64,000 nucleotides of DNA from Tethya wilhelma (lineage: Eukaryota > Porifera > Demospongiae > Tethyida > Tethyidae): positions 3,148,435 to 3,212,434 of the forward strand of contig CAXIPT010000006.1 in assembly GCA_964030475.1 (NCBI GenBank), in the 5' to 3' direction. The first letter of the stretch is position 1, and every line of letters starts with the position of its first letter. The notes beneath the pieces are model-generated. The model was given only the letters and a program-made list of their open reading frames with translations. It was not told the origin of the DNA and made no database searches. Made by a program: the position numbers and the translations under genes. Shown one piece after another: positions 1 through 64,000 of this stretch.

Positions 1-271
1 TTGTACTGGCACTGACAGCCAGATCTATACCATAATTTGTCATTCTGACAAATATTCTTCATACATTCGCTGTACAATTCCTGCAAAAAGCTGCGCTCGC
101 CCCACAATGCTTGCATTCTTCTAGTTAAGAGGTGTGGCACTACAAAATTGGGGACCGCCCATTTTATTGTAGTCAAGTCAAGAAGTCAATAAGGTTTTTA
201 GCATAGATAATATTATCTTATGTTTTTAGCCTATGGTCAAGAGGTCAAGGCCAATTTTGGGTGGTCAAGAT

Positions 272-528
272 TCTTGACCGCGGTCGCAAACGGTCCTATG
301 GCAGGTATGGTTGTGACCACCCCTTGTCTTCTCCAATCTCCCAGCTTCTCCTTTAGTGATCCAGGCTCTTAACAGTCAGCCTCTGCTCATCATAATGACA
401 ATTCCATCCTACCAGTGAGTATGGTATTATCATAGCAACTCTATAATCACTGTATGTGTTTGGAGTCAAGGGGCGGTGACTCCCATAATAATTATGCTCT
501 GTACTTGCACCTGCGACCGCGGTCAAGA
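272..528. repeat. Foldback repeat with 17-bp perfect arms
   Basis: The segment at 272-288 (TCTTGACCGCGGTCGCA) recurs as its exact reverse complement at 512-528, with about 220 bases between. Copies of the short word GGTCAA crowd both flanks (about 160-600). This looks like the terminal or subterminal part of a small inverted-repeat element. No transposase is visible. Confidence 0.6.
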
Positions 529-616
529 TGTGGTCAACGGTCAAAGCAAATTTTATTGTTGGTCAATGGTCAAAATGAAATTTCAGAGTGGTCAAAGAAC
601 GGTGTCACAGGACTAC

Positions 617-727
617 GTGTCCCCCAGGACCACGTGTCCCCCCGGACAGCTGGTCCTAGGACCACGTGTCCCCCCGGACATCTGGTCCTAGGTCCAGGCG
701 TCCCCCCTAGGACCAGGTGTCCCCCCC
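617..727 (+). repeat. GC-rich tandem repeat (accacgtgtccccccgga unit)
   Basis: Imperfect copies of a unit containing GGACCACGTGTCCCCC follow each other about five times, with CTGGTCCTAGG spacers. The core CACGTG/GGACC words are partly palindromic. Open frames crossing it on both strands are by-products of the repeat and are not called as genes. Confidence 0.7.
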
Positions 728-1134
728 TATTTATCACTATGCATGAATGAAGCAAAGATTAATCTACGAGTAAAAAGCAACCTTGCCAACTTGAAATGCA
801 TTAGAGGGTGGGGCTAGTTGCTCAGTTTTGCGTATGCTCAGTAGATTTCAAGGTGTTAAAGAAAACCGAGCTCCATGTGTGAACAAGTAGTAGGCTCATC
901 TATTCTTGTTAGCACAAAGTTTGTAGCTATTCTATAGACTCACTGATATGAGAACTTCAGGATGCCTATGGCAGTGCCTACAAAAACAGAAGATAACTAT
1001 GTTTCCAATGTTGAAGCAAAGACAGATGCCTCACTTCATTAGGAGCACACAGCCAATCGAGATTTTTTGCGAGTGCAGAATGCCAGAACTCAATAGTCTT
1101 CATCAGGCAAAGTGGATAGAATGCTCTTGTTTTA

Positions 1135-1162
1135 NNNNNNNNNNNNNNNNNNNNNNNNNNNN
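1135..1162. other. Assembly gap (28 N)
   Basis: A run of 28 N bases. Its flanks do not form a recognisable gene. Unlike the single N bases elsewhere in the window, this is an ordinary scaffold gap. Confidence 0.99.
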
Positions 1163-2150
1163 TGACAAACATGATTTTAAAAAATTGACAAAATTCATTC
1201 AGGACTTTTGAAATAGGTCAAAGGTCAATATTACGTAATATGCACTTGGAATTAGACTTGTCCGAAGGAAGCCATTCAAGGTACCATTTTGAAGCCCATT
1301 CTATGTGCTATCTGATGATATCAGTAGTTTCTCTATTGCACAAGTTGTTAAAAGGTTATGAGGCTTTAAATACCCTCTGGTTTAGCAAAAATTTCAAAAT
1401 ATTCCAATATTTAGACGCCTTTAATTGGGAAGCCAAACAAGGTATGAAGATGAGATTTCACCTGACAATATAAAGTCATTAGTACTACACACATACCAAG
1501 TTTCAACAAAATCGGAGATGGTCAGTTGCAAATTTTTGCTGAACTGATTTGGAATTGCCCCATAAAGTAAGCCGGTTTCTTCAAAGTGCAATCATTTGTA
1601 TATGTGTGATGAGTGTTGTGTATGTGTGTGCTGATAATTTTATTATAATATTATTTTTATTTATATTTTGTTGTATAGAATAATTATGTGTATGTTAATT
1701 AGCTGTTTCCCCACCCCTCTTTTCCCCTCCTTTCAAGTTGTAGTTTGTGGTGATGATTGAAACTGATGGTGGTCTCATGTCTGCCGAGATTAGTACTACG
1801 GTGATCATTAGTCATTTAGTATTGATTCAACAAGAAGCTTTCAGCTGCAGAGCCAGCAACTAGTGTTCAAGGCCATACGCAAAGTTGACTTGAAATGTGG
1901 GTGAATGAACTCTTCTGTTCAGCTGTGCTGAGGTATTTGCCAGTGCTCCTGGTGATGTTGATTTTGTTACACTGTGTCATCTTGTTTAATATGTAGAAAT
2001 AACTTGCAATGTTTGACTGCTTTCATCACTTGCACTGTTAGTGAAGAGGTTCAATTATCTTCACCAACTTGCTTCCTCAGTGGTTTTGGACCCATTGATC
2101 CTTGTATGTAGAACTGCATTTAGTATTTCTTGTTTCCTCACAAATCTATA
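1163..2150. other. Gene-free AT-rich stretch
   Basis: I see no exon with coding character and no repeat structure beyond AT-rich DNA and short TG runs (about 1600-1640). Open frames here lack recognisable protein content. Confidence 0.4.
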
Positions 2151-2151
2151 G

Positions 2152-2873
2152 GTGATTTGGCTGGTATTGAGCAGGCTGCACCTGACTTCCCCCCTGGAGG
2201 CTACTACCTCACAATCGATGTGACTGATGTTAGAAATAGGACAGCCACTTTTATGACAGTTGAAGTATTTGTCCCAGGTCAGACCAAAACTTATATAAAA
2301 CTATGATGCACAATGAGAATTCTTTGTGGTTATGACATAAAACTTAATCTCTATTCATAGGAACTCCAACTACTACTGAGCCACCTTTCCCATTCTCTGT
2401 CTCTTGTTCCCTGGTAGGAGGTACTTACCCCTGAACACTTTCATCCATTTGAGTGCATAGCATGCAATCGGAGGAGAAGTGGAGACGTATACACTTGTAA
2501 CTATGACAATGGCACCATTGTTGAAGATTATATTGTGTTCACAAATTCTATTTGATTTGTAGGTAATCTGGTGATATAACCTTGTTGTGACTGGTACCTC
2601 CACTGATGGACAAGTGTCTACCTCAGAGGTGGAATTCTTTGTTCAACCTTGACCAGGTTAAAAAAAGATTATTAAATAATTATGTGACTAACTGACTGAT
2701 GAATTAACTTCTTATACCTCACATCTAGTGTTCAATTTGACATGCGTCACCTTGGAAGTACCATTCGGGCCACTGTTAGTCGAGTGTCAAGTTACTGGTG
2801 GAGAAATTGATGCTGTTTTCTGTCGTATCAATACTGGAGAGGATATTGAGGCTATTGATAACTGTAAGAAATC
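2152..2873 (+). pseudogene. Partial exon cluster of an extracellular repeat protein, probably degenerate
   Basis: Three segments look like exons with AG/GT borders: 2152-2277 (reads GGYYLTIDVTDVRNRTATF), 2361-2413 (Thr/Pro-rich, GTPTTTEPPFPF) and 2729-2873 (Cys-containing, LLVECQVTGGEIDAVFC). Between them, about 2575-2651 reads TGTSTDGQVSTSEVEFFVQP and then hits a stop, and no clean splice joins keep one frame through the set. The composition (Thr/Ser-rich linker, beta-type segments ending in hydrophobic strands, paired Cys) fits a secreted or cell-surface modular protein. I do not recognise the family. The 5' end could lie beyond the 1135-1162 gap. It could also be a real gene with unseen exons. 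Confidence 0.35.
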
Positions 2874-3183
2874 ATTATTGCATGTGAAATGAAAGCACTG
2901 ATTGGTACACAACCCTTGATATTTAGTTATCATGTACATGTATATATAAGCAAAGCTTGTTTATCTGTCATGGGAGTTTACTGGAAGTACTCCAACCTTG
3001 AGCTATATAGAATATGCTACTTTTTCTCTGAACTGTGGAAATGCACTTGCTAAATTTCCTTCCATGACTTGCAAATAACTATACTTGTGAAGTTTTGTTG
3101 TCTGTTCAGTCAAGTACACGTTCTACTGTATCTCTTAGACTAGATAATATACAACACACACAATAGGTGCACTCTTGAAGCTA

Positions 3184-3537
3184 AGCACTCAGAGCTTATG
3201 TTAACAGTCAGTCACAGGACATTTTCCGATTAAAGTTAAGGAATGTCCGGACATGTGACCAATGGTCTGCCATTCTGTCAGATAATTCTTCTGTGAGTTC
3301 GCTAGTAGTAATGTGAGAAAGCTTGGCAATGAGGAGGATGCTAGTGCTCCTAACTCAAAGCAAAGAAGTTAACCATTCATATCTGTGCATAAATGGCAGA
3401 GAGATTTTAACAAAAGTCTCAACACTGTTATCTAGTTTTAAGGAACATGCTTCTTCGGAAACGTCAGACCAAGTTGAACTTTGTCTGACATTTAGGTAGA
3501 TGAAGTGTAAAAAGTTATCATAAGCTCTGAGCATGCA
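3184..3537. repeat. Possible small inverted-repeat element
   Basis: CTCAGAGCTTATG near 3187-3199 recurs as its reverse complement near 3520-3533. The interior has no open frame of note. It may be a degraded inverted-repeat transposon. The rest of 2880-3850 shows nothing else supportable. Confidence 0.35.
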
Positions 3538-3853
3538 ATGTCACAACAAATCTCAGCAAGTTTTAGCATTAAGTTCTGCAAGATTGTACACGTCAATAGA
3601 AATCAAGAAAACTATAAAATTAATCGGATATATAGCTATAATACAAAAATAAAACTCTCATAGTTGAACATAAATACTATAGACACAATCATGGATCATG
3701 TTATTAAAACAAAATTGTGTTATATATGTAAACATTTAAGCACAGACCACATGACATTGTACGCATGATTGATCGAAGCCTATATTTATACAATGTTATA
3801 GGGTGTGGATACATCATGTACGACATTGTATGTGAATTTAATCTCAATAAGAG

Positions 3854-6800
3854 TCAGTGTAAATTATTACAAAGCACACAGTAGGAGTTCAAAATGTGCT
3901 TGCAAATTGTTCCACTAGACAGCTTTGTATCTATGTCTTCAGTTGACCTCAAACGAACAGCATAAGCCTCCTCTTTGAGAAGTTTCATTTTTGTATCAAA
4001 CGAAGAACCTTTCGAAAAGCATTCACTTTTGATATCGCTCTCAGTGAACATGTAAAAGAGGTCACTTTTCATTATTTTCATTATTAACATTGCAACAACT
4101 TCACCCTTGTTCATCCATTGCTTCCAGACACCAGTCAGGAGTTTACGACCACTCAAGTCATTGTCACTGTAGCTTTGTGAGAAATCTGCTAGACAATCCC
4201 TCGAGAAATGACTGCCTCTCTCAAGAGCCATGAAAGATCCACTTATTGAATGATTGCTAGTGTCTTCCCAAGTTAGTAAATTCTTTGGGAGCTTATCCAG
4301 TGTATTGACAACAATCATGTCATTGTCCATGTAGATTCCACCCCACTTGTACAGTACCAGCAGTCGAAGGAGATTAGATTGGGTACTTTGCCAATGAGAA
4401 CTAGACTTTGCAATTGAGAGTTTGGATATAAACTCTTCAGCTGGGGTGTCTTTTAGTAGGTCAGCTAGGGAGTAGCCTGCCACAGTGATATGGTAGCCAG
4501 AATCAGTTAGAACATGGAATTCGGACTGCTGTAGTGTGTTGCTGTGGATGGTGACTTTAGAAAAGGGATGATGGTGGAAAATGGACTCCACTGTTCGCCA
4601 ATGATACCATTTGAAGGTCGACTCTGTGAACACTAAATGAAAAAGCAGTTTTTCATCTCGTTCTCTCTCTGAGGCCAGCACAGGAGGAGGTTGCAGAGGT
4701 ACCATTCCAAACTTGTGAGCAGCATCATGAAGTGCTTCATTTTGACAAATGACATCCCAAAAAGTGGCTCTCATTCTCATCATCATCCCAGGGTTAGGAT
4801 TAGGTGGGGGGTTATCCCAGGGGAAGTTTTGAAACCATTTAATAACCTCTTGGTTGGTCATAGTGTACAAGTCTACAGTATGAAACATAGGTGTTAGTCC
4901 TGCAGTGCGTGGGGACTTCTGATTTTGTGTCCCATCACCCCCAGGCAACCAAGCAGACTGAATAAAGATGACTGGTATTCCCATTCCAACACATGGCAAA
5001 GCACAGTGTATGCGCTGAGTGATAACCACCTTTGCTGCTGCATATTCTTCTAAGAATTGAAAAGCAGTTGAAAACTGTTTCAAGCCATTAATAATGTTGC
5101 GTGGAGAATGTTTCTTCTCGATACCACGCTTTAGAATTTCAGGAGGAATAAGATTCAAGTACATATCTTGTATGTCTACCAAATAAATATTTTCTGTGCG
5201 AGTTCCTGTTGCAGCACTAGGGTTCTTTAACATCAGTGTCATGCATCCAGAAAAGTAAGCCTCCACACCGTATTGTGTTAAAAAGTGAACAGTAGCTGTA
5301 TCACGACAACCAATTGGAGTATGTTGCTTGAAATAGTTGATGTTAGTTTGGCTTGACCATGCCTGCTGAATAACTGGATTTATATGCATTCCTGTGAAAA
5401 TTGGATTGATGTTTTTTGGTGGTGGCCAGTCGACACTTGGATCTCCCCACCATGCATTAAAGAAAGCTGTCACAGGCTCCTTGGTTTTCAACAGTGCAAT
5501 TCTGTCTCTCTCGATGAGATTATCAGCAAATGGTAAGAACTGAAGTCCCGAAAATGCCTGAATTTCATCGCCTAGGTTCTCTGTGGCTGTTCTCTGTGTT
5601 CGTAAATGGTAGGAGAGTGTACCATAGTGGTATTCTAGTACTGAATCGTCTTTTTTGTGATGATCAAGTGTATTATAATTGGGACAATTGTTATTCTGCA
5701 AACAAGTAGTAAATGAAGTTTCCAAGACTCTATAAAAGTCAAACTGAAATACTATGTTTCCTCCAACAAATTTGGGGTAATCACTCAAAAACTGCTGGGA
5801 GAGTGCTTTGATGAAGAGACTGAATTTGGAGAAGCAAGCAATATCAAATTCCTCTCTACTTGTGACCCAACCATTGAAACAAGTGTTGTCTCTGAGGATT
5901 TGATTCTCTCCTGTCACTCTGATCCTGGGATCAATGTAAATGCCTCCGTATTTCCACAAGATTCCAAGCTGGACAGCTTTTTGAAGGTGATCCTCAAAAT
6001 CTATTCCTGCCAAAACTTTGTAGAGAGGATGTCGGGCAAACCACTCCTCAAGAGGTGTGTCCTTCACTAGGTCACTGATCACTAGGAACTCAGAGGTGAT
6101 ACTAGGATTGTTCAACTTGGCGACTGCACGCATACATTGTGATGTTCCACAGAAAACACGACTACAAGTCTTATCACTTTGCCAACTCTTGATATTCTTA
6201 AGAATCTCAGGAGAAAGTGTTCTGTCAAAGACCCAGGCTGTTGCAACTGTTGATTGGCAGTGCTGAGAATGACCAGATCCTTCAGAATTTTTGCTTCCAA
6301 AAATGTGTGGTGCTTGAATTCCAACACACACAATTATGGCACAAAAAACTATCACCCATGTAATTTCTTTGATACCTTTTCTTTTTCTAAAGTTGTAGAG
6401 AGCAAGTCCAGCAAAGAAGATGAGCAAGCCTAATAACATGTTCATTGTCACAGGGGTACGGAAGTAGATGAGGTTGGCTATGATGACAAACACCCTCTTT
6501 GCAAGGTTCAGTGTGGCGTGAGTGAGGGGAGTGATGTCTTGTAGGACAGTGATTGAAGCAGTGTTGTAGGTGAAGTGGGAGGTGGCAGAGACAATGCTCT
6601 CTTGGGCGTGTGTCAACAGCGATATACTTGTTGAAACAAGAACCATCTTCAGGAGGATGGCTGGTATCAGTATTAGTGTACTGCAAATGGATATGACTGC
6701 ATACTTTTGTATTGGACTTTCCCAGGCAAGTTTCTTGAGGAAAATGTTCCTTGTTGCAAAACCCATGTTTGAACTGATGGCTGCAAGCAGTCCCCACACA

Positions 6801-7306
6801 TTGAACGACTTGTCCAACACCACAAACGTACAGGCTCCAGCACTCATTGTCACTATGGACATCAGGGTAGCTATGGTGAGATCTGTGTAGTTCTTATAGA
6901 GAAGAAGAGAGAGGAAGAAGGTGAAGATAGGCTCAAACGACTTCACCACTTGTGTCACACTGGAACTAACTAATGCGTATGCTGCATTTGTGGACATGTT
7001 TCCAACAATGTTAGCAAATCCGCCAATCCAAATGATTGTCTTGGGTGAGTCTGTCGGCCAAATTGCAGCTGACTTGCCTTTTGCAATCTTCAGGAGTATC
7101 ACCGATGCTATTGCACCGAGGAGATGCTGAAACAATGTCACTTCTAGCCACCTAAAGTCTCTGAAGGCAGGCTTCAAATTTGTTGATTGAGCACTCTCAT
7201 AAACCACTCCGTGTGTCACCATCATGGACTTGGAGGCAATACTTGTGATGCCATTAGCAACCCACCAGATAAGAACCACCACTAGCATCTGCCACCAGGC
7301 CCCCAT
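3854..7306 (-). CDS. Four-domain fusion: TPT-family transporter + glycosyltransferase-like + polysaccharide pyruvyl transferase + glycosyltransferase
   Basis: A single exon of 1150 codons from the first ATG (MGAWWQML). Residues 1-310 form a ten-helix triose-phosphate-translocator domain with family marks such as SVTQVVKSFEPIFTFF and NLAKRV. An eleventh helix at about 315-335 would place the rest on the other membrane face, the lumen if the transporter part is oriented as usual. Residues about 350-610 resemble the DXD sugar-transferase family (KYGGIYID), but the acidic motif reads DPR. Residues about 615-870 carry polysaccharide pyruvyl transferase marks: WPPPKNINPIF, PIGCRD near 664, SGCMTLML, QRIHCALPC near 764. 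Residues about 885-1150 are a second DXD transferase with intact DND (WGGIYMDND near 988). Inferred role: import of phosphoenolpyruvate or a sugar donor into the Golgi and building of pyruvylated glycan. Lack of introns differs from its neighbours; transfer or retroposition is possible. Domain identities are confident, the pathway is inference. Confidence 0.9.
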   Translation of the reverse strand: MGAWWQMLVVVLIWWVANGITSIASKSMMVTHGVVYESAQSTNLKPAFRDFRWLEVTLFQHLLGAIASVILLKIAKGKSAAIWPTDSPKTIIWIGGFANIVGNMSTNAAYALVSSSVTQVVKSFEPIFTFFLSLLLYKNYTDLTIATLMSIVTMSAGACTFVVLDKSFNVWGLLAAISSNMGFATRNIFLKKLAWESPIQKYAVISICSTLILIPAILLKMVLVSTSISLLTHAQESIVSATSHFTYNTASITVLQDITPLTHATLNLAKRVFVIIANLIYFRTPVTMNMLLGLLIFFAGLALYNFRKRKGIKEITWVIVFCAIIVCVGIQAPHIFGSKNSEGSGHSQHCQSTVATAWVFDRTLSPEILKNIKSWQSDKTCSRVFCGTSQCMRAVAKLNNPSITSEFLVISDLVKDTPLEEWFARHPLYKVLAGIDFEDHLQKAVQLGILWKYGGIYIDPRIRVTGENQILRDNTCFNGWVTSREEFDIACFSKFSLFIKALSQQFLSDYPKFVGGNIVFQFDFYRVLETSFTTCLQNNNCPNYNTLDHHKKDDSVLEYHYGTLSYHLRTQRTATENLGDEIQAFSGLQFLPFADNLIERDRIALLKTKEPVTAFFNAWWGDPSVDWPPPKNINPIFTGMHINPVIQQAWSSQTNINYFKQHTPIGCRDTATVHFLTQYGVEAYFSGCMTLMLKNPSAATGTRTENIYLVDIQDMYLNLIPPEILKRGIEKKHSPRNIINGLKQFSTAFQFLEEYAAAKVVITQRIHCALPCVGMGIPVIFIQSAWLPGGDGTQNQKSPRTAGLTPMFHTVDLYTMTNQEVIKWFQNFPWDNPPPNPNPGMMMRMRATFWDVICQNEALHDAAHKFGMVPLQPPPVLASERERDEKLLFHLVFTESTFKWYHWRTVESIFHHHPFSKVTIHSNTLQQSEFHVLTDSGYHITVAGYSLADLLKDTPAEEFISKLSIAKSSSHWQSTQSNLLRLLVLYKWGGIYMDNDMIVVNTLDKLPKNLLTWEDTSNHSISGSFMALERGSHFSRDCLADFSQSYSDNDLSGRKLLTGVWKQWMNKGEVVAMLIMKIMKSDLFYMFTESDIKSECFSKGSSFDTKMKLLKEEAYAVRLRSTEDIDTKLSSGTICKHILNSYCVLCNNLH

Positions 7307-7375
7307 GAGGCTACTTGAACAGTAAACTTGCACCAGCTATCAAAGAATCATCAAGAAGATAGATCACTTGACTTC

Positions 7376-7385
7376 TATATATAAA
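7376..7385 (-). promoter_or_regulatory. TATA-like box upstream of the transporter-pyruvyl transferase fusion
   Basis: On the minus strand TTTATATATA lies about 70 bases before the first ATG of the fusion gene. Position and sequence suit a TATA box, but in this AT-rich intergenic DNA such a word can occur by chance. Confidence 0.3.
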
Positions 7386-8738
7386 TCAAATGTTTACCAC
7401 TTAGTTTAATTGAGTATACAATTAACAATACATTTTATTATACTAAGTACATTAATATTTATAATTTAAAATTATTACCTCCTGAAACACTCAAGTGCAG
7501 CAGTGTTACAATAAATTATTATAATAATAATTATTATGAAGCTGTGATTCCATATACCCTAGCTTCTAGCAAGCCATCGCCATGCAGACTAAGTCCATGC
7601 AGACATACACGCATACTGATTAGCAACACATGCATGCACTGTACGTATTATGGATCAATCGGAATTTAGGGGACACTTCCAAACTGGATAAAAATAGGAT
7701 CATTAAGGGGAAGATTCAGAAGTCACGCTCGTGATGTTATATACCAGGAAAAGTTTTATGCTAAAGCCAGTGCCAAAATGCAAAGAGATCCCATGCATCT
7801 TAACTGCAGACATTGCTGAATGGTGCCTGTGTATATACAAGGCTCGAGTGTTAACTGGTAGATTTCAGTAGCGAACTGTGGAGCAGAGGCTGAGGCACAT
7901 ACCCAGCTGTAGGTCAGCATGCAGAGGTTAACTTGACTTAGTGCAGTGGCAACAAACAACTGAAAAAACTTGAAAGCCTAACTGATCTGGATTCTACATA
8001 ATTTATTAATCGATCATTAAGTAGGAAGTAGGCCTAGCTGTCACTGGAATTTTGGTCCTGAAATTTTTGGTACCCTGAAGTCCGACCGTTTTTTCAAAAA
8101 AAAAATTGTCTGAATATTTTGGTCCCCTCTAAAAATTTTGGTCCTACTGAAAAAGTGGAATGAGCGAAGCTAGGACGAAGGAGAGGATAACCTTTGCTGG
8201 GGCCAAATGTGATAGTAATTGTTACTAGAGCTTCTCTACATGGTCTGTCACAGTGCATACTTCTTGCATTGTATGGAATGCTTGCAGTTGCATGGCTTCC
8301 AAGGCACACCCTGATAGGACTATTTTGTGTACGGCAAGTCTAATAGCCCTCTTCAAGGAAATTAAACTGAAAGGGTGGCATTCTGAAACTTTATCTGCAT
8401 AACAATCACCATCATAGCTGGACAGCCTTGCTCATATGTATGTATGATTCAAGTGTGAATAACCTAATTTATCAGAGGCACTGCATGCATGATTGAATGC
8501 TAAAAATGAAGGCACCAATGGTGCACAAGCCTCGGCACACTCAACTAGCTAGCACACTTGTATGATGCATAATCAACACAATTCTTTGATGAAGCAGAAA
8601 AGTCACAGACTATGCCGAACCATGCTATGATATTACATGCAACCATTTTCAAGATAATCTTGATTAACGAACGTACGTACTTTCTGTTTGGATCATAGAG
8701 CTACCATTCTTCAGAGTATCCCGTATCAGACAGACAGA

Positions 8739-8798
8739 TGGACACACACACACACACACGCATGCACACATGCACACATGCACACACACGCACACACG

Positions 8799-8892
<94 letters not shown>

Positions 8893-8913
8893 NCACACAC
8901 ACACACACACACA
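8739..8913. repeat. (CA)n microsatellite with one N
   Basis: About 175 bases of CA repeat with CACG/CATG interruptions. A single N at 8893 breaks the run. Cys/Val-rich and Thr/His-rich open frames on both strands are artefacts. Confidence 0.95.
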
Positions 8914-9416
8914 ACTTTATTAGACTAACTAGTATAAAACACTTAAATAGCTAACTGAGCCATGTATCCCAACAGTTTATAGTAAAAACACACTAGAGTC
9001 TTTCTCGGCCTAGAATTTTCAGATCTAGAGGGGGACCATTTTACTGGGAGTTTTGTTCCCCAGACAAAAATTAAGTTTGGTGGTCCAAAATTTTATTGAC
9101 AAGCCCAGTGGTTCTGGATACCACAAAATTCCATTGAATTTTGCAGGGTGCATGTGTCTATATATAGAAGCCACATGTTTATAACCATGCATATACAGAA
9201 GACATGGAAGTGCATGCTGAAGAGGAAGCATACAAGTTCCTCAAACTTTGGCTTGTTGTTAGAACTTTTAGTGTACAGCAGAAGTGAATGTTCTTCCCTA
9301 TATAGCTACGCTTCTTTGTGAAAGATTTGCTCACCTACATTGTGCATGCTTCTTGGATACGCCGATATCCGCAGGCTTCAAAGCTTGAACATGCAGTCAG
9401 CCATGCATCATGACTC

Positions 9417-10047
9417 TAGCCTCGTTCCCAGGCTCCCTCCCACCGGAAATTAAGCGAGAGAGAAAAGGAAAGAGGGAGCCTGGTATCTAAAATCACGTGT
9501 ATGACGTCAACTGTTGCTAAAGAACAAATGCGTGGGTGCGGCGGTTAGAATTATGACGTCAAACTCTTGGTTCTGAGCTGCGCACAGAAGCAATATTCGC
9601 GATCGCTGAGCGCTACGAGCAGCTACAAAGTTGTAAAGAAAGCTAGTCGCTAGTAGTATATTGTCTATCAATAGTCTATGGTTATAGTGTATAACTTACT
9701 GATGCTCTACACTACCAATACTTGGTAGAAAATCAGCTCGCGAGCATTCAAGTTGCCAGGTCGGCTAATTTTGGACAGTTTGATGCAGACTCAAACCAAG
9801 ACAACTCTTTTTAACACCCGTTTGCTGTTTCTGTTACAAATACACAATCTACCGTTTGTTTTCCACTGTTGAACTCAGTTGAACTCCAATTTAAAGCGTG
9901 GGCAGGCTAAGATATCAATCGCCATGCCCACGCACACTAATCACCCTTCTACCACCCTTCTACCCCACGTGATTTTAGATACCAGGCTCCCTCTTTCTTT
10001 GCGCACTTCCATAATTTCCGGTGGGAGGGAGCCTGGGAACGAGGCTA
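9417..10047. mobile_element. Non-autonomous inverted-repeat element (TAGCCTCG family, long form), 631 bp
   Basis: Ends are TAGCCTCGTTCCCAGGCTCC and its reverse complement, with inverted arms continuing for roughly 80-90 bases and containing a GGGAGCCTGG word. The 9-bp direct repeat TCATGACTC flanks it at 9408-9416 and 10048-10056, and the duplicate copy of this locus (near 11868-11876) has one such site and no element. Long inverted arms and a 9-bp target duplication fit the Mutator-like (MULE) group. No transposase is encoded, so movement would need an enzyme from elsewhere. A relative with similar interior is at 27367-28033. Confidence 0.88.
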
Positions 10048-10224
10048 TCATGACTCAGGACTGAACCTGTAATTTTCTATCCTAGCAGTCCTAGCACTAT
10101 GTAAGGGTAGCTTAACTTTCCAGGCCGTGACTTTTGACAACACAAGTTCAAAAAACATTAGAAATGTAATGCAAACATAGGAATGGCCAAATCGTAAAAA
10201 AGTGAGCAAACAAGATAGGAATGG

Positions 10225-10225
10225 N
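10225..10225. other. Single-N assembly join at the start of duplication copy 2
   Basis: One N separates the end of copy 1 flanking DNA from the first base of copy 2. The coincidence of the join with the copy boundary suggests that the tandem arrangement was made by the assembler. Confidence 0.85.
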
Positions 10226-11338
10226 CGGAATTTAGGGGACACTTCCAAACTGGATAAAAATAGGATCATTAAGGGGAAGATTCAGAAGTCACGCTCGTGA
10301 TGTTATATACCAGGAAAAGTTTTATGCTAAAGCCAGTGCCAAAATGCAAAGAGATCCCATGCATCTTAACTGCAGACATTGCTGAATGGTGCCTGTGTAT
10401 ATACAAGGCTCGAGTGTTAACTGGTAGATTTCAGTAGCGAACTGTGGAGCAGAGGCTGAGGCACATACCCAGCTGTAGGTCAGCATGCAGAGGTTAACTT
10501 GACTTAGTGCAGTGGCAACAAACAACTGAAAAAACTTGAAAGCCTAACTGATCTGGATTCTACATAATTTATTAATCGATCATTAAGTAGGAAGTAGGCC
10601 TAGCTGTCACTGGAATTTTGGTCCTGAAATTTTTGGTACCCTGAAGTCCGACCGTTTTTTCAAAAAAAAATTGTCTGAATATTTTGGTCCCCTCTAAAAA
10701 TTTTGGTCCTACTGAAAAAGTGGAATGAGCGAAGCTAGGACGAAGGAGAGGATAACCTTTGCTGGGGCCAAATGTGATAGTAATTGTTACTAGAGCTTCT
10801 CTACATGGTCTGTCACAGTGCATACTTCTTGCATTGTATGGAATGCTTGCAGTTGCATGGCTTCCAAGGCACACCCTGATAGGACTATTTTGTGTACGGC
10901 AAGTCTAATAGCCCTCTTCAAGGAAATTAAACTGAAAGGGTGGCATTCTGAAACTTTATCTGCATAACAATCACCATCATAGCTGGACAGCCTTGCTCAT
11001 ATGTATGTATGATTCAAGTGTGAATAACCTAATTTATCAGAGGCACTGCATGCATGATTGAATGCTAAAAATGAAGGCACCAATGGTGCACAAGCCTCGG
11101 CACACTCAACTAGCTAGCACACTTGTATGATGCATAATCAACACAATTCTTTGATGAAGCAGAAAAGTCACAGACTATGCCGAACCATGCTATGATATTA
11201 CATGCAACCATTTTCAAGATAATCTTGATTAACGAACGTACGTACTTTCTGTTTGGATCATAGAGCTACCATTCTTCAGAGTATCCCGTATCAGACAGAC
11301 AGATGGACACACACACACACACACACGCACGCACGCAT

Positions 11339-11370
<32 letters not shown>

Positions 11371-11964
11371 CTTTATTAGACTAATTAGTATAGAACACTT
11401 AAATAGCTAACTGAGCCATGTATCCCAACAGTTTATAGTAAAAACACACTAGAGTCTTGCCCGGACTAGAATTTTCAGATCTAGAGGGGGACCATTTTAC
11501 TGGGAGTTTTGTTCCCCAGACAAAAATTAAGTTTGGTGGTCCAAAATTTTATTGACAAGCCCAGTGGTTCTGGATGCCACAAAATTCCATTGAATTTTGC
11601 AGGGTGCATGTGTCTGTATATAGAAGCCACATGTTTACAACCATGCATATACAGAAGACATGGAAGTGCATGCTGAAGAGGAAGCATACAAGTTCCTCAA
11701 ACTTTGGCTAGTTGTTAGAACTTTTAGTGTACAGCAGAAGTGAATGTTCGTCCCTATATAGCTACGCTTCTTTGTGAAAGATTTGCTCACCTACATTGTG
11801 CATCCTTCTTGGATACGCCGATATCCGCAGGCTTCAAAGCTTGAACATGCAGTCAGCCATGCATCATGCATGACTCAGGAGTGAACCTGTAATTTTCTAT
11901 CCTAGCAGTCCTAGCACTATGTAAGGATATAGCTTAACTTTCCAGGCCGTGACTTTTGACAACA
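10226..11964. repeat. Tandem duplication, copy 2 (no inserted element)
   Basis: Near-identical to 7660-9416 plus 10048-10140. The point corresponding to the 631-base element in copy 1 is uninterrupted here, so this copy records the pre-insertion state. Similarity ends after GACTTTTGACAAC near 11964. The CA run is at about 11306-11369. Confidence 0.9.
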
Positions 11965-12131
11965 AAATTACCTCACAAAACCAGTAGGTAAAACACTGTC
12001 TTTTCTACCATTAAAATTTTCACTAGCAGTCTTCTTCGTTTGTTCTTCAGAGCATCAAGACCGGACATGCTGATAGTGCATTCTTGATATTGCTTCAAAC
12101 TATAGTTTTAACTTGAAAAGAATTTTATAAT

Positions 12132-12345
12132 TAAAGAAACTGTGTCACTATATAACCGCTGTTTTGTTACTAAAAATAAAATGCATGACGTTTTATGACG
12201 TTCTATGGCCTTTGTGACGTCACTGATGTTTTTTTGTTTATTTTCTAGTGCAATCTGGGTACCACGTCCGGATATTAGCTCTGTGTATGTACGTATATTA
12301 CATGTTTATCAACACTTAAATGTCACACATTTTATTTTGGGTGAA
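12132..12345. mobile_element. Mariner-type MITE (GGAACTGTGTCAC family), degraded copy
   Basis: It begins TA|AAGAAACTGTGTCACTATATAACCGCTG, matching the left end of the better copy at 54091-54313, and shares the internal CTGGGTACCAC and ATGTCACACATTTTA words. The right end is eroded. It has no coding capacity. Confidence 0.7.
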
Positions 12346-12816
12346 CCATATCATCATAGTCAATTGTAGGTTGACACAGGCTACTTCTACAGAGTCTGGC
12401 TGGCCTAGCCGGGCCTTCTACCGCTTTGATCTTCCTGTTGATCTTAGGCAGAGCTACAATTTTTGCCAGACTGCATTTTCCTTTCTCCGAGTTCTTCCCC
12501 TTCCTATTGTATCCAGCCTCCAATTAGCGAAAGGGTCTGTTACTGGGGTAATGCCAGTGGTACCATAATGGTGTCACTGGAAGTGCTCCTTATCAGTTAT
12601 AATTTAGTGTTAATTAACCATTATCATAGATAGCTTACAACGATGTGCTATAATATCCATCAGCTTACCTTATAAAGTTATCCTGGTACTACTGCGTCCA
12701 GTGAGCTCTTTATCTTAAAATTAACTAGGGGTACGGGTACACGTGATCGTGATGCATTAAACGTTAAACGTACCTCGCGCGCGCGTGATCATGCTCAGCG
12801 CGCACCAGTTGTCTGC

Positions 12817-13468
12817 TAGTCTCTAGCCTCGTCCCCAGGCCCAAAAGAGGGCCTGGTACACACTGTTTGCGCATGCGCGTAATTATTGCCGAAAATCTGT
12901 GTGGTTTTGTAATCTTTTGTAGGTGTGTCCATTCGTGACGTAGGCATACGGACACTAAAACAAGTTTTAGACTCTTTTAGAGGCCATTTATAGACCCTTT
13001 CTGACCTAAAAAATGTTTGAAACAGATTCTACTATTACCTGGTCAGTTTATAATACTTGAAGCCAACAGCTGAATTGACTGTATCGACAAATGAGTGTCC
13101 TTGCTCTGGAAAAATCACAGAAACTCGCTCAACGATAAATATAGGTAGAAATTTATTAGCGAATCTTCTCTGAACTATACTAAAGCCAATCCATCTTCAG
13201 ATAGAATCACTACTGCTATCAATCAATCTTCTCAATACTTTTACGATGTGAGTTCAAGGTGCACTAATCGAATAATGACGTAAAAATATACGGACGTTAC
13301 ACGATAGTATGCAAAATTATCAGAAATTGGATAATTATGCGCATGCGCAAACAGTGTGTACCAGGCCCTCTCTTTTGGGCCTGGGAACGAGGCTAGCTAG
13401 TCTCGTGCCCAGCCTCTCCTTTACCCGTGCGAGTAGCACGTGGGCAGGAGAGGCTGGGCACGAGACTA
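12817..13468. mobile_element. Short foldback element (TAGTCTCG ends), itself split by a later insertion
   Basis: The element itself is 71 bases (12817-12823 joined to 13405-13468), almost all of it one hairpin: TAGTCTCGTGCCCAGCCTCT pairs with its reverse complement at the right end. Direct repeats GTTGTCTGC (9 bp) flank it at 12808-12816 and 13469-13477. The 572-base element at 12824-13395 inserted into its left arm. Ends and 9-bp duplication match the TAGCCTCG family, so both were probably moved by the same kind of transposase. Confidence 0.85.
12824..13395. mobile_element. Non-autonomous inverted-repeat element (TAGCCTCG family), 572 bp, nested
   Basis: Ends TAGCCTCGTCCCCAGGCCC and GGGCCTGGGAACGAGGCTA, with inverted arms reaching in about 75 bases (both contain TGCGCATGCGC). 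The 9-bp direct repeat GCTAGTCTC flanks it at 12815-12823 and 13396-13404. The interior differs from the 631- and 667-base relatives. It carries no gene. Confidence 0.88.
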
Positions 13469-14351
13469 GTTGTCTGCATGTTGTAGTTATAGGACTGGAT
13501 CGTCAAGAAAGAAAGCAAAAGACTAACATGAGTCAAAATCGAAAGGATCGGATCGTCAATTTAGAAAACTACTTTCAGGTTTGGTCCAGAAATGCAAATT
13601 AGCAATAGAAACTGTTGTACAAGAGTCAATTTTTCGGACAGGATCGGGTCGTCAATTCTAAAAACTACTTTTTAATTTTGCCGTCAGTTAGCTATATAAA
13701 AATCCCATTTAGCAATTTTACCAGAGTCCAGTTCTCAGCAAAGTGTGTCGACACCACTACCACCACTATCTGGTAACCACCACCACCACCCCTTGCATAA
13801 CCTTTTTTCCGTCTACGTACAACAATTATCCTAGCCTCGCTGACTCAGATTTGTTGCAAGCGATAATATGAGTAGGATAAAAGAGAATGCCTTATGGTGC
13901 TGGTTTTGTTAAGTTTGTGGATATACTTAGTCAAATGATTGAAGTTCACCACACTTAATTCCTGATGAGCTAATTTAAATTAAAGTGCTTTACATGCTAG
14001 CAAAATTGATCATGAACTGATTTCCGGTTTAGTTGCACTTTCAGCCCCACCAACAATAATTATTGTACAGTCATCGTCATTTAAGTTTTTATTAACTAAG
14101 AACATTTTTACAATTACTCAATCTAAAGAACTACTGAAATAATAATCAATACGGTATAAATGTAGCACTATAGAGCTCTAGCCTATTTAGGATAACACTA
14201 TACAATCACTCATGATCGGGGCACAATGTTCATACACACAACTACTTCCTATATACTCCTTGAGTCTTCTAAACTGACAAAAAAAAAAGCAACAACACAT
14301 AGTACATGAGTCCAGGAAATGTATACATTACAATATTATGCATTGAGATCC

Positions 14352-14490
14352 TCAACGCTGACGTAGTTGCTGATGACAGTTGAAATAGTTATCTCGAACA
14401 GTTCTGCATGAGAGTGTGTGCATAAATGTTTAAGGATATGGATATGTTCCTATCAAAACTATTATTTTTTTAAGATAAATTATTGCCACT

Positions 14491-14546
<56 letters not shown>

Positions 14547-17138
14547 CACACACACACACACTTATCATGTCATGTATGTATAAAGTTTGTGTTTTAACTT
14601 ACTGGTAGTGGTAAAGGTGATGATCCCGTTCACCAAATTCAACATCTTTTGACCAATGTTGGCCACGAAAGTACTTATTATAGATGTGGTAGGAAGCCAT
14701 AGCTTTTGCTACTTTACCTGGGCTCTTCATATCATCATCATCAACAATCCCATGTGCTCTGACGTGTGTCATATATGGTTGACCGGTCTGTATGTATTGA
14801 CGTAGTACATGCATGCATAAGTGTGAATATTAATTTACTATAGGCCTATCTCTCACATTCAACAAATTCTTCGCACTACTTGGGTAACAAGAAACCTGTG
14901 GATTTCCGCTTAGCTCAGCTTTAGTTGTGATCAGCCTATATTTCTTAAAGTAGCTCTGATCGTACCCAATGCCTGCCATGATATAGAAGACCTCTGTACC
15001 GATAAGGTGAGGCCAGGAAAAATACGCCACAGAAACAGACAAAACTGGATAGCATATCAGAGCCAGACATTTGTATATACATTGATAGCGGCCATTGTAT
15101 TTCCACAGCCAGGAGTGCAAGTTCTCAAAGTGAGTGAGTCCAGTGATGTAAGGTGGCATCTGAGGTACAAACATGTGAGAGGTTGCTTGAATGAGAGAAA
15201 CAATATAGGACCAAATAAGAGGGTTATAGGGTATGTAGACTGGATTGAGCCAATACTCCCTGTAGATCCCAGTGCCATTGTTATCTTTTGGTATACGAAC
15301 TTGCTGATAAAACATATTTCCCTGAAGAATTAAAGACAACAATTATACGTGGATTTATATATATATTTTTATTTATTTTTAGCTAAAAGCAAAATCATTA
15401 TTTTGAAAAATACATTGAGAATCTTACCACTCCCCAAAGCATGGTGATGACTACTGCAGTAGCAAATCCCCAAACCTTGCACTTCCGAACAACCCCCATC
15501 GCAATGTATAAGAGAAGGAGTACTCCCAATGGAAGGTAGGTCCAATTGGTAGGGAAGATAAATGGACCTCGCCTTATGATGTTGTCCTCAATGTAAGAAC
15601 CAGGAAGCTTGAATTGAGCGAAAAACATGAAGAAGAGGAGCACATTGATTGGGATGGTGAAGAAATGGACAAATTTTGGGCTGTATATGTGAGAATAGAT
15701 GTAAATAGTGACTAATTGTATAACTGTTACAACTGTAGTATCATCTAGTGTAATATAAATTTAGTCATGGATCACATGTTTCCTAAACACCACCCCTCTC
15801 AAGTCAGAACATATTCTTCCTATTCATCTGTCATGCAGTAAAAGAAAGGAGAGACGTTAACAAAACTCACATGAATCCCTGATGGAAAATATCAAAAGTG
15901 TACAGCTGGTAAAGGAGATTGAAGAAATCCCATTGAACACGAGGAACAACCAACCAAAACAGAGTGAACTGCATTGTCACAATATCAATAATTGAAAAGT
16001 CAAAATAATAATTATCACTGTAATAATATTATAACTAAGTATCATAATACAAGTAGTAAAAATTTCAAAAAAAATGAGTAGTGTAGGAATGGGCAGTGCG
16101 GTAAAAAGTATTGGAACAAGGCATGTCTCAATTTCGGCACATGACTACTTCATTTTTGATGATTTATTCTTAATTGATCCCTAATATGAATCATCAGTGA
16201 CATAGATGCAAAGATCTGTACTACTATATATACCATAGCTTAAATTATTTGCATTGGTTCGAATTCCTACTAATAATTAAGTTGGCTAAGCAGTGGAGTA
16301 AACCATAACATGGCAGGCATGCAACTTAAGAGGCTGGACTGCCGGCCAAGAGTTGCATGGGCATAAAAAATGAAGTAGTCATGTGCCGAAATTNATGTGT
16401 GTGTGTGAGTGACTGTGACTCAGTGTCAGCACAAAATATTAAAATGGTGCTGTAATCCTAAGACCTTGTCAGCTGTACGTATTGCAATGGTTTTGTGCAT
16501 GCACTGATTATAGTACATTTCTTTATGCTTAAGTTGTTTTTTTTCTCTCTTTTTTTGCTAGAGATGACTTACTTGTATACTGGCTTGCGGACAATAGTAT
16601 CCTTATGGATCAACAAATCGGTTGAATTCAATGTGGCAACTTGTTCATCATTCTGAGTAAGCAAGTCAGGAAGGAACTTGTTCTTTATGGTTTGTACCTT
16701 TTGGTCACTTAGACAGCCCTCACAAAAGCAGTGGAAATGTAAGACATACTCAAGCTCCCCATCGGAGTCTCCAGCAACTGCTTCAGTTTCCTTTGAATTG
16801 ATGAACAACTTTGCTTTGAAGAAGACAAGACCAAAATCTGGATCATTAAGCAGCTTTTCCATGTACTTCCAAACGTTTTTATCAAACTCATCTTTGTAGG
16901 CACTCTTTTTGAGCGATAACCGTTGAATATAAATGGTATCAATGGCCAGGGAAGATTCCTGACCATGAGTGCTAATGGCTGCTGGTTGGTTCTTACTTGT
17001 AACAGTAATTGAGGGCTCCATAGCATAAGAGCTATGCTTTTGTTCTTGAACTTGGCTCATCGTTGATTGGAACACAAAACGGACTTTGCAGATTCTCGCT
17101 TCTCTTATACTCTTCAAGGCTTTAAGTAGACTGCGCAT
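14352..17138 (-). CDS. Multi-pass membrane protein of unknown family
   Basis: Exons, in order of transcription, are near 17138-16573, 15968-15871, 15680-15428, 15321-14896, 14787-14603 and 14403-14352 (stop TGA). Splice joins from exon 2 onward keep one frame. The join from exon 1 to exon 2 does not: exon 1 ends in phase 2, while exon 2 reads sensibly in phase 0 (FTLFWLVVPRVQWDFF). The intervening intron contains a single N and a transposon end, so an exon may be missing there. The N-terminal ~190 residues look soluble (two Cys in CFCEGCLSDQ). The rest has several hydrophobic helices (ATAVVITMLW, CLALICYPVLSVSVAYFSW). The C-terminus is charged (HWSKDVEFGERDHH). I do not recognise the family. 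The start could also be the Met of MSQVQEQ, about 28 codons later. Confidence 0.7.
14496..14561. repeat. (CA)n microsatellite in last intron of the membrane protein gene
   Basis: About 66 bases of CA repeat with one CG interruption, between the last two exons of the minus-strand membrane protein gene. Confidence 0.95.
16083..16393. mobile_element. Inverted-repeat element of family C, right end cut by an N
   Basis: The left arm (GGTAAAAAGTATTGGAACAAGG, then CAATTTCGGCACATGACTAC) returns as reverse complement at 16361-16393 (GAAGTAGTCATGTGCCGAAATT), where the sequence stops at an N. The outer part of the right arm is therefore missing. Partial relatives are at 24570-24700 and 55300-55412. Confidence 0.75.
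16394..16394. other. Single-N assembly join inside a transposon end
   Basis: The N interrupts the right arm of a family C element and is followed by a short TG run, unlike the continuation seen in the other copies. It lies in the intron whose flanking exons do not join in frame. Confidence 0.7.
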
Positions 17139-18220
17139 GCGCAATTGGGAGCGCGTACGACGGTAGCGCCAGACCGGCCAGACGCCGCCATGCGGTTAGA
17201 GATGTGGTCAAGAACCATAGCCACATTCCCAATAAGTTACAATAACATTTCGGACCTCCTCTGTGAAAGCCACCCTGTGATATGTGGATACTGCATTCTT
17301 ACAATATCAAAATTAGTTCAAATTTAATCTCTCGATATCATCAAGTCTAAATTGATACATCACGTGACTCACATTTCTTGGTACCTGGTCTTGAATTCAG
17401 ATGCTATTGCTTGGAAATAGGCTGAGTTTTGTTCTCTTTCTTGTTACTTTGCTAGATAAGTTGCTTATAGGGCAAGACAACCCTTTGGAAATGGCTAAAA
17501 GCTTAGATAGGTGCAAGTAGTACTGTTGCAATTAACCCACAGATGTTGGACCTCCTCTTGAGCTTTTCATACTGATCTTGCGACGGAATAATATTTTGAC
17601 AATAAACTTGTGCATGGAACAGACTTATAAAGGAAGGGATCGAACATCTTGTCCACAAGCATGAACTAGTTCTCAAATCAGACAAGGACAGGCTGTAACG
17701 TTACCTTTCAAATATTTGTATCTGCATGCCTCAGTAGGTTCTAGTAATATGAAACAAATAAAGGAGAATAATAAAAAATATAATAAAGTAGTCTGAAACG
17801 AATATCCTCCTCCTCCTCCCTCTAACATGATAATTTTACTTTGTGATCATATTATTACGTCATTGGCATGTTTCCTTGTTTTTTGGTTCCTTTTTAATAA
17901 ATGGTTTAGTAAGCAGTTGACTCTAACTGCTTGTGTATGCAGAAATGTTCCTAGTCCTGTACAGTGGACTGAGATGTGATCTTTAAGTAAACATACATCC
18001 TTTTTAATTTTAAGAAAGTATTGCACGTGATCGAATAATGATTAGCAAAAAAATGATGAAGATAATACAAGAATTATTCGTATGGACAACATTAGGAACT
18101 TGACATGGAAAGAGGTATACTCAAACAGCCATTCCATCGAAAATATATAGCTATAACTAATATTATTTGAAACTACAGGAAATTTTTTAAAACTCCTAAT
18201 TAGTATGGATATGTATGTTA

Positions 18221-18375
18221 CTTTACTACCTCACTACCCAACTACCTTACTACCTCACTACCCAACTACCTTACTACCTCACTAGCTGACTACCTGACTA
18301 CCTCATAGCTGACTATCTGACTACCACACTACCTGACTACCCGACTACCTGACTACCCGACTACCTGACTACCCG
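18221..18375 (+). repeat. Tandem repeat of ACTACCT-like 8-mers
   Basis: About 155 bases made of variants of ACTACCTC, ACTACCCA and ACTACCTG. Higher-order grouping is visible (a 30-base phrase repeats first, then an ACTACCTGACTACCCG pair). It is noncoding. Confidence 0.9.
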
Positions 18376-18518
18376 ACTACCTTATATCTGACTAGACTGA
18401 TTCTCTATAAACAGCCCCCTCAGTCTCCATTGTTTATACATCCCTTCCTTATAATTTAAAGTCTTATCCCCATTGTATTAAATTTTAGTCTGCCCCGTAT
18501 ATAATATTTAGCCAGTAA

Positions 18519-18580
<62 letters not shown>
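18519..18580. repeat. (CA)n microsatellite
   Basis: About 60 uninterrupted bases of CA repeat. Confidence 0.95.
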
Positions 18581-18581
<1 letters not shown>

Positions 18582-19803
18582 TTATAAATTATTGTTCATC
18601 CTTCAGGTTGAGTGTAATCTTCAAGATGCGATGCAGGCTAGCTGCCGCCACTCAGGTTGGACTTCAGCCACACTCTTAGCTTTCTCATTCACATTGAGAG
18701 CACAAGCCAATGCCATGGCCATATCTCTGTGGCTCCCCCTCCAGGGACCAGACGAGGGTCCACCATCACATTACAGATCATGGACCAAAGGGCATGCATG
18801 CTAGTTCAGAATCTCATCATGGTACTCATCATGAGCTCGAGGACAGCACTGATTAGTCAAAGCCACAAACCTCTGATCCTTGATTTTTTTTGACACATAT
18901 AGCACTATACTGACATATATAATTCTGATTCTGTATAGTAGGTAATTATAGTGTGTACTTTATACTTTAGTTTATAGCTAGGTATACGTGTTACTTTTGT
19001 ATTCTTATTATAGTCATTGAATTTTTCTTGTCCATTGTATATATACATTACTTTTAAAATTATTATGACTTGTATATTACCTGTAATATATTAAGCAGCG
19101 TTACGATTGAGTTTGTTTTTCTTCCTATTGGGATCTGTCAATTTTCTTAATTTTTTTGTCAAAGTGTATTTGAACAGTTAAACAAAAGAGGTTTGATCAA
19201 GGTACGGCTACGAACAGAGTGGCTGAAAAAGAGAAAACAAAAATTAAGCCCTACATGAGCAGCCAATATAATTATAGTGGCAGACAAATAGTGGTTTAAG
19301 CAATTGTGGGCATAGATATATACCATTAAATTTTACTGGCTAGGTTTTTTTTGTTGTTATTGTTATCAGTTTTGTTGTTAGCTTATTCTTATTTTCATTA
19401 ATCTCTTTTTCATAAGAATGGTAAAAAAGTTAAAAGTAATATCTCAATCTCTCTGCATTATTTTAATATTGATGACATAACATAATTATAGTATTCAACT
19501 GAATCCATATCAACTGGTTCATTAATGGATATAATAATTTAGTGAGTTACACAAATTACAATGTCATGATTAATTATTATTCAAGAGTTAGAGGAAGTTA
19601 TACTGTCGACCTTTACCCTGAGTGCTGCCAGATTAAGTTTGTGGTAATCTTCGACAGTATCTTTATTTCACAAGTTTTGCTGTATATTATCTGTGCTTTT
19701 GCTATCACAGTGTGCGAGAGAGTGTGACTGTCTACAATGAAGGTTCTAATAATCATAACTGTAGGCGTAGTGCAGTCATTCTTCATGTATGCGCTACATG
19801 GCC

Positions 19804-20331
19804 ATGCAGGTTGCAGTGGTCGGCTGCTCTTACGGTAAGCTAGAAGAGCTGTATGAAGCCATCCTCACTGTCCAAACAAGAGAGAAGATAAAGATTGACT
19901 TGCTGCTCTGTTGTGGAGACTTTCAGGTGTGTCTAAGCCTCTAAAGACAGGTAGACTATAAAGTAGCGCAATTTTATAAAGTGGGTGGGGCTGGAAACTA
20001 TGATCCACATGCACGTAGAACACTCACGATCTACACGCACACACACACTCCCCGGCATGCAATGCCAGGTTTCCCGACTGCCACTGGTTTACATTTAAAA
20101 TTCTAAATTCTAGATTGATCAGGTGTCATTGTGGCAATCAATATACTGTACAGGCAATCCGAAATGAAGAAGACCTAGCTTGTGTGAACTGGCGTAGGGA
20201 TGAGTACATAAAGATTGAATCTTTTTACAAGTACTATTCAGGAGAGAAGAAGGCTCCAGTTTTGACAGTGCTTGTGGGGGGTAACCAGGAAGCTTCAAAC
20301 CACCTATGGGAGTTGTGAGTTTGTTTGTTTT

Positions 20332-20411
<80 letters not shown>

Positions 20412-22348
20412 TGTGTGTGTGTGCGCACGCGCGTGCGTGTGTGTGTGTGTGCGCACGCGCGTGCGTGTGTGTGTGTGTGCGTGTGTGTGTGCGTGTGTGT
20501 GTGCATGCACAGTCAGTGTGTGTTTATGTGTCATTGTCAAAATCATGTACAAAAAAATTATCCCTCCTATATATACTGGTACAGGAGCTATGGTGGGTGG
20601 GTGGCACCTAGTATCTACTTCCTTGGAAATGCTGGGATAGTAAGCTATGCTGGCATAAGGATAGGTGGCTTGTCTGGAGTGTATTCCCCCAACAACTATG
20701 AAAAAAGTTAGTTTCCACATGCATATGCCCAGCACTATACATAACCACTTAGAACCACCATTAAAAAATAATATCATGATGTGTTTACAGATCATTTTGA
20801 GATGCCTCCATATGATAAAACTACAATAAAGTCAAACTACCATGTAAGATCATGTGACGTCTTTCGGCTGAAACAGGTAAATTTGTTTCATGTTAAAACT
20901 ATAAACTTTAATCAGCTAGGTTGTACTACTATATACATGGATAATTATAATACATACAGGTGAACAGACATGTTGATATCATGCTGTCCCACGATTGGCC
21001 AAAGGATATTCATCAATATGGTGATGTAAGAAAACTTCGAGCAGATAAACCTCATTTACGAACAGTTAAGTCACTCATACGCACTGTGCTCCAATGTTTG
21101 AAATTCTCAAATAATTATTATAGGGTTCCTAGCTTAGGATCTCCTCCCACTATGGAGGTGCTTCAACATCTTAAACCGACCTACTGGTGCTCGGCTCATG
21201 TTCACTATAAGTTTTCAGCTGACTATCATCACAATTGGCGGGGTGACCATCGGACCAAGTTCTTTGCTCTGGATAGAGTTTCCCCTAGTGGCCCTGAAAG
21301 TTGTTTCATGGAGGTATTAAAGAACCTATCAAATAATTATATAGTCCTAAATAAGCTATATAATAGTAGAAACTCCGATATATAGTGGACCCTCTGAGAT
21401 AGGAATGCTGTATTATGAACCTCTTTACAAAGGATGATTCTTGGTTCCCAAAAATTCCAATTCCATTATGTTAGCCTCAAAAAAACAGGCTGAATTTAAT
21501 ATACTGTCCCCAAGATTTTCGTTTGCTCAGAGGTTTCACTGTATAAGCCTATTCATTCTATTTCTTGATTATAATTATATAATTTATTCTTTAGATTCTT
21601 GACATTGAATCAAAAGGAATAACACAAGCAAATGCTAGTGCTATGCCTGCCTACAAGTTGGAGTATGACCCAGAGTGGCTTGCTATCCTGAGATCAACTG
21701 AACATCTCATGAATTATCATGATGATCAGTCATGGTTACCACCATCTTCACCTTCCAATGAAACCTGCTGGTAAGAATATTACATTCCACAATTAAACTA
21801 TCAGTGATTATTAATTCCTTCTAGTTCTTTCATACCTTCTGACAGTGATCTTGATGAAATAAAACAACTTTTTAACAACGATTTGACGATACCTGAAAAC
21901 TTTCAGCTGACAGTTTCACCTCACGATCCATCAAGAGAGATCAACTATGAGCCATTTGTAGGTGAGTGGAACACCAATACATGGGTGTATGGCTACTTGA
22001 GTAACATTCGCAACACACACACACACCTCAATGCAGTTGTGACTGCTAGAGAGAACCCACAGACCACGGAGTTTTGTAGCAAGCTTCAAATTAGAAACCC
22101 TTTTGTTCCAAGAAGTGAGTATTATGGTTACAATCCTATGCTGTTACATAACTATATTATTTTTGTGGATAATAATAGTTATTATAGTCCTTTTTATTGA
22201 TTGTACAGCTGTAGGTCCAGACAGAGAACAGTCAGCTGCCGTCTCTCCTCCATCATCAGCTCTAGAGGAGCACTCTGGTGCCTCTGGTGATGGTACTGGT
22301 CATGAGGTCAATATTGATCAGCCAGCTGCAGTCACAGACTCACAGTAA
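19804..22348 (+). CDS. DBR1: RNA lariat debranching enzyme with substituted active-site histidines
   Basis: The product belongs to the metallophosphoesterases that cut the 2'-5' bond of intron lariats in the nucleus. Exons are near 19804-19926, 20154-20314, 20585-20706, 20790-20876, 20961-21064, 21123-21313, about 21595-21770, 21825-21961, 22043-22113 and 22210-22348; the first four joins were checked in frame. Strong matches to animal DBR1 include [29 protein letters not shown]-like [28 protein letters not shown] and the late NPQTTEFC. The tail is Ser/Ala-rich, shorter than in vertebrates. Odd: the first metal motif, normally Cys-x-His, reads Cys-Ser-Tyr (GCSYG), and the Gly-Asn-His-Glu motif reads GNQE ([10 protein letters not shown]). 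Asp, Asn and the later His residues are kept. Microsatellites fill introns 2 and part of the intron before NPQTTEFC. Identity is certain; activity is doubtful. Confidence 0.95.
20333..20520. repeat. (TC)n(TG)n compound microsatellite in DBR1 intron 2
   Basis: Begins about 18 bases after the exon 2 donor and runs for about 190 bases as CT then GT repeats with GCGC interruptions. Several long open frames here are artefacts of the repeat. Confidence 0.95.
21366..21545. repeat. Dispersed repeat G, copy 1 (in DBR1 intron)
   Basis: Shares with 42185-42405 the order GATATATAGTGGACCCTC, ATAGGAA.GCTGTATTAT-like, ACAAAGGATGATT and a closing GAGGTTTCA.TGT. It is noncoding. The repeated ACCTC..ACAAAGG and GAGGTTTCA words suggest weak inverted ends. 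Confidence 0.65.
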
Positions 22349-22564
22349 CTGTTACAGATTAAGCTCAGACCCTTAATTGACTGAATCGTTTCACATTTTT
22401 AAAGCTAGTTACTGGGTAGTGTGCACTTTTTTTCTATGCTTGATAGTCATTTTAATAATGATAACATGTTACTGTTAATTTTTAATACAAACTTTATAAT
22501 AAAATCGTACTGTAGTTATTGTCCAATATGGCAAAATGATTTTCCATGAAGCTTCAAGCTAGTG

Positions 22565-22894
22565 TCAAGTTGGCCCACCTTCTTCAGCCATGAATCTAGA
22601 GAGACAATCATTACTTATAATTTTTAGCTTGCACTATACTCTTGCTACATCCAGTTGTACTAAACTTACCTTTTGGTATAGTCTGCAAGAAATCCTTCCA
22701 CAGCAATCATCATGTTACTGCCAGCAGTATGTGTGATGGGTTGATGTGTGAGTTGTGAGTGATGAAGGGAGAGGGTGGGGATGGTTCGGAGATTGACACT
22801 CATCAAACAATTGCCTTCACTTTCATTTTGCTCAGCTGCAACCACAGGAGAGATTGCCAAAGTTACAAATTAAAAGTACTGTAAAATTATACAC

Positions 22895-22925
<31 letters not shown>

Positions 22926-24230
22926 AGTTTGCCATTGTCTAGCAACAAATTTTTTTATAGGCTAATTGCCAGTTACTGGATGGGTGGAGGTGACAATGAA
23001 GTAGCTAGGGGTCACAGGGGGTCAATGGCAAACAAACTAGTTGGCTAGTTGGATCCCCTTAAGTGTGCAGCACTTGACCATGCATCAAGTGACCCCCACT
23101 TAAGGGTCATGCAACTATGCGTGTGCATGGTTGTGTGTGTGTGTGTGTAGTCGTGGATGTTCCCACCACAAATCACTGCATACGCCCCATCAGAGGTGAA
23201 GCTACACTGCCCTCTCTCAATCAAACAGCTCCCTGATAGAGTACAGAGTGCCTCATGCTTAGACAGACTCCACAAGATCAGCTTTCCATCAGCATGGACA
23301 GATGAAACCTAAACACACAAAACAACAACAAATAAATATTAAGTTCACATGCATACACATTCATTTTTTTGGGTAACTAAAACACCCAGCTGACTAGCCT
23401 CATTCCCAGGCTCCTCCATTGTTCCTTCGAAAATAAGCAAATATTCTCAAAGGAGGGAAGAACCTGGGATCGAGGCTATACTAGCTCACCACATTGCTGA
23501 GTGTTGGGATGGCCTTCAGTGCCACCACCTCACTGTGGGTGTCGTAGGGAGAGGAGGAGAAGAGAGCACCATGGACCTCAGTCTGTTTACTGAACCTGTG
23601 TAGGTGTACACACATACACCGTGAATGATAGACTATGATTACATTATATCTGTACAAAAAATCTGTATATAAAATATCTGTGCAAAGGAAGTATTGAGTA
23701 CAATGTAAGGCCTTAGCTATTGGAAGATTAGACGATTTGGAATGGAAAATAAAAACAAAACTATTTCCAATTTCTTACAAAATATTGAACAACTTTTACA
23801 TGATGATAGTGTCTAATCATTGATCGACTTATCTGCTACCTTTGGTTGAGTGGCACAACAGGCTCACTCCCCAGTATTGAGACCATCTTGACCTTCCCTC
23901 CACTGGTCCCCACACACAGCACACTACAGCCACCACCATCACTTTCATCAAACACCATCGCAGTGATCTTATCAGCTGCTGCAGCCATTGAAGCACCAAT
24001 CAAGACCACCCTTGTACACACGGCTGTGGCCAGGTTCCACATGCACACCACCCCATTGGTCAGTCCAACAGCCATCCTACTGGTGTCGGGGTTCACTACA
24101 GTTGCAACGATAGGACTGGCTTGGGGCAGGACTCTGTGGGGTAGGGGTGGGCCTTTACTAGAGTCAGTAAGAGGGTAGATGAACAGCTGTGTGTGGTGCT
24201 CCCACCATACAGCCAAGTAGCATGGTGTCT
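22565..24230 (-). CDS. WD-repeat protein (WDR93-like), C-terminal exons
   Basis: Exons in transcription order: 24230-23840 (TPCYLAVWWEHHTQLFIYP, then a beta-propeller-like segment NGVVCMWNLATAVCTRVV), 23595-23490, 23308 to about 23150 (HADGKLILWSLSKHEALCTL), about 22835-22673 and a last short exon ending in stop TGA at 22565. WD-type strands (ILWS, CMWNL) support a propeller. No start codon or N-terminus lies immediately upstream; the DNA beyond 24486 is transposon. A minus-strand gene start with WDR93-like features is at 38993-38009, and I infer that both are parts of one gene split by 13.8 kb of other sequence. It runs tail to tail with DBR1, 216 bases apart. Confidence 0.65.
23395..23478. 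mobile_element. Short foldback of the TAGCCTCG family (84 bp)
   Basis: Ends TAGCCTCATTCCCAGG and CCTGGGATCGAGGCTA are near-perfect inverted repeats. The flanks do not show a clear 9-bp duplication. It sits in an intron of the WD-repeat gene. Confidence 0.7.
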
Positions 24231-24568
24231 CTATATAAGATAAAGATAACAGTAGTTAAAATCAAAAACAGCAACAACAAATGAGTGAAGCTTGCAAGCT
24301 AGATCATTATCAAGTCAAACTTTACGTTGTATATATCTACAATACTCAGTATTTTTCGCCATTAGCCTACCTTGTTTGCAGGTATTCTTGTAGTGAAGGA
24401 AGTGACAGGTGGGAGAGCTGTATTGAGCAATGGGAACAATCAAATGACTCATATATTGTACCATTACTTACTTGTTTCAGACTATCATACGTACGGTAGT
24501 ACGTAGTAGGAATGGACCGACTGTCCCATAGACACAATACAAAATATTTATCGCCATAAAAATCTAAC

Positions 24569-24569
24569 N
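24569..24569. other. Single-N assembly join between two repeat families
   Basis: It sits where the left arm of element D changes to family C sequence. The matching copy of element D at 63836 continues differently (element D interior), so the join is suspect. Confidence 0.7.
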
Positions 24570-24700
24570 ACTTAAACTGGACTGCCAGCCAAGAGTTGGT
24601 TATAAAAATGAAGTAGTCATGTGCCGAAATTGAGACATTCCTTGTTCCAATACTTTTTACCGCACTATATACCCATTCCTACACTACTTATTTTTTTGAA
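24570..24700. mobile_element. Family C inverted-repeat element, one end
   Basis: Matches the right arm of the 16083-16393 element (GGACTGCCAGCCAAGAGTTG, then GAAGTAGTCATGTGCCGAAA) and continues outward through CTTGTTCCAATACTTTTTACCG. Confidence 0.75.
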
Positions 24701-25341
24701 ATTTTTGCTACTTGTTCATTCACTTTTTTCAACACTACAGTGTGGAGACTATCATGAGACTGGTTAGTCCCTACAAAAAGCTTGAGTAGCAGCTACATGC
24801 ACTACATTACACTGGAGCAGGCTAATGCGCATGCGCATATTAATAATGCCACGTGGATAATGACCTTTGAACCTACCTACAAATGGCTACATTGAAGTAC
24901 ATGAATTTATACTCTCAGTTTCAAAGCTTTCTAGTTTTTGTTTAGGCTTATTTGTGATGAAAACGAGTATCAAGGAATGTACTACCTATGAAAAGGAGTT
25001 ACTTTGTGCTATCAAAGTTGGCTCAACACATTCTGGTTCTCTGGAAATGCTCAAGTTTTCAAGTAAGTCAGTTAGAAAGTACGTACGTACGTACGTACGT
25101 TAGAAGAACAAAAATGGCATTGTTGTGGCTTCCCACTAGCTCTCTCTACGAGTGCTGAGGAAAGTTTCTGTGAGTTTTAGGCCTTGCATGCGATTGGTAA
25201 TCTGTCGGTTAGAGCCTCTGAGCAAGTTTGAAGGCTTAATTTTGTTTTGCTAGATTTTTATGATCATAAACATTTTGTATTGTGTCTATGGGACATTCGG
25301 CCCATTCCTACTATACGTACTACCGTACGTATGATTATTAC

Positions 25342-25945
25342 TAGGGGTACACGTGATGCATAAACCTCGCTCAGCGCTCCTGCACCTGCACGCACTGCAT
25401 GCTTGCAAGTTGCACTCTGCTCATGCTGCATGCTGTAGTTATAGGACTGGATCGTCAAGAAAGAAAGCAAAAGACTAAAATGAGTCAAATCGAAAGGATC
25501 GGATCGTCAATTTAGAAAACTACTTTCAGGTTTGGTCGACCGGTCCAGAAATGCAAGTTAGCGATGGAAACCGTTGCAAGAAGTTGGCCAAGAGACTCTT
25601 CACGCCATACCAGCTAGTAAAATGTGTTAATTTTGTTTAGTTTCTCTACCAGAGTCCATTTTTCAGACAGGATAGGATCGTCAATTCTAAAAACTACTTT
25701 TAGGTTTGCCGTCAGTTGGCCAAAAATGCCATTTAGCAATGGGATCTGGCGTTAAAAGTCGCTCCAGAGACTCTTCGTGCCATACATAGCAATAAAATCT
25801 ACTTACTTTGTTGAGCTATTCTACCAGAGTCCAGTTCTCGGCAAGGTGTGTCGACACCACCACCACCACCACCACCACCACCACTACCACTACCACCACT
25901 CACATAACTTTTTTTCCGTATACAGCAATCCTAGCCTCGCTTCGC
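25342..25945. repeat. Dispersed repeat B, copy 2 (uninterrupted)
   Basis: Collinear with 12727-13860 without the nested elements. A (CCA)n run at about 25855-25900 gives a poly-His open frame that is not a gene. Confidence 0.75.
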
Positions 25946-25949
25946 TCGG

Positions 25950-26295
25950 AATTAGCACTGTTTCGTTACCAAAAGTAAAATGCGTGACATTTGTTTTTTG
26001 TTGATAAACATGCAATATCTGGACGCGTAATATACCCAGATCGTGCTAGAAACAAGCAAAAAAATGTCACAAAAGGTCATAGAATATCATAAAAAAATTT
26101 TTAATGTCACACATTTCATTTTGAGTAACAAAACAGTGCTTACATACCTGATATCATACAGTAAGGGGTTGCTGTTATCACAGCTTCCAACAGATCATGT
26201 GAACTGCAGTAGAGGCCACTTCTGTCAATGTAACTTATTAAAACTGTAGTCGCTATATACATGTATGTTATTATAATAGTTGGTTAGGATAGCTC

Positions 26296-26356
<61 letters not shown>
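25950..26356. repeat. Inverted copy of the Frizzled-like gene's intron segment
   Basis: This stretch is the reverse complement of about 43733-44112: it includes a mariner-type MITE (25955-26145), unique DNA such as GCAGTAGAGGCCACTTCTGT and a CT microsatellite. Both copies end at a single N within the CT/GA run. The unique part shared by two distant places suggests the same locus (another haplotype) placed twice. Confidence 0.8.
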
Positions 26357-26357
26357 N
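26357..26357. other. Single-N assembly join within a microsatellite, at the break in ATP synthase alpha
   Basis: CT repeat on the left, CA repeat on the right. The next exon of the ATP synthase gene should follow to the left but is at 54876 instead. The donor of exon ...AMKQ is the first GT of the adjoining (GT)n run. Confidence 0.85.
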
Positions 26358-26359
26358 CA

Positions 26360-29675
<3,316 letters not shown>

Positions 29676-30086
29676 TTCCAAGCTAGCAAAGAGTTCAGAT
29701 TGCCAAACACAAAATGGCCGACCTGAAGGAGAGGGATCTTACTGCGCATGCTCAGTAGACCAGCTGACCTCCACATGCTCGCATAAATTAACCTACGGTA
29801 TTCATGCTGCATGGCCTGGATACATTTTTGGCTTTAATATAGCTCATGAGAATGATCAAAAATTATATTATCCACATGTGGTTGTGATTAAGCATTTACA
29901 CAAAAAAAAAACAGGGCCCATATGATATTACTGGCTACATTATAGCTAGCTAGCTCATTTAGAAACATGTACAGCTCAGCCAGTATATACAGTAGTATAA
30001 ATGGACCCCCCCAACACAAACATACAACAATGAACTAACAGTAAAAGAGATATATATAGAGAGAAAGAGGATGAAAAAATGTGTTG

Positions 30087-31862
30087 CTATGCTGTTCCGC
30101 TATCTTCAGCTAGATCAGGTTCGCTGTCTACATTGTCATCTGACATCAAGGCATCCTCGTCATCGCTGGTGTCTTGATAATAGTCGTCATCATCGTACAA
30201 AAAGTCATCGGTCATATCCAAGCTGGGCGTGCTCTTTTGTTGCTGTAGTCCACACTGTGTGGTGTACTCAGCTAGTGTGGTGGGTACCTTGATACCATCC
30301 ACCTCTGCTTCTCTTCTGGAATTCTCTACTTGTTTTCTGAGAGAGAGAGAGAGAGAGAGAGAAGTATTGCAGCTTTTTACAGATCACACAATCAAGCTGT
30401 AGTGTAAGTTTTATCCATGAAATCTCTGCAAAATACTTGGAAATGATTACATCATACTACTGATACTATCTGGATAACTCGCCAAAGGTTAAAGGGGGTC
30501 ACGGACAAACAAAATTAGTAGCAAGGCTAACATGCAACTGAGGTACATTCGTGAATGTAAAACTACATAATACACCCAATTGATCTGTGCATGTATGTGT
30601 ATAGGTCATGCGTGTGCATGGGGTATGGGCAAAGATGGCAGAAGCTCTACAATCTATGGTATGGGTAGTGTGCACACATATATATATGTATGAAGGGTGG
30701 GTCAGGTGTACATGTAGTACCACGAGAAAAAGGTTCAGCATTCACATACTTACTTAATTTGTTCAATGTACTGTTTATCCTTTCCTCTGGTGTCCCTCCA
30801 TCTTCTATAGAGGACACTGGCGTCCACGTTAGCTGCTGAGAAGGTGTTGGGCTCATTCAACAGCGATATTACACTCAGCAGTATTGTTCTGTGGACAAGA
30901 AGTACATTCAAATGAATACTACTATAGTAGCAATAACTACAAGTGTTATTTGAATGAGCATTTATATGCTTGCTAACTATACACCTTTTACATGCCATGA
31001 ATCTCGATATTTCTGTACGTATTATAGACATAACATAACACAACACAAGTTTGAGCAAATAGCAGCAACAAGTTCCATTACAAATTGAAAGAGAAAGATT
31101 GCTACACACGTATGGACAAAAAAATTCTTATTTATTCAATTAAACTTTTACTTTAATGGTTATGTGCTTTGGGCAGAGAATTAAGCTTTTATGGCCTAAG
31201 CTCTTTGTGGTTAGCACACGACTTGGCAAATCCACGAAGATGATAGTTTTTCAGCTACACATTACATACACCTACAGCTAAATACACATAGCCTGTGTAC
31301 ACAGACTAGGTGGTAGACTTGAGTTTCAATATGGCTGTTTGAACTTAGGTTGTGTTTGTGTTTTGAGAGGTCACAAAGGGAAGGGAGACTGCACTACCAG
31401 TCAGGTACATGAATGCTCCCTTTGATGTATTACCTGTACAACACGACCGTGAGAGTATACACGTGTTTTTCATCTATTTACACAGTTTTGTGTATCTCTG
31501 ACTCTGACTAACATATCCATCATCACAGTGAGTGTATTAATGCGGGTAGGTCGATGAATGTAATGTGTAGTAATTGTCAGCCTATCACATTATGTTCCCA
31601 CTAATGAGATAACAGACTCTAATTACTTTTCGAGGGCTAGAATTAAAAATAGAAAAGACATTTTGTCACTCTCTTCACATTTCTGAAGTGACCCTATGTG
31701 TATGTATGCAGTACACATAACATTAACTGTGAATGGAAATGGTTCACTGTACAAACACACATACATACCATGTACACTGTATATGTACATAGCATGAAAA
31801 TTTCCTAGTCTCTCTATCCCATGTAAAGAGAGACTAGAAACAAGACTACATCTACCATGTGT

Positions 31863-31917
<55 letters not shown>

Positions 31918-32612
31918 AGAGAAAGAGAGAGATGCCCACCTGACAGTCTGTGTAGGGTTCCACCTCTCTGCCGGGTGCTCCCCACTGTGAGGATCCTCAC
32001 CAGGTGGGTGGAGTATCGATATACACAACTCACCATCCTGTGAGAGCAAACAGGACAAAGACAAGAAAGAGGAAGTGAAACGGGGAAATTTAACCTGACC
32101 CCTACACTAACAAATCCTTTGATGGAAGAAGCACTTACAGTGTAAACATTAGGATGTAGAATTGGAGTCAGGAAACGTAGTTTTGGTGGGGAGTAGGGAT
32201 AGTCGACCGGAAACTTCATCTCTGCCTGTAAATTGGTGTGTGTAGAGTGAGGAAAGATTGTCTCATAAAAATGTGTGTATGTGTGTATGTATATGGGGTG
32301 GGTGTGCATCTATTGATGTTTGATGATGAGGTGTGCACATATTTGTAACTTTACACAAGCACTGCTGTAATTGTACTTACACATGACACATGTGTGAGAG
32401 TGTGTGTGTGAGTGAGACCCATTGAAGCTACAACTCACCTTGAAGTATCCTCCTTGATATGGTGTGTCTGGAGGGCCAAATATCGCCACCTGCCAAGTGT
32501 AGAGGTCGCTCTCATCCGGTACTGTGACAACAAAGCCTTCAACTGGCTCTCGATGTAATGCCTTCAGCTCCATGGCTAGAGCTCGCACTGATGTGGCACC
32601 AGGTGATGCCAT
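30087..32612 (-). CDS. UBE2R2: Ubiquitin-conjugating enzyme E2 R (CDC34 type)
   Basis: E2 enzyme that transfers ubiquitin with SCF-type cullin ligases. Exons: 32612-32439, 32225-32139, 32037-31940, 30887-30754 and 30336-30087; all joins keep frame. The active-site Cys is in DGELCISILHPP. The acidic insertion typical of the R class follows it (PGEDPHSGEHPAERWNPTQ). The C-terminal tail is strongly acidic (DDFLYDDDDYYQDTSDDEDA), as in CDC34, where it binds the cullin basic canyon. The length of about 240 residues is normal for the family. Human paralogues UBE2R1 and UBE2R2 cannot be separated here. It shares a 344-base divergent promoter region with PSMA4. Introns contain TG and GA runs near the exon 3 donor. 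Confidence 0.95.
31857..31930. repeat. (TG)n(GA)n microsatellite in UBE2R intron 3
   Basis: The compound repeat starts ten bases beyond the exon 3 donor on the minus strand. Confidence 0.9.
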
Positions 32613-32956
32613 TATGCAACCAAAACGACCACCACAGCTTCTGGTGAAGAACTCCTAGTGCACAGCTCCCGTTTATTGTCGATAGGGGTACCAAATAGAG
32701 TGTCCACGCACTGTTCGTGACAATATGGTCCTCGCTGTTTGTGTCTGCGTTGGTTTTTTCGTCTAGCGGACTCTGAAGACTGTGGGGGAGACGGATTTGA
32801 CCAGGCTGGTAAACATCTACTATTTGGCACCTTTATGTAATTTTCAGCTATTCGTGACGTCACAATCCGTAAAAAAAAGTAAACGGGTCAGCTTGAAGAA
32901 ATTTTTTTCGTCCGTACAAAAAACACGTGTATACCTCTCAAGTAGATCCGAAAGAC
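32613..32956. promoter_or_regulatory. Probable bidirectional promoter, UBE2R / PSMA4
   Basis: Only 344 bases separate the start codons of two divergent proteolysis genes. The segment is richer in CG than its surroundings. No TATA box is obvious. Shared regulation of an E2 and a proteasome subunit is plausible but unproven. Confidence 0.45.
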
Positions 32957-33647
32957 ATGGTGAGTTGAACGGTTTTATTGAGTGCTACAGTCGCTAATAG
33001 TACCTATTCTTTTACAGTCTCGACGCTATGACACACGCACAACAATCTTCTCTCCTGAGGGTATGTATAAACTCATGAAATGATCACCTTTTATGTGTTT
33101 CAGCTTTAAAATTGAATCCATGTGAATTTTTGTAGGGAGGTTGTATCAAGTAGAGTATGCTATGGAGGCCATTGGGCATGCTGGTACTTGCCTAGGTGTC
33201 TTGGCGTCAGATGGAGTGTTATTGGCAGCCGAGAGAAAGAACACCAATAAGCTGTTGGACGACATGATCTTCTCGGAAAAGATCTACAAACTAGATGAGT
33301 GAGTGGTTTTGTTTCTTTTCTCTTATGAAGAGGGGTTTTCAGTTGAAATACCTGTTGCTAATGTGTCCTATTCTCTTCTATTTGTACAGGAATATGGCAT
33401 GCAGTGTTGCTGGTATCACTTCTGATGCAAATGTGCTTACCAGTTATCTCCGAAAAGTAGCTCAAAAGTACGTCTTCTCTCACATTATGACATCATCTCT
33501 CTCTCTTTCTCTCACTCACACACACATGTAGCACATATGCACACACTCTGCATTTGCTTGATGTATTAAACGAAGCTCACTACAACCTCTTGTAATAAAC
33601 CACCTTTATCAAACTAGTGACTATTGTTCTGTATCTCCTCTTCCCTG

Positions 33648-33699
<52 letters not shown>

Positions 33700-33791
33700 T
33701 AGACATGCTCTTCAGTACCAGGAGCCCATTCCTTGTGAGCAGCTGATCATGAGACTGTGTGACTTGAAACAAGCATACACACAATTTGGAG
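32957..33791 (+). CDS. PSMA4: Proteasome subunit alpha type-4, 5' exons (about half of the protein)
   Basis: Alpha-ring subunit of the 20S proteasome. Exons: 32957-32959 (only the ATG), 33018-33060, 33136-33298, 33390-33467 and 33703-33791. The product begins [20 protein letters not shown], followed by [20 protein letters not shown], and runs to [12 protein letters not shown] with near-identity to animal PSMA4. It then breaks off: ten bases after the last donor lies a single N followed by transposon and Frizzled-like sequence. The next exon expected (GKRPFGVS...) is at 59094-59224 on the same strand. CT microsatellite DNA (33651-33695) forms the tract before the last acceptor. Confidence 0.97.
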
Positions 33792-33801
33792 GTAAGGATA
33801 G

Positions 33802-33802
33802 N
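33802..33802. other. Single-N assembly join at the break in PSMA4
   Basis: PSMA4 intron sequence stops at this base; on its right the sequence starts inside a mariner-type MITE belonging to the Frizzled-like gene's intron. Confidence 0.85.
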
Positions 33803-34000
33803 GCTAATAATAAAATGTGTGCCATTTTATGACGTTTTAATTATGCATGCATTTGTGTGCATTTTTTGCTTATAGTTTCTAGCACGATCATGCTTGGAAC
33901 CACGTCTGGATACTAGCTCTGTGTACATACGTGTATTGCGCATTTGTCAACATATTATGGTAACAAATCAGCGCTTATTTATAGTGACATAGTTCTTTTA
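33803..34000. mobile_element. Mariner-type MITE in the intron of Frizzled-like copy 1 (left end missing)
   Basis: Matches the family (ATGTGTGCCATTTTATGACG, CTAGCACGATCATGC, ending near TAGTGACATAGTTCTTTTA). It sits about 140 bases before the exon, just like the copy at 43925-44112, so the insertion predates the split of the two receptor copies. Confidence 0.75.
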
Positions 34001-34136
34001 ATATGAATATTGTATACCATAATTGTACAATCCTATTTCTAATGATATGTGTGCCAGTTAACATTCATTATTATACACTATAATAATATCCAATTGTTAT
34101 ACCTTGGGTAGTGGCCCTTTATTATAATCTTATTAG

Positions 34137-35037
34137 GTGTGGTCTTATACTACAGTCTCCTACAACTAGCTCTGTGGTGGATATCTTATGTTGTTACGTT
34201 CTTTTGGAAGCTTCAATTTCCATTCAGTGCTCGTAGATTTGAGCAGAATGGACGAAATCGATACCTTCATCTGACAGCTGTTGTAGCTGGGCTAGTCCTT
34301 CCTGTGGTTCCAATTGCTGCTTCAATGATATACGATTCGATTGAAGAGTCAAACCCTTCCTTGCCTGGCTATGGAGGACTTGGGTTTGGGCTGATTACTT
34401 TGCCTCCGGCTTTATGTTTTGGAATAAGCTCTCAAGTGACTTATTATTCACTAATTCTGCCAATTAATTTGATCTTGATCGTTGGTATGCCACTGCTGGT
34501 TATTTCTTTCTGGACAGTACACAAGGTATGGACAAAATAGCAAAGCCTGATTTAATTCATATTTTCTCACTACAAATCATTTAAATGTTTGCATTAAATT
34601 TAGCATCATGGCATCTTCAAAGCAAAACATCCAAGGAATGTCCTCAGCATAGGAAGAGCTGAAAGAAAGATTTTAGTTGTGCTCTGCTACTATGTACTCT
34701 TTGTTAGTTTAGCACTGACAAATATGACCCTGGTAACAAGAAACGTGGATGAGCTGACAACACAACTTATTCAGTACTTTCTGTGTGAACAGAGTGGTCC
34801 CAGTACACCTTGCTCAAGAGAGGACTTTAGTCGTGCTTTGCCACAGCCAGTACTGCTTACAGTTTCTTTTTGTCTCCTATTCCTATTCCCTCTGCCCAAT
34901 CTTTATTTTATTGCTAATTTTAAAGAACTCCAAGATAAACTGAAGCATTGTTGTATGACTATTCGAACACAGACTGTGTCAAAGTTAATGAGCTCAAGTC
35001 AGAGCAGTGATCATGGACCTGCAGCTGTGGTTCAATG
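34137..35037 (+). CDS. Frizzled-like seven-helix receptor, copy 1 (3' half only: helices 3-7)
   Basis: Two exons, 34137-34525 and 34604-35037. Helix 3 with the class F mark LLQLALWWISYVVTFFWKL, then helix 4 (LHLTAVVAGLVLPVVPIA), helix 5 (QVTYYSLILPINLILIVG), helix 6 (RKILVVLCYYVLFVSLAL) and helix 7 (LLFLFPLPNLYFIA). The short tail HCCMTIRTQTVSKLMSSS lacks the KTxxxW Dishevelled-binding motif that normally follows helix 7 in Frizzleds. It is about 90% identical to the copy at 44258-45139. The ligand domain and helices 1-2 are absent because the sequence joins PSMA4 at 33802. A polyadenylation word AATAAA is about 50 bases after the stop. Confidence 0.8.
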
Positions 35038-35347
35038 ATGGAAAACAATAAGTGAATTCTATTATACTGATTAATTGTAGCTAGTCCCAATAAACTTAAA
35101 TATATTGAATGTGTATAATCATGATAATATATGCAGTTATAACCATATGATGAATGTCATGTTTGCAGTTTATAGATATAGCAAATGATTGAATCGAAAA
35201 TATTTACTAAGTATAATAATTATGATTAAGCAGTATGGCAATACTGCCAAAAGTATTAGCTATTATAGTGACTTTCAGCTGTTTCTGGTCTAAAGACAAA
35301 AGAATCATGTGACATGGCTGTAAATTATTAATCAGAGGAGGTACGAC

Positions 35348-35568
35348 ACGAGTGCGCCTGGCCTAAGTGGCCTTTGCGGCCGCGGCTGAGCAAGCTTCTT
35401 AATTGCAAGCGGGTGCACGTGATCAACGGCGCTCTCGTCGTGAAGTATAACAAGGCTGAAGGTATGAGATTGCATGCTGAGAAAGAGTTCCTTGAAAACG
35501 AAGAATATGTGAAGAAGATACAAGAGCACTTTGTGAACCTTCAAATTGCCAGAAATCTACATGCATAA
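35348..35568 (+). CDS. Small uncharacterised open frame or last exon, GC-rich at its 5' side
   Basis: After a possible acceptor (AATCAG at about 35330-35336) an open frame runs to TAA at 35568, reading ...LSKLLNCKRVHVINGALVVK and ending EHFVNLQIARNLHA. The C-terminal 35 residues are Glu/Lys-rich and helical. I do not recognise it. The first 50 bases are unusually GC-rich for this DNA and include GGCCTAAGTGGCC and GCGGCCGC. It could be an exon of a gene whose other exons are elsewhere, or a retroposed fragment. The DNA from 35569 to 36070 shows nothing else. Confidence 0.35.
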
Positions 35569-36074
35569 AACTTTGGCACAAAACGGCGAACTTGAATGCT
35601 TAGTCAGCAATTTATTGTAAATGACATCATAGACATCATGGGTAGTTCATAAACAGCCGAATTTCCTGCATGTTTAGAGCTGATTAGCAAATTCTGGACA
35701 CGCTTACCCGTGAAAAAAATAAGTGTGAGCGTGTCATTACCATTTCAAATTTAGAAATGGTCGAAGGCAAGTCGAAAAATTTGTTGTGATTGGCTAAAAA
35801 TTATGGCAAGACCTTGTGTTAACGCTGAAATGTGGCAAATTCTGCTTTGCTAGCCACTTCAAATTAGGTAAATGCTGAAGGGCTACTCCGAGCCGGGTCC
35901 CTGTCAGATGCCACAAATAATATGGTATTTTAATTTAGATCTCACCACAAAGACAATTTTGCAGTAGAATGTCTTCAATATTATTGCAAGTGGTTGCAAA
36001 AAATTTAATGATCAACGAAATACGCTATAATTAAGGGTCAAAGGTCGCGGGTTTCGGGTATCTAACGGAATTCC

Positions 36075-36935
36075 CATCAAAACTAGTGGAGAACCCGAGA
36101 ACTTTTCCTACTAAAACTAGCGGAGAACCTGAGAACCTACTAAAACTAGTGGAGAACCCGAGAACCTACTAAAACTAGTGGAGAACCCGAGAACTTTTCC
36201 TACTAAAACTAGCGGAGAACCTGAGAACCTACTAAAACTAGTGGAGAACCCGAGAACCTACTAAAACTAGTGGAGAACCCGAGAACCTTTCCCACTAAAA
36301 CTAGTGGAGAACCCGAGAACCTTTCCTACTAAAACTAGTGGAGAACCCGAGAACCTTTCCCACTAAAACTATTGGAGAACCCGAGAACCTTTTCCCATCA
36401 AAACTATTGGAGAACCCGAGAACCTTTTCCCATCAAAACTATTGGAGAACCCGAGAACCTTTTCCCACTAAAACTAGTGGAGAACCCGAGAACCTTTTCC
36501 CATCAAAACTATAGTGGAGAACCCGAGAATCTTTTCCCATCAAAACTAGTGGAGAACCCGAGAACCTTTCCTACTAACTCTAGTGGAGAACCCGAGAACC
36601 TTTCCTACTAAAACTATAGTGGAGAACCCGAGAATCTTTTCCCATCAAAACTAGTGGAGAACCCGAGAACCTTTCCTACTAACTCTAGTGGAGAACCCGA
36701 GAACCTTTCCTACTAAAACTATAGTGGAGAACCCGAGAATCTTTCCCCATCAAAACTATTGGAGAACCAGAGAACTTTTTCCCACTAAAACTATAGTGGA
36801 GAACCCGAGAACCTTTTCCCATCAAAACTATAGTGGAGAACCCGAGAAAATTTCCCACTAAAACTAGTGGAGAACCCAAAAACCTTTTCCCATCAAAACT
36901 AGTGGAGAACCCGAGAACCTTTCTTACTAAAATGA
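36075..36935 (+). repeat. Minisatellite, unit of about 30-38 bp (GAGAACCCGAGAACC)
   Basis: About 25 imperfect units built on TGGAGAACCCGAGAACC and a variable TTTCCTACTAAAACTA or TTTTCCCATCAAAACTA spacer. Unit length varies, and higher-order blocks of several units repeat. Open frames on both strands (for example a peptide repeating EPENL and NPRTF) follow from the repeat and lack a gene context. Confidence 0.95.
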
Positions 36936-36949
36936 AAAGGCACCAAGGT

Positions 36950-37742
36950 GCTTAACCCTTGGCGCTATACCAATACATTGTCACAAATGACAATCTAGCT
37001 TCCAGTACAATGAACAGTGGATCCAGCAGAGGATACCAGCTAAAATTACTATTTTAACCATGAGGACGGATGCCCTGCTGGACCAGGAGGCTCCCGGCTG
37101 AGTAGTGGCAGCGCGTGACCGGCTATACACAGAGAATATTTGGTCACTAACAATGACCTGATCATGATTATCTAAAAGTTAACTGCAAAGATATAGTTAG
37201 AGTACTAGCACTGTACTATAGCTGGCAAGTTCACATACAAACATGACGTTACTCAGCCACGGTCATTTTTCATCAGCCAGCTAGGCTATCGTCAGCTCTG
37301 TCATGCCTTGGATTCACTAAAAACATGCTTATAATAAATTATGTCAAAATAGCATGATTAATAAGATTATAGTATTATTGCGTGTTAAATTTACCTACAA
37401 AGTAAGTTAGTTGCCCCTCAACTTCTCCTGCAGGCTTCTGCCAAGTGAAAACTAGTCCATTCTAAATAACACACACTAAAAAAAGGGCGTGATTAGCAGG
37501 TGTGGCCTCGAAGCTTAGCGCTCAGAGAGGCTGAAAAGCCTCAGATCTCAGGAACTACAAGGTTTTGTTGAATGCTACGTGTAATTATTTTACCTTGGTG
37601 TACTGCTTTTGAAGACTGGGCCTTCCGTTCTTGAGATATAGAGTGCAGAAAAAATCTGTCAGACAGACAGACAGACAGACAGACATACAAAACGACTACC
37701 GTAACCCTTGCTGTGCATGCGCGCGCCAAGGGTTAACAAGCT
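36950..37742. mobile_element. Possible inverted-repeat element with TTAACCCTTGGCGC ends
   Basis: CTTAACCCTTGGCGC at 36952-36966 recurs as GCGCCAAGGGTTAAC near 37723-37737. The interior has a (CAGA)n run at about 37655-37684 and no long open frame. Borders and target duplication are not clear. Confidence 0.45.
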
Positions 37743-38008
37743 CTCATTGTTTGCAGCACACACATGTACATCTTATGAACACATACTTTCTATAGGATAC
37801 AGGCTTTGGGTGGCAACATGCACATGTTGTAAACAGCACGTTACACATGAGGGGCATGAATCACTACATAATGTCTGATACATACACAGTCATGTTTGAT
37901 GCTGAGAATGGTATACTCCCTAGCAACCAAACAATATGTGCCCCCAAAAAAGACACACATAACAACCATTGGCACTTAAGTTGTATGTATGCTAGTATTG
38001 CAATGTAC

Positions 38009-38993
38009 CTCGGGATCCATTTTTGTTTCTTCATTTTCTTCACTTGTGACTCGCTCCAGGAACTGGTTCAACTCGTTGTGCCAGTTGGTCAGCGGTAGCT
38101 TATAGAGGTGGAGTCTCGTACCCTCCTGGGGGTGTGTCGTGGCGACAGAGAGGTGGGAGGAGCATTGGGACAACGAGAGGAGGACAGGGGAAGTGGGGTC
38201 CTCCTCATCTTCAGGCTGAATGGGGTACAGACAGACAGACAAATAGAACAATGTCACTTGTGATGAAGATAAAATTACTATAAATGATGGCATGAATGTA
38301 GCATCGTGAAAATTTTGGATGCTCATGTTAGCCTCGTACCCAGGCCCTCTGTGAGGGAATGGTAAAAAAACTCAAAAAAAAAAAAAAAAAAAATTTCTGT
38401 CTTTACCTACCGTGTTAATCACATTTGTGATAAAAACTAGGTGATCTGAGATAAATCCAAACATTTTCACTTCTGCAGAACAGTACATAAGTAGGACAGA
38501 TGTATGAAAAATTAAGAACTTGATGTGTGCACACAATGTTTATCTTATACAACATACATGTACCTCTCTGAGCTATGGCTGCAATAAAGTGGATGCCATT
38601 ATTCCATCCAACAGCTAGCTTGCTTACTCCTCCTGTTGTGTCACAATGAGCCACTCTCTCCATCCCAGCACCTTGGCCACTCTCAGTGACCCCTCTAGAT
38701 CTCAAAACACTCACTCCCGATCGACCCCCTGCAAATATTTGTCCGTCTTGACCCTCACACACATCTCTAATACCCTGTGCCCCTTCAATGATTGCAATAT
38801 CGGTGAGCTCTGGAACCTTTACTTTGGCAGCGATGTGCTTTCGTTCGATCTCTCTTCTCTCTATGTCAGCCCAGGCTGTCGAGTAGACTTCATTCAGAAG
38901 GCGACAAATCATTCGAAGTGGCTGGGGAGGCTTGCTCACCAAAAGATGCGGGTCTTGCAAATAATCCTCTCTTGCTCCACTAAGGATCGGCAT
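38009..38993 (-). CDS. WD-repeat protein (WDR93-like), N-terminal exons
   Basis: Exon 1, 38993-38564, starts MPILSGAREDYLQDPHLLVS and contains PPQPLRMICRLLNEVYSTAW, which resembles my recollection of the WDR93 N-terminus (QPxRMINKLV...W). It continues with a first propeller-like stretch (GQIFAGGRSGVSVL, KLAVGWNNGIHF). A second exon near 38216-38009 (DEEDPTSPVLLSLSQCSSHL, ending NEETKMDPE) follows. The join between the two is not clean, so a small exon may be unseen. The remaining exons are probably those at 24230-22565. WDR93 is a little-studied protein associated with cilia in databases; the assignment is tentative. It diverges from PEX11, start codons 217 bases apart. Confidence 0.6.
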
Positions 38994-39209
38994 GTTTGAA
39001 TCGTAGATATAACAAATATATCCCCTGCTAAGTCAAAATTGTTCACACTGCACGTCCGCACTGTACTGCTGTTTCCTGAGCCTGAGGTTACCATGACAAA
39101 GATAGTCCAATTTTACATTTTTCGTATTATTGGAACAATCATGGGTGGGCGGTGGGCGTGGGCATTACAGGGAAGTTCCCCAACGAGGCAGCCAATCAAG
39201 GAGGTCAAG
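38994..39209. promoter_or_regulatory. Probable shared promoter between the WDR93-like gene and PEX11
   Basis: Head-to-head arrangement with 216 bases between start codons leaves room for little but a common promoter. No TATA box is evident. Confidence 0.4.
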
Positions 39210-39718
39210 ATGGCAAGCAACAGCAGAGTGGTTGCAAACGTTTTCAAGGTAGTTGACAAGACATCAGGAAGAGACAGAGTATGCAGGTGAAATTTACAGA
39301 TACAAAGCTAACTTTCAAGTCTGATATTTATCAATTTTCTTTGTTTTTTTTCCTGTCTTTCTTTCTTGCTTGATTCTCCTTTGTTACAAAAGACTTGTGC
39401 AGTACGGTTCAAAATTTGTATCGTGGGCCTTGGAGCAAGAGTCCTTGAGTCCTGATCTAGTGAAGAAACTGAGAAGTCTGGAGGGCTCCATAAGTACTGC
39501 AAGGAAACGTAAGTAAATGTGTACATGAATACTGCCAGCATGATTCTAGTCTAGTCTTGGACACTGCCTAACTATAATGTACTGTCAGAACCTGAATTTA
39601 GTGTTTGCAATTGAAATTATGAAACCGGAAGTGTTTTGAACTGATTGATACTGGAAGTGATTGACACACACACACACTGCGGACAGGCACTGTATACAGA
39701 ATCTGTTATTCCTCCTAT

Positions 39719-39753
<35 letters not shown>

Positions 39754-40291
39754 GTTTCGTCTAGGAAAGAGTGCGGACAACTTCTACAGTGCCCTCCAGA
39801 CCATTCACCTGGGTAACCCCATCCTCCGACTTATAGTCACGCTCACCAAACTCAACCGAGGCCTCTACCTGCTCATTGACCATCTCATCTGGGCCCACAG
39901 AATGAACCTCATCAAAGTCGACTCACCTTATTGGAACAGACTTGCCAACCGGTTCTGGTTGCTTGCCATCTTTCTTGGCTTGTTTCGTGACCTTTACGAG
40001 TTTGTTAGAGCTGTTCAGATTGAAGCAAGAAGACGCAAAGAGTTCTCTGATCCTGCTTCTACTGGTCCTGCCTCAAAGACCTCAACGAGACAACTTGTGA
40101 TGAGTGTCGTTGCTAACAATCGTGCTGTCGTGTTGGATCTGGTGAAGAATTCGAGCGATTTGTTTATTCCACTCTCTCGACTCGATATTTTGTACATTCC
40201 TAGTGGGATTGTAGGGCTTCTGGGTGTGGTTTCATCACTGGCCGGACTTATTGCTACGTACAATGAACATTTAAAGTTGAAATTCAGTTAG
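39210..40291 (+). CDS. PEX11B: Peroxisomal membrane protein PEX11
   Basis: PEX11 family protein, which bends and elongates the peroxisomal membrane before division. Exons 39210-39286, 39393-39508 and 39753-40291 join in frame. The start is MASNSRVVANVFKVVDKTSGR, matching the amphipathic N-terminal helix of the family, then RDRVCRLVQYGSKFVSWALE. Conserved later parts include FRLGKSADNFYSALQ, LTKLNRGLYLLIDHLIWA, NSSDLFIPLSRLDI and a final hydrophobic segment (GIVGLLGVVSSLAGLIATY). The length of about 243 residues is typical. The vertebrate alpha/beta paralogue cannot be decided. Intron 2 ends with a (CA)n run that leads directly into the acceptor AG. Confidence 0.93.
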
Positions 40292-40464
40292 TCTAGGAGA
40301 TAGAATTTTGCTTTTATAGTGTGTGACTGTGTGCAATTGACTTCACTTCATTTACGGAGCTCCGATAAATGCGTTGTTCAAAGTTTAATCGATTCAGCCC
40401 ATGTGGACACGACAAGTACAAAACCTAAGTATGAAACATGCACCTGAATTTAGATAAAATTTCC

Positions 40465-40740
40465 AAATTATGCGGAAGGTTCTGCGCATGCGCAAAAGTG
40501 GGTGGGCGAGCGAAGCTGAAACTCGGCTAACTCGAAAATCATTACAAAATACCTGAGGGCTATCTTGATAAAGAGTGCATAGATGAAAACATCAAAGAAA
40601 AGAGCTGCCAAGAAGACTGCTCTCACGAAATGGAAGGAAACATTTGCTTTCAAAGCAAGGAGCTCTAGATCATAGAAAAATAATCAAACAGACCTAGCTT
40701 GTAAAGTCTGTGAGCTTCTGACCGGTCACACCCTATAGAA
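40465..40740 (+). pseudogene. Deleted fragment copy of the death domain-TRAF gene exon 1
   Basis: Collinear with 45620-46030: shares TGCGCATGCGCAAAAGTGGG, AAACTCGGCTAA, TACAAAATACCT.AG, CTATCTTGATAAAGAGTGCA, CTGCTCTCACGAAATGGAAG and GACCTAGCTTGTAAAGTCTG. Internal blocks, including the start codon region and the middle of the domain, are deleted and the frame is broken. Sense orientation and upstream sequence are preserved, so it arose by DNA duplication. Confidence 0.85.
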
Positions 40741-40935
40741 TTGAAGAATTGACCACTGATGATGCGTTGTGATGCGCATCGGTACGGTGCGGGCGCTATG
40801 CGATATGCATAATATACAGCGCTATTGATGACAGACTAGTATAATTGCCGAGCTCGAGACATTCCAAACTCTGTTGCACTGAGGGCCAAAAGTTCAAGTG
40901 TGGAGGTTTTCAAGCCACGGAACAAAACTTAATTG

Positions 40936-43674
40936 ATGGAGTCTCAAGTTCAACACTGTGTCACTTTAGACATGTACAGTAATGATGCAACAGCTGTTGA
41001 AACAATAAAAGATGGTTGTGATTCCGAGGCTCAACCAACAGATCTAGATTCTAGTGCTGGTAGACTCAAGAAAACAAAAGAGACTGGAAACAAGCAATGG
41101 TTTCCTTTTGAGTATGCATATGTTGGATTGGCTGTGGTGATTGTGATTATTTGGGGACTTCTTTCATTGCCAATGGTGTTCTATCATAAGCCAGTGGTAA
41201 GTGTGTTGTCACTGTTGTGTGCATGTGTGTGTATGAATTCAAATTATATTACTCATGCATGCTAGAATAATAAACCCTCTATCTAAATAGCCAGATCTAT
41301 AATTATAGCAATTACCACCATCAATGATTCTATAAGTTAATAATATTATTGTAGTATTTGAGGGGACAAGTATACCAACTGGACAGATTTTCCTTTCAAT
41401 GATTATTCCATTAATATTTCTGACAAGTGTGGGAATATTAAATCCAGATGTGAGAATGTTAATAATCAAGGAAATCCACTAGGTTATGGTCCAGGTTACT
41501 GTAACAACGTATACTGGATATTTCCTTATAATTTGGATTTCCTTATACCAGTCACGTAGTTTCCCCACTGGGAATACAGATATAGAAATTCCATACATAG
41601 AATGGCATGGATGCCAATGGATGGCCCATGATATTATTAGGTAGCACAATCATATTCGATTCACGTGTTTTAATTAAGAATAACTTTGCAAAAACTGGGC
41701 ACATACCGTATATCTTCCAATCTTGTGTGCAGCATGCCTGAGCATGGTGAACCATACAGTCATACAACACTGAATAATAACAACAACAACTATTACAGCC
41801 ATTCCATCTTGTTTGCCTAAGTCTTTTTTATATTATTTTTATTTATTTGTTTATTATTATTTTTTTTAACAATCACATTCATATCTTGTATATAATAAAA
41901 TTAAGCTTAGTGGTTTGGAGAATTCGCTAACTCAGAAAGTCGATCCTCAAAAATTTAAAGTTTCTATGCTATGTATTATGATATACGATCTACTGAACAA
42001 TGAGTTCAGGTAACATATAAAGGAAATCTATATACTCCGTATAATTATGGCACTGGTTCCACACACAAAGGCCCAATAGTATACTGTTACCAAACTAGAC
42101 CAACAATTAATAATAACACATGCCTATATAATTGATCACAGGCAAAGGGTTGTAGAAGAGAATTTTTGAGCTGCATGTCCTGCATGGTGGAAAAACCTCT
42201 GATATATAGTGGACCCTCCAAGATAGGAACACTGTATTATTAACCTCTTAACAAAGGATGATTTTTGGTACCCAAATATTCCAATTCCCTATCAAACAGA
42301 ACCTATAGAATCATGAACCTCTTTACAAAGGCAAACAAGTTAAACAACTTGAATTTATATTGTCCCCAAAATGTCTTTCGTTTCGAGGTTTCAGTGTTAC
42401 AGTAATACTATCAGATTCTGTTTATAATACACATGCATGCATCCATACATGCACACATGTACACAATGTCATGTATAGGAATCCTCTTTAACTACGAGCA
42501 GAATTAATACTTCAGTAGCTGACAATTGTCCCTCAATGATGATCTACAGTGGAACTGTTTGCAGAGAAGAATTAAAATCTCTATCTAATTGCCTCTCTGA
42601 GAATAACATTAATGACGGCGATGTTTTCGTTCAAAGTGACCAATCAGAAACAGTCCGTCCTCTGTTAGATGGGTTTAGGTTAATTGCTAGTGATGAGTGT
42701 AGAGCTGCTGCACTTCCGTTTCTCTGTGTCTATTTCTTTGGTCTATGTGACAGTTCTGGGAGGGCATTTAGACTATCTTCAAGTCAGTGTACCGAGATCA
42801 GCACTGGAGTGTGTCAGAGAGAATGGGCTCTTGCTAGCTCTTTAGTTCTTCCAGGAGAAATTGTACTTCCAGACTGTGAATCATTTCCAGACACTGATGA
42901 AATCACAGAGATTGTAGAGAATTGTAACATGAATAACAATGGAGTGTCAAGTGAAAGTGAGTTAAAACAAGGAGACCTAGCGAATTATGCATAGTTTTTT
43001 TTATTACACATCACGTCATGTGCTGCAATTCATGCAGACGTCACAATATGTATGAAGATTGTGGCTCATACATGCATGTACTACATGTTGTTTTACTAGT
43101 GACTTTTATATAGCCTCAATGTAGAGCCATTCCTGTACTGCTGAAATTTCATCTTTTTATAGGTTATGATCCGAATGATCGTAATATGAGCCCAGAACTT
43201 GGAGACTCATCTGGATTGCTGGTACCAATGAATGATACTGCTTGTGAATGTAATGAAGACTTCTTCTGTAGAGAAACTAATGGAAGTGCTTCCAGTGTAG
43301 TGTGTGTTCCAGATTGTACGTTGTGGTGACACTACTCAGACTCGATTGTTCTCATCACAGATGTATTCTTTGTCACGTCAGGAATTATTGGCATTACTGC
43401 TGGCATCATAGTAGTGGTGATTGCCATCAAAAAACGAAAGAAACTGTAAGTAGTTGCTTTACTATAATATTATAATAATTTCATTGTCATCATGATAATA
43501 CATGTACATCACTACAATAATTTATCATAGCTTTTCCTATCCTTCCGTGCTGTTGGTTTATCAAACTCTTACAACAGTTTTGTCTAGTAAGTTATTTGCT
43601 GTAATGTACATCATTAAACGATATAGAATATATGTATAATATGTGCTTAATAAAAACCAAGCCTTCTAGTGCTC

Positions 43675-43731
<57 letters not shown>

Positions 43732-43732
43732 N

Positions 43733-43775
<43 letters not shown>

Positions 43776-45139
43776 ATCCTAACCAACTATTATAATAACA
43801 TGCATACATGTATATAGCGACTACAGTTTTAATAAGTTACATTGACAGAAGTGGCCTCTACTGCAGTTCACATGATCTGTTGGAAGCTGTGATAACAGCA
43901 ACCCCTTACTGTATGATATCAGGTACGTAAGCACTGTTTTGTTACTGAAAATGAAATGTGTGACGTTTTATGATGTTCCGAGTATGACCTTTTTTGACAT
44001 TTTTTTGCTTGTTTCTTGCACGATCTGGGTATACCACGCATCCAGATATTGCATGTTTATCAACAAAAAACAAATGTCACGCATTTTACTTTTGGTAACA
44101 AAACAGTGCTAATAATAAGGAGTCAATAATAATACTGTAACATGCATTGTACAGTCGTGCCGATTCCTACTGATGTGTGGAACATTCTGCATATACACTA
44201 TAATCACATCTAATTGTTTGCCTTAAGGTAGTGGCCATTATTATAATTTAATTATAGGTGTGGTCTTCTACTACAGTCTCCTACAACTAGCTCTGTGGTG
44301 GATATCGTATGTTGTTACGTTCTTTTGGAAGCTTCAATTTCCATTCAGTGCTCGTAGATTTGAGCAGAATGGACGAAATCTATACCTTCATCTGACAGCT
44401 GTTATAGCTGGGCTAGTCCTTCCTGTGGTTCCAATCGCTGCTGCAATGATATATGATTCGATTGAAGAGTCAAACCCTTCCTTGCCTGGCTATGGAAAAC
44501 TGGGGTTTGGGCTAATTGTTTTACCTTCATTTACATGTTTTGGAACAAGCTCTCAAGTGACTTATTATTCACTGATTCTGCCAATTAATTTGATCTTGAT
44601 TATTGGTATGCCCCTGCTGGTTGTTTCTTTCTGGACAGTACACAAGGTATGGATAAAATAGCAAAGCCTGATTTAATTCATATGCTTAGTATTATCCCAC
44701 TACACATGTACGGTTATTTATATAGCATCATGGTATCTTCAAAGCAAAACAGCCATCTGCAAAGAATGTCCTGAGCATAGGAAGAGCTGAAAGAAAGATT
44801 TTAGTTGTGATCTGCTACTATGTACTCTTTGTTAGTTTAGCACTGACAAAATTCACCCTTGTAACAAGAAACCTGGAAGAGCTGACAACAAAACTCTTTC
44901 AGTACTTTCTGTGTGAACAGAGTGGTCCGAGTACACCTTGCTCAAGAGAGGAATTCAGTCGCGCTCTGCCACAGCCAGGATTGGTTATAGTTTCTCTTTG
45001 TCTCCTATTCCTATTCCCGTTGCCCAATCTTTATTTTATTGTTAATTTTAAAAAACTCAAAGACAAACTAAAGCATTGTTGTATGACTATTCGACTTCAG
45101 TCAACACAGACTGTGTCAAAGTTAATGAACTCAAGTTAG
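40936..45139 (+). CDS. Frizzled-like receptor (class F), copy 2, with cysteine-rich ligand domain
   Basis: Visible exons: 40936-41196 (start MESQVQHCVTLDMYSNDA; hydrophobic helix AYVGLAVVIVIIWGLLSLPM), about 41365-41545 (Cys-rich, DKCGNIKSRCENVNNQG), 42480-42956 (Frizzled-type CRD: NCPSMMIYSGTVC, ECRAAALPFLCVYFFGLC, QCTEISTGVC), 43162-43318, 43362-43445 (helix 1, GIIGITAGIIVVVIAIKKRK), 43531-43588 (FSYPSVLLVYQTLTTVLS, aligning with the FxYPERPIIFLS start of helix 2), 44258-44645 (helices 3-5) and 44726-45139 (helices 6-7). The exon for the end of helix 2 and first extracellular loop is not visible; the gap contains a microsatellite with N and a MITE. A cytosolic-looking N-terminus with its own helix instead of a signal peptide is unusual. 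The tail lacks KTxxxW. The join of exons 1 and 2 is unclear. Confidence 0.75.
42185..42405. repeat. Dispersed repeat G, copy 2 (in Frizzled-like intron)
   Basis: Collinear with 21366-21545 (GATATATAGTGGACCCTC, ACAAAGGATGATT, GTCCCCAA, TTTCGTTT, GAGGTTTCA). Confidence 0.65.
43677..43773. repeat. (GA)n microsatellite with one N
   Basis: About 95 bases of GA repeat; N at 43732. The right flank is the inverted counterpart of 25950-26356. Confidence 0.95.
43925..44112. mobile_element. Mariner-type MITE in Frizzled-like copy 2
   Basis: Ends TAAGCACTGTTTTGTTACTG and GGTAACAAAACAGTGCTAA are inverted repeats; the interior shares CTTGCACGATCTGGGT with the other copies. The outermost GGAACTGTGTCAC part is missing on both sides. 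Confidence 0.75.
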
Positions 45140-45682
45140 AGCAGTGATTACGGACCTACATACTGTGGTTATACAGAACACAATTAGTGAATTCTATTAT
45201 TATAGTAGCTATTCCCACATAATAAACCTAAATATGAAGTATGTATAATAATGCAGTAACCGTTATAACCATTACTCTAGTCTATGTGATAATTAATATT
45301 GTGTCAGTAAACTGTGTGTCCTAAAATTAATGATTAGTGTCATGTTTGTAAAGATCCTGGACCAGTTAACTTTTTAAATTTTACTTTATTGATAATCAAT
45401 AAGTAGTAAAAGAGTCGAAAATATAAGCAGTGTGGCAATGCTGCAAAAAGTAGCTTTCCAAACATAATTGAAATTTAGAATTAATAACACAAAGTTTAAT
45501 ACTAGAAAAGTGATCATCCATGTATGACTGAAGTACGTACCAGTACCTATGACCATGGTCTAGTGACACAAATTGTCCGAATGCAAAGGAATTCGGAAAA
45601 GCACACGTTGAACTCAGATAGATGCGGAAGTTCTGCGCATGCGCAAAAGTGGGTGAATGAGTGAAGCTGAAACTCGGCTAAA

Positions 45683-48600
45683 ATGGCCAAGAGTGTGTCT
45701 GTTAGTGAACTCGAGAATCGTTACAAAATACCTCAGGACTATCTTGATAAAGAGTGCATAGATGAAAACATCAAAGAAATAGCCCTTTTGCTGAATTCGT
45801 GGGAACTACTTGCCTCTCATCTCGGTCTTAGCACGCAGCAAATCGACGCCATCAAAGAAGACAATAGTAGAAACCAAGAAGTGAAGAGGAAGACTGCTCT
45901 CACGAAATGGAAGGAAACATTTGCTTTTAAAGCAACTTACAGGGAGCTCTTGAGAGCACTACTGAACATCAATCGAACAGACCTAGCTTGTAAAGTCTGT
46001 GAGCTTCTGGTCACTCCCACACAAGGTGAGTTGTCATACAAGCCAATTCACAGTAGACTTAACCTTAAAAATGTGTATTTATAGTAGGTCTTCAACAGAT
46101 AGATAGTTCTGAGACGCAATCTACAATTGATGGTACAACTCCTATGACATCGCCAAGTGAAGTTCAACCGAAATCTTCCGCAGAGCAAAGAAAGAAATTC
46201 ACTACGATCTCTGAAGTTGAGAGAGCGTTTCGAAAAGTCGTCATTGATATTGAAGAGTATTTAACTGAGAAGAAAGTACCACTTGTCAGACTTCAGCGGT
46301 ATTCCTGTCATTTACCAGTCAATTTGAAAGGTCAGTTTGGCCAATTATTTGAAGGGAAAACATCTCAAATTTGGAATGCTAAAAATGTCGGTGAGCTTTT
46401 TACTATCCTATCAAACTTTTGGGATTATCTGCACCCCGATTTGCTACACTACCTTGTCGAGCAGTTTGCAATCAATGAAGCAGTCGATATAATGAGTAGG
46501 TACATGAAAGAGCTTTCAAAGTTTCGAAAGAGAGTTAAAATATCCGATTACATCGGTGAGAGAAGGATCAATCTTGTTGATGATGACTACACTCCTATCA
46601 TTGCAATACTTGGAGACGAATGGTGTGACAAGACACTTGCTGACCTTGAAGAAGTTCGGTGCGATTTTTCAAAGAAGTTTTCTTTCTTGCGTCTGTTGCC
46701 CAAAATGAATGGGTTGAGATACAACAGCATAGCTGTAATCTTTTCTGTACCCAAATCAGTCCAGTTCAACAGTGATGAACTCTCAGAATTCTTTCGGTCC
46801 TACAATGTGCTGAAACTGACTGTTGATGATGTGTGTATCTATGATGATGAAGCTCAACAGTTGCAGGTAATAATATTTGTGTGCTTATCAAATCATGTGT
46901 TTGTACCCTATCAGTTCATCTTATTCATAGTGCTCAGTTTATAATTATTTGGTAATTGGTTGTGGGATGACATTGTGTATGAGGAAATTCATGACTCAGA
47001 TAAAATCAATAACAATAATTATAATAATTGATAGCTCCATTGCCCTGAAGCTTATGATTATACTTTATGCAAAAATTAATAGTTAGGGAACTGTGTCTCT
47101 ATTATAAGTGCTGTTTTGTTACTAAAAAAAAATTTTGATGTTTTATTACGATAATCTATGAGTCTATGACCTTTCGTGATATTTTTTTTGTTTTTGTTTG
47201 TAACTTGATCGATCTGGGTACCACATTTGGGCTTCATGTACGTACTTGTTACGTGTCATGATTGTTTACTAAATTTGTCAGCAGAAAATGTCACAAAATG
47301 TCAAACATTTTATTTTTGAAAAACAGTGCTTATAATCATAGTGACACAGTTCTACTTGTGTTCTCAGGTATTATGTGTTTTCTTAATTTGTACCAAATAA
47401 TTCAGTGCTTGGTGATTTTTTTTGGATATGTGTACATGCATACCTTTGTGCAATAGATGAAAAACATTTTGTGGACACTTTGGTGATTTCTGTATATACT
47501 GACCACTATAAATTGCCAAAAGTTAATGCACCATCAATTAATCCACATTTATGGTAAACTGTACATTCCATAACCAATAAGCCATAGATTATTATTCACT
47601 GGTCCAGCTACATTTGCCGAATAAATGCTTGTCAATATTTCCATATTGATCGGTGTTATATAATATACCGTATAGCCAGAAAATTTGGCGGGGAATTAAA
47701 TTTGGCGGATTGGCGGATGAGACTTAATACCGCCAAATTAAAATCTGCCAATATTTAGTACGTACGTTATACGTATATACGTACGTATGCATATTGTGCA
47801 CATGATCGGCTCCCTCCGCCAAATTAAAATCTGCCAAATTCAAAGTTTGCTCAATCCGCCAAATTTAATTCTTGCCAAATTTTCTGGCTATACGGTATAT
47901 TAATGTTACATCATGCACTCAAGTTAAATCATGAATCTGTCCAAGATATCCAAGGGCTTCCTTTCTTTGATTGACTCATCCTGGTAAACTTGAACCTGGA
48001 TATACCATATAGCTGGAAATACTGACGTTCAAAAAATTTGACGGTTTGCTCCGCAGAAAGTAAAATAAAAATATTGACGAATTTAAATTTGACAATTTGC
48101 GTGTGCACATAATACATTCATACATGGTGCCCAAAATATTGGCGGATTTAAATTTGACGATTTGGACTTTGACCGTCAAACCGTCAAATTAAAATCCCCG
48201 TCAATATTTCCGGCTATATGGTAGCTTGCAAATTACAATCCATGTATGGATCTACTAGAAAATTCCTACTATGTATTATCATGAATGTGTGTTTCTCTTA
48301 GATTCCTAGTTCTGATTGTGATCAGGCTAATAGGATACCTTCAGATCCGATGGCACTAGTTGAAGGTGGAGAAGAGAATGACGGCCACAGTGATTCTCAA
48401 GATCAGGTTTATTATGCAGATTGATTTGTAATTTTCAAAATAGTTTCAGGTTCTATAGATTTGAGTTAAAACTTGGTCACAGAAAATTGCTGCCGATCAG
48501 TGTAAAATTTTATGGCCTCGAGCAGCATTGTGCATAGCCTCATGAAAATTCAAATTGTATTATATAGGTATATAGGTACGTGATTGCAGGGAGCATAAGA

Positions 48601-49858
48601 CCACTGATATTTTACTATTATAGGCTTTAGTATTAGGCTTTAGTATAATACTAGCTCTTTCAGTGGCTAAAATTGTTTTTTTTTTTTGTGGCCGGTGATT
48701 TGCCTGATTATTATATACTGATTAAATAACTATTATTAGGACTCGGATGACCAAAATATAGGCTTGCAGCAGTCGCCAAATGATATTGAAGTCTCCTGCA
48801 CTCACAGAAACAAAGGTTGTACATGGACTGGAGAACTTAGACAGCTTGAGAAACATTTGAATGAGCACCCACGATCGGACGAAGAACTGGAAGGGTGCTT
48901 ATTTACATGTGTTGACTGTAAATTTAAATCTATTGGATGTGAAATGAAGCCAGCTCGTGGCGACATACCAACACACATCAATGATCATTCTAAAATTCAC
49001 TTGGGTCTCCTTCACAGCAGCAAGTCATCTCTGGATGTAGCATTTCTTGAGGCACAAGATCAGAATGCGAAACTGAGTCAGCAAGTTATTGGAGTAAACG
49101 TTAAGGTTGCCGAAATTGAAGAAAAACACGAGCGTGAATTCTCAAAGCTACGCAGAACCACAGAAGAAAAGCATAAGCATGAGTTATCAGAACTAGCCAG
49201 CACCACAGAACAGATGACTCAACTTAAAATGGACAGTCAATATCAGGAGCTGCTAGCAGAGATGATGGCTCAGCAACAGCAAGATCTGAAACAAGAACAC
49301 GAGCAGGAAATAGCAACTCTTAATACAATCATAAAAGAATTGCAATATCAAGTCGATACTCGACCACCCTCATCCTTCAAAACACACCAGCAGAACCCAA
49401 TAATGCTTTCTATAGGGGCACCTTCTCTTCCTCTTACATTCACACTGACAAACTTGACAGCTCACAAGATGAATGATATCAAGGTGCCATCACCACCTTT
49501 TTACACCCACTATCATGGTTATAAAATAAGTTTGTTCATGTATCCAAATGGTCAACCCAAGACATGCTGGCACGGCTCTTATATTTCGGTGCACATTTTC
49601 TTGATGAAAGGAGATTATGATGAACACCTCAGTTGGCCATTTTTGGGAAGTATTAAGATCAGTCTATTAGATCAAGAATACAACAAAGAACACCATGTAA
49701 GGATAATTCCTTTCAATGATAACATGCCTGATGAGATGTCTGAGGCTGGCAGAGTTACTGTACAAGATACAGGATGTGATGACTTTATGTCTCACAGTGA
49801 TCTGCAACCCAAGTACCTCAAGAATGACTGTCTAGTCTTTGAAATTTCTATTTATTAA
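45683..49858 (+). CDS. Death domain - TRAF fusion protein (DD, unknown module, TRAF zinc finger, coiled coil, MATH)
   Basis: Exons 45683-46025, 46085-46866, 48302-48406 and 48740-49858 join in frame to 782 residues. Residues about 18-110 form a death domain (ENIKEIALLLNSWELLASHL, helix-rich, ending CELL). Residues about 150-370 are a helical module of a type I recall from many sponge and cnidarian proteins but cannot name (FTILSNFWDYLHPDLLHYLV). Residues about 415-480 have a TRAF-type zinc finger (CTHRNKGCTWTG...HLNEHPR, then C..C...GC). About 500-610 is a Gln/Glu-rich coiled coil. About 620-780 is the TRAF-C/MATH fold (SPPFYTHYHGYKISLFMYPN, then GSYISVHIFLMKGDYDEHLSW and WPFLG). TRAFs trimerise and bind receptor tails; joining to a death domain would bypass a TRADD-like adaptor. 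No RING finger is present, so ligase activity is unlikely. A broken copy of exon 1 lies 5 kb upstream. Confidence 0.9.
47088..47352. mobile_element. Mariner-type MITE in DD-TRAF intron 2
   Basis: Starts TA|GGGAACTGTGTCTCTATTAT and ends AAACAGTGCTTATAATCATAGTGACACAGTTC|TA; inverted ends with TA flanks. Confidence 0.8.
47668..47898. mobile_element. Inverted-repeat element E (ACCGTATAGCCAGAAAATTTGGC ends)
   Basis: The left arm ACCGTATAGCCAGAAAATTT is the exact reverse complement of the right arm AAATTTTCTGGCTATACGGT. GCCAAATT words repeat across the interior, and a palindromic CGTACGT core sits in the middle. It is noncoding. Relatives with diverged ends are at 48001-48225 and 59278-59487. Confidence 0.85.
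48001..48225. mobile_element. Inverted-repeat element related to E (ACCATATAGCTGGAAATA ends)
   Basis: The left arm ACCATATAGCTGGAAATACTGACG pairs with the right arm CGTCAATATTTCCGGCTATATGGT with few mismatches. The interior is built from GTCAAATT words in place of the GCCAAATT of element E. Confidence 0.8.
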
Positions 49859-49869
49859 GTGCATGACGG

Positions 49870-50343
49870 CTGCACTTTATTTTAGTTTACCTTCATAAAC
49901 TTAAACCATTAAATTTTGTTATTAAATAATAATAATTATACTTCCAAACTTAAAAAAAATAGGGGGGATCGAGGGGACACTGATGTTAAACTTCAATTAA
50001 TTTGAGAATATTATACGTATGTATAATAAAAAGCTTACATTTCATGTCAGTTAGTGTTTCTCAATAATAATAATTATATCGTAATGTTTATGACATAAAT
50101 TAATAACAATTGTTGTACACATCATTGATATACCTAATATGAGATGATAATTGAACAAACAAGTCTTTATATAGAACGATAACAGTTAATCATAATAATT
50201 ATAGTCTATGGATAGTGATAAAAATGCATGATATTCTGTTACTGTAATAACCATTATACTGTAGCAAGAGCGTATTACACTCTCTTGACAGTACCTAGTA
50301 GCTAGGTACAATGTACAGTTTCACTGTCTACATAAAATTTAAA
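49870..50343. other. AT-rich spacer between convergent genes
   Basis: The 3' ends of the DD-TRAF gene (+) and the ABC transporter (-) face each other across about 480 bases. Nothing beyond AT-rich DNA is visible. Confidence 0.5.
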
Positions 50344-53341
50344 TCACATTTTGTGCTCACAAAGTGTGTCATCGGTCAACGTATCTTGACCACACCCCCT
50401 CCCTGTGGAGTCCTGCTCCCCATACCACCAAGGTTGAGGTACTGCACCCGACACTTGGCACAATGTCATCCACGATCGTTCATCTTTCTCCTTCTTCTCT
50501 TCTTGGTCTTCATACCACTTTGAATCATCTCTTTTCACAGTCTCGTTCCAGAATTCCGGTTCTGGCGCAGTTTCATTCTGGAATTTTGATACCACAGTCT
50601 CATTGTGGTATTTAGGCACCATAGTTTCATTATTAGATTCAGATTCACCATTCTGATATTCAGGTAGCATGAGTGTCTCATTCTGGTGTTCAGGAACTAG
50701 CACCACGGTCTCATTCTGGTAATCTGGACAAGGTATTGTGCTCTTATTCTGGTATTCAGGAGTGAGATTCTGAAATTGTGGTTTGAGAGAGGGCGTTGAG
50801 GAGGTGAGTGGAATGGGAGGTGCATCGATGCTGAGAGTGGAGCCATGGGCGTGACGGAGGGGAGGGGGCGTGTCCTCTTCTGCTGTAATGTAATCATTAA
50901 TTGACGATGCAGAAGGAATATTTGGTACCACTGGTTGGGCAGCGTTTGAGTCGTTTTCCCTGTCTGAACTGTGAACTTCCACTACAGTGTATAGGGGACT
51001 GAACGTCATTGGCGTGGTAATTACCCGGGTCTTCCCCTCATTATTGTCCCTATTACCAAGAGCGTCCGGTGTGACGGTCATCGGAAGAATGGTAAGATCA
51101 TTCACCACTGAAGGAGTTACCCTGCCACACTGATCACGATCTTGTAGCAAGTGTGAGGGAGTATTCCCACCCGCCTCTCCTTCTAGTCTAGGCATGGCCT
51201 CGCCCCTAGGCCTGGCCTCGCTCCTCTTGCTCCACATGTCCCAGTAATCTCCCCTCTTGTCCAACAGCTCATCGTGAGTGCCCTGCTCTTTCACGCGACC
51301 AGCAGAGAGTACAATGATACGATCAAACTGCTTTGCACGCTCGAGTTTGTTTACCGTCGCAATGAGAGCTTTGCCGGTAGATACCTTTATTATTTTATCA
51401 AATAATATCGCATCTTCGATCATAGGCTCGGAATTGTCATCAATCACTTCGTCGACAATATAGATGTGAGCTCCACTCACCACCATACGAGCCAGAGCCA
51501 GTTTCAGTCTCACTCCTCTGTCTAGCAACTCACGGCAACCATCACCACTGCCGCCGCCGATCATTGTGTCGTAGCCATGAGGGAGTGAGCTCACAAAGAC
51601 ATCAAGGTCGGCCATCTTGGCTGCCTCTTCTACAGCTTTGTTGCTAGCTTTGAGATTCCCAAGTCGAATGTTCTCACGTATCGACATATTGAAGACGTGG
51701 TTCGAACGAAACATTGCAGCCAGCTTTGCATTCCTTCTAACCATCACATCACCAAGTATAGGGGTGTACATTTTCAGCACTAATTTGAGGAGCGTACTCT
51801 TTCCAGACCGACTCCCACCAACAATAGCCACCCTCTCTCTGGCCCTGAACTTCAACGACACATTGTAGAGGCACCAGTGTGTGACGCTGGGTGTTGAATC
51901 GTAGCTGAAACAAACACCGTGAAGTTCTATAGGACAGGAAGCAACAGCACGTTGAGAATCACTCGTATGTGTTTTGTCTTGGTGTACAGTCATGTCTTTC
52001 TTGCCATCGTACAGCAATGTGTTGATTCTCTCCAGAGCCTTTGCTGAGGACTGGAAGAGAGGGGATGACGGAGACATGGAGGAGAGGTTCACCATGACGA
52101 TGAAATAGAGCAGGAGCAGTGAGACTCCAACGTCAAAGGAGAGCGACTCCAACTGGACGAGCAAGACGATCGAGAATGTCAGTAGCGTGCCTCCAATTAC
52201 AGCGATGACTATCCAAGAGAGCCGTAGCAAATGTGTTACGATGAGAGAGGATTGAGCCTTGCTGCGATATTGAAGGCTCTTTATCCGAGAACTCCAATAT
52301 TTCGATAGATTGTACACTCGATTCACTAGATATCCATCGATCTCTTCTTGGAGGAGTGACTTCAACTGATCCATTGCTTGGTCTTTGATGGAAGAGTGGT
52401 TGGCAAAATAGATAGAGAGCAAGTGATGAAGAAGGTAGCTCAAAGTCAAAAATAGGAGAATTCCAATTCCAAGTTTCCAGAACAATATCATACCATAGAC
52501 AATGTAAGCAACTGTCAATGTTAGCGAAAACATAACACACTGTAGCGGATGAGCAATAAGACTCTCCAGTGTATCCACATCGTCTAAAAATCTCACAACT
52601 ATTTCCTCTTTCGAATGGACATTGAAAAATGACGGACTCGCTTGGTGTACTCGCAGTGAGAACTCTTTACGGAGTTTATTACTCACTTGAACGGCGACGG
52701 AGACTTGAAGGAAGGAGTTGAGGATGTTGAGTAGGAAGTGAATGATGAGTGCACCGAACATCACCCCTAACCACTGCAGTAGAGGGACGGCATCGTTGAA
52801 GGTGTACGGTGGAGCTGAGCGATTTGAAACGATCTGTGGCTCTTCACTGGTGACTGTTCCCACTAGCGACACGAGTTGTCCAAATGCAAAGGAAAAAAAC
52901 ACGTTGAGGACGACATCACTTAGGACAATGATGAAACACAGCAAGAGGGCAGGCCAAAAGTGGGAGAGATGTTTTGCGAAAAGCTTCCACAAGAATCTAA
53001 CCTGGGAGATGGAGTGGGATGACGCTTTTCTATCACCATGGCGACCACAAGTGGAAGGGTTCACAGCACAACCAGGAGTGGCTATATTCTTTTTGTCTTC
53101 ATTGTCCTTCTTGTCTGAGGAGAGACCATACTGCTCATGTACTGCTACTGGAAGGAAGGCCTTTTCTTTCCCAGGTTTGCTAGAGGCTGACAATCTACAG
53201 AAATTTTAATATTATTTTGACAATGACTCAGGTTATTCAGTTTTTACTCTGTGGTTATAGAAACTTTACGCTTATCAAAACTTCATGGCCTTACCTAAAC
53301 GTTGTTGTTCTTCTCGGTTGAGCTGCAGTACTAGTGTTCAT
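50344..53341 (-). CDS. ABC half-transporter with degenerate nucleotide-binding domain and a long repetitive tail
   Basis: Exons 53341-53295 (MNTSTAAQPRRTTTFR) and 53194-50344. One membrane domain (about residues 75-380, five or six helices) and one ABC domain (about 420-650), most like the ABCB type (FVSSLPHGYDTMIG, THDELL). Numbering from the Met just inside exon 2: Walker A GGSRSGKST (459-467) has Arg for the central Gly. The Q-loop lacks Gln (LAAMFRSNHVF). The signature LSGGQ reads LLDRG (about 556-560). Walker B with Glu is kept (HIYIVDEV). The D-loop is altered (IDDNSEP), and the H-loop His is Asn (IATVNKLERA). The 290-residue tail, predicted cytosolic, has imperfect repeats of the form EYQNET. 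It could be a regulatory or structural pseudo-ATPase. Neighbour on the minus strand: the C-terminal exons of ATP synthase alpha. Confidence 0.88.
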
Positions 53342-53819
53342 TGCTGTTAGCAGGTTCACTACACTGTCACCATAGGCACGCTAATCCAGCTGCAAGCACT
53401 CACTGGCGGCTCAGCTCGTAGACTGACACGTGTCGCTTACATGGGAAATTATGCTGCTTGTTCTCATGCATATTCAATTCTAAATCCGAAATAAAGCCAC
53501 CGGTATGCAATTTTCAATTGCACTTTCAATAGTTTTGCGTTTTGTTTTTATTTTTTTTATATCCAGAGCACAATACACCACAACAATAACATAACTTACT
53601 ATAATATTATACATACATACACTGTATCAATGTGAAGATCACTATAAGTTAGTAATGGCCTCAAAAGTGGTCGTTTTCCTTGCTACACAATAAACACTTC
53701 ATAATAACAATAAATTATATCATCTAAGTTGTTTTTTTTTTTAAATTTCTTTTTAAACTTATAATAATACAATAATAAATGACCTAAGAGGAGAGGGTCG
53801 GTGTGCTTCTCAGTTTGCC

Positions 53820-54876
<1,057 letters not shown>

Positions 54877-55299
54877 CTAGAGAAGAAAAAACAAGGAGGG
54901 GGGGAGTTAGCAACGTTTATTCTTTATCTACAGTGTACCTTTTCAGCATTTACAAGTTTATTTATGAATCACAATCATGCACCACATTAGCATGAAAACC
55001 AATGCCCTCTTCCATGTACATACAAAAAAATACAATACAGACATTTTAGCATTACTGGCAATGGTAGGGTTGGCAATTCAATCGTGGCACATTACTTATG
55101 TTTGTCAAATTTATCTACTACACAGTGAAAGAGTCAGCATAGTCTTGGCCAGTAATCTAGTCCTGACTGTTATACTTTATTCCACTTTTTAGCCAAGTAA
55201 TAAGATTGGCAAGAATTTGAACCATTATAATTATATCATGCGATAAGATGTTAAACTTGAACCATTTACAACAATTAGCTAATAATAATAGCCAGAGGG

Positions 55300-55412
55300 A
55301 TAAAAAATGAAAATGAAGTAGTCATGTGCCGAAATTGAGACCATTCCTTGTTCCAATACTTTTTACAGCACTGCCCATTCCTACACTGCTTATTTTTTTG
55401 AAATTTTTACTA
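55300..55412. mobile_element. Family C inverted-repeat element, one end
   Basis: AATGAAGTAGTCATGTGCCG, then ATTCCTTGTTCCAATACTTT and CACTGCCCATTCCTACACTG match 16083-16393 and 24570-24700 (sometimes inverted). It lies exactly between the ATP synthase exons and the Calx-beta gene, a possible contig junction. Confidence 0.75.
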
Positions 55413-55520
55413 TATGTAGTACGTACAGAGACCTATACATGCTTACACAAGCAGTGAATGTCTATTTAATGTATGACAAAATATTGTGCTCATGGAATGA
55501 ACCTTGTTTTATGAAATAGG

Positions 55521-58500
55521 AATACAATCAGGATCTGGATTTGGATCAGGATCAGGATTTGGATCTGGATCAGGTATAATAATAAATATTAAGTAAGATC
55601 ATTATTTCATATGCCATTTTGTATGCTAATTGACTAGCGTATAGAGCAAAAAGTTAGCTAATACAATGCCGCACAAAACGTACATCATTTGTGATCATGG
55701 AGAGCAATATTTACACACAATGGTATACTTTTTTGCTACTCTAGCTGGGAGATGCGATGGATTTTCCTGTTATGATTCTGAAAACACTTGTATACCATAC
55801 TATTATGTTTGTGATGACTACCCTCATTGTACCAATGGAAGAGATGAGGCTGAATATATATGTGGTATGGAAACCTACACACAAGCACTGCGTGCATATT
55901 TCACAAAAATAATATTATTGTGGTCATGGTTGTTTATGAATTAGGAATGCGCTCAGGGTCAGGATCTGGATCTGGATCAGGTATAAGTTGAATTGAGTAA
56001 TGTGGGGTATATAGTCCTTATATCATATGCTGACTAGTCATCTCAATGCTTTGTTCGCTAAATATTTCACACACAATGCTGCTACACATCTCCAGGATCT
56101 GAACTATCATTTCTGATCACATTCCCAAAATACTCTCAAACCGGAGATATCCAATGTGCTGCCATACCTATATTTGGAGACGACATCATTGAAAACGACA
56201 CAAAACTGTTTGTACGGTTCGAAGCAGACTATTATCTGGACCACGTTGTGAATGGATCTTCAACGGTAGTGAATATCAGGGATGATGATGGTATGCACTC
56301 GTAATAACATTGGCACACTCCATTGTTATTTTTTTGCATCTTGATATTGTAGGAGCAATACTTTCTGTTTATACTGCCTATCAAAGTGTTTATGAAACTG
56401 ATGAAAATACTACCGTGTACATCTGTGTTGAACTGGATGACATTGGTGAAGGTCTAAGAAGAGAAGTGGTCGTACAGAGTCACTTAAATTTGCTTACAGC
56501 AAGTAAGCATGTTAGGCAAAATTAAAAAAAAAATCAAATCTCAAACTTTCAAAATTTAGTTTGCCGATCACATAACTATGTGTATTAGATTACTCTGATG
56601 TGAGGGAAAGATACTACTTGCCTGATCTCATTTTCCCTGTTGATTCAATGGCTGGAGAAGTACGCTGCACTCAAGTCACAATAATAGGGGATGACTCTAT
56701 TGAGGATACAGAGTCCTTTACTGTCTACTTTGTTCCACTCAACCATCTCGATCAATTCAACAACAGATCATCAACTGAAGTGTCCATACACGATGATGAT
56801 GGTAAGTTATACATAGCCTCGTATCCAGACCATTCCCAGTCTTTACAGAAATATGCCACTTGATTTTGGATTTTTTTTTTTGCTGTTATCTCACACATAC
56901 ATATGACTATTTTCATACATACAGGAGTATTGCTCATGGTACAACAGGAGATGCTCAGAGTCAGTGAAGGTGATGCACCTAATGCTACGAGAGCCTGTGT
57001 ATCCTTGGACACAAGAGGAGGGCAGCTGGAACGGAGTGTCTACATCTATGCATCCTTGAATCTGACAACAGCTGGTATTAAGACACACATGTAGCTTGCC
57101 TTTGGTTCAAAATGATCCACATTATTATGTTGCGTGTATTTGACAGAGATGAGTGATGTTCGTCTGGCAAATGAAGGAGGCTACATTATATTCCCTGAAG
57201 GTTCTCTAAGTGGCGAAATTCAATGTGCAGATATAGTGGTATACGATGATGAACGTGTTGAAGATGACGAAGAATTCACTGTGGTGTTCACACCATCCAA
57301 TTCACTCGACCAATTCTATGGCAACTCCACAACACGAGTCACAATTGAAGACAATGATGGTTAATAACTAGCCTCATTTTGTTACGTTAAAACTTTTTTT
57401 GCATTACTCCATGGTCTTTTTATCCTCTTCACATACACAGGTGCCCTGATTTCAGTTCGAAATGCTACCCTCTATGTCACAGAGGAGATGGACAATAGTA
57501 CTCTCTACATCTGTGTTATCTTAGATGCAAGAGGAGGGCTGGAGAGAGATGTAGAAGTACAACCATACTTGAATCTCAGTCTGACAGCTAGTAAGGCATT
57601 ACTATGAAACTTTCAGTGAAATGTAACATAAAGCTCTAAGGTTACTCAACATTTATACTGAGATTTGTTGGTACCAGGAGCAGTTGTACTCAAAAACAAG
57701 CAGAATCATCTCTACACCTACAATAATACACTTATCTATAGGTGACTTGGATGTGGGGCCTGGAATTAGACCAGTCATAGTCTTTGAAGAGGGTACTACT
57801 GGACCAGCAACTGTTGGCTGCACTACATTCACCATTTTTGCTGACCAACTTGTGGAAGAGGATGAAGAATTTTCAGTCTATTTCGGCAATAACCATCCAC
57901 TAGACGTTGTGAAACCATCAGAAACACACGTTACTATTCTCGATGAAGATGGTATGTATTATGTATATGTGAATAATTCTTTTAAGTTAACCACACTTGG
58001 AACTTTTGAACTTTTTTGTGATGCACTTAAATAATAATTTATCTTGTGCTTGCAGTTGTGTATATTGGATTGGAACAAACTACATTTGAAGTAGAGGAAG
58101 GCTATCCAGTAGAAGCATGTGTGAGTATCACGAGTGGTGAACTGGAAAGATATGTAGTAGTATCACTCAGTACGGGAGATGGGACAGCTACTCCAAGTAA
58201 GAAATATCACCATTCTAAATATATAGACTTTCTACAATACAGCTTCAATAATTTGCTTCGATTTTCTTCAGATGTTGACTACGAAGCTCTCCGGACTTAC
58301 CTCACATTCACACCATCAGAGACCACCATCTGTCGATACATCAATACCACTGAGGACATGCTTTCCGAATACAATGAAACACTATTGGTCTATTTGGACA
58401 GTAATGACTCTGCAGTCATTTTATCTCCAGACACAAGCATGGGGCAAATAACAATACTGGATGATGATGGTAATTTGAGCAAACCAAACTATATCCCGTG

Positions 58501-58961
58501 CATGCATTGAGCACTTGTGAAGAGAATGTTTCTTTGTCTCATAGAAATCACCATTGGATTTGAACAAGCCAATTACGCCATCAGGAAACCATTCAATACT
58601 ACCATTGTGGTGTGTGTAGAAGTGAGAGAGGGACAACTGATGAGGACAGTACAGTGTACAGTATCCACAGAGGATTATACTGCAACAGGTACAGTATATG
58701 CATGCACACCTCTACTGTGAAAGTTATTTCAATCGATTGAGATGTCGTGATTGTTCACAACAATAGCACCAGATGACTACAGTGAACGAATGGAGCAATT
58801 GGAGTTTACACCAGATAGTCAACAGCAATGTTTAGAGATTGAAATTGTCAATGACACACGTACTGAAGGACCTGAACAATTCTTTGTCGATCTTTCAACA
58901 TTTGAAGTTCGAGTCAATCTGGATCCAGCTCGCACTACAGTACACATCATGGACAATGATG
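55521..58961 (+). CDS. LDLa and Calx-beta repeat cell-surface protein, 5' and 3' ends missing
   Basis: Visible exons: a Gly/Ser linker (55521-55573), one LDL-receptor class A domain with six Cys (55746-55865, CDGFSCYDSENTCIP, YVCDDYPHC), a second Gly/Ser linker (about 55944-55980), then Calx-beta repeats: a lone second half (56096-56290) and five full repeats, each split by an intron in the middle (56353-56502/56589-56801, 56925-57074/57147-57359, 57441-57590/57742-57951, 58056-58196/58272-58469, 58545-58688/58767-58961). Each ends in the calcium-binding type motif (IRDDD, IHDDDG, IEDNDG, ILDEDG, IMDNDG). Calx-beta domains bind calcium in adhesion proteins and exchangers. No signal peptide, membrane helix or stop codon is visible. 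The last donor (GTCAGA) is weak and is followed at once by a CA microsatellite and then PSMA4 exons. Confidence 0.88.
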
Positions 58962-58967
58962 GTCAGA

Positions 58968-58969
<2 letters not shown>

Positions 58970-59011
<42 letters not shown>
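58970..59011. repeat. (CA)n microsatellite at the Calx-beta / PSMA4 border
   Basis: About 40 bases of CA repeat separate the last visible Calx-beta exon from a PSMA4 exon only 82 bases further on. A repeat of this kind can bridge unrelated contigs. Confidence 0.9.
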
Positions 59012-59012
<1 letters not shown>

Positions 59013-59093
59013 ATGCATTTCAATATTGCACACTACTAAATGAGAAGCATTTTTGAGTAAACATGGATTTTTTTCCTTCTGTTTTCTCCTCAG

Positions 59094-62000
59094 GTAAACG
59101 TCCGTTTGGTGTCTCCATCTTGTACATGGGTTGGGACCCTCACTTTGGCTTCCAGCTCTACCAGAGTGACCCCTCAGGCAACTATGGTGGCTGGAAGGCC
59201 ACCTGCATTGGAAGCAACCACCAAGTGAGCATTTTATCATGTAAACCATAGTATTGTCTCTTCAGGTTCTTTGTTAGATACCATATGGTGGGTAAATTTG
59301 GCAAACTAAAATCTGGGCAAATTCCTATTTTAGCATTATTGGCAATTTTTTTATTTAGCAATTTATTTCCGCACTCTGCATTGTTTATATGCACGCGCAT
59401 GCGTATATAACTGTTTGGCGATTTGAAGAAGAATTCACCAATTTGCCAAATTTAATTCTTGCCAAATTTACCTACTATACAGTAGTTTTGCTAGCTGAAT
59501 TGTGTGCGATGTTAAATAGTGCAAAGTGAAAATATATTACAAAACCCATTATTTAAATACATCTGTGCTGTCCTTTAGTTCTAACTGCTAAAATCACTGT
59601 GAAAAAAATCATAGTATAAGTGCGCAATACCATCAAAACTCAACTATCAATTACAGTAACCAATGATCTAAAAATAGAAGAAGCATACTAACATAGTCAC
59701 TAAGCGTAAATAATTATTCTAATCTTTCTCCAACTCCAAACCAGCAAAACGATTTTGCAATTCGAGTGGTGATGTGTATCTTAACTTGTGTTTGTGCGCT
59801 TTTGGTTTCTCAGCATTGCCATGTTTTGAAGAAGCTTCTGGTTTGTGCTTGGACGATGATGACTCTGAAACATCATCAGATTGAACTGCTGTGTAATCTG
59901 GTATAGCATCAAGCAGTTTTACATGTGTATAGAATATTGTCTATGAGTGGTGACTCTGTAGGTTCATATCCGTTAAAGTAATAACTCATGGCAATTTTAC
60001 CATCATAAAGGAAAGCTGGGGAAATGCTATTGAGAGGCTGCATAAGTAGGGTATTAAGATTATCCACAGCATCAAAGCATGACTGCCACTGAGAAAAGAC
60101 ATGTACTGCATGTATCCATTGGCCACGTTGTTGTGGGCGTAGGTTCACAATCTGAAGTGGAACAGCTTCCTTCTTGCATACGATGAGGCAGGATAGAAGA
60201 GCTTTTAGCAAATTTGTTGATGGTTTAGCATTTTTAGCCCAATATATTACTGAAGCAATAGCTAGCCGCCAATCTTCAGGAAGGTTTTCAATTTTCTTGG
60301 GATTGCAGCCAAGCAACAAATACAAGAGTTCCTTTCGTTGAATGTCACTTAGTATACTTACATCTTCCAAAGAGGGCAACCTTCTTTCTGCTATGATAGA
60401 AATGGCTGGGATTCTAACACTAAGTACCTCTAGTTCCTGTCGAATGAACTCTTCCACTGTGTCAACCCCAAGGATACCATAGGTATATTGTCGGAGTGGT
60501 TGACTCAAAACATGGGCACTTTTGGACCTGGTGTCGTCAACACCTATTTCAAGAACACATTTCTGTTGCATGAGTGAATCCATCACAAACTTCGACAGAT
60601 GGCCATCAAGAAATGCCCTCGTCGTCCAAGCTGGAATAACTTCACCTGAGAGTTTGCGAATTTCAGGCATTTCTCGTAGCTGGTCGAGACTCTTTGGGAC
60701 CTCAGAATCGTAAAATTTTCCGACTTCTTCACATCGTTTCAAAAGCGTTGTTTCAAGACGGTGCTCAAGACCAAGTGAAGGAACTCGTTCCAAAAACTCT
60801 TCCAATGACTGAAATGAGCTGGCGTACACAATTGCCGTTGCGATTTGATTCCCCATTGATGCCAGTGGTGACCTTGAGGTCAAAAGTGCCTTGTTGGTGT
60901 GACTATTCAGGCCATCAAAAGAAGTTAGGAAGTCGTTTCCTACTAATGCTGGAATGATTAGGCGAAGACGGGCATCCTTGAACTGAAATTGTTTGGCAAA
61001 ATCAGCTACGTGGAACACCTTGGTAACTAAAACCGAAAAGTCGTCTTTCATAATATTATCGTCAAGGCAGAAATTTAGTGGAATGTATCCTCCTTTGAGG
61101 TTGAACATGTAGTAATCGGAGTCATTCCCCAAAACCGGGCAAGAGTAGTGGTTGGCCAGTTGAGAAATAGTGACATCTGCTTCACCTTCTACCACAATGA
61201 ATGGAATGGCAAACTCAATGAGAGTCATGATAAATACTTTGAAAGCAAGAATGGGTAGCACGTCATTGAAATATTCAAATGCATTTTGGTCATCGTGATA
61301 GAGGCTCATGTGGATCTTCTTGACTCTCTGCTTTCTACGATGTAAGATGGTTTTTGCCTTCTCATTTTTGTAAGTAGTACCATCAAGGACAACAGTTGGG
61401 ATGATGTTCGCATCGTCTAGCTTTCCGAAAAAGTCGATCACTTCTTCACGAAACTCAGGATATTGACCGCCATTTGCCCAATCGAATTTCTTGTACAAGG
61501 CATAGACTAAAGAAGATCCATCCACAATGATGTTTCCTTCGATTCTTGTGGTTTTCCAACCACTGAAACTCTCTTCTATGAACTTTGTAAGACCAAGAAT
61601 TCCCATTTCTATTCCACACTAAGATTGACACGCCCAGCTTTGGATCTTAATTGGGGCGAGCCGGAGCGAGCCCCACACTAGTGTAGTCAACGGCGAAATT
61701 TTCTATATATTGTATGTTGTATAGTCTGGCGTACGTCCTTTGTTTAAATTAGGTTATGTTTATGACGATCATTGCCTGTTCAGCCTTACAGCGCATGCGC
61801 GTAGGTCCACGTGTTTATCGTGATTTTGCACTTCAGAGAAGTTTGACCAGTCAGTGAGTCAGTCACAGAAAGCTGCTGCTTGAGCTGAAAACAGAGTAAA
61901 CTTAAATGCTCGCCAAGTTGGTGCCCCTTTAGTTAAAGACTCGAAACTGAGCCATGCAATGACCGGAGAGACCACAATTAGAGGGGCTGAAGACTACCAA

Positions 62001-63635
62001 AAGGGAGCATAGCTGAGTAAAGGAAAGCAGAGAAAAACGACAGGTAGTACTGCTGGCTCCTATACTGGCACATACACCTGTCTGTCAGTTTTTGAGCAAC
62101 TAGCAATTGGATCATGCTGCTCAGTCATGCTGTATACATTTTCAAATACACTTTAGTTCATTTGTCCAACATCCTGGTTAATATTCAGCTTTCATTTTTA
62201 TGTGTGTTGTATAGTTGAAGTAACATCAATTATTGATGAACTTAATTGTTGGCTACATAGCAATGATAACGGCTCGCCCCTTTGATGTTCAACATCGTCA
62301 CTAGTATTATTCACTGTGGGGCATGCACCTGACTACCTCGAAATTAAATTTTTGATACGTGAATAATCAAAACTTGTATATTATACAGTTGTTTGTGTAT
62401 TTATAGTCAAGCTGTTTGTGTATGTAAAGTCATAAGAAAATGGTGCATGAATTGTGTGAAACACAACAAGGTGTGCATTAAATATAGATACATATACATG
62501 TAGCACATGTAATGTTTCAGGCTAGAGAAATAAACTAGCAGGTGTGAAATTAACTGTGTAAAGCACTCCCTTGAATGTATTTATATGTTAATGATCTTAA
62601 CCCCTCCCCCAACACACACACATAGCCTTAAATTGAATACATATTTCCTTTGCAGCATCTTAATAATTGACATTGATATTAATTTTATCTTCTATAATTC
62701 CTTATTGTGTGTATGCTAAATTAACTTATGACATTCACTTTCTGTTAACTTCAGGCGGCCATTTCAATGTTGAAGCAGGAGTACAAGGAGACACCCTCTC
62801 TGAAGGACGCCCTGGAGCTGGCCATCAAGGTGCTCAACAAGACACTAGACAGCACCAAACTGAACGCTGAAAAGGGTATGTGGCATTATGTACAACTGTA
62901 CATGTAGCTGGATTACAGTATGATATTGTGGATGCATATCCAACACATACTACCATAAATCCAGAAATTTGCGCGTGTTAAAATATTCACGTTGTATTTT
63001 TCCGCGTCATCTACTTTTCGTGGCAAAGTGAAAGAAATATAATACGTAGGAATGGGTCATTTGTATTATTTACTTAATTTTTGTGTTTTCATTTTCGCGG
63101 TAACTTCGAACCGCGAATATAAACAACAGCGAAATTTCCGCATTTATGGTATAATTTATGGCAATTTATTCCTGATTTGCAGTTTCATTATGATACACAA
63201 AAGCTACACGCAGCATATACATATAGCCTCGTACCCCGGCTCTCCACCTTCCTTTCCCTTCCTTTCTGTGAGTGAAAGGTCAAAGGGGAGAGCCTGAGAA
63301 TGAAGCTACAGCATGTACATATTATTGCATTGATGATAAGCATACTGCATGTATCCATACACACTCACTCACTCACACACACACACACACACACGCACAC
63401 ACACACACACACACCTATCTCTCTCACAGTTGAGATAGCCACTCTGACCCGAGAGACTGGTGATGACGGCAATGAGAGGACTAGGATCAGAGTTCTCCCT
63501 GGCAACGAGGTCGATGACCTCATCAAGGTGTACAATGAAAAGGAGGAGGCAAGAAAGAGAGAGGAAAAGGCCAAAGAAGAGAAAGCCAAACAGGAAAAGG
63601 CAGCTGCTAGTGCCTCATCCTCTAAATCAACATAG
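59094..63635 (+). CDS. PSMA4: Proteasome subunit alpha type-4, last three exons
   Basis: Exons 59094-59224 ([20 protein letters not shown], then [14 protein letters not shown]), 62755-62875 ([20 protein letters not shown], then [13 protein letters not shown]) and 63430-63635 ([20 protein letters not shown], then a Lys/Glu-rich tail ending SSSKST). They continue the PSMA4 5' part at 32957-33791 without a missing residue (TQFG|GKRPFG) and phase fits. The charged C-terminal tail is typical of PSMA4. The 3.5-kb intron between the first two of these exons contains a complete minus-strand nuclease gene. CA repeats precede the last exon. Confidence 0.97.
59278..59487. mobile_element. Inverted-repeat element related to E
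   Basis: GGTAAATTTGGCAAACTAAA near the left end pairs with GCCAAATTTACC near the right end. The interior has GCCAAATT words. Located in the PSMA4 intron. Confidence 0.6.
59719..61606 (-). CDS. ASTE1: Asteroid-like XPG/FEN-family nuclease, with a late frameshift
   Basis: A single-exon frame from [20 protein letters not shown] to about 59915, 565 codons. The N-terminal nuclease signature is complete: [32 protein letters not shown] and [10 protein letters not shown] give the acidic metal-binding residues. The C-terminal half matches asteroid proteins ([34 protein letters not shown]). ASTE1 is a structure-specific DNA endonuclease linked to double-strand break repair with shieldin. The frame closes at TGA (59909), but one base over, near 59918-59926, a clean frame continues for about 65 codons ([15 protein letters not shown]... 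to [13 protein letters not shown]) and stops at 59719. Either the gene is shifted by one base here (mutation or sequence error), or the tail is reached by another route. It is nested in a PSMA4 intron. Confidence 0.9.
61607..62754. other. Noncoding stretch inside the PSMA4 intron, upstream of the nuclease gene
   Basis: It contains the presumed promoter of the asteroid-like gene (a GC-richer patch at 61630-61680 and a TGCGCATGCGC-type word near 61795). I see no exon. The DNA at 61850-62040 is less AT-rich than its surroundings and could be an untranslated exon, but no evidence decides. Confidence 0.4.
62950..63157. mobile_element. Inverted-repeat element (ACCATAAATCCAGAAATTTGC ends)
   Basis: TACCATAAATCCAGAAATTT at 62951 pairs with AAATTTCCGCATTTATGGTA at 63132-63151. 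Interior CGCGAA/TTCGCG words repeat. Located in the last PSMA4 intron. Confidence 0.7.
63224..63308. mobile_element. Short foldback of the TAGCCTCG family (about 85 bp)
   Basis: TAGCCTCGTACCCCGGCTCT at the left and AGAGCCTGAGAATGAAGCTA at the right are diverged inverted ends; GTGAGTGAAAGGTCAAAGGG matches the arm of the 667-base element. No clear 9-bp flank duplication. Confidence 0.65.
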
Positions 63636-63835
63636 AAACACATGATGACTATCACTGTAGTATAATCTAATTATGTATATTATATTATATAATTGCATAC
63701 AGTATACTTATAATGTAAAATTTAATATCAAACTTAATACGATTGTTGTATTATAATCTTAAAGAAAAAAGTGTTAAAAAGCAGGGAAGGTAAATTAATT
63801 AAGGCACAAAAAATGCCACCTTAATTAAGTTAATC

Positions 63836-64000
63836 ATACGTACGGTAGTACGTATAGTAGGAATGGGCCGACTGTCCCATAGACACAATACAAAATGTTG
63901 GTCACTATAAAAATCTACTCAAACAAAAAATAACCTTCAAAGTTGCTGAGAGGCTCTTACTGACAGATTACCAACTGCATGCAAGGCCTAAAACTCACAA
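63836..64000. mobile_element. Inverted-repeat element D, copy 2, cut by the window edge
   Basis: The arm TACGTACGGTAGTACGTATA, then GACTGTCCCATAGACACAAT matches 24486-24568 and the reverse complement of 25252-25332. It continues into interior sequence (GCATGCAAGGCCTAAAACTC) that matches the reverse complement of 25170-25200. Confidence 0.8.

What the first reader, a model, noticed from the sequence alone, without database searches (positions are those of the whole stretch)
3854..7306. Self-contained pyruvylated-glycan factory: PEP-type transporter fused to a pyruvyl transferase and two glycosyltransferases
Seen: one intronless frame holds a ten-helix triose-phosphate-translocator domain, an extra helix that would turn the chain into the lumen, a DXD transferase-like domain, a polysaccharide pyruvyl transferase domain and a second DXD transferase. 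Known: the TPT family includes phosphoenolpyruvate translocators, PEP is the pyruvyl donor of this transferase family, fission yeast uses separate Golgi proteins for PEP import and galactose pyruvylation, and the Microciona aggregation-factor glycan has been reported to carry 4,6-pyruvylated galactose. Inference: in this animal one protein imports the donor and builds and pyruvylates the sugar, perhaps for species-specific cell adhesion. I know of no described fusion of this kind.
Basis: partly seen in the sequence, partly recalled or inferred. Interest (0 to 1): 0.95.

Follow-up and report, generated by a model that had tools for sequence, protein, structure and literature searches.

The report
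Transporter fused to a pyruvyl transferase
An animal gene, probably from a sponge, encodes one protein that seems to import phosphoenolpyruvate into the secretory pathway and use it to put acidic pyruvate caps on sugars, a decoration reported on glycans involved in sponge cell recognition; it belongs to a gene family whose copies have exchanged parts.

Summary
In detail: window 7306..3854 (minus strand) is one uninterrupted 1150-residue frame with a 10-helix TPT transporter domain, an eleventh helix, a GT-A domain, a pyruvyl transferase domain and a second GT-A domain. It is not a one-off: 54 of 87 relatives list the same three Pfam families, and this genome holds 11 further full-length copies. 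Named carriers are Halichondria panicea (sponge) and Xenia (octocoral).

The middle domain is a pyruvyl transferase by profile, fold (best match Pvg1p) and active-site residues. The first GT domain lacks DXD in 87 of 87 sequences, so one active glycosyltransferase is predicted.

New evidence: transporter-site and pyruvyl-transferase residues are often lost together while the second GT stays intact, or the reverse; no sequence lost all three. This supports PEP import feeding pyruvylation, but tree-aware support is marginal and 8 of 13 lineages with an altered pyruvyl-transferase site keep the transporter site. Paralogues are mosaics. Transcription, location and activity are not shown. Searches of the held open-access library found no described fusion.

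The parts
3854..7306 (-). whole frame, 1150 aa, four-domain fusion protein
   Evidence: relatives; own-genome copies
6383..7306 (-). residues 1-308: TPT transporter domain, ten helices
6941..6943 (-). codon of K122, aligned with a lysine of 5y78 (K204, number and phosphate-binding role recalled)
   Evidence: alignment; K in 67 of 87
6494..6499 (-). codons of K270-R271, aligned with the KR pair of 5y78 (K362-R363, numbers and role recalled)
   Evidence: alignment; table
6299..6373 (-). residues 312-336: eleventh hydrophobic helix, inferred to carry the chain into the lumen
   Evidence: hydropathy of at least 1.6 in 77 of 87, 1.21-1.57 in the other 10
5639..6256 (-). residues 351-556: first GT-A domain (GT1), predicted inactive
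5924..5932 (-). D459-P460-R461 where DXD is expected in GT1
   Evidence: 0 of 87 with D-x-D
4742..5629 (-). residues 560-855: pyruvyl transferase domain (PPT)
5567..5578 (-). N577-L-G-D580 motif of the PPT domain
   Evidence: N, G, D in 100 of 100 shorter relatives aligned
5300..5311 (-). G666-C-R668-D669 motif; R668 proposed equivalent of Pvg1p R217 / CsaB R148
   Evidence: R in 100 of 100 shorter relatives; residue roles from passages of PMC4872226 and PMC10435577
5006..5017 (-). Q764-R765-I-H767 motif, equivalent of Pvg1p R337 and H339
   Evidence: aligned with VITDRLH of 5ax7; R and H in 100 of 100 shorter relatives
3863..4669 (-). residues 880-1148: second GT-A domain (GT2), with Gb3_synth C-terminal part
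4319..4327 (-). D994-N-D996, DXD of GT2
   Evidence: D-x-D in 62 of 87

Best explanation
The protein is a membrane-embedded pyruvylation machine of the secretory pathway. The N-terminal TPT domain exchanges cytosolic PEP for luminal phosphate. An eleventh helix puts the rest of the chain in the lumen, where the PPT domain transfers pyruvate from PEP as a ketal onto a terminal hexose, probably galactose, and releases phosphate that the TPT domain can export again. GT1 is a degenerate GT-A domain that most likely binds acceptor. GT2, when its DXD is intact as here, adds a sugar to the same or a neighbouring chain. Shown: domain identity, order, predicted fold and site residues, the multi-copy mosaic family, and a tendency of TPT and PPT sites to be lost together. 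Inferred: PEP as cargo, topology, location, acceptor, phosphate recycling, coupling, GT1 role.
For: Domains and folds. PPT active site: of 24 positions that I chose, 14 never vary in 100 shorter relatives (N577, G579, D580, Q583, R600, H641, G666, R668, D669, T763, R765, H767, P771, R800), and the window protein has all 14. TPT site: T106, K122, Y247, K270 and R271 align with the same residues in 5y78; where 5y78 has a histidine (H185, number recalled) this protein has N103, as have 62 of 87 sequences. N is recalled as the residue of plant PEP translocators; that is not a tool result. Coupling: of 87 sequences, 33 keep all three sites, 20 keep TPT and PPT with GT2 lost, 19 lose TPT and PPT with GT2 kept, 15 are other mixtures, 0 lose all three; 6 of 9 lineages with a degraded TPT site also lost the PPT site. 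Topology: mean net charge +2.5 in the 12 residues before and +0.6 in the 12 after the eleventh helix; C386 and C391 in 87 of 87, C1143 and C1146 in 95 percent. All 13 PF04230 matches reported for the genome lie in frames of this family. dN/dS against the close paralogues C5b-C5e is 0.14-0.32 in TPT, PPT and GT2.
Against: The tree-aware test of TPT-PPT association is marginal (Pagel LR 9.74, p 0.045, lenient sites; LR 8.35, p 0.079, strict). 12 of the 19 co-degenerate sequences are one clade, and P0080 and P0062 may share one PPT loss. Of 13 lineages with an altered PPT site, 8 keep the TPT site (10 sequences in all keep it, several changed only at R668, two of them own copies); 5 sequences in 3 lineages have a degraded TPT site and intact PPT. 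Exchange among paralogues makes a single tree a poor basis for such tests. No K361/K328 equivalent was identified in PPT. TIGR00817 scores 89.9 bits against a cut-off of 317.9. Cargo, transport, location and transcription are untested.
Confidence: 0.6

Rival explanations
1. The TPT domain imports a nucleotide sugar for the glycosyltransferase GT2, and PPT gets its PEP by another route.
Against: The best fold match, 4 Z units ahead, is the triose-phosphate/phosphate translocator, with the aligned site residues kept. 19 of 87 sequences lost the TPT and PPT sites and kept GT2, while 20 of 87 kept TPT and PPT and lost GT2, the opposite of what this rival predicts.
Confidence: 0.12
2. The TPT domain is only a membrane anchor or scaffold; PEP comes from a separate transporter as in fission yeast.
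For: Frames without a full TPT domain exist in the genome (C15, C5:5573193, C7:1253665), and 5 of 58 sequences with an intact PPT site have a degraded TPT site.
Against: 53 of 58 sequences with an intact PPT site keep the TPT site, and TPT dN/dS is 0.14-0.18 between close paralogues (C5b-C5e). Frames without TPT may be truncated genes.
Confidence: 0.12
3. The PF04230 domain has taken on another reaction or is only a binding domain.
For: Identity to Pvg1p is 13 percent in the structural alignment, and no K361/K328 equivalent was identified.
Against: All 14 positions invariant in 100 of 100 shorter relatives are present, including proposed equivalents of R217, R337 and H339 of Pvg1p; E-values of 2e-59 to 2e-55 to the three informatively named bacterial pyruvyl transferases in the list.
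Confidence: 0.1
4. The frame is read or processed as separate proteins (split transcripts or cleavage), so there is no working fusion.
For: No RNA or protein data for this gene could be examined.
Against: One frame end to end in the window gene and 11 further own copies and in NCBI gene models of Halichondria panicea (1163 aa) and Xenia (1175 aa).
Confidence: 0.06

Closest known systems
Fission yeast Pvg1p with the PEP transporters Pet1p/Pet2p
   Same: Golgi pyruvylation of galactose with PEP brought in by transporters (PMC4872226 and PMC6801904 passages); best fold match of the PPT domain.
   Different: Separate yeast proteins; here transporter, pyruvyl transferase and two GT-A domains are one chain. 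By sequence the PPT domain finds Bacteroidota-type enzymes at about 1e-58 but Pvg1p only at E 0.0099 over 35 residues (a smaller database, so the E-values are not on one scale).
Bacterial 'polysaccharide pyruvyl transferase family' proteins (Winogradskyella, Chitinophagales, Olivibacter)
   Same: 31-34 percent identity over 79-98 percent of the domain and the same invariant residues.
   Different: 315-336 aa without the other domains; the fused domains form their own clade.
Triose-phosphate/phosphate translocator 5y78
   Same: Fold over 286 residues and aligned site residues.
   Different: Plastid protein (recalled) without luminal enzymes; its H185 (recalled number) is N103 here.
Alpha-1,4-glycosyltransferase type proteins (Gly_transf_sug / Gb3_synth, GT32 by recall)
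   Same: GT2 passes both Pfam cut-offs and has DXD.
   Different: Attached to transporter and PPT; GT1 is a degenerate sister without DXD.

Membership tests
Polysaccharide pyruvyl transferase (PF04230) | profile score above the curated cut-off | tested here: met
   47.4 bits against 25.3; 51.9 for the domain alone
Polysaccharide pyruvyl transferase (PF04230) | PEP-binding residues equivalent to Pvg1p R217, R337, H339 | tested here: met
   R765 and H767 by direct alignment to 5ax7; R668 by the conserved GxRD motif only; roles from PMC4872226 and PMC10435577 passages
Polysaccharide pyruvyl transferase (PF04230) | lysine equivalent to Pvg1p K361 / CsaB K328 | tested here: inconclusive
   no lysine identified; R800, invariant in 100 of 100 shorter relatives, might take its place; not superposed
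Polysaccharide pyruvyl transferase (PF04230) | Pvg1p-like fold | tested here: met
Polysaccharide pyruvyl transferase (PF04230) | transfer of pyruvate from PEP to a sugar | not testable with these tools
   needs an enzyme assay
TPT family (PF03151) | profile score above cut-off and ten helices | tested here: met
   115.6 bits against 30; ten helices in the model and fold match to 5y78
Tpt phosphate/PEP translocator (TIGR00817) | score above the curated cut-off | tested here: not met
   89.9 bits against 317.9; so not filed as a member, only as probably working like one
Tpt phosphate/PEP translocator (TIGR00817) | phosphate-site residues T188, K204, Y339, K362, R363 of 5y78 (list recalled) | tested here: met
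   T106, K122, Y247, K270, R271 in the alignment
Gly_transf_sug / Gb3_synth glycosyltransferase (GT2) | both Pfam cut-offs and a DXD motif | tested here: met
   49.2 bits against 23 and 30.6 against 22.3; D994-N-D996
Gly_transf_sug glycosyltransferase (GT1) | DXD motif | tested here: not met
   D-P-R; 0 of 87 with D-x-D; 22.8 bits against 23 alone

The most novel reading that the evidence does not exclude
Clusters of fused import-and-pyruvylate enzymes that trade segments by gene conversion generate a set of acceptor specificities, so that a species, or even an individual, writes its own pyruvylated glycan code for self-recognition. In the group of the window gene, the central segment with the presumed acceptor faces of GT1 and PPT is old and diverse, while transporter and GT2 are kept alike.
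Probability: 0.2. Interest if true: 0.95.

Novelty: new variant of a known kind. Interest (0 to 1): 0.8.

Why it matters
A pyruvylated carbohydrate unit of a sponge adhesion proteoglycan was reported in 1993 (Spillmann, seen only in reference lists), but my searches of the held open-access library turned up no described animal pyruvyl transferase (searches returned no papers; one search showed 30 of 6,423 listings; most subscription journals are not held). This family gives concrete candidate genes, including one in Halichondria panicea, whose adhesion glycans are partly sequenced (PMC7828597 passage). It is also, as far as searched, an undescribed case of a donor transporter fused to the enzyme that would use the donor inside the secretory pathway. 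Subfamilies that kept only one half offer a natural test of that coupling.

Tried and rejected
Named relatives of the TPT domain alone: the search returned 5 hits of 278-379 aa, none named, so the transporter's subfamily could not be settled that way. Positive selection on the central segment: not seen; dN/dS is below 1 in every domain of the pairs Q-C5a to Q-C5e (highest 0.66, GT1, Q-C5e), although single 50-residue windows exceed 1 on few changes (351-400 in Q-C5c and Q-C5d, 1101-1150 in Q-C5e; not tested further). A central segment that is always the most variable: rejected as a rule; it holds for the C5/C6 group and some pairs thought to share a contig (P0060/P0061, P0002/P0003, P0047/P0048/P0052, P0008/P0013; judged by equal contig length), but P0005/P0006 and the C7c/C1/C7f genes show the reverse. 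Full-length transcripts inferred from short database contigs: not claimed, contig type unknown. Host species: not settled; no tool named it. Fold matches of GT1 to GT domains of bacterial toxins are read as a shared GT-A fold only. Papers: combined searches for the fusion found none; open-access text on the 5y78 substrate site was not found.

Full report
What was seen. The frame is real and exact: 3854..7306, minus strand, 1150 residues, no internal stop. TPT, PS_pyruv_trans, Gly_transf_sug and Gb3_synth pass their Pfam cut-offs on the whole protein; the first Gly_transf_sug stretch alone falls just short, 22.8 bits against 23. AlphaFold2 on 54 aligned sequences gives mean pLDDT 86.9, ten helices over residues 1-308, an eleventh at 312-336, then three globular domains. 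A protein search returned 87 relatives, 54 of which list all of PF03151, PF04230 and PF04488; others lack one of these models or are shorter. The two with an organism name are Halichondria panicea (demosponge) and Xenia sp. Carnegie-2017 (octocoral, on a 17.4 Mb contig).

Own genome. The window lies in a 124.6 Mb, 204-contig assembly. Eleven further full-length frames of 1140-1246 aa were extracted, five on C5, five on C7, one on C1; one of them (C5:5244757) aligns only to residue 1032 in its best match. Several shorter frames lack the transporter or are broken. All 13 PF04230 matches and 13 of 14 PF03151 matches reported lie in frames of this family (these searches score only the best candidates, exon by exon).

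Glycosyltransferase domains. GT1 and GT2 are homologous. GT2 has DXD in this protein and in 62 of 87; GT1 in none of 87. GT1 is therefore predicted not to be a DXD-type enzyme; an acceptor-binding role is my inference.

Natural experiment. In the 87-sequence table, TPT was scored degraded if two or more of six residues differ (T106, K122, E125, Y247, K270 or R there, R271), PPT lost if R668, R765 or H767 differ, GT2 lost if D994 or D996 differ. Counts: 33 all kept; 20 GT2 alone lost; 19 TPT and PPT lost with GT2 kept; 8 PPT alone; 2 TPT alone; 3 TPT and GT2; 2 PPT and GT2; 0 all three. Six of nine TPT-degraded lineages also lost PPT, but only five of 13 PPT-altered lineages have a degraded TPT. 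With the definitions the simple association is strong (Fisher 5.5e-09 lenient, 9.5e-05 strict, tips counted as independent), the Pagel test marginal (p 0.045 and 0.079), and TPT and PPT are each negatively associated with GT2 (Pagel p 0.018-0.065). My reading is that transporter and pyruvyl transferase form one unit and GT2 another, each dispensable while the other is kept; the support is suggestive, not conclusive.

Mosaic paralogues. Between the window gene and C5b-C5e, synonymous divergence is 0.10-0.14 in TPT, 0.96-1.10 in PPT and 0.23-0.41 in GT2. Among 12 own genes, four segments give different trees: AU tests reject the other segments' trees in 11 of 12 comparisons, the exception being the middle-segment tree on TPT data (p 0.217). 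Copy C7a matches C7c at 0.49 of bases in TPT but 0.94 and 0.91 in the hinge and the first half of GT2; C7c and C7f match at 0.96 in the second half of PPT and 0.95 in the hinge, between stretches at 0.76 and 0.74. Segment exchange, such as gene conversion, is the simplest account. By domain, dN/dS stays below 1 for the window gene against C5a-C5e; a few 50-residue windows exceed 1 on few changes.

Biology. Passages of PMC7828597 describe sponge glyconectins with sulfated and/or pyruvylated hexoses, a pyruvylated trisaccharide in Microciona, and partial glycan sequences for Halichondria panicea. The Halichondria family member keeps the TPT and PPT sites but has DSN in GT2, a pyruvylation-type member. 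[quoted passage not shown] A role in adhesion is therefore a hypothesis.

Verdict. The mechanism is well supported at the level of domains and sites, moderately by correlated loss, and not at all yet by experiment.

Noticed in passing
G000 contigs C5 5.24-5.28 Mb and C7 1.225-1.27 Mb (L013-L018, L021-L027): Two gene clusters of the family whose members are mosaics with very unequal synonymous divergence along the gene; a hinge after the PPT domain is nearly identical between otherwise distant C7/C1 copies.
   Followed up: yes
relatives P0069, P0071-P0079, P0081, P0082: A 12-member clade that keeps the full-length layout and the GT2 DXD but has lost both transporter-site and pyruvyl-transferase residues; its present function is unexplained.
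   Followed up: partly
G000 C15:756897-759506, C5:5573193-5575853, C7:1253665-1256307: Frames of 869-886 aa with GT1-PPT-GT2 but no full transporter domain: truncated copies, or genes with a separate first exon.
   Followed up: no
window 58031-58510, plus strand: Exon-like frame with a Calx-beta domain; sponge aggregation-factor proteins are recalled to contain such domains. Whether this gene is one was not tested.
   Followed up: no
window 50344-53205, minus strand: Single 953-aa frame with ABC transporter membrane and ATPase domains.
   Followed up: no
window 59909-61618, minus; 48740-49858, plus; 39665-40291, plus; 42479-42994, plus: Frames with XPG-type domains, TRAF/MATH, PEX11 and a Frizzled-type domain.
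   Followed up: no
proteins P0067, P0040, P0049 and P0094, P0097, P0101, P0102, P0110: The octocoral Xenia protein groups with several unnamed sequences; the fusion may predate the split of sponges and cnidarians or have moved between them.
   Followed up: no
protein P0104 (319 aa): A short pyruvyl transferase that branches alone between the fused clade and the other relatives; its source is unnamed and it might mark the donor lineage.
   Followed up: no
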